A stretch of 64,000 bases of DNA. Origin: Microbispora bryophytorum (GTDB lineage: Bacteria; Actinomycetota; Actinomycetes; Streptosporangiales; Streptosporangiaceae). The translations under genes and the position numbers were made by a program. The notes under the pieces were generated by a model that had not been told where the DNA came from, did not search any database, and was given only the letters and a program-made list of their open reading frames with translations. The stretch is taken from positions 1 through 64,000 of the forward strand of contig NZ_VIRL01000008.1 in assembly GCF_006874465.1 (NCBI RefSeq), written 5' to 3'. Positions 1 through 64,000 of the stretch are shown here, piece by piece; positions within the stretch are counted from its first letter, which is position 1; each line of letters starts with the position of its first letter.

Positions 1-243
1 GCCACGTCCGGTGAGTGCACACGAGCATCTCCCGGCCAAGGCCGACACATCCCGTTGAAGACCCGAAGTCAGTCAGAGTTTGAGTCAGACCCTGCCGGGA
101 GGTGCTCACCTACATCATCTCTGTCAGGCCCTGATCGCCAACAGACGGCATGTGGAACGTCCTCGGCGAGGCGTTGTCGTACCCCCGGTGTAGCGTCCGG
201 GCCGGAACCGGGTTCATGCTCTGCGGTTAACGGAGGCACGCGG
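1..243. other. Upstream region with no recognised gene
   Basis: The first 243 bases hold no frame I can assign to a protein. A frame that is open on the plus strand from base 55 is only an upstream extension of the SRPBCC gene and has no family-like composition. The last part carries a GGAGG ribosome binding site at about 232-236 that fixes the start of the next gene. Confidence 0.5.
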
Positions 244-741
244 ATGACGAGTACGACAGGCGAGCCCGTGGTGGTGGTGTCCCGGCGCATCGGGGCCCCG
301 GCGGAGGAGATCTTCCGGATCCTGGCCGACCCCCGACGGCACCCGGACCTCGACGGCTCGGGGATGCTCCGCGGTGGCGTCTCCGACGCCGTGGTCTCGG
401 GCGTCGGAGACGTCTTCGTGATGCGGATGCATTACGAGCGATACGGCGATTATGAGATGAACAACCACGTCGTCGAGTACGAGCCGGACCGTCGCCTCGG
501 CTGGGAGCCGAGGCCCGGTCGCGGGCACCCGGACGCCACCGCGCCCGGGGCCGCGTGGGGCCACCGGTGGATCTTCGATCTGCTCCCGGACGGAGCCGGG
601 GCGACGGTCGTGACCGAGACCTTCGACGGTTCGCGCATGCCGGAGGACAAACGCGCGGAAGTGGACAGCGGGCGCGCCTGGTGGCAGACGCAGATGGCGA
701 GCACCCTGGAACGCCTCGCCGACCAGTGCGCCGCCCGGTGA
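244..741 (+). CDS. SRPBCC-family (polyketide cyclase/START-like) protein
   Basis: A 165-residue protein with the SRPBCC helix-grip fold pattern. The N-terminal strand ends in the signature 'RIGAPAEEIFRILADP', followed by a long middle sheet and the usual C-terminal amphipathic helix with 'WWQTQMASTLERL'. Such proteins bind hydrophobic ligands in a deep cavity; the ligand cannot be told from sequence. I chose the ATG at 244 because GGAGG lies eight bases upstream and the family-like sequence begins there. Its stop codon overlaps the GTG start of the following DinB-like gene (738), so the two were probably one operon before that gene was damaged. SRPBCC and DinB/DUF664 genes are often neighbours in actinobacteria. 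Confidence 0.8.
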   Translation: MTSTTGEPVVVVSRRIGAPAEEIFRILADPRRHPDLDGSGMLRGGVSDAVVSGVGDVFVMRMHYERYGDYEMNNHVVEYEPDRRLGWEPRPGRGHPDATAPGAAWGHRWIFDLLPDGAGATVVTETFDGSRMPEDKRAEVDSGRAWWQTQMASTLERLADQCAAR

Positions 742-898
742 ACGCCGAACTCGACGCCCTGAAGGGAGCCCTGGACCGTCAGCGCGAGCATGTCCTCGGG
801 GTCCTGGAAGGGCTCTCGGAGGAGGATCTCTGCGGCGGCCGGTGCTGCCCAGCGGCTGGAGCTGCCTGGCATTGCTGCGCCACCTCACCCTGGATGTG
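738..898 (+). pseudogene. Truncated, frameshifted DinB/DUF664 (mycothiol-transferase-like) gene
   Basis: From the GTG at 738 the frame reads as the first helix of a DUF664/DinB protein, ending 'LEGLSEEDL'. The expected continuation 'RRPVLPSGWSCLALLRHLTLDV' is present but in another frame: the bases CT are duplicated at 828-831, a two-base insertion. After 'LTLDV' (about base 895) family similarity stops and the sequence becomes the reverse strand of an IS630-type transposase. About the first 50 of an expected 160-180 residues remain. DinB-fold proteins of this group are metal-dependent thiol transferases or damage-inducible proteins; this copy should be non-functional. A sequencing error could explain the frameshift but not the truncation. 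Confidence 0.75.
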
Positions 899-1698
899 TT
901 TCTTGGCCCAGCGGCGGATGTCGGCGCCCTTGTGGGCGGACAGGTTGTCCAGGATCACGTAGATCGGGGCGCCGTCGGGCCGGGCGGCACGATCGATTTC
1001 AGGGCGGCCAACGTGGTGGCGGCGCCCTTTCTGCGGCGGTCGACGCCCCACAGGGTGTCCGTCGCCGACTAAGTAGCAGCCGTGGAAGTAGCGCACGCCG
1101 TGGGTGCGGTGGTAGGTGGCGGGCAATCGGTCGGGGCGCTTCTGGGTGGCCCAGCCCGAGCCCGCGGTGGGACGGATCCGAGCGGGCCGAACCCGTCGAA
1201 GGCGAAGACCCGGTCCGGGAAGCGGTCCAGGACTTCCTCGATCCGGTCTAGCTTCGCCTCCCGGTCGGGGTCCGGGGACTCCTTCCAGGTCTTGGCGCGC
1301 TGGAAGGTGATGCCGCGGCGGGCGAGCAGGCCACGTAACGCCTCTCGGCCGATCCGAATCACGCGGCCGGGGGCTTTCCACAGGTAGGCGACGAGTTTGC
1401 GCAGTGACCAGCGGGCGAAGGGCTGGCCGATCTTGGTCGGGCGGGTGGTGGCCGTCTCTGACGGTGTCTTCATCGGCCTGCACCAGCTGGGCGATCACCG
1501 GCACCCGGTTCCCGCCGGCGGAGCCAGCAGCATCATCGCGCGCCGGTAGCGCACCGAGCTGGTGCTGCCGCGGCGCACGATCTGCTGCAGCTTCTGCCCC
1601 TCCTGGTCGGTCAGTCTGCGCACACGGACGGGCTCGGCCACCGCGTTTCCAACGGTCGGATCGGACGTCACCGCACATCCAACCGCCACGACCACCAA
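896..1698 (-). mobile_element. Decayed IS630-family transposase remnant
   Basis: Read on the minus strand from about 1698, pieces of an IS630-family transposase appear in alternating frames. They are an N-terminal HTH region ('VRVRRLTDQEGQKLQQIVRRG'), 'PVIAQLVQADEDTVRD', then 'ATTRPTKIGQPFARWSLRKL' and 'RVFAFDGFGPLG', then 'YHRTHGVRYFHGCY' and 'APIYVILDNLSAHKGADIRRW'. Several frameshifts and a deletion between the HTH linker and the 'TTRPTK' block break it. The first catalytic block has FDGFG where FDEFG is usual, and the C-terminal part with the last catalytic Glu is absent because the sequence joins the DinB fragment at about 895. I see no terminal inverted repeats. It cannot encode an active transposase. 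Confidence 0.8.
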
Positions 1699-1724
1699 CC
1701 CGGCGAACCTATGCGGTCACAGCA

Positions 1725-2519
1725 CTAGCCCTGCGGGGATGGCGGCTTCTCGCTGGGCTGGTCGCAGGCCGAGGACAGGATCTCCTGCCCGTTGGGCTTG
1801 TGGATCACGATGTCCCGGTCGCAGTTGACGGGCGTCGGCGCCACGGCCAGCAGCCACGCCTCCCGGATCGTCACCCTGCCGCCGGTGCGATACTCGCCGG
1901 TCTCGCCGACGACCCGCTCGGCCTCGTGCTCGCCCAGCGCGGGAATCGGCGTGCCCGGGTCGCGGTCCGCCGCAGCCCGCTGGACCGGCACCAGTGCGAC
2001 GTCCACCTCGTTGTCTCCCCTCAGATCCCCGCCGGACTCGTCGATCCACGAGATCAGGTGATCGACCTGGTCCCTCTGCACGCCGCAGACACCCTGCGTC
2101 TCCAAGCGGCCGTTCAGCCAGACGAACGCGTACGACGGCTCGCGGCAGTCGACCTGCACGTTCACCGACGTGCTGATGCCCGTGTAGGGGAACCGCAGGA
2201 CGCGCCCGCCCATCTCGATCTCCTTTTCGAGGAACACCCGCTGCCCCGCGAGGTACGACACCCCCGGAGTCAGTGAAGGGCCGGCCATCGCGGCGGCGGG
2301 GTCCGAGCCGTCGGCCGGCGTGATCGTGACCGTCCGCGGCGCGGTCGCGACCATCGCTGCGGCGGCCAGGCCCGCGGCCAGCACCGCCCCCGCGGCGCCG
2401 CGACGGCGCCGGATGCGCCGCACCCTCCGGTCGACGTCGGCCAGGGTGACACCCGCGCCCCTCGCCTCGGAGGCGTCCCGGGCGAGCAGGTCGCGCAGGT
2501 CGTTGTCGGTCATCGTCAT
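1725..2519 (-). CDS. Membrane-anchored partner (putative anti-sigma-type) of the SigE-family sigma factor
   Basis: A 264-residue protein with a short cytoplasmic N-terminus rich in Asp/Arg, one membrane segment at about residues 38-62 (Ala/Val/Gly-rich after 'RRIRRRR'), and an external domain of about 190 residues. The external part has four cysteines (in 'VDCREP', 'GVCGV', 'VNCDRD', 'SACDQ') that could form two disulfides. Its ATG lies one base after the stop of the sigma-factor gene, so the two are translationally coupled. Topology and position suggest it senses the envelope and controls the sigma factor, but no zinc-binding anti-sigma motif is visible. The role is therefore inference from context. 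Confidence 0.65.
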   Translation of the reverse strand: MTMTDNDLRDLLARDASEARGAGVTLADVDRRVRRIRRRRGAAGAVLAAGLAAAAMVATAPRTVTITPADGSDPAAAMAGPSLTPGVSYLAGQRVFLEKEIEMGGRVLRFPYTGISTSVNVQVDCREPSYAFVWLNGRLETQGVCGVQRDQVDHLISWIDESGGDLRGDNEVDVALVPVQRAAADRDPGTPIPALGEHEAERVVGETGEYRTGGRVTIREAWLLAVAPTPVNCDRDIVIHKPNGQEILSSACDQPSEKPPSPQG

Positions 2520-2520
2520 G

Positions 2521-3018
2521 TCAGCCCTCCAGGCTCATCGCGGAGCGGGCGGCGGAGTCGACGCGCAGCCTGGCCAGGGCCCTGCTCGCCTGGCTCCGCA
2601 CGGTGGCGACCGAGCAGCCGAGGATCTCCGCGGTCTGGGCGTCGCCCAGGTCGGCGAAGTAACGCAGCACGATCACGGCGCGCTGTTTCGGCGGCAGGCA
2701 GGTGAGCGCCTGCCGTACGGCGTCGCGGGAGCCGAGCAGGTCGGCGGAATCGCCGACGGCCGGTTCCGGCAGCACTTCGGTCGGCTGCTCGCCCCGCCAG
2801 CGCCTGCGCCACCAGGAGGCGTGGGTGTTGGCGAGGATGCGGTAGACATACGGATCGGGGTTCTCGCCGACCCTGCGCCAGGCCAGCCACGCCTTGGCCA
2901 GCGCGGTCTGGAGCAGGTCCTCGGCGGTGGCCCAGTCGCGGCAGAGCAGGTAGGCCGTCCGCAGCAGTCGGTCCGAGCGCTGCTGGACGTAGCGCTCGAA
3001 GTCGGCCCGGTCGCGCAT
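2521..3018 (-). CDS. SigE-family RNA polymerase sigma-70 (ECF-type) factor
   Basis: A 165-residue two-domain sigma factor. Region 2 is at about residues 10-75 ('RLLRTAYLLCRDWATAEDLLQ', 'AWLAWRRV', 'PYVYRILANTHASWWRR'). Region 4 is at about 105-155 and contains 'LPPKQRAVIVLRYFADL' followed by the recognition helix 'AEILGCSVATVRSQASRALA'. Length and the 'SWWRRRWRGE' linker match the actinobacterial SigE family. It should direct RNA polymerase to a small regulon that I cannot define. The ATG at 3018 follows a G-rich Shine-Dalgarno-like run. The membrane protein immediately downstream is its probable regulator. Confidence 0.88.
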   Translation of the reverse strand: MRDRADFERYVQQRSDRLLRTAYLLCRDWATAEDLLQTALAKAWLAWRRVGENPDPYVYRILANTHASWWRRRWRGEQPTEVLPEPAVGDSADLLGSRDAVRQALTCLPPKQRAVIVLRYFADLGDAQTAEILGCSVATVRSQASRALARLRVDSAARSAMSLEG

Positions 3019-3177
3019 GTGCGGCCCCCAGGTTCTCGGTGATCCCTTGGTGAACGGTCACCGATGACTACGCCCTGGGAGGGTCCGTTGCCTCGTACCG
3101 CCGTCCGGCCGACGGCGGATCAGCGCGGCCAGATCGATGCGACCCGGATCAGCGGGCCCAGATCAGTACGGCCCGGA

Positions 3178-3873
3178 TCAGTGCAGGCCGCGGTGGCGGC
3201 GGCGGTCGGGGATCTCGTATCCCCCGTGGCCCGGGCGCCGGCGGCGCTCCTGCCACCACTCGCTCCAGACGAACCAGCCACGCTTGATCGGCTCGGCCCG
3301 GGAGTCGCCGATGATCTTCACGTCGCCCATCAGCACGTACGCCGTGACCCTGACGACGGGGGCGGACTGGCCGCGGGGTGCCTCGACCACCTGGACCTTC
3401 TTGTCCCCCATGATCGTGACGCCGGAGAGCTCGACGTCGACGCCGTCCGGCACGATGATCTTCACGTCGCCCATCACGCACGTGGCGACGATGTCCACCT
3501 CGCGTCCGCGCACCTCGGCCTGACGCAGGTCGAGGACCACGTCGCCCATCACGCAGACCGCGCCGATGCCGTCGTCGATGCGCCAGGTGCCGGTCCTCTT
3601 GGCGTCGCCCATCACCGCCACGATCCACTTGCGCGCCCTGCCCTGCGAGGCGGCCGGCGCAGCGGGCCCGGGAGCGGGAGCGCCTCCCGGCAGGTCGGCG
3701 GTGATCTGGGCGAGCTCACCGTGGGTCTGCGCCAGATAGGCGGCCTCGGTCCGCTCGGTCAGCTCCGCGAGGGTCAGCCGCCCCTCCGCGGACGCCTCGC
3801 GTAGCCGTTCCACCACGGACTCGCGTTCGGCGTCGGACGCCCGCACGCCACCCGGATCATTCACGCCCTTCAC
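3178..3873 (-). CDS. DUF1707 (SHOCT-like) protein with repeated MGD beta-strand C-terminal domain
   Basis: About 231 residues. The N-terminal domain ('VRASDAERESVVERLREASAEG...LTLAELTERTEAAYLAQT', residues about 6-55) is the DUF1707 SHOCT-like helical domain. After a Pro/Ala linker the C-terminal half contains five copies of a strand motif of the form hMGDxK (AVMGDAK, CVMGDVV, CVMGDVK, TIMGDKK, VLMGDVK). This matches the beta-helical domain of cell-wall-antibiotic-response (YvqF/LiaF-like) proteins. No membrane segment is visible. In other actinobacteria such proteins are linked to envelope stress or membrane regulation; the specific role here is unknown. The start is uncertain: GTG at 3873 and GTG at 3864 are both possible. 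Confidence 0.75.
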   Translation of the reverse strand: MKGVNDPGGVRASDAERESVVERLREASAEGRLTLAELTERTEAAYLAQTHGELAQITADLPGGAPAPGPAAPAASQGRARKWIVAVMGDAKRTGTWRIDDGIGAVCVMGDVVLDLRQAEVRGREVDIVATCVMGDVKIIVPDGVDVELSGVTIMGDKKVQVVEAPRGQSAPVVRVTAYVLMGDVKIIGDSRAEPIKRGWFVWSEWWQERRRRPGHGGYEIPDRRRHRGLH

Positions 3874-4018
3874 CGTATCCCGCCCGGCCCCGCTGTCCCT
3901 CCTCCCTGCGAACGATCCCGGAAATCGATCCCGGAGACTACCCGGGGACGATCCGGGGTCGATTCGGGGAGACGATCCCTGCGGCGAGGCCCGGAAGGGG
4001 CTGTGTGAGCATGGAATC

Positions 4019-5662
4019 GTGACCCGCAGCAGGTTGCTGGAGGCGATAGCGGGAGGGGACGTCGCGCGGGTGGCGGCGATGCTGCACCCGGACACCGCCG
4101 TGAACCCCGCTCAGGGGACGACGCCGCTCTACCGGGCGGCCCTCGGCGGTCACCACGACATCGTCGGTCTGCTCCTGGAGTACGGCGCCGACCCGGACCA
4201 GCCGAGCGGGGGGCACGAAGAGGGCCTTCCGCTCTGCGCGGCGGCGTGCTGGGACCACGCCGAGACCGTGCAGGCGCTGCTCGACGGCGGCGCCGACCCC
4301 GACGCGGCGGAGGAGGGCGGCTGGACGGCCCTGCTGTGGGCCGCCGCCAACGGCAACCTGGAGTCGGCCGACATCCTGCTCGACGCCGGGGCCGATCCGG
4401 GCCGGGCCGACGACGCCGGCGACACCCCGCTGACGCTGTCCGCGCTCTTCGGGGCGTACGGGATCGTGTGGTCCCTGCTGGAGCACGGCGCCGACCCGTC
4501 CGCGCCCGGCTGGGACGGCGCGACCCCGCTGGAGATCGCCACGCGACTGGCGGCGGTGGATCTCGAAGCCGTGTTGCGCGATGAGGTCTGCGCGAGGGTG
4601 GGCGGCGAGCACACGGTGCTGGTGCTCCACGCCTCCGCACCGGACGGCACCCGGCGAGTGACGGTCGAGGCGCGCGGCGCCGGCGGCGGCTACTCAATCA
4701 CGCGCCAGCACGGGCACGCCGCCGCCGCGACGGTCCTGGAGGCCGCTCTCGGCCTGCGACCACCCGCGGACGTGCTGCTCAGGCGCGCGCTGCCCTACCG
4801 CGACCTGGACGAGGACGACGAGACGTGGTGGGCGGCCGTCCACGCGCTCCAGGCCCGCCACGACGAGGAGACCTTCCTGGCGCTGGCCCGGCTGTGCGAG
4901 AGCGACGACCCGGTGGAGCGGGAGTTCGGCGTCGACGTGCTCGCGGAGTTCGGCCCGGAGACGGGGCTCGTCCCGGAGACGGGGCTCGTCCCGGAGACGG
5001 GGCTCGTCCCGGAGACGGGGCTCGTCCCGGAGACGGGGCTCGGTAGGAAGACAGAGCTCGGCCAGGAGGCGGGGCTCGGCCGGGGCGCCGTGTCCCCGGG
5101 CGCCGTGTCCCCGGGCGCCGTGTCCCTGGGCGCGGGGCACGCCCCCTACCGTGACCGCGTCCTGGAGATCCTGCGCGACCTGGCCCGGCACGAGACCGAG
5201 CCCTCGGTCGTCGAGGCGCTGCTCCATGCGTTCGGCCAGCAGGCCGACGAACGGACGCTCCCCGAGGTGCTGAAGATCGTCAACAGCCCGGGACGGGAGC
5301 CCACGGTCCACGACCCCGTCGCGCTCGCTGCGGTCCTGCCGCCGGACGACGAGGACGGGCTGACCACGCTGATCCGGCTGAGCCGGTGCGCCGACGACGA
5401 GGTGCGCGACTGGGCCACGATGGGCATCGCGGCGCTGCCCGCGGACACGGCCTCCATCAGGGACGCCCTGGTCACCCGGCTGACCGACCGCGATCTGACG
5501 ACGGTGGCCGAGGCCGCGCGGGGCCTGGCCGGGCGCGGGGACCGGCGCGCGATTGAGGGCGTCCACCGGGTGCTGTGCGAGGCGGACGCGGGCCAGGACT
5601 ACGCCCGCGACCTCGCCCTGGAGGCGGCCCACGAGCTCGGCCTGGAGATCTCCGGCGCCTGA
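4019..5662 (+). CDS. Ankyrin-repeat protein with C-terminal HEAT-like repeats
   Basis: A 547-residue cytoplasmic protein. Residues about 5-185 form four to five ankyrin repeats, with 'TPLYRAALGGHHDIVGLLLEYG', 'ALLWAAANGNLESADILLDAG' and 'TPLTLSALFGAYGIVWSLLEHG' clearly visible. The C-terminal part (about 260-540) is alpha-helical and HEAT-like. Between helices at about 312-370 lies a low-complexity insert built from repeats of PETGLV and then GAVSP, encoded by DNA minisatellites. Ankyrin and HEAT repeats bind other proteins; no catalytic motif is visible. The GTG at 4019 is used because the preceding ATG at 4011 stops after three codons; no strong ribosome binding site is present. The insert number is likely to vary between strains. 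Confidence 0.82.
   Translation: MTRSRLLEAIAGGDVARVAAMLHPDTAVNPAQGTTPLYRAALGGHHDIVGLLLEYGADPDQPSGGHEEGLPLCAAACWDHAETVQALLDGGADPDAAEEGGWTALLWAAANGNLESADILLDAGADPGRADDAGDTPLTLSALFGAYGIVWSLLEHGADPSAPGWDGATPLEIATRLAAVDLEAVLRDEVCARVGGEHTVLVLHASAPDGTRRVTVEARGAGGGYSITRQHGHAAAATVLEAALGLRPPADVLLRRALPYRDLDEDDETWWAAVHALQARHDEETFLALARLCESDDPVEREFGVDVLAEFGPETGLVPETGLVPETGLVPETGLVPETGLGRKTELGQEAGLGRGAVSPGAVSPGAVSLGAGHAPYRDRVLEILRDLARHETEPSVVEALLHAFGQQADERTLPEVLKIVNSPGREPTVHDPVALAAVLPPDDEDGLTTLIRLSRCADDEVRDWATMGIAALPADTASIRDALVTRLTDRDLTTVAEAARGLAGRGDRRAIEGVHRVLCEADAGQDYARDLALEAAHELGLEISGA
4954..5043 (+). repeat. 18-bp minisatellite inside the ankyrin gene (five units)
   Basis: Five head-to-tail copies of an 18-bp unit (cccggagacggggctcgt), nearly identical in sequence, encode the hexapeptide PETGLV. 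The unit is a multiple of three, so copy-number changes by slippage keep the reading frame. Confidence 0.9.
5084..5128 (+). repeat. 15-bp minisatellite inside the ankyrin gene (three units)
   Basis: Three tandem copies of ggcgccgtgtccccg, the last with one change, encode GAVSP repeats. They lie about 40 bases after the 18-bp array and also preserve frame. Confidence 0.88.
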
Positions 5663-5753
5663 CCGCCTGCCGCCCGGTGTTCGTCCCGCGCCTGACCGCC
5701 TGCCGCCCGGTGTTCGTCCCGCACCGGACCGTCTGCCGCCCGGTGTTTGTCCC
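5655..5753. repeat. 33-bp tandem repeat at the end of the ankyrin gene
   Basis: Three direct copies of a 33-bp unit starting gcgcctgaccgcc and ending gttcgtccc occur with period 33, the third with a few substitutions. The first copy contains the stop codon of the ankyrin gene (5660-5662); the others lie between it and aidB. The rest of the 175-base gap has no gene that I can see. Confidence 0.88.
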
Positions 5754-5837
5754 GGCCCTTCGAGATGTTGAGATGGAGTCCCGGCATGTTGGACGTCCGG
5801 CATGGACGAGTCCCGGCATCGACCACAGGAGGCCCCA

Positions 5838-7448
5838 GTGACCCACGACGTGACCAATCAGGTGCCCCCGCTGACCGGCCACGACGTCTCGGCCGACCCG
5901 GTTCTGCTGGAAGGGCTCGCCAGGGAGGGCGCGGACTGGGCGACCGGAGAGCTGCGCCAGCTCGGCCTGCTGGCCGGCTCCGCGAAGGCACAGGAGTGGG
6001 GACGGCTGGCCAACGAGCATCCGCCCGTGCTGCGCACCCACGACCGGTATGGCAACAGGATCGACGAGGTCGAGTTCCACCCGGCCTGGCACGAGCTCAT
6101 GACGGTCGCCGTCGAGAGCGGCGCGCACGCCGCGCCCTGGACGTCGGCCCGGCCGGGTGCGCACGTCGCCAGGGCCGCCAAGTTCTTCACCTGGTCGCAG
6201 GTCGAGGCCGGGCACGGCTGCCCGATCTCCATGACGTACGCCGCCGTGGCCGCGCTGCGGCACTCGCCGTCGCTGCGGGCGGAGTGGGAGCCGCTGCTGG
6301 CCTCCCGTACGTACGACTTCGGGCTGCGCCCGCCGCAGGACAAGCGCGGCGTGCTGGCCGGGATGGCCATGACCGAGAAGCAGGGCGGCTCCGACGTGCG
6401 GGCCAACACCACCAGGGCCGTGCCGCTGGGCGACGGGAGTTTCGCGCTGACCGGCCACAAGTGGTTCAACTCCGCCCCGATGTGCGACGTTTTCCTGGTG
6501 CTCGCCCAGGCTCCGGGCGGGCTGTCGTGCTTTCTGCTCCCCCGCGTGCTGCCCGACGGCACCCGCAACGCGATGCGCCTGATGCGGCTGAAGGACAAGC
6601 TCGGCAACCGGTCGAACGCCTCGGCCGAGGTCGAGTACGAGGGCGCCGTCGCCTACCTCGTCGGCGAGGAGGGCCGGGGCGTACGGACGATCATCGAGAT
6701 GGTGAACATGACCAGGCTCGACTGCGTGATCGGATCCGCCGCCGGCATGCGCTACGGCCTGACGCAGGCGCTCCACCACACCCGCCACCGCAGCGCGTTC
6801 GGCCGGACGCTGGCCGAGCAGCCGCTGATGCGCGCGGTGCTCGCCGACCTGGCGCTGGAGTCGGAGGCGGCGACCACGCTCATGACGCGCCTGGCCGGGG
6901 CGACCGACCGTGCCATCAGGGGCGACGCCGCCGAGGGCCTGTTCCGCCGGGCCGCCCTCGCCGCGGGCAAATACTGGGTGTGCAAGCGGGCGCCGGTCCA
7001 CGCCGCCGAGGCGCTGGAGTGCCTCGGCGGCAACGGGTACGTCGAGGAGTCGCAGATGCCCCGGCTGTTCAGGGAGTCGCCGCTGAACGGCATCTGGGAG
7101 GGCTCGGGAAACGTGGCCGCCCTCGATCTGATGCGTGTGATGGCCAGGGAGTCCGAGGCGGTCGAGGCGTTCTTCGCCGAGGTGGCGCTGGCTCAGGACA
7201 GGAGGGTCGCCGACGCGGCCGAGCGGGTGCTGAAGAGGCTCGCCTCGGCGGGAGAGTCCGACGCGCGCCGGGTGGCCGAGGAGATGACGCTGGTCCTGCA
7301 GGCGTCCCTGCTCGTACGGCACGCCCCCGCCGCGGTGGCCGACGCGTTCTGCGCCTCGCGCCTGTCCGGCGACTGGGGACGGGCCTTCGGCACGCTGCCC
7401 TCCGGCCTCGCCCTGGAGGCGATCCTCGACCGCGCGGCGCCGGCGTGA
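5838..7448 (+). CDS. aidB: AidB-like acyl-CoA dehydrogenase
   Basis: A 536-residue FAD-dependent acyl-CoA dehydrogenase-fold protein. Its length and its N-terminal extension ('REGADW', 'LGRLANEHPPVL'-like 'WGRLANEHPPVLRTHDRYG', 'FHPAWHELM') are those of AidB, the adaptive-response protein, rather than of ordinary 380-residue dehydrogenases. The flavin-binding block 'MTEKQGGSDVRANTT' and the C-terminal 'ALECLGGNGYVEESQMPRLFRE' are present. E. coli AidB binds DNA and is thought to protect against or destroy alkylating agents; isovaleryl-CoA activity is weak. The GTG at 5838 is chosen because AGGAGG lies just upstream; an in-frame ATG at 5802 has no such site. It stands alone on the plus strand. 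Confidence 0.88.
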   Translation: MTHDVTNQVPPLTGHDVSADPVLLEGLAREGADWATGELRQLGLLAGSAKAQEWGRLANEHPPVLRTHDRYGNRIDEVEFHPAWHELMTVAVESGAHAAPWTSARPGAHVARAAKFFTWSQVEAGHGCPISMTYAAVAALRHSPSLRAEWEPLLASRTYDFGLRPPQDKRGVLAGMAMTEKQGGSDVRANTTRAVPLGDGSFALTGHKWFNSAPMCDVFLVLAQAPGGLSCFLLPRVLPDGTRNAMRLMRLKDKLGNRSNASAEVEYEGAVAYLVGEEGRGVRTIIEMVNMTRLDCVIGSAAGMRYGLTQALHHTRHRSAFGRTLAEQPLMRAVLADLALESEAATTLMTRLAGATDRAIRGDAAEGLFRRAALAAGKYWVCKRAPVHAAEALECLGGNGYVEESQMPRLFRESPLNGIWEGSGNVAALDLMRVMARESEAVEAFFAEVALAQDRRVADAAERVLKRLASAGESDARRVAEEMTLVLQASLLVRHAPAAVADAFCASRLSGDWGRAFGTLPSGLALEAILDRAAPA

Positions 7449-7549
7449 CCCGACCGGCCATGCCGGTGGACCATGCCGGTGGGCTATGCGCACCGGCGGC
7501 GGCGTTAAGGTCACTGTGGATAGGCTCCGCTTACTGAAGGGATATCGCC

Positions 7550-7978
7550 ATGGCGACCACTCGTACCGCGACGACGCAGTGGAAGGGCGCGCTGCTCGAC
7601 GGTTCGGGCACCGTTTCGCTCGACACCTCCGGCGTCGGCACCTTCGACGTCTCCTGGCCCTCCCGCGCGGAGGCGGCCAACGGCAAGACGAGCCCGGAGG
7701 AGCTGATCGCCGCCGCCCACTCCTCGTGCTTCTCGATGGCCCTGTCCGCCGGCCTGGCCAAGGCGGGCACGCCGCCGCAGTCGCTGGAGACCCGCGCGGA
7801 CGTGACCTTCCAGCCGGGTGAGGGCATCACCGGCATCGTGATCTCCGTCCGGGGACAGGTGCCCGGCATCTCGGCCGAGGACTTCCAGCAGGCCGCCGAG
7901 ACGGCCAAGGCGAACTGCCCGGTGAGCAAGGCGCTCGCCGGCACGACGATCACCCTGAACGCCGAATTCGTCGGCTGA
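7550..7978 (+). CDS. OsmC/Ohr-family peroxidase
   Basis: A 142-residue protein of the OsmC subfamily. It has the two redox-active cysteines of the family, the first in 'AAHSSCFSMALS' (about residue 60) and the second in 'KANCPVSKAL' (about 124). The start 'MATTRTATTQWKGALLDGSGTV' is typical of OsmC rather than Ohr. These homodimeric thiol peroxidases reduce organic hydroperoxides. The ATG at 7550 is preceded by GAAGGGAT at a suitable distance. It lies after aidB and could share a stress-defence role, but it has its own 100-base upstream region and is followed by a strong terminator. Confidence 0.9.
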   Translation: MATTRTATTQWKGALLDGSGTVSLDTSGVGTFDVSWPSRAEAANGKTSPEELIAAAHSSCFSMALSAGLAKAGTPPQSLETRADVTFQPGEGITGIVISVRGQVPGISAEDFQQAAETAKANCPVSKALAGTTITLNAEFVG

Positions 7979-7984
7979 GCACCA

Positions 7985-8025
7985 GCGGGAGCCCCTGCCG
8001 GACCCGATCCGGTAGGGGCTCCCGC
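7985..8025 (+). terminator. Terminator hairpin after the OsmC gene
   Basis: A GCGGGAGCCCCT...AGGGGCTCCCGC stem, continued by CCGGA/TCCGG after a single G/T mismatch, closes a five-base loop seven bases after the OsmC stop codon. No U-tract follows, as is common in high-GC actinobacteria. Confidence 0.85.
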
Positions 8026-8092
8026 GTTCCCGTGCGAGAGCAGGGGTCGTCGCGGGTGCACGATTCGCCCCAGCAGTGGAGAATGAGGTTAC

Positions 8093-10213
<2,121 letters not shown>

Positions 10214-10225
10214 GCCGCCGGGCGG

Positions 10226-11335
10226 TCAGCGGGCGAGGATCTTGTCGAGGTCGTAGCTCACCGGACGTTCGAGCTGTTCGTAGGTGCAGGACGCCGGGGT
10301 GCGGTCCGGGCGCCAGCGGCGGAACTGGGCGGTGTGACGGAAGCGGTCGCCCTCCATGTGGTCGTAGGCCACCTCGATCACCCGCTCCGGCCGCAGCGGG
10401 ATGAACGACAGATCCTTCTTGGCGTTCCACCGCGACACGGCGCCGGGCAGGCGCTGTCCCTCGGCGCCGCCCCCCGCGACCTCGGCCCAGTGTCCCCACG
10501 GATGCTCGCTCAGGTCCTCCACCCGGTAGGGCGCGAGCTCCTCGACGAGCTCCTCGCGCCGCTTCATCGGGAACGACGCGGCGACGCCCACATGGTGCAG
10601 GCGGCCGTCCGGCGAGTAGAGCCCGAGCAGCAGAGAGCCGACGATCGGACCCGACTTGTGCTCGCGGTAGCCCGCCACCACACAGTCGGCCGTCCGCTCG
10701 TGCTTGACCTTGAACATCACCCGTTTGTCCGGCGTGTACGGCTGGTCGCCCGGCTTGACCACGATGCCGTCGAGACCCGCGCCCTCGAACGCGTCGAACC
10801 ACTCGGCGGCCCGGCTCTCGTCCCGGGTCACCGGCGTGAGCCGTACGGACCGGCCCGCGCCCGCCAGCACCTCCTCAAGCCGCGCCCTCCGCTCCGAGAA
10901 CGGCGCCTCCATGAGGTCGTCCGTCCCGGTGGCGAGCAGGTCGAAGGCGACGAAGGACGCGGGCGTGTTCTCGGCCAGCATCCGCACCCGGGACTGCGCG
11001 GGATGGATGCGCTGCTGCAACGCGTCGAAGTCGAGCGACTGTCCCCTGATCAGCACGATCTCGCCGTCCACGACACACCTGGGCGGCAGCTCCCGTCTAA
11101 CGGCCTCGACCAGCTCGGGGAAGTAGCGCGTGAAGGGCCGCTCATTCCTGCTGCCCAGGAAGACCTCGTCGCCGTCGCGGAAGACGATGCAGCGGAAGCC
11201 GTCCCACTTCGGCTCGTAGTAGAGCGTGCCGTCCTGCTTCGGCAGCCCCTTGACGGCCTTGGCGAGCATCGGCGCGACCGGCGGCACGACCGGCAGATCC
11301 AGGTCGGGGATCTGCGGCTCAACCGGAAGCTTCAT
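10226..11335 (-). CDS. ligC: ATP-dependent DNA ligase (LigC-type)
   Basis: A 369-residue ligase. The adenylated lysine sits in 'YEPKWDGFR' (Lys43). Motif III is 'ASFVAFDLLA', motif IV 'AGLDGIVVK' and motif V 'VMFKVKHERTADCVV'. A C-terminal OB-fold domain follows, ending 'TAQFRRWRPDRTPASCTYEQLE'. Size and architecture match the single-domain LigC enzymes that act as backup repair ligases in mycobacteria and streptomycetes, without polymerase or nuclease domains. Its start lies 17 bases inside the end of the RibD-like gene upstream, so the two are translated from one message. A LigD-type polymerase gene lies 6 kb away; no Ku gene is in the window. Confidence 0.9.
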   Translation of the reverse strand: MKLPVEPQIPDLDLPVVPPVAPMLAKAVKGLPKQDGTLYYEPKWDGFRCIVFRDGDEVFLGSRNERPFTRYFPELVEAVRRELPPRCVVDGEIVLIRGQSLDFDALQQRIHPAQSRVRMLAENTPASFVAFDLLATGTDDLMEAPFSERRARLEEVLAGAGRSVRLTPVTRDESRAAEWFDAFEGAGLDGIVVKPGDQPYTPDKRVMFKVKHERTADCVVAGYREHKSGPIVGSLLLGLYSPDGRLHHVGVAASFPMKRREELVEELAPYRVEDLSEHPWGHWAEVAGGGAEGQRLPGAVSRWNAKKDLSFIPLRPERVIEVAYDHMEGDRFRHTAQFRRWRPDRTPASCTYEQLERPVSYDLDKILAR

Positions 11336-12056
11336 CCTGCGCCTCCCTGATGTATCGGCAGAAGAGGAAACCGTCCTCTTCGAGCACCTGGGCGAGGGTC
11401 ACCGGCGTGTGCGACGCGACGCCGTCCAGTATGCGCGCCGCGTCGCCGCCGGCCAGCAGCGGGCTCACGGTCAGCGCCAGCTCGTCGACCAGGCCCGCGG
11501 CGGCGAGCTGCGCGTTCACCCGGGGACCGCCCTCGCACAGGACGCGGCCGAGCCCCCGGTCGCGCAGCTCGCCCACGGCTGTCGCGAGATCGACCAGTTC
11601 GTCGCCCGCGATGATCAGATCAGCCCTCGCGGCCGCCTCCTCGCGGCGGTCCTTCGGCGCCGACTCCGTCGTGATCACGATCGTCCGGGCGTACGGCTCC
11701 GCCTCGGTGAACAGCTCGCTGTCGAGGTCGAGGTCGAGGCGGCGGGTGACGACGGCGATGGGCGGCGCCGGGGGCCTGCCCTCCCGCAGGGCCCGCCACG
11801 ACTCGCGCGGGCGGGCCGGTCGGTATCCCTCGGTGCGGACGGTGGCGGCCCCGGCCAGCACCACGTCGGCCAGGCCGCGCAGCAGTCCGAAGATCCGCTT
11901 GTCGGCCCCGCCGGACAGGCCCTCCGAATGGCCCTCGACCCAGGCCGCGCCGTCGGCGCTGGCCACCATGTTGAGGCGCAACCAGTGGTCGCGCGGGTAG
12001 GCGTAGGCGGCGGGGATGTCCGGCTCGTCCTCGGCATAGGGGTGGATGCGGCGCAC
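11319..12056 (-). CDS. RibD C-terminal-domain reductase (pyrimidine reductase family)
   Basis: A 245-residue protein with the dihydrofolate-reductase-like fold of the RibD C-terminal domain. Visible are 'WLRLNMVASADGAAWVEG', 'LRGLADVVLAGAATVRTEGY' and the NADPH-site 'LGRVLCEGGPRVNAQLAAAGLVDELALTVSPLL'. The family reduces the ribosyl side chain of pyrimidines in riboflavin synthesis or related substrates. The lack of a deaminase domain and of other rib genes nearby leaves the substrate open. I start it at GTG 12056 behind AGGAAG. The frame stays open further upstream only because it runs through the 90-bp tandem repeat. It overlaps the downstream ligase by 17 bases. Confidence 0.82.
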   Translation of the reverse strand: MRRIHPYAEDEPDIPAAYAYPRDHWLRLNMVASADGAAWVEGHSEGLSGGADKRIFGLLRGLADVVLAGAATVRTEGYRPARPRESWRALREGRPPAPPIAVVTRRLDLDLDSELFTEAEPYARTIVITTESAPKDRREEAAARADLIIAGDELVDLATAVGELRDRGLGRVLCEGGPRVNAQLAAAGLVDELALTVSPLLAGGDAARILDGVASHTPVTLAQVLEEDGFLFCRYIREAQDEASG

Positions 12057-12075
12057 GCTTCCTACAGTGGCACAC

Positions 12076-12255
12076 GAGAGAACCCGACGCAGTGAGCGGA
12101 GTGAGCGGTGAGGAACGAGCCGCTCGCAAAGCGAACGAGGAGCCGGTGAACGAGTCAGGGAACACGAGAGAACCCGACGCAGTGAGCGGAGTGAGCGGTG
12201 AGGAACGAGCCGCTCGCAAAGCGAACGAGGAGCCGGTGAACGAGTCAGGGAACAC
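12076..12255. repeat. Perfect 90-bp tandem duplication
   Basis: Two contiguous 90-bp units, 12076-12165 and 12166-12255, appear identical base for base. Each begins gagagaacccgacgcagtg and ends gagtcagggaacac. The unit is rich in GAGCG-type steps (gtgagcggagtgagcggtg and gctcgcaaagcgaacgagg). It sits directly upstream of the RibD-like gene, between it and the plus-strand tyrosinase-like gene. The perfect identity points to a recent event. Confidence 0.95.
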
Positions 12256-12430
12256 AGCACCGACAACGCCACCGTGACGCCCCCGCGCCGTTCCGCGACG
12301 CCCGCCACGGTCCCGGCAGGACCGTCTCCGGGCCGACACGGCGCCTAATTCCGCACCCCGGGCACTTCGCCGTTCTAATCTTTCCGCCGATCGGCACAAA
12401 CACGGAACGTGATATTCGGGGGGCGGATAT

Positions 12431-13297
12431 ATGCGCGGGCCGAGCAGGCGGGAACTGCTGGCATCGGCGGTGTGGGGCGCGGCGGCGACCGCGTTCGGGG
12501 TGCGCGCGACGGCGGTGCACGCGGCCCCGGCCCGGCCGGCGGCCCGCCGGCGGGTCGGCGACATGACCAAGGAGCAGTGGGCGGCGTTCGTCCGGGCGGT
12601 ACGCGTGCTGAAGGCGCGGGGGACCTACGACGCGCTGGTCAAGACCTACGCGGACGACTTCGCGGCCACCCACGCCAACGGCTTCTTCCTGCCGTGGCAG
12701 CGCAGGTATCTCCTGCAGTTCGAGCGGGAGCTCCAGCGCATCGATCCGGCCGTGTGCGTGCCGTACTGGGACTGGCCTCTCGACAGCCGGGCGCCGGAGC
12801 GCTCGGTGGTGCTGTCGAAGGCGTATTTCGGGGGAAACGGCAGCGCGAAACACGATCAGGCCGTCGTCGACGGCGCATTCGCCGGGTGGGCCGCCAAGGT
12901 CCCGCGGATCCATCCGCTCCGGCGTTCCTACGCCGACGGCGGGAAGATCGCCCCGTGGGCCTCGCCCGATCTCATCGCCGACATGCTGAAAAATCCGGAC
13001 TTCCAGGTGTTCAACATGCAGCTGGAGATCCACATGGGCGCGGTGCAGATGGGCATCGGAGGAGACCTGGCCCAGTCCGCCGCCCCGAACGACCCTCTGT
13101 ACTGGGCCGTCGCCTGCTTCGGCGACCTGCTGTGGCAGATGTGGCGCTCCCGGCACCCCGAGGCTCCGATCCGGTCGGCGTACGGGGACGTCACCGAGGA
13201 CAGCCGCCTGCCCCGGTACGGCGACACGGTCGCGGGCGTCCTGGACGTCGAGAAGCTGGGATACCGCTACGACGCCGTGTGGCCGCGTACGCGCTGA
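12431..13297 (+). CDS. Tyrosinase-fold protein lacking most copper ligands (pseudoenzyme)
   Basis: A 288-residue protein with a twin-arginine-like leader ('SRRELLASAVWGAAATAFG', cleavage near residue 31). The body clearly follows bacterial tyrosinase: 'FVRAVRVLKARGTYDALVKTY', 'FFLPWQRRYLLQFERELQ', 'CVPYWDW' and 'APNDPLYWAVACFGDLLWQMW'. Against the family pattern, the CuA histidines become Tyr (in VKTYADD) and Gln (in LPWQRR, normally LPWHRR). The CuB motif HNxxH becomes 'FNMQLEIH', and the usual HH of 'PNDPxFWxHH' becomes VA. Only the middle CuA His ('ATHANG') is kept. I infer loss of di-copper oxidase activity and a structural or binding role. No MelC1-like copper chaperone gene is adjacent. 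Confidence 0.85.
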   Translation: MRGPSRRELLASAVWGAAATAFGVRATAVHAAPARPAARRRVGDMTKEQWAAFVRAVRVLKARGTYDALVKTYADDFAATHANGFFLPWQRRYLLQFERELQRIDPAVCVPYWDWPLDSRAPERSVVLSKAYFGGNGSAKHDQAVVDGAFAGWAAKVPRIHPLRRSYADGGKIAPWASPDLIADMLKNPDFQVFNMQLEIHMGAVQMGIGGDLAQSAAPNDPLYWAVACFGDLLWQMWRSRHPEAPIRSAYGDVTEDSRLPRYGDTVAGVLDVEKLGYRYDAVWPRTR

Positions 13298-13529
13298 CGC
13301 CGGGCCCCCCTCCGCCCGAGCGGCGGGCCGCACCGCGCGTACAACCGGCGCGGACGGGAAGGGCAGACGGAGGGGACAGTGGCGGTGAGGCCCGGCCGGC
13401 GGCGCCCGGCGAGCCCGGAGCCGATCGGGCGGAAGCGGGTCGTACCGCCGCGGCCCCACCTGCGCGGGACGCCGGCCGATGAAACGGACATCGAGCCGGC
13501 GGAGCCGCTGCGACGGGGGGACAGAACTC

Positions 13530-14363
13530 ATGTGCCGCTGGCTGACCTACACCGGCTCGCCCATCGCCCTGGAGAAGCTGCTCTACGAGCCGGAGAACTC
13601 CCTGATCGACCAGAGTCTCCACGCCAGGTACGGCGAGGAGACGGTGAACGGCGACGGGTTCGGCATCGGCTACTACGGCGACGGCGGCGTGCCTCCCGCG
13701 GTGTTCAAGGACACCAAGCCCGCGTGGGGCGACCGCAATCTCCGTGAACTCGCCCGCCACGTCCGGTCGCCGCTGTTCATGGCGCACGTGCGCGCGTCCT
13801 CTGGAACGGCGATACAGCAGACGAACTGCCATCCGTTCAGGTACGGCTCCTGGCTGTGGATGCACAACGGCGCGATCTCCGAGTTCGGCCGTCTCAAACG
13901 GGATCTGGTCCTGGCCGTCGCCCCGGACCTGTTCCCGGTGATCGAGGGGTCCACGGACTCGGAGGTCATGTTCTTCCTGGCGCTCACGCTGGGGCTGCGC
14001 GAGGACCCGCCGGGGGCGGTGGAGCGGATGGCCGGTCTCGTGGAGCGGACGGCGCGCCGGCACGACGTGGACAACCCGCTCCAGATGTCGCTGGCCACTT
14101 CGGACGGGGAGTGCCTGTGGTCCTTCCGCTACTCCAGCGACCGTCGTTCCCGGTCGCTCTTCCACAGCGCGAACACTCAGACTCTCCGGCATCTCCATCC
14201 GGAGGTGTTCGGGTCGGTGGACGTCTCCGACGACGCGCGGCTCGTCGTGTCGGAGCCCCTGCGCGACCTGCCCGGCCTCTGGGTGGAGGTTCCGGAGTCG
14301 ACGTACACGGTCGTCAGACCGAACTTTTTCGACATGCACGCATTCAGCCCAGCTACACCCTGA
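13530..14363 (+). CDS. Class II glutamine amidotransferase
   Basis: A 277-residue N-terminal-nucleophile amidotransferase. It begins 'MCRWLTYTG', so removal of Met exposes the catalytic Cys. Further family motifs are 'NGDGFGIGYYGDGG', 'FMAHVRASSGTAIQQTNCHPF' and 'GSWLWMHNGAIS' for glutamine and oxyanion binding. It has no synthase domain, so it resembles the stand-alone EgtC/YafJ group that hydrolyses gamma-glutamyl amides. EgtC itself belongs with other egt genes, which are absent here. The glutamate decarboxylase gene follows after 27 bases on the same strand, so the two are probably co-transcribed. The gap of about 230 bases from the tyrosinase-like gene holds no gene I recognise. Confidence 0.88.
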   Translation: MCRWLTYTGSPIALEKLLYEPENSLIDQSLHARYGEETVNGDGFGIGYYGDGGVPPAVFKDTKPAWGDRNLRELARHVRSPLFMAHVRASSGTAIQQTNCHPFRYGSWLWMHNGAISEFGRLKRDLVLAVAPDLFPVIEGSTDSEVMFFLALTLGLREDPPGAVERMAGLVERTARRHDVDNPLQMSLATSDGECLWSFRYSSDRRSRSLFHSANTQTLRHLHPEVFGSVDVSDDARLVVSEPLRDLPGLWVEVPESTYTVVRPNFFDMHAFSPATP

Positions 14364-14390
14364 ATGACCTGATACGGAGAGGAGCGGACG

Positions 14391-15794
14391 GTGACTCCAC
14401 GGGAAGGCAGGCAGGTCAGGCAGCGGCCGGTATGGGTCAACCCGTTGTTCGGGGCGACCGACCCCGCCTCCGGGATCACGACGGTCCCTCCCCGGCACCG
14501 GCTGCCGGAGGGACCCATGGCGCCCGCCGGCGTGTCCCGGCTCATTCGCGACGAGCTGATGCTCGACGGGAACCCACGGCTGAACCTCGCCACGTTCGTG
14601 AGCACCTGGATGGAGCCTGAGGCGCACGCGCTCATGGGCGACATGGCCGACAGGAATCTGATCGACAGGGACGAGTATCCCGCGACCGCCGAGCTGGAGC
14701 AGCGCTGCATCCCGATGATCGGCCACTTGTGGCACGCCCCCGACCCCGACGCCTCGGTGGGGACCTCCACCGTCGGGTCCAGCGAGGCGTGCATGCTCGG
14801 CGGGATGGCGCTCAAACGCCGCTGGATTCGGCGCAACGCCGGCCGCTACGCCGCCGGGACGCGGCCCAACCTGGTCATGGGCGTCAACACCCAGGTGTGC
14901 TGGCAGAAGTTCTGCAACTACTGGGAGGTGGAGCCCCGTATGGTCCCCATGGAGGGCGAACGGTTCCACCTGGGCGCCGAGGAGGCCGCCGGGCAGTGCG
15001 ACGAGAACACGATCGGCGTCGTCACCGTCCTCGGCTCCACGATGGACGGAAGCTACGAGCCAATCGCCGACGTCTGCGCGGCGCTCGACGCGCTGGAGGA
15101 ACGCACCGGGTGGTCCGTGCCCGTGCACGTGGACGCCGCGTCGGGCGGGATGATCGCCCCCTTCCTCGAACCGGACCTGGTGTGGGATTTCCGCCTTCCG
15201 CGGGTCGCCTCCATCAACGTCTCCGGGCACAAGTACGGGATGGTCTACCCGGGGCTCGGGTGGATCCTGTGGCGGGACCGGGACGCGCTCCCCGGCGATC
15301 TGGTGGAGCACGTCGACTACCTCGGCGGAGACGTGGCGACGTTCACGCTCAACTTCTCCCGGTCCGGATCGCAGGTCGTCGCGCAGTACTACAACTTCCT
15401 GCGGCTCGGTTACGAGGGGTTCCGCGAGGTGCAGGGCGCCCTCCGGCGGGTGGCGACCCATCTCGCCGGGCGGATCGAGGGCCTCGGCTGCTTCCGGCTG
15501 CTCACGCGTGGCGACCAACTGCCGGTGTTCGCCTTCACCACCGGCGACGACGTCACCAGGTTCAACGTCTACGACGTGTCCCGGCGGCTGCGGGAGTGGG
15601 GCTGGCTGGTGCCGGCCTACCCGTTCCCGCCCAACCGCGGCGACCTGCACGTGCTGAGGGTGGTGTGCCGCAACGGCTTCTCGCTCGATCTGGCCGACCG
15701 CCTGGCGGACGACCTCGACGGCCTGCTGCCCTGGCTGCACAAGCAGCCCGCCCCGATGTTCGGCCCGGACGCCGCGACGAGCTTCCACCACTGA
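14391..15794 (+). CDS. Glutamate decarboxylase (PLP-dependent)
   Basis: A 467-residue fold-type I PLP enzyme. It has the GadA/B landmarks 'NLATFVSTWMEPEAHALM', 'GTSTVGSSEACMLGGMALKRRW', 'VHVDAASGGMIAPFLEPDL' and the cofactor lysine in 'NVSGHKYGMVYPGLGW' (about residue 280). It converts glutamate to GABA, consuming a proton. The GTG start at 14391 follows GGAGAGG. It lies 27 bases after the class II amidotransferase gene. A plausible combined role, which is inference, is that the amidotransferase releases glutamate from a gamma-glutamyl compound and this enzyme decarboxylates it. No GABA antiporter gene is in the vicinity. Confidence 0.93.
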   Translation: MTPREGRQVRQRPVWVNPLFGATDPASGITTVPPRHRLPEGPMAPAGVSRLIRDELMLDGNPRLNLATFVSTWMEPEAHALMGDMADRNLIDRDEYPATAELEQRCIPMIGHLWHAPDPDASVGTSTVGSSEACMLGGMALKRRWIRRNAGRYAAGTRPNLVMGVNTQVCWQKFCNYWEVEPRMVPMEGERFHLGAEEAAGQCDENTIGVVTVLGSTMDGSYEPIADVCAALDALEERTGWSVPVHVDAASGGMIAPFLEPDLVWDFRLPRVASINVSGHKYGMVYPGLGWILWRDRDALPGDLVEHVDYLGGDVATFTLNFSRSGSQVVAQYYNFLRLGYEGFREVQGALRRVATHLAGRIEGLGCFRLLTRGDQLPVFAFTTGDDVTRFNVYDVSRRLREWGWLVPAYPFPPNRGDLHVLRVVCRNGFSLDLADRLADDLDGLLPWLHKQPAPMFGPDAATSFHH

Positions 15795-15880
15795 CTCACC
15801 GATCCCGGTGTGACTCCGCCCACACCGGCGACCGGCACGCGCCGCCGGCGTGCGTCGGCGCGTGCCGCACGGCCCAACGG

Positions 15881-15919
15881 GCCCTCACGTCAGGCCCTCG
15901 CGTCAGGCCCTCGCGTCAG
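15881..15919. repeat. 13-bp tandem repeat (three units)
   Basis: Three copies of gccctcgcgtcag (the first with one change) run into the stop codon region of the small minus-strand gene at 15916. Confidence 0.8.
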
Positions 15920-16167
15920 GCCCTCGTGGTGGCGCGGGCCCTGCCGGCCGTCTGGGCGACGGTCTCCCGCTCCTGCCTCTCCTGCTGGCGAGCGGACCTG
16001 GAGATGTCCTCCAGCTCGTGCGCGGTCTCCTCGAACTCCTGCGCGGCCTCACGGCTCATCTTGCTCACGATCCTGCGCCCGCGGAGGGCCATGTCCTCGT
16101 ACACCTCGCCGGCCTTGGCGAGTGCGTACGGGCCGACGCCCGCGAGGGCGCAGAACGGCTTGGACAT
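15916..16167 (-). CDS. Small hypothetical protein (83 aa), charged helical
   Basis: I do not recognise this protein. It has a short non-polar start ('MSKPFCALAGVGPYALAKAG') followed by a long charged helix ('REAAQEFEETAHELEDISRSARQQERQERE') with coiled-coil character. The ATG at 16167 is chosen because AAGAGGAT lies eight bases upstream. It is minus strand, downstream of the small MCLSCG gene, and could be the last member of that transcription unit. The 13-bp repeat overlaps its stop. Confidence 0.55.
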   Translation of the reverse strand: MSKPFCALAGVGPYALAKAGEVYEDMALRGRRIVSKMSREAAQEFEETAHELEDISRSARQQERQERETVAQTAGRARATTRA

Positions 16168-16265
16168 CGTGATCCTCTTGACCGGTGTCGTCACTTGGTC
16201 ACTCTCCATACATATCGGTCTAGCGGCGGCTTCCAACTGTCCAACCAGGGGAGAACGGCCCGGCG

Positions 16266-16433
16266 TCAGGAAGGTGGCGTGCCGAGGGCTTCCATCCCGG
16301 GCCTGATGGTGTCGGCGACCCGCGCCGGGTCGACGTCCGCGACCCTGGAGGTCTTCCGCGGATCCGTCCAGGTGCCGTGGTCGGGACTCCCGTGGTCGTC
16401 CTCAGGCTCGCCGTAGCCGCAGCTCAGGCACAT
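16266..16433 (-). CDS. Very small cysteine-motif protein of the actinobacterial 'MCLSCG' type (55 aa)
   Basis: Translation of the minus strand from the ATG at 16433 gives a 55-residue protein that begins MCLSCGYGEPEDDHG and ends at TGA 16266-16268. I recognise the opening as the conserved start of a family of tiny actinobacterial proteins of unknown function that carry a CxxC pair and a DDHGD-like acidic/His patch. These could bind a metal. The C-terminal part ('VADVDPARVADTI') resembles the helical tail of those proteins. A GGGGGGAG ribosome binding site lies eight bases upstream of the ATG. The function is unknown; identification rests on memory of the family start. Confidence 0.7.
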   Translation of the reverse strand: MCLSCGYGEPEDDHGSPDHGTWTDPRKTSRVADVDPARVADTIRPGMEALGTPPS

Positions 16434-16672
16434 TCGGATGTCTCCCCCCGCTCGGTCTTGTGCACGACGGCCCCGGCAGCGGTACGAGGGCGAGGCCGGG
16501 TGTTCCAGGTTCGTCCGAGTGCGGTCTTGCCCGGGGACGAGCGCCCGCTCCCCCGCCTGCCGGCGCTCGCCAGGACCATCCCCGCACGCGTCTCCAGGGA
16601 CACCGGGCGGGAATGCAAGAGCCGATCAAGAGCAGAGACCCGCGGACAAAATCGTCGCCCGGCAAGTCACGA

Positions 16673-17668
16673 TCAGCCGGTCGGCCTCGCCTTGCTCGGC
16701 TGCACGCGCCTCGGCTCGCCGGGCATCTTCGGGTAGTTCGGCGGATAGGGCATGTCGCCCCGCTCGTCGGCGTCGTACCACTCCAGCAGCGTGCCGATGT
16801 CGTGGGCCCGGTCGTCGATCGCCCGCTGCACGTCGCCCAGCCTGGCGAACCGCTCCGGCATCGTTGTGATGTCGAAGTCGCGCGGGTCGCAGTCGGCCAG
16901 CTCCTCCCACGTCACGGGGGCGGAGACCCGGGCGTCGGGCCGGGCGCGGACCGAGTAGGCGGCCACCACCGTCCGGTCGCGGGCGTTCTGGTTGTAGTCG
17001 ATGAAGACCTTCTCCCCCCGCTCCTCCTTCCACCAGGCGCTCGTCGCGAGGTCCGAGCGCCGCTCGACCTCACGGGCCAGGGCGATCGCGGCGTACCGCA
17101 CCTCGGTGAAGGTCCAGCGGGGCTCGATGCGCACGTTCACGTGGATTCCCCGGCTGCCCGAGGTCTTCGGGAAGCCCGTCATGCCCAGCTCGTCGAGGAT
17201 CTCCTTGACCGTGAACGCCACCGTACGGGCCTGCTCGAACGAGGTGCCGGGCTGCGGGTCGATGTCGATGCGCAGCTCGTCGGGGTGGTCGAGGTCGGCG
17301 CGGCGGGCGTGCCACGGGTGGAAGTCGATCGTGCCGAGGTTGGCGCACCAGGCGATGGCCGCCACTTCGGTCGGGCAGAACGCGTCGGCCGTGCGACCGC
17401 TGGGGAAGCGCACGGTGACGGTCTCGATCCAGTCGGGGTGCCGGGGCATCCGCTTCTGGTAGATCGCCTCGGTGCCGACGCCGTCGGGGTGCCGCTTGAG
17501 GTAGGTCGGCCGCTCTCGCAGGGCGCGCAGCACGCCGTCCCCCACACTCACGTAGTACTCCACCAGGTCGCGCTTGGTCGCGCCGATCTCCGGGAAGTAG
17601 ACCTTGTCCGGATTGGTGACCTTGACTGTGCGGCCACCCACCTCTATCTCGATGTACGGCGAAGCCAT
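16673..17668 (-). CDS. LigD-type DNA polymerase/primase domain protein
   Basis: A 331-residue stand-alone polymerase domain of the LigD/AEP superfamily. It has 'KVTNPDKVYFPEIGATKRDLVEYY' at the N-terminus, the metal-binding 'LRIDIDPQPG', the nucleotide-site 'TSGSRGIHVNVRI' and 'KVFIDYNQNARDRTVVAAYSVR'. In bacterial non-homologous end joining, this domain fills gaps with ribonucleotides together with Ku and a ligase. Here it is a separate gene with no ligase or nuclease domain. The separate LigC-type ligase at 10.2 kb could be its partner; Ku would have to be elsewhere. The ATG at 17668 begins the family-like sequence 'MASPYIEIEVGGRTVKV'; a clear ribosome binding site is lacking. Confidence 0.9.
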   Translation of the reverse strand: MASPYIEIEVGGRTVKVTNPDKVYFPEIGATKRDLVEYYVSVGDGVLRALRERPTYLKRHPDGVGTEAIYQKRMPRHPDWIETVTVRFPSGRTADAFCPTEVAAIAWCANLGTIDFHPWHARRADLDHPDELRIDIDPQPGTSFEQARTVAFTVKEILDELGMTGFPKTSGSRGIHVNVRIEPRWTFTEVRYAAIALAREVERRSDLATSAWWKEERGEKVFIDYNQNARDRTVVAAYSVRARPDARVSAPVTWEELADCDPRDFDITTMPERFARLGDVQRAIDDRAHDIGTLLEWYDADERGDMPYPPNYPKMPGEPRRVQPSKARPTG

Positions 17669-18078
17669 GGAGGTGACCCTACCCGGACGAGGGGGTCCGT
17701 CCCGGGCTGCCGACGGCGGCCGGACCGGGCGCTCCCACGGCCGCGCCCTCCCGGCGCAGGCTCGTGGTCGCGTACGGCGCGCTCGCGTTCGGACGGCGCC
17801 GCACGCGACGGGACGGACCACGGCGGCCGCCCGTGGGCGGCCTCCTCTCACCGTCCGGCGGCGTCCAGCACGGGTCGGGTGCTTCGCCGCCCTGACGGCG
17901 GTGTGGGTGACCGCCCCCGCGCGGGTGGCGGCGATCAACCCCCTCGTCAGTGAAGACGCCGGAAGACCCGGAAAAGGATGCCTCGACCCGCGAAGACGTG
18001 CGGGGAAGATCCCGGGCCTTCCTGGAGTTCCTTAGTTCGTAATCCCCGCGAGGGATCGCAGAAGGCAGGGTGGTGAGC
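17669..18078. other. Gene-free stretch between the LigD-like gene and msrB
   Basis: About 410 bases with open frames on both strands but no sequence with recognisable protein character; both are Arg/Pro/Ala-rich as expected from GC-rich non-coding DNA. It must hold the promoters of the two divergent genes. I see no clear palindrome or riboswitch. Confidence 0.45.
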
Positions 18079-18480
18079 ATGGAGAAGATAATCAAGAGCG
18101 ACGCCGAGTGGCGCGCGGAGCTTTCCCCCGAGGAGTACCGAATCCTCCGGCAGGCGGGGACCGAGCGCCCGTTCAGCGGCGAGTACGTCGACACCAAGAC
18201 CGTCGGCGTCTACTCCTGCCGCGCCTGTGGGGCGGAGTTGTTCCGGTCGGAGGCCAAGTTCGAGTCGCACTGCGGCTGGCCGTCGTTCTACGAGCCGTCC
18301 GAGTCGGAGACCGTGACTCTGCGCGAGGACGACTCGCTCGGCATGCGCCGGGTGGAGGTCCGCTGCGCCCGCTGCGACTCGCACCTCGGGCACGTGTTCC
18401 ACGGCGAGGGCTACCCCACGCCGACCGACGACCGGTACTGCATCAACTCCGTCTGCCTGACCCTGCAGCCGGCCGAGTGA
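18079..18480 (+). CDS. msrB: Peptide-methionine (R)-S-oxide reductase MsrB
   Basis: A 133-residue MsrB. It has the two zinc-binding CxxC pairs ('SCRACGAELF' and 'RCARCDSHLGHVF'), the substrate-site 'SHCGWPSFYEP' and the catalytic cysteine in 'DRYCINSVCLTL'. It reduces the R-epimer of methionine sulfoxide in proteins. I start at ATG 18079 because AGGG lies eight bases upstream; two GTG codons at 18070 and 18073 would add three residues. It ends four bases from the convergent hypothetical gene, so no separate terminator fits. Confidence 0.95.
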   Translation: MEKIIKSDAEWRAELSPEEYRILRQAGTERPFSGEYVDTKTVGVYSCRACGAELFRSEAKFESHCGWPSFYEPSESETVTLREDDSLGMRRVEVRCARCDSHLGHVFHGEGYPTPTDDRYCINSVCLTLQPAE

Positions 18481-18483
18481 GGC

Positions 18484-19077
18484 CTATTTCGGCTTGGGGT
18501 AGGTGACCCGGCAGTCGCCGTCGTCCGGGCCGAGGACGTTGGCGAGGACGGGGTTGCCGTTCTCGCCGAACCTCGACTGGACGAACACCACGGGGTTCGG
18601 CTCCCCCCGCTCGGCGAGGTACTCCAGGCCGCGTTTGCACAGGGTGATCGCGGTCTTGGAGTTGTCGGCGTTCTCCGGGAGATTCGTGTAGATGCGCAGG
18701 TAGCCGCCCTCGGTGCGGATGTCCTTGACCCGCTTGGCGGTCTTGTCCTTCCACCTGCCGCGGAAGTAGGACTCCGCCTTGGTGTCGGTGTACTTCGACG
18801 GCCCCGACGCCTTCTCCTCGGCCGCCTTCTTGTCCCGCTTGGGGGTCGCCTTCTTGCCGGTGTCGACGCTGGCGACGGTCAGCTCGCCGGCCGGTGAGGC
18901 CTGCGGCGTGGGCGCGGCGACCATGTGCCCGGGAGCCGCGTCGGAACGCGACAGCGGCCAGGCGATCGCGACGGCTCCGACGGCGAAGGCGGCCACCCCG
19001 AGGGACACCTCGACGACGTGCGAACGGGCCCGCCTCTTGCGGCGGCGCCCCCTGGAACGTGCCAGCCCGCTAGTCAC
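18484..19077 (-). CDS. Membrane-anchored or secreted protein of unknown function
   Basis: A 197-residue protein. A basic N-terminus ('RSRGRRRKRRARSH') precedes a membrane segment at about 22-42. Next come a low-complexity Ala/Pro/Lys linker and a C-terminal domain of about 100 residues ('YFRGRWKDKTAKRVKDIRTEGGYLRIYTNLPENADN', 'ITLCKRGLEYLAERG', 'GDCRVTYP'). The external domain has two cysteines that could pair. I do not recognise the family, but the tail reads like a folded extracytoplasmic domain. GTG at 19077 is the likely start. It is convergent with msrB. Confidence 0.6.
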   Translation of the reverse strand: MTSGLARSRGRRRKRRARSHVVEVSLGVAAFAVGAVAIAWPLSRSDAAPGHMVAAPTPQASPAGELTVASVDTGKKATPKRDKKAAEEKASGPSKYTDTKAESYFRGRWKDKTAKRVKDIRTEGGYLRIYTNLPENADNSKTAITLCKRGLEYLAERGEPNPVVFVQSRFGENGNPVLANVLGPDDGDCRVTYPKPK

Positions 19078-19370
19078 TCTGCCTCACCTAGACGTCGATC
19101 CTTCGTCACAGTATGGCAAAGACGCCAAGCGGCCAAGACCGTTTCCGACTCTTCGCGCAAGATCGGCCCAAATGTCCCTTGTGCACTCCGCCCGGCGACG
19201 GGCTTCGTCCTGGACAGGAAGGCGCTGATCATCGCGGGCGCCTGCGGACGGGCTCAAGAAGTGGCTGATGGCGCGCATAAGCGGCCGCTATGAGCGGACC
19301 GGAAGCTCTCCGCCGGTCCGGGCTTTCAACTACTCGCAGCGCCGAGCCTCCGCATCCGGCGGCCGGCGAC

Positions 19371-19397
19371 GAACCGAACGAACCGAACGAACCGAGG
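19371..19397. repeat. 9-bp tandem repeat before the SDR gene
   Basis: Three contiguous copies of gaaccgaac (the last ending in gg) lead directly into the ribosome binding site region of the SDR gene. Confidence 0.8.
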
Positions 19398-19406
19398 ATG
19401 AACGTG

Positions 19407-20168
19407 ATGACCGTGGAAGTGACGACCGGAGAGCTGGCCGGACAGGGCGCTCTGGTCACGGGGGCCACCAAGGGCATCGGACGGGTGACCGCGCTGATGC
19501 TGGCCCGGCTCGGCGCCGAGGTGGTGTTGTCGGGCCGCGACGAGCAGCAGGGCAAGCAGGCGGTCGAGGAGATCCTCGCGGGAGGCGGCCGGGCGCACTT
19601 CGCCGCGGCCGACCTGCGCGACGAGGCGTCCGCGCGCTCGCTCGCACGGCGCGCGACCGAGCTGCTGGGCCACGTGGACGTGCTGGTGAACAACGCCGGC
19701 GTCTACCCCTTCGCCCCCACGACGGACATGACCGAGCAGGACTTCGACGGGGTCTACGACGTCAACGTGAAGGCACCGTTCTTCCTCGTCGCCGAGCTGG
19801 CGCCGGCCATGGCCCGGCGCGGCCGGGGCGCGGTCGTCAACGTCACCACGATGGTGGCGGAGTACGGCCACTCCGGCTACAGCCTGTACGGCTCCAGCAA
19901 GGCCGCGATCGTGCTCCTCACCAAGTCGTGGGCCGCCGAGTTCGGCCCCCGGGGCGTGCGGGTCAACGCGGTGAGCCCCGGCCCGACCCGCACGGAGGGC
20001 ACCGCGCCCATGGGCGAGGATCTGGAGGCCCTCGCGCGGACCCTGCCCGCCGGCCGGCCCGCCTCCCCGGAGGAGATCGCCGAGGCGATCACGTTCCTGG
20101 CCTCGCCGCGGGCGAGCTTCGTCCACGGGACGACCCTCCACGTCGACGGCGGCCGCTGGGCCGTCTGA
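19407..20168 (+). CDS. SDR-family oxidoreductase
   Basis: A 253-residue classical short-chain dehydrogenase/reductase. It has the nucleotide-binding 'LVTGATKGIGRVTA', 'VDVLVNNAGVYPF', the active-site Ser and Tyr-x-x-x-Lys ('SLYGSSKAA') and the C-terminal 'HGTTLHVDGGRWAV'. The Arg in 'LSGRDEQQ' after strand two favours NADP(H). The substrate cannot be read from sequence. I take ATG 19407, which has GAGGA eight to nine bases upstream; ATG 19398 is an alternative that adds three residues. It ends before the convergent hemQ gene. Confidence 0.9.
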   Translation: MTVEVTTGELAGQGALVTGATKGIGRVTALMLARLGAEVVLSGRDEQQGKQAVEEILAGGGRAHFAAADLRDEASARSLARRATELLGHVDVLVNNAGVYPFAPTTDMTEQDFDGVYDVNVKAPFFLVAELAPAMARRGRGAVVNVTTMVAEYGHSGYSLYGSSKAAIVLLTKSWAAEFGPRGVRVNAVSPGPTRTEGTAPMGEDLEALARTLPAGRPASPEEIAEAITFLASPRASFVHGTTLHVDGGRWAV

Positions 20169-20296
20169 CCCCTTCCCGCCCGGCACCGCTCCGCGGCCGG
20201 CACCGCCGCCGGCCGTGGAGCGGGGCAGGCGGCGGGGCCGGCATGGCGGGAGGCCGGCGCCGCGGCGCCGGCCCGGCCACGTGGGGCCCCCGATCG

Positions 20297-20998
20297 CTAG
20301 GGCAGCGCGGCGACGAGCTCGCTGACCGGCTTGCGGGTGCCGGTGTAGAAGGGGATCTCGATCCTGGTGTGCCGCCTCGCCTCGGCTCCGCGCAGGTGGC
20401 GCATCAGGTCGACGATGCGGTGCAGTTCGTCGGCTTCGAAGGCCAGCATCCACTCGTAGTCGTTGAGCGCGAAGCAGGCGACCGTGTTGGAGCGCACGTC
20501 GGGGTACTCGCGCGCCATCTTGCCGTGCTCGGCGAGCATGCTGCGCCGCTCGGAGTCCTCCAGCAGGTACCACTCCAGGGACCGTACGAAGGGGTAGACG
20601 CAGACGAAGCCCCTGGGCTCCTCCTCGGCGAGGAAGGCCGGGATGTGGGACTTGTTGAACTCGGCGGGGCGGTGCAGGGCCATGGCCGACCAGACCGGCT
20701 CGCTCGCGCGCCCGAGGGCGGTGCGGCGGAAGCGGGTGTAGGTCTCCTGCAGGTCCTCGGCCGAGGAGGCGTGCCACCAGAACATGTAGTCGGCGTCGGC
20801 GCGGAACCCGGCCACGTCGTAGCAGCCTCGGGTCGTCACGTCCTTGCCCGCCGCCTGCGCGAGCAGTTCCTCGACCTCGCCGGCGACGCCCTCGCGGGCG
20901 GCGGGAAGCTGGTCGCGCAGCCGGAAGACCGACCACATCGTGTAGCGGATGACCAGGTTGAGATCGCGCGCCTTCGGCCGCGGGGCAGGCTCCGTCAT
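20297..20998 (-). CDS. hemQ: Coproheme decarboxylase HemQ (ChdC)
   Basis: A 233-residue member of the chlorite-dismutase/HemQ family. Typical stretches are '[12 protein letters not shown]', '[16 protein letters not shown]', '[16 protein letters not shown]', '[38 protein letters not shown]' and '[23 protein letters not shown]'. In actinobacteria it performs the last step of the coproporphyrin-dependent haem pathway: peroxide-driven decarboxylation of coproheme to haem b. Its start overlaps the stop of the upstream oxidase gene by four bases (ATGA). The two enzymes act in the same pathway and are translationally coupled. Confidence 0.94.
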
Positions 20999-22449
20999 GC
21001 CCCTATTCTGCCGGTGGGGGGTGGCGGTCCGGCCGCCGGGTGCTGTGTCTCCCGCAGGTGCTCCAGGACGAGCTTGGCGGCGGTGCGGGCGGTCGCGACG
21101 CAGGCCGGGATGCCGACACCCTCGTACGCCGCGCCGCAGACGGCGAGGCCGGGCTGCCCGGCGACCGCCGCGCGCACGCGGGCGATCCGGTCGAGGTGGC
21201 CCACGTCGTACTGCGGGAGCGCGCCGCCCCAGCGGGTCACCCGGGTGTCCAGCGGCAGGCCCCGCACCCCCATGATCTCGGCCATCTCGTTCAACGCCAG
21301 GGCGGTCAGCTCGGCGTCGTCACGCTGGAGTACGAGTTCCTCGCCCAGCCGGCCGACCGAGCACCGCACGATCATGACGTTGCGGTCGGCCTCGGCCAGA
21401 TGGGGCCATTTGACGCTGCTGAACGTCGCGGCCTTGACCGGCCTGCCCTCGACCGGCGGCACCAGGTAGCCGCTGCCCTCCGGGGGCTCGGGGAAGGCCG
21501 TGCGGGGATAGGCGAGGGTGACGATGGCCATGCTGGCGTACTCGATCGCGGCCAGTTCGGCCGCCGCCTTCGGCACCTCCCGCCGCAGCAGACGGGAGGC
21601 GGGCCGCGCGGGGACCGCCAGGACGACGGCGTCGGCGTCGATCACCTCCTCGTCCCTGGTGGGACCGGTGACCAGCCGCCAGCCGTCCGGCGTCCTGATC
21701 AGGTCGCGGACGGTGACGCCGGTGCGGATCTGCGCGCACGACTCCTTGGCCACCGCGGCGGGCAGCGCGCCCAGGCCGCTCCTGAGCGTGGTGAAGACCG
21801 GCCCGGCGTCCGCGGGGGCCTCCGCGGTGATGCTCCTGGTGGCCTGCAGCAGCGACCGCTCGGTGCGGGCGACGGCGGCGATCCGCGGCATGGTCGCGTC
21901 CAGCGACAGCATGTCGGCCCGGCCCGCGTACACGCCGCCGAGCAGCGGCTCGACCAGCCGGTCGACGACCTCGCTCCCCATCCGGGCCCGGATGTAGGCC
22001 GCCACGGACACGTCTCCGGTCACGAGCGTGGGCGGCAGGAACTGGTCGAGGGGCACCCGGGCCAGTCCGGCCGGCGACAGGACGCCCGAGCGCGCGAGGT
22101 CGACCACGTCCGAGGGGACGCCCATCACCTGCTGCCGGGGCAGCGAGCGCAGCGATCCGCGCGACAGGACCGAGGCCCGCGTGGTGCCGGGGTCCACCAG
22201 GTCGTCGCCGAGGCCGGCCAGCCGGGCCAGTTCCTTGCCCTCGGGCCGCCGCGCCAGCATCGACTCCGCGCCCGCGTCGACCTCCACCCCCGCCACCTGA
22301 GAGGCGTGCAGCTTGCCGCCGACTCTCGGCGCCGCCTCCAGCACCGTGATCCTCAGGCCGGCGTCGGCCCGGTTCAGGTGCAGCGCCGCGGCCAGACCCG
22401 CGATGCCCCCGCCGACGACGACCACATGACGACCCGCGTTCCCTTCCAT
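20995..22449 (-). CDS. hemY: Coproporphyrinogen III oxidase (HemY/CgoX type)
   Basis: A 484-residue FAD enzyme of the protoporphyrinogen-oxidase family. It has an N-terminal dinucleotide-binding motif ('[20 protein letters not shown]'), '[26 protein letters not shown]', '[10 protein letters not shown]', and the C-terminal '[25 protein letters not shown]' that closes the FAD site. In Gram-positive bacteria this enzyme oxidises coproporphyrinogen III to coproporphyrin III. It is upstream of and overlaps hemQ. hemE, which normally belongs to the same neighbourhood, lies 10 kb away beyond the Ebo-type island. Confidence 0.93.
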
Positions 22450-22616
22450 GGGGCAAAGCTACCGGCCCGTACGCCAGGGTCCCGCACCGGCGCGGTGCGT
22501 GTCCGGGACGAAGCAGGGCATGCCCGGCGCGAAGCGGGGAACCTCGCCGCCACCGAAAGGGAACGGCCAGTCACAGACGTAACATCAGCCTGCTAACCGA
22601 CAAGAACGCAAGATTC

Positions 22617-22670
22617 CTGGAAACTTTTAACATGCAGGGCAAAAAGTCTGGCTTTCTTGTAATAAAGTCG
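22617..22670. promoter_or_regulatory. AT-rich promoter/operator region of the ROK regulator
   Basis: This stretch is strikingly AT-rich for the window. It contains AACTTTTA (22621-22628), AAAAAGTC (22641-22648) and a TTGTAATAAAGTC run. The first two octamers recur in the promoter region of the Ebo-type operon. ROK regulators usually control their own gene, so these are candidate operators; binding is inference. Confidence 0.45.
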
Positions 22671-22732
22671 TTGCCGTCAGAGCAGAAGTAGAGTCACTTC
22701 TGGCACGCACCGATTCCCGACCGAAGAGTGGC

Positions 22733-23920
22733 GTGAAGCGAATGACGGCTCGCCCCGAGAACCCGCACCAGGCGCGGATCCTGCGCCTCCTGCGTCAGGA
22801 CGGCGCGCGCTCACGCGCGGAACTCGGCGAGGTGACCCGTCTGTCACCGTCGAAGCTCGCACTCGAACTCGACCGGCTGACCAAGCTGAACCTCCTCGAA
22901 TCCGGTGGACTCGCGGCCTCGCGGGGCGGTCGGCGGTCGGGCATCGTGCGGATCGCCTCACACCTGCGTTTCGTCGGCATCGACATCGGCGCCACGTCCA
23001 TCGACGTCGGGGTGACCAACGGCGAGCTGGAGGTGGTCGGCCATCTGTCGAAGCCCGCGGACGTGCGGGACGGCCCCGAGGCCGTGCTGGAGCAGGCCCT
23101 CGATCTCGTCGGCAAGCTGCGGACCGGCGAGACGACCGATATCCACGGCGTCGGGATCGGCGTCCCCGGCCCGGTGAGCTTCCTCGACAGGACCCCGGTC
23201 TCGCCCCCGATCATGCCGGGCTGGGACCGCTTCCCCGTGCGGGAGACGCTGAGCCGCGAGTTCGGCTGCCCGGTGCTCGTGGACAACGACGTGAACATCA
23301 TGGCACTCGGCGAGCTGCACGCGGGCCTCGCCAGGGCCGTCGGCGACTTCCTGCTCGTGAAGATCGGCACCGGCGTCGGCTGCGGCATCGTCGTCGCCGG
23401 CGAGATCTACCGCGGGGTGACCGGCAGCGCCGGCGACATCGGCCACATCCGGATCTCCGACGACGGCCCGCTGTGCACGTGCGGCAACACGGGCTGCCTG
23501 GAGGCGTACTTCGGCGGGGCGGCACTGGCCCGCGACGCCCGCGCCGCCGCGGACAGGGGCGACTCCCCCTTTCTCGCGGAACGGCTCGCGCACGAGGGAA
23601 CTGTGACGGCGCAGGACGTCGCCGCGGCGGCGGCCTCGGGCGACGCCGCCGCCGTGCGGATGATCCGCGAGGGAGGCCGGCACGTGGGCATGGTGCTGGC
23701 GTCGCTCGTGAGCTTCTTCAACCCCGGCCTGGTGATCGTCGGAGGCGGGCTGGCCGGCCTGGGCCACGCGCTGCTCGCCGAGATCCGCAGCGTCGTCTAC
23801 CAGCGCTCGCTGCCGCTGGCGACCGGCAATCTGCCCATCGTCTTGTCCGAGCTCGGCGACACGGCCGGGATCATCGGCGCGACCCGGCTGATCAGCGACC
23901 ACGTCTTCTCCGTCGAGTGA
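22733..23920 (+). CDS. ROK-family transcriptional regulator
   Basis: About 395 residues. An N-terminal winged HTH ('ARILRLLRQDGARSRAELGEVTRLSPSKLALELDRLTKLNLL', residues about 13-60) precedes a ROK sugar-kinase-like domain. That domain has 'FVGIDIGATSIDVGVTN', 'VGIGVPGPV', the ATP-type loop 'VKIGTGVGCGIVVAGEIYRG', 'GDIGHI' and the zinc-binding 'CTCGNTGCLEAYFGG'. Such proteins repress sugar or polyol genes and release DNA on binding a sugar. It is plus strand and convergent with the six-gene operon ending at 23986, separated by a shared terminator. Similar octamers upstream of both suggest control of that operon. The start could be GTG 22733 or ATG 22742. Confidence 0.88.
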   Translation: MKRMTARPENPHQARILRLLRQDGARSRAELGEVTRLSPSKLALELDRLTKLNLLESGGLAASRGGRRSGIVRIASHLRFVGIDIGATSIDVGVTNGELEVVGHLSKPADVRDGPEAVLEQALDLVGKLRTGETTDIHGVGIGVPGPVSFLDRTPVSPPIMPGWDRFPVRETLSREFGCPVLVDNDVNIMALGELHAGLARAVGDFLLVKIGTGVGCGIVVAGEIYRGVTGSAGDIGHIRISDDGPLCTCGNTGCLEAYFGGAALARDARAAADRGDSPFLAERLAHEGTVTAQDVAAAAASGDAAAVRMIREGGRHVGMVLASLVSFFNPGLVIVGGGLAGLGHALLAEIRSVVYQRSLPLATGNLPIVLSELGDTAGIIGATRLISDHVFSVE

Positions 23921-23943
23921 GCGCGCGGCCTTCGGACGCGGAA

Positions 23944-23974
23944 CGGCCGCCATCCCCCGCGGGGACGGCGGCCG
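23944..23974. terminator. Bidirectional terminator between the ROK gene and eboF
   Basis: Fourteen-base arms CGGCCGCCATCCCC and GGGGACGGCGGCCG with one A/C mismatch enclose a three-base loop, between the convergent stops at 23920 and 23986. Confidence 0.8.
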
Positions 23975-23985
23975 CCTTCACGATC

Positions 23986-25311
23986 TCAGCCCTTCAGTAG
24001 CTGCGTCAGCAGGCCCTTGACCTCGGTCGCGGCGTAGGCGTCCCGGTCGAAGGGGCCGAGCAGCACCGGCCCGTCCGCCGCCGCGTCGGGCAGGCGGCCG
24101 TGGCTGCCGCGCACCGGCTCCGGGTCGAGCGGCACCACGGACATCATGTAGCGCATGCCCATCTTCTTGCGGGCCAGCGCCGTGCCGGCCCGCAGTTTCA
24201 CGAACGGGTCGTTCGGATCCATGAACAGCTCCGCCGGGTCGTAACCGGGCTTGCGGTGGATCTCCACGAGCTTCGCGAAGTCGGGCGCCCGGTCGTCGGA
24301 CAGCCAGTAGTAGTAGGTGAACCACGCGTCCGGCTCCGCGACCGCGACGAGGTCACCGGCCCGCTCGTGGTCGAGGCCGTACTTCACCTTGCCCTCCTGG
24401 CCGAGCACCTCGTCCACGCCCGGCAGCTCGGCCACGATGTCCCGTACGCGGGGCAGGTCGGCCGTGTCGTTCACGTAGACGTGGGCGACCTGGTGGTCGG
24501 CGACCGCGAAGGCCCGCGAGGCCCAGGGGTCGAGATACTCCATGCCGTCCTGGGTGTAGACCTCCAGCAGCCCGGCCCGGCGCAGCGCGCGGTTGACGTC
24601 CACCGGGCGGGAGGCGTTGGTGATGCCGTACTCGGACAGCACGACCACGGTCGCGTCCTCCCGCAGCAGCGGCGCGAGCGCGGCGTCGACCTCCAGGGCC
24701 GCCGCGATGGCCTGGGGCGCGTCGGGCCCGAAGCGCTGCAGGTCGTAATCGAGGTGCGGGATGTAGACCATGAGCAGGTCGGGCCGTTCCTTCGCGAGGA
24801 TACGGCGGGCGGCCGCGATGATCCATTTGGACGAGGCGATGCTCGCGGTCGGCCCCCAGTAGGTGAACAGCGGGAACCCGCCCAGCTCGCCGACCAGGTC
24901 GTCGTGCAGCGACGGCGGCCTGGTGTAGCAGTCGGGCTCCTTGCGCCCGTCGGCGTAGTAGATCGGGCGCGGGGTGACGATGAAGTCGCTGGAGCCGCCC
25001 ATCGCGTACCACCAGCAGACGTTGGCGGTGCGCATCCCGGGCACCGCGTCCCACAGCTGCTCGCCCTGGATCAGCCGGTTGTGCTGCCGCCACAGGAAGA
25101 TCTCGCCCAGGTCGCGGAAGTACCAGCCGTTGCCGACGATGCCGTGGTCGCGCGGCATCGATCCGGTCAGCAGGGTGGCCTGGACGGAGCAGGTCACGGC
25201 GGGCAGCACGGGCCGCAGCGACGCGGCGGCACCGACCTTGGACACGTTCGGCATGTGCGCCAGCAGGCGCGGGGTCAGGCCGACGACGTTCACGACGACG
25301 ACGGGCGCCAT
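23986..25311 (-). CDS. eboF: EboF-type phosphodiesterase / nucleotide pyrophosphatase
   Basis: A 441-residue alkaline-phosphatase-superfamily protein. The nucleophilic threonine is in 'LPAVTCSVQATLLTG' (about residue 40), followed by 'RDHGIVGNGWYFRDL', the metal-site 'VYIPHLDYDLQRFGP', 'VVVLSEYGIT' and 'ADHQVAHVYVND'. The first strand reads 'VVVVNVVGLTP', with Asn where type I phosphodiesterases usually have the first metal-binding Asp. I recall this as a feature of Ebo members but cannot verify it. Last gene of the operon: its ATG shares one base with the upstream TGA, and AAGGAG lies inside the preceding gene. The substrate is unknown. Confidence 0.82.
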   Translation of the reverse strand: MAPVVVVNVVGLTPRLLAHMPNVSKVGAAASLRPVLPAVTCSVQATLLTGSMPRDHGIVGNGWYFRDLGEIFLWRQHNRLIQGEQLWDAVPGMRTANVCWWYAMGGSSDFIVTPRPIYYADGRKEPDCYTRPPSLHDDLVGELGGFPLFTYWGPTASIASSKWIIAAARRILAKERPDLLMVYIPHLDYDLQRFGPDAPQAIAAALEVDAALAPLLREDATVVVLSEYGITNASRPVDVNRALRRAGLLEVYTQDGMEYLDPWASRAFAVADHQVAHVYVNDTADLPRVRDIVAELPGVDEVLGQEGKVKYGLDHERAGDLVAVAEPDAWFTYYYWLSDDRAPDFAKLVEIHRKPGYDPAELFMDPNDPFVKLRAGTALARKKMGMRYMMSVVPLDPEPVRGSHGRLPDAAADGPVLLGPFDRDAYAATEVKGLLTQLLKG

Positions 25312-26432
25312 CAGATCTCCTTAAGTCCGAGGGCGGCGAGCCGCCGCCGGGTCCAGTCGAGCTCGGCCGCGATGCCCTCGGCGATGTCCACCGGGCCGGG
25401 CAGCACGCTCCATGTGTAGGTCTCGACCTCGAGGTGCCGAGTGAGGGGGGCGGCGAGGCCCCCGTCCGGGATCATGAGCCGCCCGAGCAGCTCCTCCAGG
25501 TAGGGAGCCGTCGTGGTGAGCGGGGGCGGGGGCGCGGCGTGCAGCGGCATGTGGAAGTGCGTGCGCCAGGGCAGGTCCGCCGGGAGCCCGCCCGCCAGCG
25601 CCTCCGGCAGGTCGTCGGTGTAGCCCGCCGCGCAGCGCGTCTGGTGGAGATACCGCTCCTCCACGTACGCCGCCAGCGCCTGCTGGCCGCCCGGCGGCGC
25701 CTCCACGGCCGAGGAGACCTGGAGCTTGACGATCGGCAGCCCCAGGGCCGCCGCATCGGCGGCCTCCTCCAGGCCGACGGCCAGATGGCAGGCGTCCAGG
25801 CAGACGCCGAGGTGCACGGGGTCGGCGCCGCCGAGCAGCGCCACCGCCTGCGGGGTGGTCTCCACGACGCAGCCCGGCTCGGGCTCGAAGCCGACCCGGA
25901 TCGTCTTGCCGGTGCGCTCCGCCAGGGCCCGCAGGCCCCGGGCGAGCACGGTCAGGTTGGCGTTGACGGCCGCGGCCTTGGCCGGCGTCCAGCCGGTGCG
26001 CCAGGCGAGGGGCAGCGTCGAGATCGAGCCCTCGGTCACGTCGTCGGGCAGCAGCGCGGTGAGGATCTCGGCCAGGTCGAGGGTGTAGGCGAGCCGTTCC
26101 GGTTCCGCCCAGTCGGGCCGGTAGACCCGCAGTTTCACGACCTCGTCGTGGAAGCCGCCGTACGGGAAGCCGTTGAGGGTGACGACCTCGAGCCCCTGCT
26201 CGTCCAGCCGGGCACGCAGCCGGGCGAGCTTGGCGGGGTCGTCGCGCAGCGCCCGGGCGGCGCGGCGCGACAGCCACAGCCCGAGCCCGAGCCGCCCGGC
26301 GCCGCTCAGCGCGCGGATGCGGGCGGCGACCCCGGTGAGCTGCTCGTGGATTCCCGCCAGGTCCTCGGCGGGGTGGACGTTGGTGCAGTACGCCAGGTGG
26401 ACGACGGACCCGGAGGGGTGAAGCAGGCGCAT
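25311..26432 (-). CDS. eboE: EboE-type metabolite traffic protein (xylose-isomerase-like TIM barrel)
   Basis: A 373-residue TIM-barrel protein. It starts 'MRLLHPSGSVVHLAYCTNVHPAEDL', the characteristic opening of EboE. It continues with 'GLEVVTLNGFPYGGFHDEVVKLRVYRPDW', 'IRVGFEPEPGCVVET', 'HLGVCLDACHLAVGLEEA' and 'WRTHFHMPLH'. The Glu, Asp and His residues in these blocks match the metal site of AP-endonuclease-2/xylose-isomerase-like barrels. Ebo proteins are implicated in moving a biosynthetic precursor to the periplasm in cyanobacteria; the reaction of EboE is not known. It begins two bases after the EboB stop and runs directly into eboF. Confidence 0.85.
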   Translation of the reverse strand: MRLLHPSGSVVHLAYCTNVHPAEDLAGIHEQLTGVAARIRALSGAGRLGLGLWLSRRAARALRDDPAKLARLRARLDEQGLEVVTLNGFPYGGFHDEVVKLRVYRPDWAEPERLAYTLDLAEILTALLPDDVTEGSISTLPLAWRTGWTPAKAAAVNANLTVLARGLRALAERTGKTIRVGFEPEPGCVVETTPQAVALLGGADPVHLGVCLDACHLAVGLEEAADAAALGLPIVKLQVSSAVEAPPGGQQALAAYVEERYLHQTRCAAGYTDDLPEALAGGLPADLPWRTHFHMPLHAAPPPPLTTTAPYLEELLGRLMIPDGGLAAPLTRHLEVETYTWSVLPGPVDIAEGIAAELDWTRRRLAALGLKEI

Positions 26433-26434
26433 GG

Positions 26435-27277
26435 TCAGCGCGTCCCGCGCAGGATCGTGTTGCCCTCGTAGTCGCCGCCGGACTCGACGTCGTCCAGGGC
26501 CAGGCGCCCGCTCTGGCCGTAGAAGGCGACGGGGTTGCGCCACAGCACCCGGTCCACGTCGTCGTCGGTGAACCCGGCGGCCAGCATGGCCTCGCCGACC
26601 TCTCGGGTCTTCAGCACGTCGCTGCGCCCCCAGTCGGCGGCGGAGTTCACGATCATCCGCTCGGTGCCGTACTCCTTGAGGATCGCGACCATGCGGTCCG
26701 GGTCCATCTTGGTGTCGGGGTAGATCGAGAAGCCCATCCAGCAGCCGGCCTCGTGGACCATGCCGACGGTCAGCTCGTTGAGGTGGTCGACCAGCACCGT
26801 GCCGGGGTCCATGCCCTTGACCACGTCGAGCGTGCGGCGGGTCCCCGCGGCCTTGTCGCGGTGCGGCGTGTGCACGAGCACCGGCAGGCCGTGCTCCTCG
26901 GCGAGTGCGAGCTGGGCCTCGAAGACGCGGTCCTCCTCCGGCGTCATCGAGTCGTAGCCCACCTCTCCGACGGCGACCACCGAGTCCTTCAGCAGGTAGC
27001 GGGGCAGCTCGTCCAGCACGCCCACGCAGCGCGGGTCGCCGGCCTCCTTGGGGTTGAGCGCGAGCGTGCAGTGGTGCCGGATGCCGTACTGCGCGGCGCG
27101 GTAGGGCTCCCAGCCCAGCAGCGAGTCGAAGTAGTCGAGGAAGCTCCCGACGTTCGTGCGCGGCTGGCCGAGCCAGAAGGCGGGCTCCACGACGGCCCGG
27201 ACCCCCGCGGCGTACATGCGCTCGTAGTCGTCGGTCGTGCGGGATGTCATGTGGACGTGGGGATCGAAGATCCGCAT
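26435..27277 (-). CDS. eboB: EboB-type TatD-family metal-dependent hydrolase
   Basis: A 280-residue amidohydrolase-like TIM barrel. The first metal motif is 'MRIFDPHVHMTSRT' (HxH). Also visible are 'VVAVGEVGYDSMTPEE' with the bridging Glu, 'LPVLVHTPHRDK', 'VLVDHLNE' and 'MIVNSAADWGRSD' with the final Asp. 'AVVEPAFWLGQPRTNVGSFLDYF' is typical of the Ebo branch rather than of DNase TatD. The ATG at 27277 lies five bases after the eboA stop. It probably hydrolyses a small ester or amide in the Ebo pathway; the substrate is unknown. Confidence 0.85.
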   Translation of the reverse strand: MRIFDPHVHMTSRTTDDYERMYAAGVRAVVEPAFWLGQPRTNVGSFLDYFDSLLGWEPYRAAQYGIRHHCTLALNPKEAGDPRCVGVLDELPRYLLKDSVVAVGEVGYDSMTPEEDRVFEAQLALAEEHGLPVLVHTPHRDKAAGTRRTLDVVKGMDPGTVLVDHLNELTVGMVHEAGCWMGFSIYPDTKMDPDRMVAILKEYGTERMIVNSAADWGRSDVLKTREVGEAMLAAGFTDDDVDRVLWRNPVAFYGQSGRLALDDVESGGDYEGNTILRGTR

Positions 27278-27282
27278 CGGAA

Positions 27283-27786
27283 TCAGAGCCTCTCGAGAAC
27301 GTCGGGGGGAACGGTGCGCCCGGCAGCGCGGCGCTCGGCGGCGAAGTCGGCGAGCATGCGCCGCAGGTCCTCGTCGAACCGCCGGTCGAGGCCTTCGACC
27401 GACGCGAGCGGGACGGACATGAAGACGCATTTGAGCACGCCCTGCCGGAAGGCGTGGTCGTCCAGGCAGGCCGAGCCGTACGGGCCGAGCGCGGCGGCGA
27501 CCAGCCGGGTGTCGTTGGCCCGCAGGGCGTCGTGGACGAGCGGGAGAGCGGCCGGACCGAGGTCGAGCTGCGGAAGCGACTCCAGGATCTCCAGCCGCTC
27601 CCCCGCGTCGCCCTGCCAGTAGAGCTTCATGACGGCCGCCGCGGGGTCGGGCAGGGCCTTCGCCAGCGCGCCGAGCAGCTCGGCGCGGGCGCCGGGGCCG
27701 CCCTCCCGCACGGCCCGTGGAAACAGCGCGTAGACGGTCTCCGGGTCGCGCTCAACGTCGGCTACGGCCCGCGCCAGCCAGGTCAT
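27283..27786 (-). CDS. eboA: EboA-domain protein
   Basis: A 167-residue all-helical protein without signal or membrane segment. The segment 'VLKCVFMSVPLASVEGLDRRFDEDLRRMLADFAAERRAAGRTVPPDVLERL' is, in my judgement, the diagnostic C-terminal block of EboA proteins. The helices before it ('FPRAVREGGPGARAELLGAL') resemble HEAT-like repeats. The ATG at 27786 has GAGGAGGG four bases upstream. The gene overlaps the end of the upstream isomerase by 35 bases. EboA has no known catalytic activity and may be a structural part of the metabolite-traffic complex; that is inference. Confidence 0.82.
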   Translation of the reverse strand: MTWLARAVADVERDPETVYALFPRAVREGGPGARAELLGALAKALPDPAAAVMKLYWQGDAGERLEILESLPQLDLGPAALPLVHDALRANDTRLVAAALGPYGSACLDDHAFRQGVLKCVFMSVPLASVEGLDRRFDEDLRRMLADFAAERRAAGRTVPPDVLERL

Positions 27787-28603
27787 GTGCCCTCCTCAGG
27801 AATTCGATCGACCTTCGCGCCACCTCGGGCGCCGCATGGCTGTGCCTGGCCAGCTCGACGGCGACCAGCCCGCCGAAGCCGTCGAGGGCGGCGAGCACGG
27901 GCGGGAAGTCGATCTCGCCCTCGCCGAACTCGAGATGCTCGTGGACGCCCCGCCGCATGTCCTCGATCTGCACGTGCACCAGGTGCGGCAGCGCCCGCTC
28001 GACGCACTCGGGCACGTCGTACGGCTCCAGGCAGCGGCAGTGCCCGATGTCGAGGGTGAGGCCGAACCTCGGGTGCCCGCCGAGCAGGTCGCGCAGCCGT
28101 TCGTATCCGGCGAGGTCCGCCACGAGCATGCCCGGCTCGGGCTCGAACCCGAGCGTTACGCCCACCTCGTCGGCTTCGGAGAGCAGGCGCTCGCAGTGCC
28201 GTACGAGCCGGTCCCACGCCTGGTCCTCGGACACCCCGGGCGGCCGGATACCGCTCCACAGGTGCACCACGGGGGCGCCGAGGTCGGCCGCGACCCGCAT
28301 GGCCCTGCGCAGGAAGTCCACCCGCGCCTCGGCCTCGTCGTGCAGCAGGGTCGGGAAGTGCTTGCGCCGGGGGTCGAGTGTGTAACGGCCGCCCGTCTCC
28401 ACGGCGAGGGCCAGGCCGAGCCGCCCCGCCAGCGCCGCGATCCGCCCGGCCTCCGCGGGGGAGGCCCCGGGCATGAGGTGCCCGTGGTCAAGGGTGACCG
28501 CCGCACCGGTGTAGCCGAGGTCGGCGAGCACCTCCAGCGTCTGGTCGAGCGGATGGTCGCGGAAACCGTTGGTGCAGTAGGCCCAGTTCACAGGCACGCT
28601 CAC
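27752..28603 (-). CDS. Sugar-phosphate isomerase/epimerase-like TIM barrel
   Basis: A 283-residue AP-endonuclease-2-like barrel. It has 'VNWAYCTNGFRDHPLDQTLEVLADLGYTGAAVTLDHGH', 'VVHLWSG', 'VTLGFEPEPGMLVADL', 'GLTLDIGHCRCL' and 'HVQIEDMRRGVHEHLEFGEGEIDFP'. These are the conserved metal ligands (Glu, Asp, His, Glu) of the sugar-phosphate isomerase/epimerase family. The opening 'WAYCTNGFRDH' parallels the 'LAYCTNVHPAEDL' of EboE, so the two barrels in this operon look like related paralogues. I start at GTG 28603 behind GAAGGCGG. The upstream inositol-phosphate-synthase-like gene ends 37 bases away. Confidence 0.85.
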   Translation of the reverse strand: MSVPVNWAYCTNGFRDHPLDQTLEVLADLGYTGAAVTLDHGHLMPGASPAEAGRIAALAGRLGLALAVETGGRYTLDPRRKHFPTLLHDEAEARVDFLRRAMRVAADLGAPVVHLWSGIRPPGVSEDQAWDRLVRHCERLLSEADEVGVTLGFEPEPGMLVADLAGYERLRDLLGGHPRFGLTLDIGHCRCLEPYDVPECVERALPHLVHVQIEDMRRGVHEHLEFGEGEIDFPPVLAALDGFGGLVAVELARHSHAAPEVARRSIEFLRRAHDLAGAGRSRR

Positions 28604-28640
28604 GACGTGGCCGCCTTCGCCGCCGGCCGCCGGCCGGCCC

Positions 28641-29783
28641 TCACGGCCGTCCCTCCGACAGGGCCTTCGCGAACGCCACAAGCCGGGCGTACTGGGTGGG
28701 CAGGTCGTGCCCTGCGCCGCCCAGCGGGTCCTTGAAGAAGTAGCCGAGCTCGGGGAGCACGCCGCTGTGCCCGGTCTCGTGGGCCCGCGCGACGAGCCGC
28801 ACGAGATCGAGAACGAGCGGGGCGGCGAGCGCCGAGTCGCAGCCCTGCCAGGTGAACTGCATGGTCATCCGGACGCCGAGGAATCCCTCGAACGTGACGT
28901 GGTCCCAGGCGGTCTTCCACTCGCCGAGGTCGGCCACGTAGTCGATGTGCGTCAGGCCCTCGACGTCCTCGCCCACGATCGCGGGGACGGCCCGTGCCTT
29001 GCTCGCCGACTTGCTCTCCCTCGCCGCCGGGTCGGCCAGCGTGGCGCCGTCGCCGCCGCCGAGGAGGTTGAGCCCCGACCACGAGCGGACGCGCAGCGCG
29101 CGGCCGGCGAACATCGGCGCGAGCGCGCTCTTGACCAGCGTCTCCCCGGTCTTGCCGTCGCGTCCCGCGTACGGCAGGCCGCTGCGCCGGGCCAGCTCGT
29201 CCAGCGCGGGCGGCGTCGGGCCCGCGGAGGGGGTGAACGCGACGTAGCCGCACCCGGCCGTGAAGGCCGCGTAGGCGTACAGGGAGCTGGCGGGCAGCAC
29301 GTCCCGGCCGGACGCGAGCGCCTCCTCCAGGTCGGCGAGCGTGGCGTACGGCACCTCGGCGGGGGGCTCGGTCGACGACACGTCCACCACGACGACGCGG
29401 GTCAGGCGGTGCCTGTCCCGGAAGTCCGCGATGTCGCCGGCCAGCCGCCGCGCGGCATCCGCCTGGCTCTCCTCGCCGGGAACGTAGCCGTGCCTGATCT
29501 CGGCCTGCGCGGCGTCGAGGTCGGCGGCGAGCAGGGTCGCCAGGACGGGAGGGAGCACGCCCGCCTGCGTGAGGAGCTCGGCCCTCTTGCGCAGCGGGGT
29601 GGTGACCACGTCGTGACCGCCGAACACCAGGTCGCCCAGGGGGGTGAAGTCTCCCGGGAAGCCCGCGGCCTCGATGACACAGCCGGTGGGCGGGGCCGCT
29701 CCCGCGCGCACCGCTGCCGCCCCGACGACCGCGGTGGTCGCGACGGACCCCCGGGCGCCGACCAGCCAGACACCGATGGGCAC
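28641..29783 (-). CDS. Inositol-3-phosphate-synthase-like protein
   Basis: A 380-residue NAD-dependent protein of the myo-inositol-1-phosphate synthase superfamily. It has an N-terminal 'GVWLVGARGSVATTAVVGAAAV', 'TRVVVVDVSSTEPPAEVPYATL', 'YAYAAFTAGCGYVAFTPSAG', 'RDGKTGETLVKSALAPMFAGRALRVRSWSGLNLLGGGDG', 'SKSASKARAVP' and 'HIDYVADLGEWKTAWDHVTFEGFLG'. The block 'DGKTGETLVKSALAPMF' holds catalytic lysines of the family. It is first in the operon, with GTG 29783 behind GGGAGAG. A true synthase converts glucose-6-phosphate to inositol-3-phosphate. As an Ebo-cluster member it may act on a related polyol phosphate; that is inference. Confidence 0.87.
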   Translation of the reverse strand: MPIGVWLVGARGSVATTAVVGAAAVRAGAAPPTGCVIEAAGFPGDFTPLGDLVFGGHDVVTTPLRKRAELLTQAGVLPPVLATLLAADLDAAQAEIRHGYVPGEESQADAARRLAGDIADFRDRHRLTRVVVVDVSSTEPPAEVPYATLADLEEALASGRDVLPASSLYAYAAFTAGCGYVAFTPSAGPTPPALDELARRSGLPYAGRDGKTGETLVKSALAPMFAGRALRVRSWSGLNLLGGGDGATLADPAARESKSASKARAVPAIVGEDVEGLTHIDYVADLGEWKTAWDHVTFEGFLGVRMTMQFTWQGCDSALAAPLVLDLVRLVARAHETGHSGVLPELGYFFKDPLGGAGHDLPTQYARLVAFAKALSEGRP

Positions 29784-30171
29784 GGCAACTCTCCCGTCAA
29801 CTCGGGGTATGCAGGGTGACATGGAACATTTGGATAGTAAGAGGCATCTTTCGTCACTGACAAGCAAAAGCTTCCCGTTGGCTACTAAAAGTTCACTCAC
29901 CTGCACGGGGCCGGCCCGGGGGTACGGCGGCCACGGCCGCACCCGCCCCTCGCCACTCCTCCCGCATCCTCGGACTTTGTCCTTCAAAGGTGGAAAGGTC
30001 AAAAGATCATGAAGTGACTTCTTCCCTGACGGGAAAAAGTCGCGTAGCTTGCTCGACACGTGCTCCGCACAGTCACCAGGTGGCCAGAGTGAGGCGAACG
30101 GCGGAGTCACCAGCGGAGCGGCCGCGTCATCGGGGGATCAGGTCCTTCACGCAGATGGAGCTTTCTAGACG
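29784..30171. promoter_or_regulatory. Divergent promoter region of the Ebo-type operon and the Tat isomerase gene
   Basis: This 388-base gap is AT-rich in two blocks. Near the operon it contains ACTAAAAGTTC (29884-29894), the reverse complement of GAACTTTTAGT. Near the plus-strand gene it contains TTCAAAGGTGGAAAGGTCAAAAGATCATGAAGTGACTT and GGGAAAAAGTCGCG (about 30031-30044). AACTTTTA and AAAAAGTC also occur upstream of the ROK gene. No coding frame here looks real. Confidence 0.55.
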
Positions 30172-31320
30172 ATGAGTGCGTACGAAGAAGAGATGGACAC
30201 GGCCGGTCACCTCGGACGCAGGCTGGGGCTCAACCGGCGCCGGTTCCTCGCGGCCACGACCGGCATGGCGGCGGTCGCCGCCGTCGCCGCGGCCGGTCCG
30301 CTGAAGTCGGCCGCGCAGGCGGCGACCGCGGGTAAGGGGCCGAACGGCATCCTGGTCCCGCCGCCGCGGCGCGGCATCATCCTGTACACCGTCCGCGACG
30401 CCATCTCCCGCGACCCGCTGTCCAGCAACCTCCCGTCCGGCTTCCGCGCCGTGCTGGAGGAGCTCGGCCGGATCGGCTACGCCCAGGTGGAGTTCGCCGG
30501 CTACAGCCAGCACGGCAACGCCGAGGGCGGCGCCAACCTGGAGACCGTCGAGGGCGCCCGCCTGCTGCGCCGCTGGCTGGACGACAACGGCCTGGTCGCC
30601 CAGGGCAACCACGGCTTCATCCCCGGCTCCTGGCCGCTGAGCCAGGCCGACCTGGACCGCTTCAAGCTCCACCTGGAGATCGCCGACATCCTCGGCATGA
30701 GCCACGTGGGCACCGGCAGCGACCCGACCGGCAGCGCCTACAAGGCCGACTGGGACGTCGCCGCCGACAAGTGGAACGCGCTGGGCGAGATCGCCACCGC
30801 CGCGGGCCTCAAGCTGTACACGCACAACCACGACGTGGCCTACAGCTTCCTGCTCGACAGCGGCCCGCTCGACGCGCAGGGCCGGCCCACCCGCTCCTCC
30901 GGCATCCGCCGCCTGGAGTACTTCCTCCAGAAGACCGACCCGAAGCACGTCTGGCTGGAGATGGACATCTTCTGGGCCCACGTCGCGCAGTACAAGTACA
31001 AGACCTTCACCGCGTCCGACGGGTCCACCCAGACGCAGGTCTTCAACCCGCTCGGCGTCGTGCAGGCGCAGACCATGCGGTTCCCGCTGTTCCACGCCAA
31101 GGACGGGAAGATCAACACCGGGACGTCCAACGGCTACGACATGGTTCCGTTCGGCACCGGTGACATCGACTACGCGGCGTTCTTCCGCGGCACGGGCGCC
31201 AAGGGCTACCACAACCCGATGTACGAGCAGGACAACGCCCCCGGCGACGCGTCGCACCAGGGCCAGTCCCTGCAGTACGCGGACCTGAGCTACCGGAACA
31301 TGTCCGCTCTGCGCGGCTGA
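30172..31320 (+). CDS. Tat-exported sugar-phosphate isomerase/epimerase-like protein
   Basis: A 382-residue protein. Residues about 19-50 form a twin-arginine signal ('LNRRRFLAATTGMAAVAAVAAAG', then 'AAQAA'). The mature part is an AP-endonuclease-2-like TIM barrel: 'RGIILYTVRDAISRDP', 'LEELGRIGYAQVEFAGYSQHG', 'LVAQGNHGFIPGS', 'LKLYTHNHDVAYSF', 'HVWLEMDIFWAHVAQ', 'FPLFHAKDGK' and 'DYAAFF'. The His, Glu and Asp residues of the metal site are visible. Export by the Tat route implies folding with a metal in the cytoplasm. It is divergent from the Ebo-type operon and shares its promoter region, so the substrate may be the exported Ebo product. A 16-bp-stem terminator follows. Confidence 0.87.
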   Translation: MSAYEEEMDTAGHLGRRLGLNRRRFLAATTGMAAVAAVAAAGPLKSAAQAATAGKGPNGILVPPPRRGIILYTVRDAISRDPLSSNLPSGFRAVLEELGRIGYAQVEFAGYSQHGNAEGGANLETVEGARLLRRWLDDNGLVAQGNHGFIPGSWPLSQADLDRFKLHLEIADILGMSHVGTGSDPTGSAYKADWDVAADKWNALGEIATAAGLKLYTHNHDVAYSFLLDSGPLDAQGRPTRSSGIRRLEYFLQKTDPKHVWLEMDIFWAHVAQYKYKTFTASDGSTQTQVFNPLGVVQAQTMRFPLFHAKDGKINTGTSNGYDMVPFGTGDIDYAAFFRGTGAKGYHNPMYEQDNAPGDASHQGQSLQYADLSYRNMSALRG

Positions 31321-31431
31321 CGACCTCACTGAGCATGGCGGCCCCGCCACGCGTCCGACCTGTTCCACCGGCGCGCGGCGGTCCGCCTTCCCCGCCCGGG
31401 CCCACGGGCCCGCACCCCCACCCCCCGCAGA

Positions 31432-31481
31432 GGCGCCGGCGATCACGGCGGCATCGTGATGCCATCGTGATCGCCGGCGCC
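31432..31481 (+). terminator. Strong terminator after the Tat isomerase gene
   Basis: A perfect 16-bp stem GGCGCCGGCGATCACG / CGTGATCGCCGGCGCC has an 18-base loop that can itself form CATCG/CGATG-like pairs. It marks the right edge of the Ebo-type island. The rest of the 195-base gap shows no gene. Confidence 0.88.
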
Positions 31482-31515
31482 GAACTGTGTTCATCGGTGA
31501 GCCGATGTAAAGAAC

Positions 31516-32604
31516 ATGAGGCGAATCCGGTACGGCGCGGCGGCCCTGGCGGCCGTCGCCTTTCTGTTGACGGGGTGCGGCGGCTCGGGCGAGTCCAGCA
31601 GCGACGCGGCCGGCAGCGTCGCCGCCACCATGGCTCCGGCCGGACGGGCCGACACGGCCGGGGCCGCGGATCAGAGCAGGGAACGGGCGCCCGCCACGGG
31701 CGGCGCGGGCGACGGGCAGGAGAAGACCAGGCTCGACCCGTCCGACCGGGCGATCATCTACCAGGGCGAGCTCACCGTCGAGGCCAAGGACGTCACGGCG
31801 GCGTCCGACCGCGCGAAGGCGATCGTGACGGGCGCGGGCGGGTACGTCGCCGAGGAGCGCAGCGAGTCCGTCCCCGGCGGCGTCCAGTCGATGATCGCGT
31901 TCAGGGTGCCCCCGGCACGCTACGCCGACGTCCTGGCCCAGCTCGGACGCGACCTCGGGGAACGCACGTCGGTGCGGCAGAACGCGCAGGACGTCACCGA
32001 GGAGGTCGCCGACGTCGCCAGCCGGGTGAAGTCGGCCGAGGCCACGCTCGGGCAGTTCCGCACGCTGCTGTCGAAGGCGAACAAGATCGGCGAGATCCTC
32101 GAAATCGAACGGGAGATCTCCAGCCGCGAGGCCGATCTGGAGTCGCTGCAGGCCAGGCAGAAGGCCCTGGAGGCGCAGACCGGCATGGCCACGGTCACGC
32201 TCACCCTCGTGCCCGCGCTGCAGCCCTCCGCCCGCCCCAAGGACAAGGAGGACGCGACCGGCTTCCTCGCCGGGCTGCGCGCCGGGTGGGACACCCTGAC
32301 CGCGTCGACCGTGATGGCGCTGACCGTGCTGGGCGCGCTGCTGCCCTGGATCGTCGTGGCCGGTGTGCTGTGGCTGGCCGTCCGGATCGTCATGCGCCGG
32401 ATGCGCCGCCGCGCCGCCCCGCCGGCCGGTCCCGTGCCCCCCGGCTCCGTCCCTCCCGGGCACGGGCCCGGTTTCCCCGCGGGTCCGCCGCCCACGGGCG
32501 GCCCCGCCGGGCAGCCGCGCCCCGGCTCACCGGAGCAGGCTCCCCGCGAGGGCCGGGACGAGAACCAGGATCAGAGCCGGGAATCCGAGCGCACCCCGCG
32601 GTAG
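31516..32604 (+). CDS. DUF4349-domain lipoprotein
   Basis: A 362-residue lipoprotein. The signal peptide ends in a lipobox 'LLTGCGG' (Cys at about 19). A Ser/Ala-rich linker is followed by the DUF4349 domain ('IIYQGELTVEAKDVTAASDRAKAIVTGAGGYVAEE', residues about 85-240). That domain contains a long coiled coil ('VKSAEATLGQFRTLLSKANKIGEILEIEREISSREADLESLQARQKALEAQ'), then one membrane segment ('VMALTVLGALLPWIVVAGVLWLAVRIVM') and a cytoplasmic Pro/Gly-rich tail. The function of DUF4349 is unknown; topology suggests an envelope scaffold. It is convergent with hemE, ending three bases away. Confidence 0.88.
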   Translation: MRRIRYGAAALAAVAFLLTGCGGSGESSSDAAGSVAATMAPAGRADTAGAADQSRERAPATGGAGDGQEKTRLDPSDRAIIYQGELTVEAKDVTAASDRAKAIVTGAGGYVAEERSESVPGGVQSMIAFRVPPARYADVLAQLGRDLGERTSVRQNAQDVTEEVADVASRVKSAEATLGQFRTLLSKANKIGEILEIEREISSREADLESLQARQKALEAQTGMATVTLTLVPALQPSARPKDKEDATGFLAGLRAGWDTLTASTVMALTVLGALLPWIVVAGVLWLAVRIVMRRMRRRAAPPAGPVPPGSVPPGHGPGFPAGPPPTGGPAGQPRPGSPEQAPREGRDENQDQSRESERTPR

Positions 32605-32607
32605 CGC

Positions 32608-33645
32608 TCAGCGGGCCGACGACGCGTGGACGAAGTCGGTGAGCCGGGCGAGCTGGTCGGGGTCGGTCGAGGGAAGCACGCCGTGGCCGAGGTTGAACAC
32701 GTGCCCCTCGGCCACCCGGCCGCGTTCGAGCACGTCCCTGGCCCGCCTCTCTACGACCTCCCAGGGCGCGAGCAGGATCGCCGGGTCGAGGTTGCCCTGC
32801 AGCGCCTTGCCCGCGCCCACGCGCAGCGCGGCCTCGTCGAGCGGCACCCGCCAGTCCACGCCCACCACGTCGGCGCCGGCCTCGCCCATGAGGCCGAGCA
32901 GCTCGCCGGTGCCGACGCCGAAGTGGATGCGCGGCACGCCGAGGTCCGCCAGGCCGGCGAAGATCTTGCCGGTGTGCGGCAGCACGTAGGTGCGGTAGTC
33001 CTGCGGCGCGACCGCGCCCACCCACGAGTCGAACAGCTGGACGGCCGAGGCCCCCGCCGCCACCTGCACACGCAGGAAGGCGAGCGTGATCGCGCCGAGC
33101 CGCTCCATCAGCTCGTGCCACAACTCGGGCTCGCCGTACATCATGGCCTTGGTGCGGTCGTGGTTCTTGGAGGGCCCGCCCTCGATCAGGTACGACGCGA
33201 GCGTGAACGGCCCTCCGGCGAAGCCGATCAGCGGGATACCGCCCAGCTCGGCGGTCAGCGTGCCGACCGCCTCCGTCACGTAGGAGACGTCGTCCGGCTC
33301 CAGGGGGCGCAGGACCTCCATGCCCGCCTTGTCGCGGATGGGGGTCCCGACGACCGGCCCGACGCCCGGCTTGATGTCGAGGTCGACGCCGATGGCCTTG
33401 AGGGGGACCACGATGTCGCTGAAGAAGATCGCCGCGTCCGTGCCGTACCTGCGGACCGGCTGCATGGTGATCTCGACCACGAGGTCGGGGGTGGCGCAGG
33501 CGGTGAGCATCTCGACGCCCGCGCGCACCCTGCGGTACTCGGGCAGCGACCGCCCGGCCTGGCGCATGTACCAGACCGGCGTGTGCGGAACGGGCTCGCG
33601 CCGGCACGCGCGAATGAAAACGGAATCGTCGAGCTGGGGTTTCAC
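32608..33645 (-). CDS. hemE: Uroporphyrinogen decarboxylase HemE
   Basis: A 345-residue TIM-barrel enzyme with the hallmark '[16 protein letters not shown]', whose Arg residues bind substrate carboxylates. Also present are '[27 protein letters not shown]', '[18 protein letters not shown]' and '[25 protein letters not shown]'. It decarboxylates uroporphyrinogen III to coproporphyrinogen III, the substrate of the HemY oxidase at 21 kb. GTG 33645 is the start. It is alone on the minus strand here, with the operon partners hemY and hemQ separated by the Ebo-type island. Confidence 0.96.
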
Positions 33646-34143
33646 GGCACCAGCCTGCCATGCCCCGGTGCCGCCCGGCGCCTGGACCCACGACCTGGGG
33701 CTCCCGAACGACGCGAGGATGGCCGTTGATCGCGTAAGGTGAACCCCATCCCCTCCTGTGAGTCATCTCACAGCTCGGCAATGTGTTCGCCAATCGGCCA
33801 TCCGGCATCGATTCCAATACCACTTTCGAGACACGCCGAGTGCGATGCGGGGAAATGTCGCCGGGACGTGCCAACGTCGGATCAGTCCCGAGCGACCGCC
33901 ACCACCGTGGATCCGACGAGAGGCCCCGGAGCGATGACTTCGATGTGGAGTTCCCCCGAACGCCGCACTGAGCACTGTGCCGGCAGCGACGCCGCGCGCA
34001 CCGCCCGCACGCGCGGACGCGCCCCGGCACGGGCGGCCGACCGGGTGACGGGCCGACTGGTGGCGACGGTTTGACGACTTCCGATGCCCCCCACAGCCAC
34101 CCCCCTGCTTCGTGCTCTCCCGAATCCGACCTACTCTTCCGTC
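33646..34143. other. Gene-poor stretch upstream of hemE and the DUF3000 gene
   Basis: About 500 bases between the divergent hemE and DUF3000 genes. A short plus-strand frame from ATG 33855 to TGA 33971 ends 'SDDFDVEFPRTPH' and has mildly protein-like composition. It has no clear ribosome binding site, and I do not call it. Both promoters must lie here. Confidence 0.4.
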
Positions 34144-34740
34144 ATGACCCTCGGTGAACCGCCTGCGCCTCCCGCCGCCTTCCGGCGCGCGCTGGAGACG
34201 CTGCGCCCCGCCGAGGTGCGGCCGGAGATAGAGCTGGAGGACATTCCCGCCCCCCAGCGGCTCGCGCCGTACTCCGGTGCGGTCGGGGCGTCCGTGTACC
34301 GTGACGACGACGAACTCGCCGTCGGCCGCCTGATCATGCTGTTCGACCCCGAGGGCCAGCGCGGCTGGGAGGGGCCGTTCCGCCTCGTCGCCTACGTACG
34401 CGCCGACGTGGAGCCGGAGATGACCACAGACCCGCTGATGGGGCCGGTGGCCTGGAGCTGGCTGACCGAGGCGCTCGACGCCCACGGCGCGAGATACGCC
34501 GCGGTGGGCGGCACCGTCACCCGCGCCGTCTCGGAGGGGTTCGGCGGCAAGGCTGACGACCCCGTCACCACCGAGATCGAGCTGCGGGCCTCGTGGTCGC
34601 CGCTCGACGAGGACCTGTCGTCGCACGCGGCCGCCTGGTGCGACCTCATGTGCCTGGCCGCCGGCATCCCCCCGCTGCCGCCCGATGTCGCCACACTGCA
34701 TCCGCGCCCCACCCGCCGAGATGATCCGAAAGTTCCTTAG
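34144..34740 (+). CDS. DUF3000-family protein
   Basis: A 198-residue cytoplasmic protein of the actinobacterial DUF3000 family. It has 'FRRALETLRPAEVRPEIELEDIPAPQRLAPYSGAVGASV', 'GRLIMLFDPEGQRGWEGPFRLVAYVRADVEPEM' and 'ELRASWSPLDEDLSSHAAAWCDLMCLAAGIPP'. The function is unknown. Its regular placement directly before ribonuclease D in actinobacteria, here with a three-base gap, suggests a link to RNA metabolism; that is inference. I start at ATG 34144; longer in-frame starts have no family-like sequence. Confidence 0.85.
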   Translation: MTLGEPPAPPAAFRRALETLRPAEVRPEIELEDIPAPQRLAPYSGAVGASVYRDDDELAVGRLIMLFDPEGQRGWEGPFRLVAYVRADVEPEMTTDPLMGPVAWSWLTEALDAHGARYAAVGGTVTRAVSEGFGGKADDPVTTEIELRASWSPLDEDLSSHAAAWCDLMCLAAGIPPLPPDVATLHPRPTRRDDPKVP

Positions 34741-34743
34741 CCC

Positions 34744-35967
34744 GTGACAGAACCCGTAATCCAGCCCCTGTTGGAGCCGCGCGAGGGAATCCCGCCCGTC
34801 ATCGAGGACTCCGCCGCGCTCGCGGCCGCCGTGGACGCCTTCGCCCGCGGGACGGGGCCGGTGGCCGTCGACGCCGAGCGTGCCTCCGGATACCGCTACA
34901 GCGGCCGCGCCTACCTGGTGCAGCTGCGCCGGGCCGGCGCGGGCAGCGCCCTGATCGACCCGATCAAGTGTCCCGACCTGTCCGCTCTGGACGAGGCCGT
35001 ACGCGACGCCGAGATCGTCCTGCACGCCGCGAACCAGGACCTGCCGTGCCTGGCCGAGCTGGGCTTCCGCCCGCGGCGGCTGTTCGACACCGAGCTGGCC
35101 GGGCGGCTGCTCGGCTACGAACGGGTCGGCCTGGGGACCATGGTCGAGCTCGTCCTCGGCCTGCGGCTGGAGAAGGGGCACTCCGCGGCCGACTGGTCGG
35201 CCCGCCCGCTGCCGGAGGACTGGCTGCGCTACGCGGCGCTCGACGTGGAGGTGCTGGTCGAGCTCCGCGACATCCTGCACAACGAGCTGGCCACCACCGG
35301 CAAGCTGGAGTGGGCGCTGGAGGAGTTCACATCGATCCTGGCCGCCCCCGCCCATCCCCCGCGTACCGACCCGTGGCGGCGCACCTCGGGCATCCACCGG
35401 GTGCGCACGCTGCGCGGGCTCGCCCTGGTGCGGGAGCTGTGGACGCTGCGCGACGAGATCGCCCGGGAGGCCGACCTCGCGCCGGGCCGCGTGCTGCCCG
35501 ACTCGGCGATCGTGCAGGCCGCCCTCGACCAGCCGCGCACGACCAAGGCCCTCACCGAGATCACGCCGTTCGTCGGCCGCAGCGCCCGCCGCCACCTCAA
35601 CGACTGGCTGGCGGCGGTGAACCGGGCCCGGACGATGCCGGAGGCGGCGCTCCCGCAGCCCGCGGGCCCCGGGGACGGCCCTCCCCCGGCCAACCGGTGG
35701 GCCGACCGTGACCCCGCCGCCGCCAAGCGGCTCGCGGCGGCGCGGGCCGTCGTCGCCGCGCTCGCGGACGAGCACCGCATGCCGACGGAGAACCTGCTCC
35801 AGCCCGACGCCGTACGCAGGCTGACCTGGGAGCCGCCCGCGCCGATCAGCGAGGAGACCGTGGCGGAGCGGCTGCGCTCACTGGGCGTGCGGGAGTGGCA
35901 GATCGGCCTGACCGTCCACCCGCTGGCCAAGGCGCTCGAACGGCTGGAGATCAAAGGAGAGGTGTGA
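34744..35967 (+). CDS. rnd: Ribonuclease D (3'-5' exonuclease with HRDC domain)
   Basis: A 407-residue DEDD exonuclease. ExoI is 'GPVAVDAERASGYRY' (Asp/Glu), ExoII 'EIVLHAANQDLPCL' (Asp) and ExoIII 'WLRYAALDVEVLVEL' (Tyr-x3-Asp). An HRDC domain follows at about residues 215-300 ('RGLALVRELWTLRDEIAREADLAPGRVLPDSAIV'), then a C-terminal helical region. It trims the 3' ends of tRNA precursors and other structured RNAs. The GTG start at 34744 follows the DUF3000 stop after three bases, so they form one operon. Confidence 0.92.
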   Translation: MTEPVIQPLLEPREGIPPVIEDSAALAAAVDAFARGTGPVAVDAERASGYRYSGRAYLVQLRRAGAGSALIDPIKCPDLSALDEAVRDAEIVLHAANQDLPCLAELGFRPRRLFDTELAGRLLGYERVGLGTMVELVLGLRLEKGHSAADWSARPLPEDWLRYAALDVEVLVELRDILHNELATTGKLEWALEEFTSILAAPAHPPRTDPWRRTSGIHRVRTLRGLALVRELWTLRDEIAREADLAPGRVLPDSAIVQAALDQPRTTKALTEITPFVGRSARRHLNDWLAAVNRARTMPEAALPQPAGPGDGPPPANRWADRDPAAAKRLAAARAVVAALADEHRMPTENLLQPDAVRRLTWEPPAPISEETVAERLRSLGVREWQIGLTVHPLAKALERLEIKGEV

Positions 35968-36088
35968 GATGCGGGGCCGCATCCTGGTGACCGGCCTGGC
36001 CAGGTCCGGCTCGCCCGTGAAGCCCTGCTGCCCGACGCCGGCTGAGCCCTTCCATGTCCTGCCGGTGACGGGACGGATGGAGCAGGCA

Positions 36089-36141
36089 GAAGCTCCTGGA
36101 CGTACGCGACCGGCAGCGGCCGGCGTACGTCCAGGAGCTTC
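36089..36141. terminator. 19-bp-stem terminator between rnd and the secreted hydrolase gene
   Basis: A perfect inverted repeat GAAGCTCCTGGACGTACGC / GCGTACGTCCAGGAGCTTC with a 15-base loop lies between two convergent genes and can serve both. The remaining bases from 35968 to 36185 show no gene. Confidence 0.9.
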
Positions 36142-36185
36142 CTCTCCCGGAGGCGCGGCCTGCGCGCCCCCGGGAGCCGTTGTGA

Positions 36186-38648
36186 TCAGACCGCGTCGTC
36201 GTCGGTCACGACGAGCCGGGCGAAGCCGTTCCCGATCGTCGCGTTGACCGGCACCGAGGCGACCACCTGGTAGGACTGCGGCGCGGACGCCACCGCGGTG
36301 TCGCCGTTGACGGGCACCTGGAAGGTCGCCTGCGGGGACCCGGCCGGGATGACGACCTCCTGCGCCGCCGAGCCGATCACCGGGGCGTCCCCGGTCGCCA
36401 TCGTCTGGATCTGGACCGTCACCGGCGTGGGGCTCTTCTTCGACAGCCGCACCGTCATCGTGGCCGTGCCCGGGCCGTCGCCCTCGTCCACCGTGGCTCC
36501 CTCCACCGACACCTGCGGCAGCCTGTCGGTGCGGGCCTCACCCGCGGCGTCCGTGGTGAACGCGACGTCGGCGAGGTAGACCGCGCCCGTCTGAGTCGCA
36601 CCCGAGATCCGGATCTCGCTGATCTGCTGCGGCTTGACGCCGGTGAGCGAGCTCAGCGGGACGCGCACCGTGCGCAGCCAGGTCTTGGGCAGCGGCGAGG
36701 CCGTGCCCGGGAACGCCGTGAGCGCGTCGCTGACCTCGGACACCTTGACCGTGCGGGACGCGCCGTGCTTGTCGACGATCTCGACCGCGAGGTCCACGTC
36801 GCCGGTCGCCGTCTCGTCCCTCGCGGTGCGGAAGGTGAGCGCGTCATAACGGGAGACGTTCTGGTCCCGCTTGTCGAGCGGCACCGTCACCGTGCCCGTG
36901 GGGTCGCTCCAGGAGAACCGCAGCACCGGTGTCGAGGCGACATTGTTCGCGTACGTCGCGGGCGTCCAGGACGGCGCCTGCGCGGTGGTCAGCGTGGAGG
37001 CGCAGGACGGCAGGCCGCTCTGCGGCGAGCGGTCGAGCATTCCGGCGCAGACGGCCGCGGCGGCCGAGCCGGTGACCCGCGTGGACGGCGCGAGCGACGT
37101 GAAGGAGGCCACGTCGAAGCGCTTACCGGCGGGCGCCTGCGCGACGGCGTGCACGACGGCCCGTCCGGCGGAGGCGGCGGTGCCGCCGCTGCCGTCGAAC
37201 AGCGGCAGCAGGCCCTGCTCGCCGCCCTGGACGAGGCGGAAGAACCCCGCGATGTACGCGGTGCCGACGGCGTACTGCTCGGCGGCGGTCAGCCGCGACG
37301 ACGCGGTGCCGCCGCAGACCGGGTCGTTGCGGTTGGACCAGTCGTCGGACGCGGGCGCGTGCGCCACGCCCGGGGTCCACTCGGTGTTGAAGAAGTTGTG
37401 GTCGGCGCCCATGACCATCAGCGAGGAGCGGAAGGCCGGGTCGTCGTCCTCGGCGTACCGGGAGTCGTCGTAGAAGTGCTGGCCCTGCTGGTTGGAGACG
37501 TCCCCGTCGCAGTAGGGCAGGATGACGGCCATCGGCGTGCCGGGCAGGGTCGCCCGCGCGAAGTCCGTCGGCGCGAGCGGGAGCACCGCCCTGATCCCGT
37601 ACGGCTTGGCCCGGCCCGCGTTCATCAGCGCGGCCTTGACGACGCCCTCGCCTCCACGCGAGTGACCCATCAGGCCGACGTCGGCCATGTCGAGGCGGCC
37701 CTTGAACAGGCTGACGAGCTTCGCGTCGCCCACGCCCCGGTCGGCGTCGGCGAGCAGGTCGAGGTGCCGCATGACGACCTCGCCCCGGGCGAGCGCGCCC
37801 CGGTCCTCGCTGTAGGGGTTGTCGGCGGCGTTGACGCCGTTGGCGCTGACCGACACGACGACGTACCCGTTGCTCGCGAGCACGTCGGCGGGGCCGTCGT
37901 AGCCCTGGTAGCTGGCGATCGGCTGCTGCCCCGCCGGGCAGGGCCACTGCGTGTTGGACGACGTCCAGGCAGTCGGGTTGTAGCAGGCCGAGTGGCGGCC
38001 GTGCAGGAAGACGACCACCGGGCGCTTGCCGCGGGCGCCGTCCGGCAGGTAGACCTTCGCCCGGATCTCGGCCGGACGGCCGCCGAGCCCCTCCAGGGTG
38101 ATGGCGGTGTCGCCGAGGTCGTACTCGTCGTGGGTCACGGCGTACGGACCGGGCGCGGCGGGGTCGACCGGCGCGGGATCCGGCTTGCCGGGCGGGCCGG
38201 GCGGATTGCCGGGCTTACCGGGCTTGCCGGGCGGATCGGCGGGCGGATTGCCGGGCGGGGGCGCGGTCCTACCGGCGGCCGCCGCGGCGGCCTCGGGGGC
38301 CTCGCCGTTCCAGGCCACGTCGACGGACGACGCCGTGGCGACGGCGGGGTCGGGGGTGACGAGGGTCAGCGTCATACCGTCGGGCGACTCCTCGGCCGGG
38401 CCGAGCGAGCGGCCGTCCGCCGCGAGCTCGGGGACCGCGTCGCGGACCGGCAGCGGCTTGTTCAGGTGGAGGGTGACCCGGTGGCCGCCGCCGACGGGTT
38501 CGACGGTCCAGGTGCCGTCCGCGCCGGCCGCACTGGTCGATCCGGGCGGCGCGGCGTACGCGGGTCCTGCGAGGAGGGGGGTGGACAGGGTCGCGGCAGT
38601 GACGGCCGCGGCGAGCGCCTTGGTCCAGGCGGGCACAGGAGAGCGCAT
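36186..38648 (-). CDS. Large secreted alpha/beta hydrolase with C-terminal Calx-beta domain
   Basis: An 820-residue secreted protein. The signal peptide ends near 'AGPAYAA' (about residue 33). An immunoglobulin-like region (about 45-125) and a Pro/Gly-rich linker (PGKPGKPGNPPGPPGKP) lead into an alpha/beta hydrolase (about 170-480). The hydrolase has 'KRPVVVFLHGRHSACYNP', nucleophile 'VGLMGHSRGGEGV', 'PYCDGDV' and 'MGADHNFFNTEW' as Ser-Asp-His candidates. A galactose-binding-like domain (about 560-700) and a Calx-beta domain ('VSVEGATVDEGDGPGTATMTVRLSKKSPTPV', about 710-818) follow. A secreted lipase or esterase is likely. The ATG at 38648 has AAGGAACC upstream; longer starts would spoil the signal peptide. 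Confidence 0.82.
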   Translation of the reverse strand: MRSPVPAWTKALAAAVTAATLSTPLLAGPAYAAPPGSTSAAGADGTWTVEPVGGGHRVTLHLNKPLPVRDAVPELAADGRSLGPAEESPDGMTLTLVTPDPAVATASSVDVAWNGEAPEAAAAAAGRTAPPPGNPPADPPGKPGKPGNPPGPPGKPDPAPVDPAAPGPYAVTHDEYDLGDTAITLEGLGGRPAEIRAKVYLPDGARGKRPVVVFLHGRHSACYNPTAWTSSNTQWPCPAGQQPIASYQGYDGPADVLASNGYVVVSVSANGVNAADNPYSEDRGALARGEVVMRHLDLLADADRGVGDAKLVSLFKGRLDMADVGLMGHSRGGEGVVKAALMNAGRAKPYGIRAVLPLAPTDFARATLPGTPMAVILPYCDGDVSNQQGQHFYDDSRYAEDDDPAFRSSLMVMGADHNFFNTEWTPGVAHAPASDDWSNRNDPVCGGTASSRLTAAEQYAVGTAYIAGFFRLVQGGEQGLLPLFDGSGGTAASAGRAVVHAVAQAPAGKRFDVASFTSLAPSTRVTGSAAAAVCAGMLDRSPQSGLPSCASTLTTAQAPSWTPATYANNVASTPVLRFSWSDPTGTVTVPLDKRDQNVSRYDALTFRTARDETATGDVDLAVEIVDKHGASRTVKVSEVSDALTAFPGTASPLPKTWLRTVRVPLSSLTGVKPQQISEIRISGATQTGAVYLADVAFTTDAAGEARTDRLPQVSVEGATVDEGDGPGTATMTVRLSKKSPTPVTVQIQTMATGDAPVIGSAAQEVVIPAGSPQATFQVPVNGDTAVASAPQSYQVVASVPVNATIGNGFARLVVTDDDAV

Positions 38649-38776
38649 TGGTTCCTTTTTCGACTGCAATGCCCCAAGAAAGCCGCCCACGAGAGTTACA
38701 GGAGGGATTCTTGAGGTTTGAGGGGTTGCACCCTGAATGAGATCGTCACTGGTGACGTGCGCTGATTCCTGCCGGT

Positions 38777-38876
38777 TTCCGACCAGTTAACGATCACGCA
38801 CAGGCGCGGCGGGCCCGCCGATGCCGGAACCGGTTACTGACCAGTAGCATAGGAGGCCGGAAGCTACCGACAAGTA
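38777..38876. promoter_or_regulatory. Repeated operator-like motif upstream of fadA
   Basis: Three related 12-mers occur: TTCCGACCAGTT (38777-38788), TACTGACCAGTA (38835-38846) and TACCGACAAGTA (38865-38876). The last two start exactly 30 bases apart, and TACTG/CAGTA is an inverted repeat. They flank the likely fadA promoter. TetR-type fatty-acid regulators use motifs of this kind; the regulator here is not identified. Confidence 0.55.
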
Positions 38877-38887
38877 GGAGCGAACCC

Positions 38888-40072
38888 GTGCCTGCGTCCC
38901 GTGAAGTCGTCTTCGTCGACGGCGTTCGGACGCCTTTCGGCAGGTCGGGCCCGAAGGGCCTGTACGCCGAGACGCGTGCCGACGACCTGGTAGTCCGCGT
39001 CATCCGCGAGCTGATGCGGCGCAACCCCGGCCTCCCCCCGGAGCGGGTGGACGAGGTGGCCATCGCGGCCACCACCCAGATCGGCGACCAGGGCCTGACC
39101 ATCGGCAGGTCCGCGGCGGTGCTCGCCGGCCTGCCGAAGTCGGTCCCCGGCTACGCGATCGACCGCATGTGCGCCGGCGCGATGACCGCCGTCACCACCG
39201 TGGCGGGCGGCATCTCCTTCGGCGCGTACGACGTGGCCATCGCCGGCGGCGTCGAGCACATGGGCCGCCACCCCATGGGCGAAGGGGTGGACCCCAACCC
39301 CCGGTTCCTGTCCGAGCAGCTCGTGGACGGCTCGGCACTGGTCATGGGCATGACCGCGGAAAACCTGCACGACCGCTACCCGTCCATCACCAAGGAGCGC
39401 GCCGACGCCTACGCCGTGGCCTCGCAGGAGAAGGTCGCCAAGGCGTACGCCGACGGCAGGATCCAGCGCGACCTGGTGCCGATGGCCACCCGCAGGGCCG
39501 CCGAGGGCTGGGGCCTGGCCACCGTGGACGAGGCGCCGCGCCCCGGCACGACGCTGGAGGGCATCCGCGGGTTGAAGACGCCCTTCCGCGCCCACGGACG
39601 GGTCACCGCGGCCAACTCGTCCGGCATCAACGACGGCGCGACCGGCTGCATCGTGGCCGCCGAGGACGTCGCGCGGGAGCTGGGCCTGACCCCGCGCATG
39701 CGGCTGGTGTCCTACGCCTTCGCCGGCGTGGACCCCGAGGTCATGGGCGTCGGCCCGATCCCCTCCACCGAGAGGGCGCTGCGCCTGGCCGGGCTGTCCG
39801 TCGACGACATCGGCCTGTTCGAGATCAACGAGGCGTTCGCCGTACAGGTGCTGGCCTTCCTGGAGCACTTCGGCATCGCCGACGACGACCCGCGCGTCAA
39901 CCCGTACGGCGGCGCGATCGCGTTCGGCCACCCGCTCGCCTCGTCGGGCGTCCGGCTGATGATCCAGCTGTCGCGCGCGTTCGCCGAGCGGCCCGACGTC
40001 CGCTACGGGATCACCACGATGTGCGTCGGCATGGGCATGGGCGGCACGGTCATCTGGGAGAACCTGTCATGA
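38888..40072 (+). CDS. fadA: Acetyl-CoA C-acyltransferase (thiolase) FadA
   Basis: A 394-residue thiolase. The acyl-accepting cysteine is in 'YAIDRMCAGAMTAVTT' (about residue 91). Also present are 'GGVEHMGRHPMG', 'NSSGINDGATGCIVAAED', the catalytic 'INEAFAVQ', His in 'GGAIAFGHPLASSGVR' and Cys in 'TTMCVGMGMGGTVIWE'. It cleaves 3-ketoacyl-CoA in beta-oxidation. GTG 38888 has TAGGAG nine bases upstream. Its stop overlaps the fadB ATG by four bases (ATGA), so thiolase and multifunctional subunit are made together as in other FadA/FadB pairs. Confidence 0.95.
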   Translation: MPASREVVFVDGVRTPFGRSGPKGLYAETRADDLVVRVIRELMRRNPGLPPERVDEVAIAATTQIGDQGLTIGRSAAVLAGLPKSVPGYAIDRMCAGAMTAVTTVAGGISFGAYDVAIAGGVEHMGRHPMGEGVDPNPRFLSEQLVDGSALVMGMTAENLHDRYPSITKERADAYAVASQEKVAKAYADGRIQRDLVPMATRRAAEGWGLATVDEAPRPGTTLEGIRGLKTPFRAHGRVTAANSSGINDGATGCIVAAEDVARELGLTPRMRLVSYAFAGVDPEVMGVGPIPSTERALRLAGLSVDDIGLFEINEAFAVQVLAFLEHFGIADDDPRVNPYGGAIAFGHPLASSGVRLMIQLSRAFAERPDVRYGITTMCVGMGMGGTVIWENLS

Positions 40073-42174
40073 GCACTCTCGACACCAGCAGGGCCCTCCT
40101 GGAGGGCAAGAACGCCGACGAGGTCGTCACCAAGGCGCTCGTGCGCGACGTCGAGCTGCCGTACGGCGCGGGCACGATGGCGCTGATCACGCTCGACAAC
40201 GGCCTCGACCACACCAAGCCCAACACCTTCGGCCCGCACGGCCTGCTCGCGCTGAACGACGCGCTCGACGCGATCGCCGCGCGCTCCGATCTCGCGGCCG
40301 TCGGCGTCGTCGGCAAGCCGTTCATCTTCGCCGTCGGAGCCGACCTCAAGGGCGCTGCGGCGGTGTCCTCCCGCGAGGAGGCGCTGGCCATCGGACGGCT
40401 CGGGCACCACGTGTTCCGCCGCCTCGGCGAGCTGGACGTGCCGTCGTTCGCGTTCGTGAACGGCGCCGCGATGGGCGGCGGCCTGGAGATCGCTCTGCAC
40501 TGCACCTACCGCACCGTGTCGTCCGGCGTCCCGGCGATCGCGCTGCCGGAGTGCTTCCTCGGCCTGGTGCCCGGATGGGGCGGCACCCAGTTGCTCCCCC
40601 GCCTGATCGGCCCCGAGAGGGCGCTCAAGCTCGTCATCGAGAACCCGCTGTCGCAGAACCGCATGATCAAGGGCCGCGACGCGTTCGCCCTCGGGATCGC
40701 CGACGCGGTGTTCGAGCCCGCCGACTTCATCGAGGAGTCGCTGCGGTGGGCGGCCCAGGTGCTGCGCGGCGAGGTGAGCGTCGAGCGGGCCGACCACGCC
40801 GCCGCGGACTGGGCGCCGGTGATCGATCGGGCCAGGACCCTCGTCGACCTCAAGCTGCGCGGGGCCTCCCCCGCGCCCTACCGGGCGCTCGACCTCATGG
40901 CCCTGGCCCGTACGGCGTCGCGCGAGGAGGGCTTCGCCGCCGAAGACGAGGCGCTGGCCGACCTGCTCATGAGCGACGAGCTGCGGGCCGGGCTGTACGC
41001 CTTCGACCTGGTGCAGCGCCGGGCCAAGCGACCGGCCGGCGCGCCGGACAGGTCGCTCGCCCGCCCGGTCACCAAGGTCGGCGTGGTGGGCGCCGGGCTG
41101 ATGGCCTCGCAGCTCGCTCTGCTGTTCGCCCGCCGCCTGGAGGTCCCGGTCGTCATGACCGACCTCGACCAGGCCCGGCTCGACAAGGGCGTCGGCTACG
41201 TGCACGCCGAGGTCGGCAGGCTGCTCGGCAAGAGCCGGATCTCCGCCGACCAGGCCAACCGGCTGAAGGGCCTGGTCACGGGGTCGCTGACCAAGGACGC
41301 CTTCGCCGACGCCGATTTCGTCATCGAGGCGGTGTTCGAGGACCTCGGCGTGAAGCAGAAGGTCTTCGCCGAGGTCGAGGAGGTCGTCTCCGAGACCTGC
41401 GTGCTCGCCACCAACACCTCCTCGCTGTCGGTCACCGACATGGCGGCGGGTCTGCGGCACCCGGAGCGGGTCGTGGGCTTCCACTTCTTCAACCCGGTCG
41501 CGGTGCTGCCGCTGCTGGAGATCGTCCGGGGCGCCGCCACCGACGACCCGACGCTGTCCACGGCCTTCGCGGTCGGCAAGACGCTGAAGAAGTCGTGCGT
41601 GCTGGTCAAGGACGCGCCCGCGTTCGTCGTCAACCGGCTGCTGACGCGGTTCATGGGCGAGGTCACGGCGGCGGCCGACGAGGGCACCCCTCTGGAGGTC
41701 GCCGACCACGCGCTCGACTCGCTCGGCCTGCCGATGACGCCGTTCGCGCTGCTGCAGCTCGTCGGCCCGGCCGTCGCGCTGCACGTCGCCGAGACCATGC
41801 ACGCGGCGTTCCCGGACCGTTTCGGCGTGTCGGGGAACCTCGCCGAGCTGGTCGCCGCGGGCAAGCCCGGCCTCTACGGCCCGGACTTCCAGATCGACCC
41901 GGAGGTGCGGGCGCTGTTCGAGGGCGGCTCGTCCCCCTCGACCGCCGACGAGGTGCGGCTGCGCGCGCTGCGGGCCCTCGCCCAGGAGATCAGGCTCATG
42001 CTCGACGAGGGCGTGGTCTCCGCAGCACAGGACATCGACCTGTGCATGATCCTCGGCGCGGGCTGGCCGTTCCACACCGGCGGCATCACGCCGTACCTCG
42101 ACCGGACGGGCATCTCCGAGGAGGTCACCGGCTCCCGCTTCCTGGAGCCCGGCGTCGCCTCCGTACCCGCCTGA
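40069..42174 (+). CDS. fadB: Multifunctional fatty-acid oxidation protein FadB (enoyl-CoA hydratase / 3-hydroxyacyl-CoA dehydrogenase)
   Basis: A 701-residue two-part enzyme. The N-terminal crotonase domain (about 1-290) has 'PFIFAVGADLKGAAAV', 'NGAAMGGGLEIALHCTYRTV' and 'LPECFLGLVPGWGGTQLLPRL' with its catalytic Glu. The dehydrogenase part (about 335-690) has the NAD motif 'KVGVVGAGLMASQLALLFA', 'VIEAVFEDLGVKQKVF', 'CVLATNTSSLSVTDM' and 'VGFHFFNPVAVLPLLEIV' with the catalytic His. It hydrates enoyl-CoA and oxidises the 3-hydroxyacyl-CoA product for fadA. A 13-bp-stem terminator follows. Confidence 0.95.
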   Translation: MSTLDTSRALLEGKNADEVVTKALVRDVELPYGAGTMALITLDNGLDHTKPNTFGPHGLLALNDALDAIAARSDLAAVGVVGKPFIFAVGADLKGAAAVSSREEALAIGRLGHHVFRRLGELDVPSFAFVNGAAMGGGLEIALHCTYRTVSSGVPAIALPECFLGLVPGWGGTQLLPRLIGPERALKLVIENPLSQNRMIKGRDAFALGIADAVFEPADFIEESLRWAAQVLRGEVSVERADHAAADWAPVIDRARTLVDLKLRGASPAPYRALDLMALARTASREEGFAAEDEALADLLMSDELRAGLYAFDLVQRRAKRPAGAPDRSLARPVTKVGVVGAGLMASQLALLFARRLEVPVVMTDLDQARLDKGVGYVHAEVGRLLGKSRISADQANRLKGLVTGSLTKDAFADADFVIEAVFEDLGVKQKVFAEVEEVVSETCVLATNTSSLSVTDMAAGLRHPERVVGFHFFNPVAVLPLLEIVRGAATDDPTLSTAFAVGKTLKKSCVLVKDAPAFVVNRLLTRFMGEVTAAADEGTPLEVADHALDSLGLPMTPFALLQLVGPAVALHVAETMHAAFPDRFGVSGNLAELVAAGKPGLYGPDFQIDPEVRALFEGGSSPSTADEVRLRALRALAQEIRLMLDEGVVSAAQDIDLCMILGAGWPFHTGGITPYLDRTGISEEVTGSRFLEPGVASVPA

Positions 42175-42187
42175 GTTGTCCTGCCCC

Positions 42188-42219
42188 GAGCCGCCGCGCC
42201 CGACCCGGCGCGGCGGCTC
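42188..42219 (+). terminator. Terminator after fadB
   Basis: Thirteen-base arms GAGCCGCCGCGCC / GGCGCGGCGGCTC with a six-base loop start 14 bases after the fadB stop. Confidence 0.88.
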
Positions 42220-42320
42220 CGCATTACCGAAGCTGCGACCTGGGTGGGCTCTGAAGCCCTGGAATGCCGAGGATGTCACCCCTCCTCTGTAGTCTGCTAT
42301 GAGCAGGAAGGGAGCAGGCC

Positions 42321-42653
42321 ATGACAGCGCAGCCGCACGACTTCGTGCCTGGCGAGACGCCGTTGCCGGAGAAGAACCTGCGGGCCATACGCGCCGCGTT
42401 GACCATCCCTCAGGACCGTGAGGCGTTCGACGCGGGGCTGAAGGCAGTGCTCGACGAGGTCAGGGTCAGCCTGGACCTGGGTGCGCTGAACGCGTTCGTA
42501 CACCGGTGGTGGATCTCCGCCTGCGACTCGGTACGCGATCCCGAAGGCCGCCGGCAGATGCACGAGCGGGCCGCACATGTCCTCGCCGGCGGACCCCGTT
42601 CCGAGGGAAAGCCGTGGCGCCAGATTCTCGCCGCTTCCAGGCTCGATGCGTGA
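42321..42653 (+). CDS. DUF6247-like small protein (110 aa)
   Basis: A 110-residue cytoplasmic protein. The pattern 'LRAIRAALTIPQDREAFDAGLKAVLDEVRVSLDLGALNAFVHRWWISACDSVRDPEGRRQM' matches what I recall of DUF6247 proteins: a compact helical domain with 'EFD...AL' and a tryptophan pair. In actinobacteria many such genes sit beside small toxin-like genes, but none is adjacent here. The ATG at 42321 has AGGAAGGGAG about ten bases upstream. No catalytic motif is visible. A bidirectional hairpin separates it from the next, convergent gene. Confidence 0.68.
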   Translation: MTAQPHDFVPGETPLPEKNLRAIRAALTIPQDREAFDAGLKAVLDEVRVSLDLGALNAFVHRWWISACDSVRDPEGRRQMHERAAHVLAGGPRSEGKPWRQILAASRLDA

Positions 42654-42668
42654 GCGTACAAGCCCATG

Positions 42669-42738
42669 GTTGACCGGACAGCCGGAAAATCAAAAGCGCC
42701 ACGCTGTCTGAGGAGACGCGGCGCCCGGTCCGGTCAAC
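42669..42738. terminator. Bidirectional terminator, nested inverted repeats
   Basis: Outer arms GTTGACCGGAC (42669-42679) and GTCCGGTCAAC (42728-42738) enclose inner GCGCC/GGCGC arms. The right arm overlaps the stop codon of the convergent gene at 42734. Confidence 0.75.
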
Positions 42739-43546
42739 ATGTGGCCAGCAGACAGCGTTCGACCGGCCGGGCCTGCCAGAGGCCTTCCATGCCCCGGAAG
42801 CGGCCGATGACGGTGGGGACGTCGTCGGGGTCGTCGAGCTTCAGGTGGTAATAGGACACCCCGGCCGTGAAGTCGCTGTCGGTGCGGGCCCGCAGGTCCT
42901 TGGTGGCGTGCTCGGGATCCTCGAAGTAGAACGCCTCGACCTCCGGCGTGCCGCGGATCGCTTCGACGACCGCCTTCTGCTGTGCCGTGGTCAGGGGCTG
43001 ACGGCAGCCCGCGCCCTCGATCGGCTTGAGCAGGCACAGGCGCAGCGTCACCTGTGCCTTGCCGTACCAGAATCCGTCGCCCTGGGAATAGACGGCGTCC
43101 ACGCCGGGCAGCGCTTCGATCACGCGGGAGATCTCATCGGACTTCGACCGGTCGAGCAGGACGCCGACGATGGAGTCGCTCATGTCTTCGCGGCCGAACT
43201 CGTGTCCGCCGTCCCTGATCCACGTGAGCTCCCCGGCCTCCTGATACTCCTTCCACTCCTGCTCGGCCGAGCGGTATCTGACCTCGCTCACATCGGAGCG
43301 GGCTTCGAGCGCGGCAAGAACGGTCTTCTTCTCGGCCTCGGTCGCCGAATCGAAGCCCACCTGGAACGTGCCGGTCGTGGGCCAGGGGCCCGGTGGCGGC
43401 GGGAGGGGCCCCTGTGTCGGCCCGGCCGAGCCGGCCATCAGATTGGGCAGCCCCCAGGCGGCGGCGATCAGCGTGGCGACGACGAGCGGACCCGCGATCC
43501 ACAACAGTCGTGACCGGGAGGATCTCGACTCGGTCCCATCAGACAT
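42734..43546 (-). CDS. Membrane-anchored protein with two FtsX-ectodomain-like modules
   Basis: A 270-residue protein with one N-terminal membrane segment (about 17-38) and an external part of two similar modules. Module one is 'TFQVGFDSATEAEKKTVLAALEARSDVSEVRYRSAEQEWKEY', ending 'VIEALPGVDAVYSQ'. Module two starts 'KAQVTLRLCLLKPIEGAGC', continues 'TAQQKAVVEAIRGTPEVEAFYFEDPEHATKDL' and ends 'VIGRFRGMEGLWQ'. This alternation is that of the FtsX extracellular domain, which activates cell-wall hydrolases at division. The four-helix permease part of FtsX is absent and no ftsE is adjacent. I infer a periplasmic binding protein. The start may be ATG 43546 or TTG 43564. Confidence 0.7.
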   Translation of the reverse strand: MSDGTESRSSRSRLLWIAGPLVVATLIAAAWGLPNLMAGSAGPTQGPLPPPPGPWPTTGTFQVGFDSATEAEKKTVLAALEARSDVSEVRYRSAEQEWKEYQEAGELTWIRDGGHEFGREDMSDSIVGVLLDRSKSDEISRVIEALPGVDAVYSQGDGFWYGKAQVTLRLCLLKPIEGAGCRQPLTTAQQKAVVEAIRGTPEVEAFYFEDPEHATKDLRARTDSDFTAGVSYYHLKLDDPDDVPTVIGRFRGMEGLWQARPVERCLLATC

Positions 43547-43746
43547 GTCGGCGAATATGCCCAATGATCCTCAAAGCGGTCAAGCGGCATCGCGCGACGG
43601 CCTCCGACCCTCTCCGCGCGAGATCATGCTCGGAACAGGAGATCGGCGGAAAGGGGCTGGGAACGTGCTCAGCGACATCGAAGCTCATCTCGATGCTGAG
43701 CCGCCGCGCACACCGGCGCGGCGGCTCGCCGCGCTTCCATACCCGG

Positions 43747-44820
43747 TCAGGCCGCGTGCCGGTAGGCGGGGTAGGTGAGGTAGCCGGCGTCGCCGCCCTG
43801 GTACCACGTGGACTCGTCGTCCGGCGCGATGGGAAGCCCCTGGCGCAGCCGCTCCACAAGGTCGGGATTGGCGATGAAGGCGCGGCCGAAACTGATCAGG
43901 TCGGCGCCGAGGCTCAGCCAGTGATCGGCCGCGGCCTTGTCCGCCTTCCGGGGACCCATCGGGAGGACCGGGTTGACGACGAGCGTGCCGGGCCAGGCCT
44001 TGCGCAGTTCGACGAGCACGTCCTCGTCGGTGGTGGCCTCGATGTGGACATACGCCAGGTCCAGGGAGGCCAGCTCCGCGAGCAGCGCGCCGTACAGCTC
44101 GGGAACGTCGGTCTCCTCCGCGCCCCAGAAGCCCGCGCCGGGCGAGAGCCGGATGCCCGTACGGTCGCCTCCCACCGCCTCCACGGTCGCCGACACCGCC
44201 TCCACGGCGAAGCGGATGCGGCCCGCGATCGACCCGCCGTAGGCGTCGGTGCGCAGGTTGGCGCTGCTCGACAGGAACTGGGCGATGAGGTAGCCGTTCG
44301 CGCCGTGCAGTTCCACGCCGTCGAAGCCCGCGTCGACGGCCCTGCGCGCGGCTCGCCCATAGGACAGGGCGTGCTCGGGCACCTCGGCGGTCTCCAGCGC
44401 CCTCGGCACGGGCGCGGGCCGGGGTCCTGCCGGGGTGAAGACCTCCCCGGGGGCGGCAACGGCCGAGGGGGCCACCGGCCGCATCCCCGTGGTGTCCGGG
44501 TGGGAGACGCGGCCCCCGTGCATGATCTGGGCGAAGACGCGGCCGCCGTTGGTGTGGACCGCGTCGGTGACCGGCCGCCACGACGCGACCTGCTCGTCGG
44601 TGTGCAGCCCTGGGGTGCCCGGGTTGGACTGCCCGACGAGGCTCGGCTGCACTCCTTCGGTCACGATGAGCCCGGCGGTGGCGCGCTGGGCGTAGTAGGC
44701 CGCCATCGACGGTGTCGCCAGGCCGCCCGCGGCCGCACGGACCCGCGTCATCGGGGCCATCACCACGCGGTTGGGCAGGGTCAGCGCGCCGAGCCGGTAG
44801 CGGTCGAAAAGGGACGTCAT
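43747..44820 (-). CDS. Old-yellow-enzyme family alkene reductase (NADH:flavin oxidoreductase)
   Basis: A 357-residue FMN TIM barrel. It starts 'LFDRYRLGALTLPNRVVMAPMTRVRA' and has 'LIVTEGVQPS', 'GGRVFAQIMHGGRVSHP', the substrate-site pair 'FDGVELHGANGYLIAQFLSSSANLRTDAYGGSIAGRIRF', 'LISFGRAFIANPDLVERL' and the C-terminal 'YQGGDAGYLTYPAY'. It reduces activated C=C bonds of enals and enones with NAD(P)H. It is divergent from a MerR-type regulator, and the promoter between them has the long spacer typical of MerR control. It therefore probably belongs to an electrophile or redox response. Confidence 0.92.
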   Translation of the reverse strand: MTSLFDRYRLGALTLPNRVVMAPMTRVRAAAGGLATPSMAAYYAQRATAGLIVTEGVQPSLVGQSNPGTPGLHTDEQVASWRPVTDAVHTNGGRVFAQIMHGGRVSHPDTTGMRPVAPSAVAAPGEVFTPAGPRPAPVPRALETAEVPEHALSYGRAARRAVDAGFDGVELHGANGYLIAQFLSSSANLRTDAYGGSIAGRIRFAVEAVSATVEAVGGDRTGIRLSPGAGFWGAEETDVPELYGALLAELASLDLAYVHIEATTDEDVLVELRKAWPGTLVVNPVLPMGPRKADKAAADHWLSLGADLISFGRAFIANPDLVERLRQGLPIAPDDESTWYQGGDAGYLTYPAYRHAA

Positions 44821-44881
44821 TGCTGCACGCCTTTCTGGGGTTCCTGCGGATGGTCGTGTCCGCCGGCTGGACACGACGACT

Positions 44882-44913
44882 ACGCTAAGACCTGACATTG
44901 ACGTCAGAGGCAA
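44882..44913 (-). promoter_or_regulatory. MerR-type promoter/operator in the OYE-merR gap
   Basis: Read on the minus strand, a -35-like TTGCCT and a -10-like TAGCGT are 20 bases apart, longer than the usual 17. The spacer contains the inverted repeat CTGAC...GTCAG (44892-44907). Over-long spacers with a central palindrome are the hallmark of promoters activated by MerR proteins. Confidence 0.6.
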
Positions 44914-44948
44914 GCGTTTGTGCCGAGACTTTTCCGACAGGAGGCGTG

Positions 44949-45317
44949 ATGCGAATCGGCGAGTTGGCGACGCGGGCCGGGGTGAGCGTCCGCTCCCTGC
45001 GCTACTACGAGGAGCAGGGCCTGCTCATCAGCACGCGCAGCCCGAGCGGCCAGCGCCACTACACCGACGGCGAGGTCGAGCGCGTACAGCTCATCCAGCG
45101 CCTGTACGCCGCCGGGCTCTCCAGCCGGACGATCGCCGAAGTGCTCCCGTGTGTCGACTCGCCGAGCGAGCGGAACTCCGACGAGGCGTTCGAGCGGCTG
45201 GTTCAGGAGCGAGACCGGATCAGCCGGCACATCGACGAGCTCCTGCGGGCCCGCGACGCCCTCGACCGGGTCGTCGACGTCAACCGTGCCCATCGCGCCC
45301 AGCTGACGCCTCGCTGA
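44949..45317 (+). CDS. MerR-family transcriptional regulator
   Basis: A 122-residue regulator. The winged HTH is at the N-terminus ('MRIGELATRAGVSVRSLRYYEEQGLL', residues 1-26, then 'PSGQRHYTDGEVERVQLIQRLYAAGLSSRTIAEVLP'). A C-terminal dimerisation helix ('FERLVQERDRISRHIDELLRARDALDRVVDV') follows. The only cysteine is in 'LPCVDSP' (about residue 60), so thiol or electrophile sensing is possible, as in SoxR- or NmlR-like proteins, but this is not established. The ATG at 44949 has AGGAGG six bases upstream. Divergent from the alkene reductase, its probable target. Confidence 0.9.
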   Translation: MRIGELATRAGVSVRSLRYYEEQGLLISTRSPSGQRHYTDGEVERVQLIQRLYAAGLSSRTIAEVLPCVDSPSERNSDEAFERLVQERDRISRHIDELLRARDALDRVVDVNRAHRAQLTPR

Positions 45318-45478
45318 CCCTGGGCATGACGGCGCGCCACCATTCGTGAACGCCGCCCCGGCCGCACGCTCCCCGTTCCGGCAGGGCGTCAGGGCGCAAC
45401 AGTGCGGCGCGGCCGCCCGTACGATCGGGCGACCGCGCCGTGGAGCCCCCAGCGCAGCTACTGAACGCAGCGCACTGC

Positions 45479-45532
45479 GTGAACCCAGGCCAGCGCGTGA
45501 ACGCAGGCCAGCGCGTGAACGCGGGTCAGCGT
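45479..45532. repeat. 18-bp tandem repeat at the end of the double-esterase gene
   Basis: Three copies of a unit close to gtgaacgcaggccagcgc lie back to back with period 18. The last one overlaps the esterase stop codon at 45526-45528. The rest of the gap from merR (45318 on) shows no gene. Confidence 0.8.
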
Positions 45533-47778
45533 TTGAACAGGCGCGGCGCCAGGTCGATGAGGTTCTTCTGCCACACGTCCCAGCCGTGCGGCCCAGGGGT
45601 GACCCCGTCGAACTCGTAGCGGATGCCCAGACCGTCCAATGTGGGCAGGGACGCCAGGAACAACGGCTGCACGAAGTCGGTCTGGTCGCCGACGTACAGG
45701 CGCAACAGCTTGGTGCCGTTGTTGATCGCCGCCGCGTCGACGCCGGTGCCGCTGCCGAACCAGGCCGAGAACGCCGCGACGTAGGCGAACCGGCCCGGGT
45801 AGGCCTTGAGCACCCCGAGCGTCTGCACACCGCCCATCGAAAGACCCGCGAGGGCCTGCTGCGACGGGTCGCTGGAGACGTTGTAGTGAGCGCGAGCCGC
45901 CGGAACGATGTTGTCCAGCAACTCCTTGTTGAAGTCGGGCACGTTGCCGTTGCCCATCACGACCACCATCGGCACCAGGTCGCCGTCGAGGAATTGGTGG
46001 TCGAGGATCTGCTTCGCGCGGCCCATCTCCACCCAGTCGGTGTAGCTCTGACCGCTGCCGTGCTGGAGGTAGAAGACGGGATACGGCTCCGCGCGGTCGG
46101 GGTCGTAACCGGGCGGGGTCCACACCAGTGCGGTCCGGTCCTGGTTGGCCACATCGCTGTGGTAGGTCAGGCTCTCGACCTTTCCGCCCTTGCCTTCGGG
46201 AACGTCCGAGAGCAGACGCGACCTCTCACCGGGGATGAAGAAGCTGCTCCAGTTCGGCTCGGAGGTCACCTTCGTCGGGTTCGAGGCGTCCTTGGCCGCG
46301 ACCCGGTCCACGATCCACTGGTAGTAGTAGAACCACGGGTCCAGCGGACCCACGGTCACCCGCCACCGGTCGCCGTCACGGGACATCGGAATACGCAGCC
46401 AGCTTCCCCCGGGAGCGTCGTTCGCCCACACGGTGACGTGCTTGGCGTCCTTGAAGTCCGTCGAGGTCTCGAAGGTGACGAAGCCATCCTTCACGAACGG
46501 CGTCGGAGTGGTGCCCGCAGGCGGCGGGGTGAACTCGCCCTTCAGCGGCCCGTGACCGGCGCTCGGACCGTGATCCGACACGTTGCGGAACAGCCGCGGC
46601 ACGAAATCGATCAGGTTCTCCTGCCAGGCGCCCCAGTTCGCCCCGCCGTCGGGGTTGACCCCGTCGAATTCGTACCTGATACCGGCCTGCTTGAGCGCCT
46701 TCGTCAGGCGCACGGTCGCGTTGTACGCCGGGTCGGTCACGTTCCCGGTGTACAGACGCACCAGCTTGAGATCGCGATTAATCGCGCCGGCCTTCGCCCG
46801 GTCCACGCCGTCCGTCAGCAGGCCCGAGAACGAGCCGGCGTAGGCGAACTGCCCCGGGGTGGTCAGCGCGGCACGCAGCGCCTGCGACCCGCCCTCGGAC
46901 ACCCCGGCGATCGCCTGGTGCGCCGGATCGCGCAGGACGTTGTAGGTGTCCCCGACCGCCTTGCGCAGGTCCTTCAGATCCTTGTCGCCGGTCGGCCCGT
47001 CGCCATCGCTGATCACGACCACCATCGGCTCCACGGCACCCTGGATCGACAGGTTGTCGAGGATCTGCTTGGCACGACCGAGATCGAGCCAGTCACCGGC
47101 GCTCACCTCATCGCCGGACTGAAGGAACAGCACCGGATAACCCTTGGGCCCCGGACGCTCGGAACCCGGGCCCTGGGGACCCGGACCCTTGGGACCCTCG
47201 GGACCCGGACCCTTGGGACCGGGCGCCTTGGCCTGGTAGCCCGGCGGCGTCCACACCAGGGCCGACCGCTCCTGCTTCTTCACCTCATAGGTCAGGGTCT
47301 CGACCTTGCCACCCTGTCCCTCCGGCGCGTCCGCCAGCAGACGCGCCGAATCGCCCGCGACGAGGAAGGTGCTCCACAGCGGCTTGGACGCCACACCGGC
47401 GGCGTTCGTCGGATCCTTGAGACTCTTGGAGTCGTCACCCGTGACCTGATACGAGTACAGCCCCGGCTTGAGCGGGCCGAGGGCCCCCCACCAGACGTCG
47501 CCCCGGCGGGTCAGGCCGTACTCCGCCCAGGCGAAGGAGGGGCCGAAGTTCCCCTCGACCATCACCTCCGACACGGGGCCCACCTTGGCCTCGATGGAGG
47601 CCGCCGGGATGCTGATCGCCACGTAGCCGTCATCCGAAACATCCAGCCAGGGCGTGTCCGCCGCCGCCGGACGCGGCGCGACCATAACCGCCGCGATCGC
47701 CATGACTCCGGCGGCGATCGCCGCCGAGAGCCGGCGCACGCCCTCGGGGCGCAGGCCGCCGTGATGGAATAACGTCAT
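45526..47778 (-). CDS. Secreted tandem-module esterase (two E-set + esterase-D-like modules)
   Basis: A 750-residue secreted protein with a signal peptide (to about residue 40). Two homologous modules (about 42-395 and 420-750) each have an immunoglobulin-like E-set domain and an esterase-D/ferulic-acid-esterase-type domain. Module two has 'YPVFYLQHGSGQSYTDWVEMGRAKQILD', nucleophile 'LAGLSMGGVQTLG' and the His in 'GPHGWDVWQKNLIDLAPRLF'. Module one aligns along its length and keeps 'IAGVSEGGSQAL', but has 'LFLQSGDEVSAGDW' for the oxyanion segment and 'GGANWGAWQENLIDFVPRLF', with Asn in place of the His. Module one therefore looks inactive. It also carries a collagen-like GPKGPGPEGP insert. Confidence 0.85.
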   Translation of the reverse strand: MTLFHHGGLRPEGVRRLSAAIAAGVMAIAAVMVAPRPAAADTPWLDVSDDGYVAISIPAASIEAKVGPVSEVMVEGNFGPSFAWAEYGLTRRGDVWWGALGPLKPGLYSYQVTGDDSKSLKDPTNAAGVASKPLWSTFLVAGDSARLLADAPEGQGGKVETLTYEVKKQERSALVWTPPGYQAKAPGPKGPGPEGPKGPGPQGPGSERPGPKGYPVLFLQSGDEVSAGDWLDLGRAKQILDNLSIQGAVEPMVVVISDGDGPTGDKDLKDLRKAVGDTYNVLRDPAHQAIAGVSEGGSQALRAALTTPGQFAYAGSFSGLLTDGVDRAKAGAINRDLKLVRLYTGNVTDPAYNATVRLTKALKQAGIRYEFDGVNPDGGANWGAWQENLIDFVPRLFRNVSDHGPSAGHGPLKGEFTPPPAGTTPTPFVKDGFVTFETSTDFKDAKHVTVWANDAPGGSWLRIPMSRDGDRWRVTVGPLDPWFYYYQWIVDRVAAKDASNPTKVTSEPNWSSFFIPGERSRLLSDVPEGKGGKVESLTYHSDVANQDRTALVWTPPGYDPDRAEPYPVFYLQHGSGQSYTDWVEMGRAKQILDHQFLDGDLVPMVVVMGNGNVPDFNKELLDNIVPAARAHYNVSSDPSQQALAGLSMGGVQTLGVLKAYPGRFAYVAAFSAWFGSGTGVDAAAINNGTKLLRLYVGDQTDFVQPLFLASLPTLDGLGIRYEFDGVTPGPHGWDVWQKNLIDLAPRLFKR

Positions 47779-48412
47779 GCTGAAACTCCCCTGATGGCCG
47801 GCAGCGGCCGGTCTGACCGACCGGCCTGACTCGTCGGGAAAAGCGCTACGGATACCGCGCCTGAACCTCCCTCGTCAGGGGCGCATTCACGCTCTTTAAG
47901 CCATAAGCGCTATCAGTCGCGATTCCACCGAGTCAAGGTATTTGATACCGTTTGGAAACACAAGCCTCTGAAAGCACACCGCGAATCGCCCATGCCGGCC
48001 AGGACAGGGCGGATCCACCGGCGCCGGCTCCGAGATATGCCGCATCAGGGGGCAGCGGCGAATATGGCATCGGGTTCGCGGGCTGCAAGGGCGGCCTCGC
48101 GTCTGCGTGCGTCCCGTAGCGTCTGGCGCCGGGCAACGGTTTTCGGCAAGCGACGCGTCCGGCCGTGAATCCTGTCCCGTCCGGAAACGTATTGCGCAAT
48201 GTTTACGGCGCAACCGTCGCCGGCGCTTGACCGGCCCCTCTGACACCACCGCATCGGCGGCTCATTCGAAGGATGCTGTTTTCCGGGATTCGGCCACCGC
48301 CGTCAACCCGCCGTCCGGTCCGGCCGCGCCGTCCGCATGACCGCACACACCCGGCGACCCGCCCGAGCGGCGGCGATAGCCTCTCGTGCGGACGAAACGG
48401 GAGGTTGCCGGC
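47779..48412. other. Gene-free stretch with a repeated AAGCGCTA motif
   Basis: About 630 bases upstream of the esterase and LysE genes without a convincing coding frame. Two copies of AAGCGCTA occur: at about 47841-47848 and, within the palindrome ATAAGCGCTAT, at 47903-47913. Such cores resemble LacI-family operators. They are near the esterase promoter, so sugar-responsive control is possible. The rest is featureless to me. Confidence 0.45.
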
Positions 48413-49033
48413 GTGACGGAACTGCTGATGGGGCTCAGCCTCGGTCTGGGGGCGGGCGTCACGCCCGGCGCTCTGCTGACGCTCGTCATCACGGCCAGCC
48501 TGCGCGGCGGATTCCGCTCGGGAGTGCGCCTGGCCTGCGTGCCCTTGCTGTCCGACCTGCCCGTGGTGCTGCTCGCCGTGATGGCCGTCGGGGCGCTGCC
48601 CCAGGTGCTCCTGCGCGTGCTGTCGGTCGGAGGCGGGCTCTACGTCGTGTACCTGGGCGTGGAGACGCTGCGCGAGGCCCGTACGGCCCTGCCGCCACGC
48701 CCCGGCGAGGACGCGCCCTCCTCGGCCCGGGAGGTCATGCGCGGCGTGGTGGTGAACCTGCTCAACCCGCACCCCTGGCTGTTCTGGATCGCGGTGGGCT
48801 CACCGATCTTCGTCTCGGCGTGGGGCCGGGCCCCGGCGTACGCGCTGGTCTTCGTCGGCGGGTTCTACCTCGTCCTCGTGGGTTCCAAGGTGGCGCTGGC
48901 GGGGGCCGTGGGGGCCGGCCGGCACCGGCTGACCTCGCGCGGCTACCGCCTGCTGCTGGGCGCGAGCGGCGCGCTGCTCGCCGTGGTCGGCGCCGTCCTC
49001 ACCGTTCGAGGACTGCTTCCCCAGGGGCTGTAG
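48413..49033 (+). CDS. LysE-family amino-acid/metabolite exporter
   Basis: A 206-residue membrane protein with about six hydrophobic segments. It begins 'VTELLMGLSLGLGAGVTPGALLTLVITASLRGGFRSGVRL', the LysE/RhtB-type first helix and loop with Gly/Pro. It continues 'LSVGGGLYVVYLGVETLREA' and 'MRGVVVNLLNPHPWLFWIAVG', the conserved N-L-x-N-P segment. Members export amino acids or related small molecules by proton exchange; the substrate is not readable. GTG 48413 is chosen behind GGGAGG. Its 3' end overlaps the end of the convergent permease gene by 35 bases. Confidence 0.88.
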   Translation: MTELLMGLSLGLGAGVTPGALLTLVITASLRGGFRSGVRLACVPLLSDLPVVLLAVMAVGALPQVLLRVLSVGGGLYVVYLGVETLREARTALPPRPGEDAPSSAREVMRGVVVNLLNPHPWLFWIAVGSPIFVSAWGRAPAYALVFVGGFYLVLVGSKVALAGAVGAGRHRLTSRGYRLLLGASGALLAVVGAVLTVRGLLPQGL

Positions 49034-50480
49034 CGGCCACCCTGCTGCGGCGGCGGCCGTACAGGAAGTAGACGACGGCGCCCACGACCATCCAGGCGAA
49101 GAACCGGATCCAGGTCTCCACGGGCAGGTTGAGCATCAGGTAGGCCGAGGCCAGCACCGACAGGATCGGCACCACCGGCACGAACGGCGTGCGGAACGAG
49201 CGGGGCAGGTCGGGGCGGGTCCTGCGGAGCACCACCACCGCCACCGCGACGATCACGAACGCGAACAGCGTGCCGATGTTCACCAGCTCCGCGATGGCGC
49301 TCAGCGGGATCAGCGCCGCGAGCAGCGCGGTGGCCGCGCCGATGACGATCGTGATCCGGTACGGCGTGCGGAACGTCGGGTGGACCTTGGCGAGGGATCG
49401 GGGCAGCAGGTTGTCGCGGCACATCGCGAACAGCACCCGGCTCTGGCCCAGCATGAGGATCATCACGACGGTGGTGAGCCCGGCGATGGCTCCGACGCTG
49501 ATCAGCGTCGCCATCCAGGGCTGGCCCACCGACCGGAACGCGTCGGCGAGCGGGGCCGACGCGCTGAGCTCCGAATAGTGCTGCATGCCGACGACCACGA
49601 GCGACACCGCCACGTAGAGGATCGTGCAGACGATCAGCGAGGCGATGATCCCGATCGGCAGGTCACGCTGCGGGCGGCGGGTCTCCTCGGCGGCGGTCGC
49701 CACGACGTCGAAGCCGATGTAGGCGAAGAACACCAGGGCGGCGGCGGTGAAGACGCCGAAGACGCCGTACGCGACCGGCTGCACGCCGAACAGCACCTGG
49801 ATGAGCGGGGCCTTCATGCCCTCCCCCGCGGCCATCGCGTGGGACGGCGGGACGAACGGCTGGTAGTTGGCCTCCTTGATGAAGAACAACCCGGCGATGA
49901 TCACGAGCAGCACGACGGCCAGCTTGACCGCCACCATGGCGCCGTTGAACCGGGCCGACATCTTGATCCCGGCCACCAGCACCCCGGTCAGCAGGATCAC
50001 GATCAGCGCCGCCGGGATGTTGAAGACGGCCTCGTCGCCGGCGATGGACGACGGCAGGTAGATCCCGAAGTTCTTCAGCAGCGAGGCGAAGTAGCCCGAC
50101 CAGCCCGAGGCGACCACCGCCGCGCCCAGCGCCAGCTCCAGCATCAGGTCCCAGCCGATGATCCAGGCCGGGAACTCGCCGATCGTCGCGTACGCGTAGG
50201 TGTAGGCCGAGCCGGCGACCGGGACGGTGGCGGCGAACTCGGCGTAGCACAGGGCCGCGAGCGCGCACACGATCCCGGCGATCACGAAGGAGATCGCGAC
50301 CGCCGGGCCGGCCGTGTTGCGCGCCGCCACGCCGGTCAGCACGAAGATACCGGTGCCCACGATGACGCCGATGCCGAAGACGGTGAGGTCGAGGGCGCTC
50401 AGGGTGCGCCTGAGCCGATGCTCGCCGCCCTCCGCATCCTCAATCGACTGTTCTACCGGCTTCGTCCGGAAAAGGCTCAT
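48999..50480 (-). CDS. APC-family amino-acid permease
   Basis: A 493-residue transporter of the cationic-amino-acid-type APC branch. The first helix carries 'LTVFGIGVIVGTGIFVLTGVAARNTAGPAVAISF' (the unwound GxG substrate motif), followed by 'CYAEFAATVPVAGSAYTYAYATIGEFPAWIIGWDLMLE', 'FFAYIGFDVVATAAEETRRPQRDLPIGI' and about twelve membrane segments in all. The consensus 'AEE...P..R..P' loop and 'SRVLFAMCRDNLLP' are typical. It imports an amino acid, probably by cation symport; the substrate is not certain. ATG 50480 is preferred because GAGGAG lies seven bases upstream. It is downstream of dxs, with no functional link apparent. Confidence 0.92.
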   Translation of the reverse strand: MSLFRTKPVEQSIEDAEGGEHRLRRTLSALDLTVFGIGVIVGTGIFVLTGVAARNTAGPAVAISFVIAGIVCALAALCYAEFAATVPVAGSAYTYAYATIGEFPAWIIGWDLMLELALGAAVVASGWSGYFASLLKNFGIYLPSSIAGDEAVFNIPAALIVILLTGVLVAGIKMSARFNGAMVAVKLAVVLLVIIAGLFFIKEANYQPFVPPSHAMAAGEGMKAPLIQVLFGVQPVAYGVFGVFTAAALVFFAYIGFDVVATAAEETRRPQRDLPIGIIASLIVCTILYVAVSLVVVGMQHYSELSASAPLADAFRSVGQPWMATLISVGAIAGLTTVVMILMLGQSRVLFAMCRDNLLPRSLAKVHPTFRTPYRITIVIGAATALLAALIPLSAIAELVNIGTLFAFVIVAVAVVVLRRTRPDLPRSFRTPFVPVVPILSVLASAYLMLNLPVETWIRFFAWMVVGAVVYFLYGRRRSRVAATAPGEAVLER

Positions 50481-50546
50481 CCGCAGGCTCCTCATCACGT
50501 CGATGACCTGCAGACTTCCCGGTCATGCCGGGATTACTCATCGTTG

Positions 50547-52460
50547 TCAGTCGGTGGGCTGCGCGAGCCGCGCCGGGTGGCTCTCCATCACCTGCGACCG
50601 GCGCGCCACGGCCTCGGTGATCTGCCGCGCGAGGCCCTGCCCGGTCAGGCCGATCTCGGAGAGGATCTTGGCCCGCTTGGCGTGGTCGAGGAAGCGCTGG
50701 GGGATGCCGTAGGTCCGCACCGGCACGTCCACGTCGGCGTCGCGCAGCAGGCGCGCCACGGCGTCGCCCACGCCGCCGACCCGGCCGCTGTCCTCGACCA
50801 CGACGACCAGCTTGTGCGCGGCGGCGGCCAGCACCAGGGCCTCGTCCAGGGGCTTCACCCAGCGGGGGTCCACCACGGTGGCCGAGATGCCCTGCGCGTC
50901 GAGGAGGGTCGCGGCCTCCATGCAGATCTCGGCCATCGGGCCGACCGCGACCAGCAGCACGTCGGCGTCGCCGGTGCGGAGCACGTCCATCCCGCCGAGC
51001 TTGCCGACGGCCTCCACGTCCTTGGGCAGGGCGCCCTTGGGGAAGCGGACCACGGTCGGGCCGTCCTCGATCGCCACCGCCTCCGCCAGCAGCTCACGCA
51101 GCCGCGCGCCGTCGCGAGGGGCGGCGACCGACAGCCCGGGGATCACCTGGAGGATCGACAGGTCCCACATGCCGTTGTGGCTCGGCCCGTCGTCGCCGGT
51201 GACCCCGGCCCGGTCGAGCACGACGGTGACCGGCTGCCGGTGCAGCGCCACGTCCATCAGGAGCTGGTCGAAGGCCCGGTTGAGGAAGGTCGCGTATACC
51301 GCCACGACCGGGTGGGCGCCGCCCATCGCGAGCCCCGCGGCACTGGTCAGGGCGTGCTGCTCGGCGATGCCCACGTCGTAGATGCGGTCCGGGTACGCCT
51401 CGGCGAACGCCGCCAGGCCGGTGGGGTGGAGCATCGCCGCGGTGATCGCGACGACGTCCTTCCGCTCGGCTCCGATCTCGACCATCTCGCCGCTGAACAC
51501 GTTGGTCCAGCTGTGCGGCCTGGGCCGCTCCTCGCCGGTCTCGATGTCGAAGGGCTGCGGCGAGTGGAAGCAGTCCTCGTCGTGGTTCTCCGCGTGCGCG
51601 TAGCCGTTGCCCTTGCGGGTGAGCACGTGGACGATGACGGGACCGCGGAAGCTCCTGGCGCGGCGCAGGGCGGCCTCCACCGCCCCCTCGTCGTGGCCGT
51701 CGATCGGGCCGACGTACTTCAGCCCGAGGTCCTCGAACATGACCTGCGGGGTCAGGATGTCCTTCAGGCCCTTCTTGATGCCGTGCAGCGTGTCGTACAG
51801 CGGCGCGCCGACCAAGGGCACCCGGCCGAGGTTGTTCTTCACCAGTTCGAGCACGTGCTCGTAGCCCTGGCTCATCCGCAGCGACGACAGGTGGGAGGCG
51901 AGACCGCCGATCGTCGGCGAGTAGGAACGGCCGTTGTCGTTGACCACGATGATCAGCGGCAGGTCCTTGCGCCCGGCGATGTTGTTCAGCGCCTCCCAGG
52001 CCATGCCGCCGGTCAGCGCACCGTCGCCGATCAGCGCCACCACCGTGCGGTCGGTCTCCCCGCGCAGCGTGATCGCCTTTGCCAGCCCGTCGGCGTACGA
52101 CAGGACGGTGGAGGCGTGTGAGTTCTCGATGAAGTCGTGCTCCGACTCGGTGCGGCTCGGATACCCCGACAGGCCGCCCTCCTGGCGCAGCGTGCCGAAG
52201 TGCCCGGCCCGCCCGGTCAGCATCTTGTGCACGTACGCCTGGTGGCCGGTGTCGAACAGGATCGGGTCGCGGGGCGAGTCGAAGACCCTGTGGAGGGCGA
52301 TGGTCAGCTCGACGACGCCGAGGTTGGGCCCGAGGTGGCCGCCGGCCCTCGCCACGGAGGAGACCAGCAGATCGCGGATCTCCTCCGCCAGCAGGGGCAG
52401 CTCCCCGGCCTCAAGACGCTTCACATCGAGCGGGTCCTTGATCGTCTCCAGAATCCCCAC
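50547..52460 (-). CDS. dxs: 1-deoxy-D-xylulose-5-phosphate synthase
   Basis: A 637-residue thiamine-diphosphate enzyme. The N-terminal third carries '[19 protein letters not shown]', the TPP/Mg motif '[19 protein letters not shown]' and '[16 protein letters not shown]'. The central pyrimidine domain has '[39 protein letters not shown]' and '[19 protein letters not shown]'. A transketolase C-terminal domain follows. It makes the first intermediate of the MEP isoprenoid pathway from pyruvate and glyceraldehyde-3-phosphate. GTG 52460 is preceded by GGAAGGA. The 280 bases upstream (52461-52741) show no gene or riboswitch that I recognise. Confidence 0.97.
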
Positions 52461-52741
52461 CGCTCATCCTTCCCGCTCGCCGTCGAACGGATCGAGTCTA
52501 GTTCTAGGAACGTGCGGGGGTATCAGGGGTTGCACCGAACCTCTACACGACCTTCCCGAAACCGACGTCGATTCCCCTTTACCCCTCGCCGCCTTCCGCC
52601 CTACTCTCGCGCTCCATCGGAAGGAAAGTTCGCATTACCGCATCTTCGGACGATTCGCCGCATTCATGACTCTCTGTCCGTTTGGGATGCCCGCTGATGA
52701 TTCGCATAAGCCTCCGCATGACCGCCGTCGCGGAATACCCC

Positions 52742-53947
52742 TCAGGGTGCGACCCGGGACAGCGCTTCGAGGGGGTCGGCGAGCACCTGCGCGAAGGCCA
52801 GTTCGGCCGCCCCCATCAGCGTCGCGTCGTCGCCCAGGGCCGAGGTGCGCAGCCGCACCTGCTCCCGCGTCGCGCGCAGGGTGCCGGTGGCGATCCGGCT
52901 GCGCACCTGGGCGGCCGAACCCAGGTAGATCTCCCGCAGGATGCCGCCGAAGACGACCATTTCGGGATTGAAGATGTTCACCAGGCTGGCCACACCGAGC
53001 CCGAGCCAGTTGCCCACGTGGGCGAGGGCCTCCTGGGCCATCACGTCACCCCTGTCGGCCGCGTCGACGACGGCGCGGACCGCGTCCCTGCCGATCATCT
53101 CGCCGTACCGGCCGGCATGCTCCATCAGGGCCGGCTCCCCCACCTCGGCCTCCAGGCAGCCGCGCGAGCCGCAGGCGCACGGGCGGCCGTCGGGGTTGAC
53201 CACCATGTGACCCAGCTCTCCGCCGTACCCGCCGTACCCCCCGAGGAGCTGGCCGTTCACGATGATGCCGCCGCCGATGCCCACGTCGCCGTGCAGGTAG
53301 ATCATGTCGCGGCGGCCGGCGCCGATCCCGCGGGTGTGCTCGGCGAGCGCGCCGAGGTTGGCCTCGTTGCCCATCGCCACGGGCAGCCCGAGCGCGAGCC
53401 GCTTGGTCAGCTCCTCCCCCAGCGGCACCTCGAACGCGCCGATGTTCGGCCCGATCCTGACCACGCCGTCGGAGGCGCGGACGACTCCGGAGACCGCCGC
53501 CGCCGCGCCGACGCAGACCGTGTCCTCACGCGTCTTGCGCCGCATCTGCCGGGCGAAGCCCGCCAGCGTCCCCACGACCTGCGCCATGTCGAACGGCCCG
53601 CGCGCCCGCACGGCCTCACGGCGGTCGAGGATCACGCCGCCGAGGCCGATGCGCGCGGCCGCCAGCCGGTCGACCCCGACCTCGAAGGCGAGCACGTAGA
53701 CGCGGGCCGTCTCCGGGCGGACGACCAGCGACGGCCGGCCCGCCCTGCCGGTGTCCTTGGGCAGCTCCTCCCTGACGAGGCCGGCCGCCGTCAGGTCCGC
53801 CGTGAGCGCCATGATGGTGCTCCGGTTCAGCCCCATCAGCGAGGTCAGCTCGGCCCGCGAGGTCGGCCCTCCGAGGTGGACGTGCCGCAGCAGCGTCCCG
53901 AGATTGTGCTTGCGGATCTCCTCCTGCGAGGGACCGGCGCGCATCAT
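52742..53947 (-). CDS. ROK-family repressor of the xylose-type transporter (XylR-like)
   Basis: A 401-residue ROK regulator. The N-terminal HTH ('EEIRKHNLGTLLRHVHLGGPTSRAELTSLMGLNRSTIMALTADLTAAGLV') is the XylR/NagC type. The kinase-like domain has 'YVLAFEVGVDRLAAARI', 'VCVGAAAAVSGVV', 'YLHGDVGIGGGIIVNGQLLGGYGGYGGELGHMVVNPDG' and zinc-binding 'CACGSRGCLEAEVG'. It lies on the same strand just downstream of xylH and probably belongs to the transporter locus. Paired TTGTT/AACAA arms upstream of xylF resemble the known XylR operator type, which supports this assignment. Confidence 0.88.
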   Translation of the reverse strand: MMRAGPSQEEIRKHNLGTLLRHVHLGGPTSRAELTSLMGLNRSTIMALTADLTAAGLVREELPKDTGRAGRPSLVVRPETARVYVLAFEVGVDRLAAARIGLGGVILDRREAVRARGPFDMAQVVGTLAGFARQMRRKTREDTVCVGAAAAVSGVVRASDGVVRIGPNIGAFEVPLGEELTKRLALGLPVAMGNEANLGALAEHTRGIGAGRRDMIYLHGDVGIGGGIIVNGQLLGGYGGYGGELGHMVVNPDGRPCACGSRGCLEAEVGEPALMEHAGRYGEMIGRDAVRAVVDAADRGDVMAQEALAHVGNWLGLGVASLVNIFNPEMVVFGGILREIYLGSAAQVRSRIATGTLRATREQVRLRTSALGDDATLMGAAELAFAQVLADPLEALSRVAP

Positions 53948-54029
53948 CGGGGCAGCCTCGGATTCCGTGGGGTCGGGGGGAACCTGACCAGGTCAGGGGT
54001 CGGAGATGACCTTACCGGTCACGATCACG

Positions 54030-55277
54030 TCAGCTTCTGCCGGTCGCCGCCGCGCGCTTCCTCGACAGCGCGTCCACGCCCGCGGCGAGCAGGAGCACCA
54101 AGCCGGTCACGACGAACTTGACGCCGGCGCTGTAGCCCATGAGGCCCATGCCGTTCTCGATGACCGCGACGACCGCGCCGCCGAGCAGCGCGTCGAGCGC
54201 CCGGCCCTTCCCGCCGAAGAGGCTGGTACCGCCGATGACGGCCGCACCCACCGCGAACAGCAGCACGTTGCTGCCGCCGGTGTTGGGGTCGACCGAGTTG
54301 GCCCGCGACGCCGCGATGATGCCGCCGAGCGAGGCCATGAAGGAGCAGATGACGAAGGCGGAGATGCGGATGCGGTCCACGTTGATGCCGGCCCGGCGGG
54401 CGGCCTCGGCGTTGCCGCCGACCGCGTAGATGTGCCGGCCGTACGCCGTGCGCCGCAGCACGAAGGTCCAGACGATCAGCAGGATCACGATCAGCGGGAC
54501 GACGATCGGCACGCCCTTGAGCGACACGAGCGCCGCGTTGCGGCTGCGCTCCAGGTTGAGCACGTAGACCGCGATCCCGGCGACCACGGCGAGCGTCGCG
54601 ACCCTGGCGGCGATGACCGCGACCGGAGTGGCGACCAGGCCGCGGCCCGCGCGGCGGCGCGCCTGCACGAGCTGGATCGCGGCGTACACGGCGACGCCCA
54701 CGACCAGCGCTATCCAGCCGGCGACCGGCGGGACGTTCTTGTTCGCGATCGCGAGGATCGTCTCGTCGCGGATCGAGATGTTGGTGCCGTCCTTGACCAG
54801 CAGCAGCACGACGCCCTGGAAGGCCAGGAACGCCGCCAGCGTGACCACGAAGGACGGGATGCCGAGCTTTGCGACCAGCGACCCGAGCACCAGGCCGATG
54901 ACCGCGCCGGTGACCATCGCGGCCAGGACCGCGAGATACCAGGGCCAGCCCTGCAGGGTCAGCAGCACGGCGAGCACCGCCGCGCACACGCCGCTCGCGA
55001 AACCGGCGGACAGGTCGATCTCGCCGAGGAGGAGCACGAAGATCAGGCCCATGGCGATGACGGCGACCGCCGCGCCCTGGGTGAACAGGTTGGCGAAGTT
55101 CACCGCCGACAGGAAGGCCGGGCGCAGGACGGAGAAGACCGCACAGAGGATGACGAGGCCGAAGACCGCGGGAAGCGCCCCCAGCTCACCGCCCTTGACC
55201 CGCTCGAGGTAGCCCTTGACGTGCCCGCCGAGCGCGGAGTCGGCGTTCTCCTGCTTGGGGAGCGTTTCGGTTGTCAT
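54030..55277 (-). CDS. xylH: Sugar ABC transporter permease (XylH-like)
   Basis: A 415-residue integral membrane protein of the ribose/xylose permease family with ten or more hydrophobic segments. Recognisable are 'VFSVLRPAFLSAVNFANLFTQGAAVAVIAMGLIFVLLLGEIDLSAGFASGVCAAV', 'LGIPSFVVTLAAFLAFQGVVLLL', 'TAYGRHIYAVGGNAEAARRAGINVDRIRI' (the ABC-coupling EAA-like loop) and 'GGTSLFGGKGRALDALLGGAVVAVIENGMGLMG'. It forms the membrane channel for the sugar delivered by XylF. The ATG at 55277 overlaps the xylG stop (ATGA), so the two are coupled. Confidence 0.9.
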   Translation of the reverse strand: MTTETLPKQENADSALGGHVKGYLERVKGGELGALPAVFGLVILCAVFSVLRPAFLSAVNFANLFTQGAAVAVIAMGLIFVLLLGEIDLSAGFASGVCAAVLAVLLTLQGWPWYLAVLAAMVTGAVIGLVLGSLVAKLGIPSFVVTLAAFLAFQGVVLLLVKDGTNISIRDETILAIANKNVPPVAGWIALVVGVAVYAAIQLVQARRRAGRGLVATPVAVIAARVATLAVVAGIAVYVLNLERSRNAALVSLKGVPIVVPLIVILLIVWTFVLRRTAYGRHIYAVGGNAEAARRAGINVDRIRISAFVICSFMASLGGIIAASRANSVDPNTGGSNVLLFAVGAAVIGGTSLFGGKGRALDALLGGAVVAVIENGMGLMGYSAGVKFVVTGLVLLLAAGVDALSRKRAAATGRS

Positions 55278-56050
55278 GATGCCGCTCCGTTGCCGTTCTT
55301 GAGGCCGAGCTCCCCGCTGCGCCCGGCGGTGATCAGTTCCACGATCTGCGCGTGGGTCACTTCGGACGCCTTGACCTCGGCCGCCATCCGGCCCAGGTAC
55401 AGCGCCGCGATCCGGTCGGACACGGCGAAGACGTCGTTCATGTTGTGGGAGATGAGCACCACCGCGAGACCGTTGTCGGCCAGACGGCGGACCAGCTCCA
55501 GCACCTGGGCGGTCTGCGCGACGCCGAGGGCGGCGGTCGGCTCGTCGAGGATGACGACCTCGCTGTTCCACAGCACGGCCTTGGCGATCGCCACGGTCTG
55601 CCGCTGACCGCCGGACAGGCTGGAGACGTGCTGGCGCAGCGACTTGACGGTGCGGACCGACAGGCCGGCGAGCGTCTTGGCCGCCATCTCCTCCATGGAG
55701 TCCTCGTCCAGGACCAGGCCGCTGCGGCGCTCGCGGCCGAGGAACATGTTCTGCACGATGTCGAGGTTGTCGCAGAGGGCGAGGTCCTGGTAAACGATCT
55801 CGACGCCCAGCGCCGCCGCGTCCCTGGGCCCGCTCACGTGGACCCGCTCGCCCTTGTAGAAGTACTCGCCCGAGTCGATCGGGTAGATGCCGCCGATGCA
55901 TTTGACCAGCGTCGACTTGCCGGCGCCGTTGTCGCCGACGAGTGCTGTCACCTCGCCCGGATAGGCCGAGAAGGCGACGTCGTGGAGGACCTGCACGGGG
56001 CCGAAGCTCTTGTTGATGCCGCGCAGTTCCAGGATCGGTCCCTGGGACAC
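55274..56050 (-). CDS. xylG: Sugar ABC transporter ATP-binding protein, single domain (XylG-like)
   Basis: A 258-residue ATPase. Walker A is 'LVGDNGAGKSTLVK', signature 'SSLSGGQRQTVAIAKAV', Walker B 'VVILDEPTAALG' and switch His 'VLISHNMNDV'. It has one ABC domain, whereas E. coli XylG has two fused domains (about 510 residues). The single-domain form must dimerise. GTG 56050 is the start. It is separated from xylF by about 200 bases that contain a large hairpin. Confidence 0.9.
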   Translation of the reverse strand: MSQGPILELRGINKSFGPVQVLHDVAFSAYPGEVTALVGDNGAGKSTLVKCIGGIYPIDSGEYFYKGERVHVSGPRDAAALGVEIVYQDLALCDNLDIVQNMFLGRERRSGLVLDEDSMEEMAAKTLAGLSVRTVKSLRQHVSSLSGGQRQTVAIAKAVLWNSEVVILDEPTAALGVAQTAQVLELVRRLADNGLAVVLISHNMNDVFAVSDRIAALYLGRMAAEVKASEVTHAQIVELITAGRSGELGLKNGNGAAS

Positions 56051-56122
56051 GATGGGCTACTCCGTAGATCGATGGGGCCGGTACGGCGCCGTTCTCCGGG
56101 CCGCCTCTCGTCGCTCCGGGCG

Positions 56123-56181
56123 GTGCGGGGCGCCCTGTGCCTGGTCAGAACGGTGCCCTGACAGGACGGGGCGCCCCGCAC
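56123..56181 (-). terminator. Intercistronic hairpin between xylF and xylG
   Basis: Perfect 12-bp arms GTGCGGGGCGCC / GGCGCCCCGCAC with an inner GTCAG/CTGAC pair lie in the xylF-xylG gap. Such hairpins often stop 3' decay and let the binding-protein gene be expressed above the rest of the operon; partial termination would act in the same way. Confidence 0.7.
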
Positions 56182-56257
56182 GGTGCTCGTCGCGGCTCAG
56201 CACGTCGCCCGCTCAGGGGGGTCCGCGTCGCCGTACGCACCCGGTGGATGGATGTGC

Positions 56258-57379
56258 TTAGCTGATGCCGGCCTTGGTGCACTTGTCGGCGAAGTCGCCG
56301 GTGCACAGCTCGTCCTTGCTCACGAAACCGTCGGCCACGACGTCCTTGACGTTGTCGAAGAAGATGGCCTGGGGCTCCAGCAGCACGGACGGGACGTCGC
56401 GGTTGCCCTCGGTGTCCTTGACCGTGCCGCTCGCCTGCGGCTGCTCGCCCTTGGCCAGCGAGACGGCGAGCTGCGCGGCCGCGTCGGCCTCCTTCTTGAT
56501 GGCCTTGTAGACCGTCATGCACTGGTCGCCGGCGAGGATGTTCTGCAGGCCCTGCACGGTGGCGTCCTGGCCGGTGACCGGGACCTTGCCGTTCAGCTTC
56601 TGCTTCTTCAGCACCGAGATCGCGGCGTTGCCGAGGCCGTCGTTGGCGGCGAGGACACCGGCGATCTTCGGCTCCTGGGTCAGCATCTGCTCGAAGATCG
56701 TGCCGGCCTGGGTGTTGTCCCAGTCGGGAACCGACTGGTCCGGGCCCTTCTTGTAGTCGCCGGAGTCGTACTTCGGCTGCAGCACGCCGTCGTAGCCCTG
56801 CTTGAACAGCGTCGCGTTGTTGTCGGTCGGCGAGCCGTTCAGCTCGGCGATGATCGGCTTGTCGGCCTTCTTGTCGGTCAGGCACTTGACCAGGCCCTCG
56901 CCCTGCAGCTTGCCGACCGCCGTGTTGTCGAACGACACGTAGTAGGAGGCGCTACCGCCGAGCGTGAGGCGGTCGTAGTCGATCGTCGCGACGCCCTGCG
57001 ACTTGGCCTTGTCGAGCACGGCCTTGCCGGTGCCGCTGTCGAGGTTGACGATCATCAGGACGGTCGCGCCGTTGGTGATCATCTGGTCCGCGATCGTCTG
57101 GAACGCGGTCTTGTCGCCCTGGGCGTTCTGGATGTCCGACTGCACGCCCGCGGCGTCGAAGGCCTCCTGGAGGTACTTGCGGTCGGCGGTCTCCCACCGG
57201 GCGGAGGACTTGCTGTCGGGCAGGATGACGCCGATCTTGCCGGGCTTGGCGTCGCCGGCGGCGGCCGAGGGGGCGCCGCTGGACTCCGCGGAGGTGTCAC
57301 CGCTCTCGCCCCCGCAGGCGGTGAGACCGAGGGTGAGCGCCGCGGCGGCGGCACCGATGCTGAGGATCCCCTTGCGCAT
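56258..57379 (-). CDS. xylF: Sugar ABC transporter substrate-binding lipoprotein (XylF-like)
   Basis: A 373-residue lipoprotein. The signal peptide ends in 'LTACGG' (Cys at about 22). The mature periplasmic-binding-protein fold has 'KPGKIGVILPDSKSSARWETADRKYLQEAF', 'NAQGDKTAFQTIADQMI', 'GVATIDYDRLTLGGSASYYVSFDNTAVGKLQG' and 'GVLAANDGLGNAAISVLKKQKL'. The 'VIDYDRL-GG-YYVSFDN' block is what I associate with D-xylose-binding proteins. First gene of xylF-xylG-xylH. No xylA or xylB is in the window, so the metabolic genes are elsewhere. Confidence 0.88.
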   Translation of the reverse strand: MRKGILSIGAAAAALTLGLTACGGESGDTSAESSGAPSAAAGDAKPGKIGVILPDSKSSARWETADRKYLQEAFDAAGVQSDIQNAQGDKTAFQTIADQMITNGATVLMIVNLDSGTGKAVLDKAKSQGVATIDYDRLTLGGSASYYVSFDNTAVGKLQGEGLVKCLTDKKADKPIIAELNGSPTDNNATLFKQGYDGVLQPKYDSGDYKKGPDQSVPDWDNTQAGTIFEQMLTQEPKIAGVLAANDGLGNAAISVLKKQKLNGKVPVTGQDATVQGLQNILAGDQCMTVYKAIKKEADAAAQLAVSLAKGEQPQASGTVKDTEGNRDVPSVLLEPQAIFFDNVKDVVADGFVSKDELCTGDFADKCTKAGIS

Positions 57380-57746
57380 GATGCGTGGGTCCTTTCTTTG
57401 GCTGGGGGTCTATGAGGGGGTGCGGCCGAGCCGGTGCCCCGTCCCGCCGTCTGGGCAGATCTCGTGGGCTGTAGGCACCTTGGCCACCCGGTACGGCAGG
57501 GGCCGGGTCACGGCGTTCACCGCTCCAGGGAATGTTGTTTGAGACAACGTAAGCCCAAAGCCCAGGTGGTGAAAGACACAGGACGGTAACGTTTGTTGTT
57601 CGCGGTAACAATGAAGAAACGCACGACTGATATCGGGCGGCGTTACATCCCACCCCGGCCCGGCGGCGGATCGTGACGCACTCGTGACCCCCGTGCGTAT
57701 CCCTCGACGGGGGCGGCCCGCGTGCTCACCGCCGTACGGCTCGCGC
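57380..57746. promoter_or_regulatory. xylF promoter region with two ROK/XylR-like operators
   Basis: Two inverted repeats stand out: GTTGTTTGAGACAAC (57534-57548) and TTGTTCGCGGTAACAA (57596-57611). XylR operators of Gram-positive bacteria have TTGTTT...AACAAA arms, so these are good candidates for the ROK protein encoded at 52.7-53.9 kb. No coding frame here is convincing. Confidence 0.65.
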
Positions 57747-58472
57747 TCAGTGGGCGAGGCTCTGCCCGAGCAGCGCACAGGCGGAGACGGCGGCCACCGC
57801 CAGCACCGCCGTACGGACCCGCCCGCCGTCGAGATAGCGGCGCAGCGGCCCCGAGACCGCGAAGCCGAGCACGACGAAGGGCACCAGCGCCGCTCCCGCG
57901 GCCAGGGCGCGCCCCGGAAGCCTGTCCAGGACGGCGAGGATGACGAGCGACTGGGCCGCGCTCACGCAGAAGAACAGCGCCAGCGTCGCCCGGATCTGCG
58001 GGCCGCGCGCGCTCTGATAGACGAGGGCGATCGGCGGGCCGCCGATCCCGGTGGCCGTGCCGGTGATCCCCGAGAGGAACCCGGCGGCCGTCAGCGTCGC
58101 GCCGTTGCGCGGCACGGACACGGCGCGGGCCGTCAGCACGACCGCGACCAGCACCATCACGCCGACCAGCACGCCGAGCGTCGCCGTGCTCACGTAGACG
58201 ACCACGAGGGCGCCGATCGCGCTGCCCGGCAGCCGGCCCAGCAGGGCCCACCCCGCTCCCCGCCACTCGGCCCTGCGCCACTCCCTGGCGAGGGTGAACA
58301 GCGGCATCGCCATGTTGACGACCTGGACCGCCCCGGGCATGACCGAGGGATCGAGCAGCGTGATCAGGGGTGCGGCCACCAGGCCCAGCCCGAACCCCAC
58401 CCCGCCCTGCACGACCGCCCCGGTGAAGACGGCCACGCCCGCGATGAGCAGCAACGCCATGTCGTGATCCAT
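57747..58472 (-). CDS. TSUP (TauE/SafE) family membrane permease
   Basis: A 241-residue membrane protein with about eight hydrophobic segments. The two inverted half-repeats carry the family glycines: 'AGVAVFTGAVVQGGVGFGLGLVAAPLITLLDP' in the first half and 'AGFLSGITGTATGIGGPPIALVYQ' in the second. TSUP proteins export sulfite, sulfoacetate or similar organic anions; the substrate here is unknown. I start at ATG 58472; ATG 58460 is an alternative. Confidence 0.88.
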   Translation of the reverse strand: MDHDMALLLIAGVAVFTGAVVQGGVGFGLGLVAAPLITLLDPSVMPGAVQVVNMAMPLFTLAREWRRAEWRGAGWALLGRLPGSAIGALVVVYVSTATLGVLVGVMVLVAVVLTARAVSVPRNGATLTAAGFLSGITGTATGIGGPPIALVYQSARGPQIRATLALFFCVSAAQSLVILAVLDRLPGRALAAGAALVPFVVLGFAVSGPLRRYLDGGRVRTAVLAVAAVSACALLGQSLAH

Positions 58473-58663
58473 GCGCGGGACCCTAGCGGTGCCCCCGCGC
58501 CACCATGCCCCAGGCCGCCGGGCGAACCGGTTATCCGGGCCCAGGAACTCTGACAATCACCGTCAGTAATCGAAAGTTGTGCGAGAGTAATCAGAGCCTT
58601 CGTAGACTCCATGTGGCGACATCGCCATAGCGCTTTTTGTAGACAGGATCGTAGCCTCGCGGT

Positions 58664-58990
58664 ATGGGGAGCGAGCAACGCCACACCACGATCCGGGTCA
58701 GCGTCGAGACCAGAGACCTGATAGCGCAGCTCTCGGAGCAGGAAGGCAAGAGCATGACCGCATTGGTCGAGGACGCCGTGAGGGAGCACAGGAAGAAGCT
58801 TCGCTGGCAGCGTGTCGCAGACCAGATGGAACGCACACGAAGGGAAGAGCCGGAGAGCTGGGCGGAGTACGTCGCGGAGCGCGACCTGTGGCTCGGCCCT
58901 CCGTCTGACCGCGTCGCCCCCGAGTGGGAAGGCCTGATCGATCTGCCCGAGGATCTCCCCGACGCAGCCAAGGAGAGGGATGAGGGTTAG
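58664..58990 (+). CDS. Ribbon-helix-helix antitoxin of a MazEF/PemIK-type pair
   Basis: A 108-residue protein. The N-terminus ('HTTIRVSVETRDLIAQLSEQEGKSMTALVEDAVREHRKK', residues about 6-45) is an RHH DNA-binding domain. The acidic C-terminal tail ('EPESWAEYVAERDLWLGPPSDRVAPEWEGLIDLPEDLPD') should wrap the toxin. The antitoxin should neutralise the MazF-like toxin encoded immediately downstream and repress the operon. No strong ribosome binding site precedes ATG 58664, so the message may be nearly leaderless. It overlaps the toxin gene by 11 bases. Confidence 0.85.
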   Translation: MGSEQRHTTIRVSVETRDLIAQLSEQEGKSMTALVEDAVREHRKKLRWQRVADQMERTRREEPESWAEYVAERDLWLGPPSDRVAPEWEGLIDLPEDLPDAAKERDEG

Positions 58991-59312
58991 GCAAGGCGAC
59001 ATCTGGTGGGCGAGCTTCGGCGACCCGATCGGCCGCGAGCAAGGGTACGACCGGCCTGCCCTCGTGGTCAGCAACGACATCTTCAACAGGCTCGTACGGG
59101 ACCCCGTGCTCGCCGTCCCGTTGACGACGCGATTGCGCGGCTGGGACACGCACATCGAGATAGCGCCCGAGGAAACAGGGCTGCCGAAGACAAGCTGGGC
59201 GATGGTCGAACAGTTGCGCGCGCTCTCACCGGAACGATTCGGCACAAGGATCGGAGTCGTTCCGTCCGACGTACTGTCGGAGATCACCGACTGGGTCGCC
59301 GACATGCTGTAG
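58980..59312 (+). CDS. MazF/PemK-family endoribonuclease toxin
   Basis: A 110-residue toxin. Family motifs are 'MRVRQGDIWWASFGDPIGREQGYDRPALVVSND' (with the catalytic Arg of the beta1-beta2 loop), 'LVRDPVLAVPLTTRLRG' and 'TSWAMVEQLRALSPERF'. MazF toxins cleave single-stranded RNA at short motifs. AAGGAGAGGG lies before ATG 58980 inside the antitoxin gene, so toxin synthesis is coupled to antitoxin synthesis. Confidence 0.9.
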   Translation: MRVRQGDIWWASFGDPIGREQGYDRPALVVSNDIFNRLVRDPVLAVPLTTRLRGWDTHIEIAPEETGLPKTSWAMVEQLRALSPERFGTRIGVVPSDVLSEITDWVADML

Positions 59313-59323
59313 AACAGCGGCGT

Positions 59324-59357
59324 CGTCCTGGACGGGACTGAGATCCCGCCCAGGACG
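59324..59357. terminator. Bidirectional terminator between the toxin gene and acnA
   Basis: Fourteen-base arms CGTCCTGGACGGGA / TCCCGCCCAGGACG with one A/C mismatch and a six-base loop lie between convergent genes. Confidence 0.85.
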
Positions 59358-59382
59358 GCGTCATATCCGATAGGGAGCCGAC

Positions 59383-62157
<2,775 letters not shown>

Positions 62158-62270
62158 GAAGTTCGCCTCCCCAGGGTTCCGGGCTTGTCTCAGGTTTCGT
62201 GTGCATCCTCCCGCACGCCCGGGACACTCCTGACAATCAGGTTGCCCTAACCTGTGCGGGTCGACGGATG

Positions 62271-62312
62271 TCTCGATGTCAAGATATCCCTCAAGATATC
62301 TCGACATCAAGT
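62271..62312. promoter_or_regulatory. Double palindrome upstream of acnA
   Basis: Two copies of the 14-mer TCTCGAyrTCAAGw occur: TCTCGATGTCAAGA (62271-62284) and TCTCGACATCAAGT (62299-62312). Each has TCT-GA/TC-AGA symmetry, and a direct repeat TCAAGATATC (62279-62288 and 62291-62300) is woven between them. This is a strong candidate operator, probably for a MarR- or TetR-type dimer pair; the regulator is not identified. A 21-codon frame starts at ATG 62335 just beyond it. Confidence 0.65.
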
Positions 62313-62426
62313 TACTAATTGGTAGGCTGTGGTTATGGCGCCAACATCGGCAGAGAGCCGGATTTTTCGGCTTTCGGGAAGTTCCTGCGGCCGCGCCTAG
62401 CGCCGCCTAGCGCGGAGGCGTCCCAC

Positions 62427-63149
62427 TCAGGCGGGCATGAGCCGCAGACAGAACAGCGCGATCACCACGATCGACAGGGCGGGGCCGAGGAACTGCTTCT
62501 CGAACGCCTTGCCGGTCTTGATGCCGATGTCCCACGGCAGTAGCCAGCGTCCCTTGATCGGCCATAAGACGGGGCAGCCGCGCTCGGTGAGGCAGTCGCC
62601 GATCACGTGCACCAGGCAGCCGACCCCGATGGCCAGTCCCAGCCAGGAGTAGGTGACCCCGAGCGTCATGAAGGTCAGGAACAACCCCGCGGTGAGTCCC
62701 ACGTTCACGATCGCGGAGGTGAGCGTCCTGCCCGGCACGCCGATGCCCACGGCGCGGATCGCCAGACCGATCATCAGCACGACCATGATGTCGCGGCCGA
62801 TGGGGTAGCGGTCACCGAGAAGGTGCGCGCCCACCCCCATCAGGACGGCGAACAGCAGCGAGTGGGTGGCGTGCCGGTGCCCGCCGCTCACGAAGTTCAC
62901 ACCCTTGCTGAGCAACCAGGTCACGGGTCCGAACGTCTGGGCGATCGTGGCACTGGGGTGGTCGAGATCGGGCAGCATGGCCGCGCCCGCGCACATCACG
63001 GCGCCCGCGACGAGCTCGGGCGGGGTCAGGATCGGCCCGGTCAACGTCGCCAGCTCCGGGCGTCCCAGCGCATCCGGCAGCGCCACCAGGGCCGGCGAGA
63101 CCGCCAGCCACATCGCTGCCCCGCTGAGGGCGTGCGAGTGCCCCATCAT
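62427..63149 (-). CDS. DUF457/YdjM-like membrane-bound metal-dependent hydrolase
   Basis: A 240-residue membrane protein. It begins 'MMGHSHALSGAAMWLAVSP' with the family's first His pair. It continues 'MCAGAAMLPDLDHPSATIAQTFGP' (DLDH metal motif), 'SGGHRHATHSLLFAVLMGVG' (HRxxTHS motif) and 'CLVHVIGDCLTERGCPVLWPIKGRWLLP'. About six membrane segments are visible. E. coli YdjM is an SOS-induced inner-membrane protein; the substrate is unknown. ATG 63149 or 63146 is the start. Confidence 0.88.
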   Translation of the reverse strand: MMGHSHALSGAAMWLAVSPALVALPDALGRPELATLTGPILTPPELVAGAVMCAGAAMLPDLDHPSATIAQTFGPVTWLLSKGVNFVSGGHRHATHSLLFAVLMGVGAHLLGDRYPIGRDIMVVLMIGLAIRAVGIGVPGRTLTSAIVNVGLTAGLFLTFMTLGVTYSWLGLAIGVGCLVHVIGDCLTERGCPVLWPIKGRWLLPWDIGIKTGKAFEKQFLGPALSIVVIALFCLRLMPA

Positions 63150-63314
63150 GACAAGATCACGCTTTGAAACTGTACGGCAAAGCACCGACAAATTCCGCGA
63201 AGCGCCCACCCGTGGGGGCCGTGTCGCACCCCATCGGCACGGCGACGGCGGAACGCGCCGCGAGGGCGAACGGAAGACGCGGAACAGGCCGCGCGAGGGC
63301 GGCCGGAAATGACA

Positions 63315-63378
63315 AAGACGGGATCGTCCCGCTCCAAGAGCACCCCCCAGCCCTCTCAGAGCAGAACGATCCCGTCTT
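63315..63378. other. Large hairpin in a gene-free stretch
   Basis: Perfect 13-bp arms AAGACGGGATCGT (63315-63327) and ACGATCCCGTCTT (63366-63378) enclose a 38-base loop with a GCTCC/GGAGC-like inner pairing and a run of C. It sits in about 400 bases (63150-63550) without a convincing gene, between divergent genes. It could be an attenuator, a small RNA end or a mobile-element relic. Confidence 0.6.
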
Positions 63379-63472
63379 CGTGAGAGGTAACGCTCCGGTC
63401 TCGGGACGTGTTCCCCTTCCGCGAAAAACTTCCGCGTGAGCTACGTCACTTGCACTCGGGGATTGTCGCAAG

Positions 63473-63492
63473 AACGATCGCGATATATCGTT
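63473..63492. promoter_or_regulatory. Palindromic operator candidate upstream of the PadR gene
   Basis: AACGATCGCGATATATCGTT has inverted AACGAT/ATCGTT arms, and the ten bases CGATATATCG inside it are a perfect palindrome. PadR proteins commonly bind AT-rich palindromes in front of their own gene. Confidence 0.6.
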
Positions 63493-63550
63493 GAGGCATC
63501 GAGAACGGATCGTGAACCAGGCGAATCGTTGACCACAAGGGGGCACTGCG

Positions 63551-64000
63551 ATGAGTTCGGCACACGCGGTCGGCGGGCCCTGGGCCCGCCCGGAGCACGG
63601 ACACCGGTTCAGGCACGAGTTCAGACACGAGATGCGGCGCGCGCTGCGCGAGGCGCTGACGAAGGGGGCAGTCATGTGGCAGCAGGAACATCACGAGGGC
63701 GGGGGCCCTCACGAGCACCGGCACAGGGGCGGCATGCGGGGGCGCGGCCCCTGGGGCGGCTTCGGGCCCGGCGGCCCGTTCGGGCCGCCCTGGGCGGGCG
63801 GCGGCTTCCCGTTCGGCGCCCGCGGGCTCGGACGGCCGAGGAAGGCCAAGCGCGGTGACGTACGGGCGGCGATCCTCGCCCTGCTCGCCGAGGAGCCGCG
63901 CAACGGCTACCAGATCATCCAGGAGATCGCCGAGCGCAGCCAGGGCGGATGGAAGCCCAGCCCGGGCGCGGTCTACCCGGCGCTGCAGCAGCTCACCGAC
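63551..64000 (+). CDS. PadR-family transcriptional regulator (partial, runs off the window)
   Basis: At least 150 residues with no stop before the window ends. The first 98 residues are an unusual Gly/His/Arg/Pro-rich extension ('HGHRFRHEFRHEMRR', 'QEHHEGGGPHEHRHRGG', 'GGFGPGGPFGPPWAGGG'). The PadR winged helix then starts: 'KRGDVRAAILALLAEEPRNGYQIIQEIAERSQGGWKPSPGAVYPALQQLTD'. The ATG at 63551 has AAGGGGG eight bases upstream. PadR proteins repress efflux or stress genes. The extension could bind metal through its histidines; that is speculation. Confidence 0.85.
   Translation, partial: MSSAHAVGGPWARPEHGHRFRHEFRHEMRRALREALTKGAVMWQQEHHEGGGPHEHRHRGGMRGRGPWGGFGPGGPFGPPWAGGGFPFGARGLGRPRKAKRGDVRAAILALLAEEPRNGYQIIQEIAERSQGGWKPSPGAVYPALQQLTD

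Follow-up and report, generated by a model that had tools for sequence, protein, structure and literature searches.

A variant of the widespread ebo gene cluster in Microbispora bryophytorum with an inositol-phosphate-type cyclase replacing the usual cyclase

The window, a stretch of 64,000 nucleotides of Microbispora bryophytorum DNA, contains six ebo-type genes on the minus strand at positions 23986-29783. In the direction of transcription, these encode a cyclase resembling inositol-phosphate synthase (MIPS; 28641-29783, GTG start at 29783), an extra TIM-barrel protein resembling isomerases and epimerases (TIM; 27752-28603, GTG start at 28603), EboA (27283-27786, ATG start at 27786), the TatD-like amidohydrolase EboB (26435-27277, ATG start at 27277), the TIM-barrel 'metabolite traffic protein' EboE (25311-26432, ATG start at 26432) and EboF (23986-25311), a member of the phosphodiesterase/alkaline-phosphatase superfamily with altered metal-site residues. 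The overlapping or abutting frames suggest that the ebo genes form one transcription unit. Between MIPS and TIM, an alignment with the loci L051 and L053 revealed an in-frame remnant of eboC, the gene of a UbiA-type prenyltransferase, which consists of 14 codons and a stop (28600-28644, minus strand). A gene for a ROK-family transcriptional regulator (22733-23920, plus strand; PF00480, 206 bits), preceded by its promoter region (22449-22733, plus strand), converges on the end of the island. A TIM barrel of the AP_endonuc_2 type with a Tat signal (30172-31320, plus strand; PF01261, 64.6 bits), whose RR motif was judged by eye, is encoded divergently from a promoter region in common with the ebo genes (29784-30171). 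The earlier note had described the six genes and both of these neighbors correctly; it had overlooked the eboC remnant and a second operon on another contig.

In profile searches, EboE matched the NCBIfam model NF035939 with 384.9 bits (cut-off 250) and EboA matched NF035938 with 151.3 bits (cut-off 50). The case for the island had been made beforehand to depend on these two assignments and on co-conservation of the genes, and it withstood both checks. Against the longer EboA_family model NF035937, EboA reached 63.5 bits (cut-off 320), and it had no Pfam match. EboB matched PF01026 (50.2 bits, cut-off 27), EboF matched PF01663 (194 bits, cut-off 23), TIM matched PF01261 (129 bits), and the MIPS-like protein matched both PF07994 (152.9 bits) and PF01658 (110.4 bits) above the cut-off. 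The gene order recurs across Actinomycetota; hence, the island is not a chance grouping.

The 80 named loci used for comparison are the best 80 of at least 588 confirmed loci. Loci L049-L088 were a manual choice among EboA places in 120 of 297 genomes, and the plasmid loci represent 19 of the 51 records with a match. Three loci (L080, L086 and L087) lack EboB and were therefore dropped from the 159 loci, leaving 156. The 25 genomes searched for GSDH dehydrogenases and for the Tat barrel (26 in the search for EboD) were likewise hand-picked, from genomes already in the comparison; a less biased sample, drawn from 396 genomes of the phylum, comprised 18 loci in 17 genomes, not counting the genome studied here.

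The island is a variant of the widespread ebo cluster with an inositol-phosphate-type cyclase replacing the usual one. EboA, EboB, EboE and EboF, packed on one strand, are also found in the canonical eboABCDEF cluster of Bacteroidota, Cyanobacteriota and eustigmatophyte plastids, and the EboC-type prenyltransferase of the canonical operon is likewise present in the relatives of the island and in the second copy within the same genome. In contrast to the canonical cluster, the island has a MIPS-like cyclase for EboD, the extra TIM gene after the eboC slot and, in the window, a deleted eboC. The earlier identifications of EboA, EboB, EboE and EboF are supported; the absence of two canonical genes, eboC and eboD, and the replacement of EboD by MIPS had been missed. 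Clusters with a 'SCO3242 family prenyltransferase' on three annotated Streptomyces plasmids have the order MIPS, prenyltransferase, TIM, EboA, EboB, EboE and EboF, whereas the window copy has no prenyltransferase. A literature search for the SCO324x gene names yielded nothing usable.

MIPS stands in for EboD, the sugar phosphate cyclase that ebo clusters usually have. Among the 156 ebo loci with EboB, 63 carry MIPS, 70 carry EboD, 23 carry neither and none carries both. In Actinomycetota the ratio is 59 loci with MIPS versus 1 with EboD, outside this phylum 4 versus 69. No EboD-like gene above the cut-off was found in any of the 25 MIPS-type genomes searched, and one was found in the single EboD-type actinobacterial genome searched, the 26th. 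The window operon contains no EboD; an EboD elsewhere in the same genome was considered and rejected, the best match to NF004852 scoring 180.7 bits, far below the cut-off of 333. We found no literature report of this replacement. In a quick-search tree of EboB, the MIPS-bearing actinobacterial branch has a support of 93 and is not starred; the starred branches force only two label changes.

The extra TIM barrel probably joins MIPS in replacing EboD. Strong matches to it occur in ebo loci with MIPS or with MIPS missing, and none occur in EboD loci. Its best solved relatives, the uncharacterized MJ1311, L-ribulose-5-phosphate 3-epimerase, Art22, IolI and other sugar isomerases, point to no specific reaction.

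The best solved relative of the window MIPS is the myo-inositol-phosphate synthase 1u1i (2e-63), presumably from Archaeoglobus fulgidus. Its five active-site residues (Asn255, Lys274, Lys278, Lys306 and Lys367 in A. fulgidus numbering) map onto the window protein and are invariant in 63/63 ebo MIPS proteins; three of the five are altered letters in variant PDB sequences. Unlike 1u1i, the window MIPS is encoded in a biosynthetic operon and its product is putative. The five-membered-cyclitol-phosphate synthase 6k96 is also among its relatives (1.5e-15), and since this enzyme belongs to the family, the ring size of the product should not be taken for granted. Domains and conserved active site thus support the earlier proposal of a polyol (cyclitol) phosphate synthase.

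The same domains and active site would also fit an ordinary extra supply of inositol for phosphatidylinositol or mycothiol, clustered with the ebo genes by chance. We consider this quite improbable. Contig C43 of the genome carries another MIPS gene (the best of three matches, left out of the MIPS alignment), and the window MIPS is excluded as a mycothiol enzyme by its score of 40.8 bits against the INO1 model (cut-off 638). Moreover, none of the 133 loci with a recognized cyclase contains both types, which counts against MIPS as an unrelated passenger. Weighing against the explanation that we favor, four actinobacterial ebo loci (L057, L072, L123 and L193) keep eboC, TIM, eboB, eboE and eboF but have no MIPS (EboA was not found in L123), so the operon does not always require MIPS in cis.

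An intact eboC is located immediately upstream of TIM in 11/11 congener loci of the island's operon type. The window operon holds six of the seven genes of the order MIPS, eboC, TIM, eboA, eboB, eboE and eboF, with eboC reduced to the 14-codon remnant between MIPS and TIM. A complete paralogous operon is located elsewhere in the genome on contig C73, and its EboC matches NF045897 with 361 bits (cut-off 260). Within an overall explanation to which we give about an even chance, the window copy is the seven-gene operon from which eboC was deleted in frame. An assembly error could mimic such a loss, as the assembly consists of 137 contigs and the eboC junction is very G+C rich. However, in the alignment with congeners, reading frame, start and stop are preserved across the junction, which also has its own substitution next to the breakpoint; a collapsed repeat would look different. 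Moreover, MIPS has been lost from the same operon type in other genomes, although these cases are assembly-based as well. We therefore regard an assembly error as very unlikely.

A decaying duplicate is another reading of the window copy, according to which it would make nothing since the loss of eboC and only the C73 operon would work. It draws on the eboC deletion, the complete second operon and the GSDH neighbor, which is found in most congeners and is also gone at the window copy. Furthermore, dN/dS against six congeners is 0.12-0.26 for ROK (mean among congeners 0.10) and 0.21-0.30 for EboE (mean 0.20). On the other hand, all six remaining frames are open, and the values for EboF (0.11-0.16, congener mean 0.14), EboB (0.09-0.19, mean 0.19) and MIPS (0.12-0.28, mean 0.20) resemble those among congeners, while the unrelated neighbor HemQ is raised too (0.05-0.18 versus 0.08). 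These ratios cannot reveal recent decay, and the eboC deletion may be too young to leave a dN/dS signal. Taken together, we judge decay to be rather unlikely. With eboC deleted here and MIPS missing elsewhere, the natural single-gene losses provide ready-made tests of which steps work in trans.

The ROK gene adjoins the island in 11/11 congener loci of this operon type. Its helix-turn-helix matched PF12840 with 20.7 bits, under the cut-off of 27. In ten loci, the window and nine congeners, the motif AACTTT or its reverse complement occurs at 27 sites in the ebo promoter and at 19 in the rok promoter, versus 2 elsewhere in 183 kb. Both promoter regions have such sites in 10/10 loci; the window has one exact site in each, at 22622-22627 upstream of rok and at 29888-29893 between ebo and the Tat barrel gene. 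The earlier claim that the island has its own ROK regulator is thus supported by these common, enriched, operator-like repeats, and ROK probably controls the island. Within the window alone, GAACTTT had 4 matches versus 0.8 expected, unconvincing on its own, and AACTTTY had 6 versus 0.99; the AACTTT signal became strong only through the comparison with congeners.

In 34 other loci, the 14.6 kb upstream of MIPS contain AACTTT once; two of these loci have only ~150 bases in view. The idea of a ROK operator common to actinobacterial ebo loci was accordingly rejected, the MIPS-promoter sites being limited to the island's operon type in the genus. Paired sites were found at 15 places in ten congeneric genomes. 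Seven are at ebo, two upstream of GH10 genes, with a third of the same letters next to a gene that was not read, one upstream of an esterase gene with a GH10 domain, one upstream of a GSDH gene and three at other places. The congener sites GGAAACTTTT and GAACTTTC resemble the operator of the ROK regulator CsnR of Streptomyces lividans, which contains GGAAACTTTCC according to the published report (PMC4856308). CsnR, a member of the same ROK family as the island regulator, differs in that it regulates csn (chitosan) genes.

The putative tailoring proteins were compared by alignment. In 13 EboB sequences, one archaeal and the others bacterial and spread over five phyla, His7, His9, Glu106, His137, His168 and Asp218, presumably the metal residues, are invariant; identity to the Azospirillum protein ranges from 41 to 69%, with 59% for the window. 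EboF was compared with a list of ligands assumed from phosphonoacetate hydrolase, a nucleophile Thr and six metal ligands. The nucleophile, Thr40, is kept in all ten sequences. The Asp-His pair is replaced by Glu227-Tyr228 in 10/10, the His of DxxxH by Gln in 8/10 and by Leu in 2/10, and the presumed first Asp ligand, at a position outside the printed alignment, is variable. With these metal ligands altered, EboF does not qualify as a two-metal phosphodiesterase or alkaline phosphatase, which makes a plain phosphatase step doubtful.

Of the 11 congener loci, 9 have the Tat barrel and L052 lacks it; in the remaining one its place is out of view. The earlier note had tied it to ebo, which stands in part: it has a match in 17/25 genomes searched, and the sole match adjoins ebo in 11 of these 17. 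The idea of a mere genus-level neighbor was rejected, because seven genomes from a different family have it next to ebo as well. Secreted GSDH dehydrogenases were found near ebo at 10/18 loci of the phylum sample versus 0/40 control loci, with a Fisher value of 8e-7 that is nominal, since loci within a lineage are not independent of one another. None is near the window copy, and outside Actinomycetota the linkage is weak (6/88). GH10 genes occur near 12/159 ebo loci versus 1/40 controls, no clear enrichment. The ebo variant tends to adjoin secreted sugar-degrading enzymes and may be induced together with them. Literature searches for 3-keto-sugars in combination with GSDH returned nothing.

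We propose that the island represents the actinobacterial form of ebo, in the order MIPS-eboC-TIM-eboA-eboB-eboE-eboF, with MIPS in the slot of EboD of other phyla. The MIPS-like enzyme, with glucose 6-phosphate as its probable substrate, would form a cyclitol phosphate whose ring and phosphate may be tailored by the extra TIM barrel, EboE, EboB and EboF; and an EboC-type prenyltransferase, here acting in trans, would yield a prenylated, membrane-associated cyclitol. In the genus, ROK would control the operon, its own gene and the Tat barrel gene through AACTTT-type operators, which the enrichment makes plausible. The product may serve extracellular sugar oxidation by GSDH dehydrogenases, ThuA / 3-keto-disaccharide hydrolases and the Tat barrel, whose linkage was observed in relatives. 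As a whole, this pathway to a prenylated cyclitol, with its putative product and its link to sugar oxidation outside the cell, is our best explanation, with the chances for and against it roughly balanced. No identification of the ebo product was found in the literature, and MIPS chemistry, an inositol-type ring from glucose 6-phosphate, gives this unexplained product a chemistry testable in vitro. A non-homologous second cyclase in the cyclase slot provides independent support for the published cyclitol prediction.

Alternatively, ebo might work as a traffic machine in which a prenylated carrier takes other metabolites to the periplasm, and MIPS would supply only the head group of this carrier. 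In Nostoc, an ebo deletion strain made no scytonemin, and the authors of that study proposed export of a precursor (PMC6282210); moreover, a gene of the ScyD/ScyE family adjoins ebo on a Streptomyces plasmid. The seven-gene module has no transporter, though, and we hold such a machine to be possible but somewhat unlikely; it is compatible with the prenylated cyclitol pathway rather than opposed to it. A third proposal is that the acceptors of EboC-type enzymes are aromatic compounds or quinolines and that the cyclase supplies a pathway to aromatic rings. The one tested EboC relative, Ubi-297, indeed farnesylates 8-hydroxyquinoline-2-carboxylic acid in vitro, but all 14 acceptors tried in that study were aromatic (PMC9235831). 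MIPS enzymes yield a saturated polyol and the module has no aromatizing enzyme, and an aromatic pathway thus has little probability.

More speculatively, and improbably in our estimate, the prenylated cyclitol could act in the membrane or outside the cell, as redox partner or carrier of sugar-oxidizing enzymes that are secreted, EboD and MIPS having been recruited for the same head group in different lineages. Two unrelated cyclases recruited for one head group would explain why the cyclase is swapped while EboB and EboF stay. If true, the partners in Actinomycetota would be dehydrogenases of the GSDH type and 3-keto-sugar enzymes, and the idea would extend to the scytonemin enzymes in the periplasm of cyanobacteria. 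The linkage to secreted sugar dehydrogenases also suggests growth conditions under which the ebo compound might be found.

The six genes that the earlier note had described as a near-gapless ebo island run on the minus strand from 29783 to 23986 and overlap or almost abut, and Pfam and NCBIfam profiles identified them as MIPS-like (inositol-phosphate-synthase-like cyclase), TIM barrel, EboA, EboB, EboE and EboF. The bordering ROK regulator and Tat-signal TIM barrel (Tat barrel) were confirmed by the same profiles. The island is a real, conserved variant of the ebo operon, located in a window with a G+C content of 69–74% (4-kb steps) within a genome of 7.85 Mb in 137 contigs. Haem genes surround it (20297–33645), HemQ-like and HemY on one side and HemE on the other, a flank also present in congeners.

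Profiles made from annotated loci and the two operons of this genome were used to scan 159 loci, 156 of which hold EboB. Among these, MIPS was found in 63, the usual cyclase EboD in 70, neither in 23 and both in none; MIPS and EboD are mutually exclusive in ebo loci. The counts for MIPS, EboD and neither were 59, 1 and 8 in Actinomycetota and 4, 69 and 15 elsewhere, the four MIPS loci being three haloarchaeal plasmids and Gemmatirosa. Some loci with neither are cut by a contig end and some contain EboA and EboB only; six of the 23 were inspected individually (L057, L072, L114, L115, L123 and L193). The annotation of plasmid records is consistent with this split: a 3-dehydroquinate synthase is annotated next to EboB in Azospirillum, Mycetohabitans, Salipiger, Roseivivax, Ketogulonicigenium, Aureibacter, Gloeothece and two Deinococcus, an inositol-3-phosphate synthase in three Streptomyces, Halocatena, Halobaculum and Natronococcus, and neither in a Haladaptatus stretch, while the region is unannotated in three further records. 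In genome-wide searches, the EboD-like NF004852 exceeded its cut-off in none of 25 MIPS-type genomes and did so in the EboD-type genome G677. A quick EboB tree requires three MIPS/EboD label changes, two of them forced by starred branches, which argues that the cyclase was probably swapped more than once. EboD is described as the cyclase, and the product predicted as an isoprenoid-cyclitol or as prenylation of an unknown substrate, in PMC5133447, PMC6282210, PMC6092422 and PMC9235831; the word inositol appears in none of these four papers. A literature search, with subscription papers outside its reach, returned no report of MIPS within ebo.

The closest solved relative of the MIPS-like protein is 1u1i. 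Five mapped active-site positions, Asn255, Lys274, Lys278, Lys306 and Lys367 in A. fulgidus MIPS numbering, are invariant in all 63 ebo MIPS proteins, and three of them are altered in variant PDB sequences. The active site is conserved and the cyclase appears to be active; a third MIPS gene of this genome, on contig C43, is likely the housekeeping one. Strong TIM matches in the 159-locus scan were confined to loci with MIPS or with MIPS missing, and EboD loci gave only weak ones (41–49 bits). MIPS occurs without TIM in actinobacterial L081 (G149:C46, 7348–11222), in which only MIPS, EboA, EboB and EboE are in view and EboC, TIM and EboF were not found within 19 kb. We infer that MIPS and TIM together stand in for EboD, because the ring made by an EboD-type sugar phosphate cyclase retains a ketone, whereas MIPS normally reduces it; the ebo product and the order of steps we likewise infer. 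In the TIM barrel, four residues that presumably have a metal role (Glu163, Asp194, His197 and Glu259) are invariant across 11 proteins. The xylose-isomerase-like domain noted in PMC5133447 as fused to actinobacterial EboA is probably this TIM barrel. EboF was aligned with phosphonoacetate hydrolase and among ten bacterial and archaeal EboF proteins. The nucleophile Thr40 is invariant in these ten, the Asp-His metal pair is replaced by Glu227-Tyr228 in every one and Gln or Leu occupies the histidine position of DxxxH; therefore, the name phosphatase is not warranted from sequence.

A monosaccharide ABC importer lies beside L072 and L123, both without MIPS, which would fit a ring taken up from outside. 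This is only a lead: the importer also adjoins ten loci of one genus, at least nine of them with MIPS, and none was in view at the MIPS-less L057 and L193, the genome of the latter also holding a second full operon (L194). In L072 (7205–8113), MIPS is reduced to about 20 residues joined in frame to eboC. The gammaproteobacterial MAG operons L114 (5754–12470) and L115 (183–7180) start with a related TIM barrel, contain neither cyclase and possibly represent a third route to the ring. The haloarchaeal plasmids L096, L210, L211 and L212 carry an ebo-like set of EboB, two TIM barrels, an EboC-like UbiA and EboF, with no recognised EboA or EboE; MIPS occurs in three and is not in view in L212.

In all 11 congener loci of the window's operon type (L049, L051–L054, L056–L061), a UbiA-type gene, eboC, lies directly upstream of TIM, and in the nine with MIPS in view, MIPS and TIM flank it (L057 is without MIPS and L059 begins inside eboC). 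In the assembly, eboC is lost from the window operon. About 0.8 kb is absent, and the remnant, in frame with both eboC ends, is a GTG followed by 13 codons and TGA, so that the MIPS and TIM overlaps are preserved. One of the five UbiA-family matches in this genome is the eboC of a second, complete operon on contig C73 (L014, 5434–12454), ordered MIPS-eboC-TIM-A-B-E-F, which may complement the window operon in trans. Next to it are a secreted GH10 gene that includes a ricin-lectin domain and a CBM2-bearing GH30-like gene, the GH30 match being under the Pfam cut-off. The prenyltransferase of the C73 operon falls in the SCO3242 family (361 bits, cut-off 260), and the EboC model gives it 136 bits, under the cut-off of 250; therefore, actinobacterial EboC is a sister family. 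The two operons share 54–74% identity per protein and their EboB proteins occupy separate parts of the quick tree, thus the pair is not a recent duplication. A third, solitary EboE-like gene (L015, contig C48, ~1039–1974; 185 bits, under the cut-off of 250) adjoins an apparent Clp ATPase end, with no further ebo genes close by.

Operator-like AACTTT repeats occur at both ebo and rok. Across the window and nine congener loci, 27 copies of AACTTT lie between MIPS and Tat barrel and 19 upstream of rok, against two in the remaining 183 kb of these ten loci; for the 60 orders of its letters, itself included, the mean in the two regions was 2.07 and the runner-up reached 10. The recurrent spacing is 21 or 22 bp at ebo and 42 bp at rok, and the window retains one exact site in each promoter region. 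These sites can be set beside the operator of CsnR, a ROK regulator of S. lividans, which includes GGAAACTTTCC according to PMC4856308. A search of ten congeneric genomes gave 15 places with the paired pattern, in nine of the genomes, and none with a reversed control pattern. Seven places are at ebo, two upstream of a secreted GH10 gene (xylanase family) and one shares the same 27 letters as these two; single places lie upstream of a GH10-domain esterase, a GSDH-CBM2 gene (GSDH, glucose/sorbosone dehydrogenase family) and a protein whose ThuA match is sub-threshold, and beside an FAD hydroxylase, with one further place. AACTTT is nearly missing from the ebo promoters of other loci (1 in 14.6 kb), which often have a different ROK upstream and, within one genus, also an ABC importer for sugar.

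Recurrent ebo neighbours are a secreted GSDH protein with PKD and CBM6, ThuA and 3-keto-disaccharide hydrolase proteins, and the Tat barrel. Within ~9.5 kb of ebo in 18 loci from 17 other genomes of the phylum, GSDH was found 10, ThuA 8 and DUF1080 7 times, and none of the three in 40 control stretches at round coordinates of 16 ebo-bearing genomes. Over all loci, GSDH lies near ebo in 32 of the 68 from Actinomycetota (23 of the 51 from other genera) versus 6 of 88 others. In a hand-picked set of 25 genomes, coordinates place a GSDH homologue within 9 kb of ebo genes in 21, the exceptions being this genome, G155, G457 and G648. GSDH is thus linked to ebo in relatives, and ebo may have a role in sugar oxidation. 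The Tat barrel matched in 17 of the 25; the sole match adjoins ebo in 11 (four of the window's genus, seven of family f3), and the barrel lies elsewhere in G119, G022, G100, G257, G500 and G458. GH10 showed no clear enrichment near ebo, although the C73 operon adjoins such a gene. In most congeners, a gene for a 1,100-residue secreted GSDH-PKD-CBM6 protein lies between Tat barrel and DUF4349; it is absent from the window (31320–31516) and L054. On a Streptomyces plasmid (L099, 4096–5298), the ebo operon is immediately preceded by a 'ScyD/ScyE family' gene, an arrangement reminiscent of the cyanobacterial scytonemin neighbourhood.
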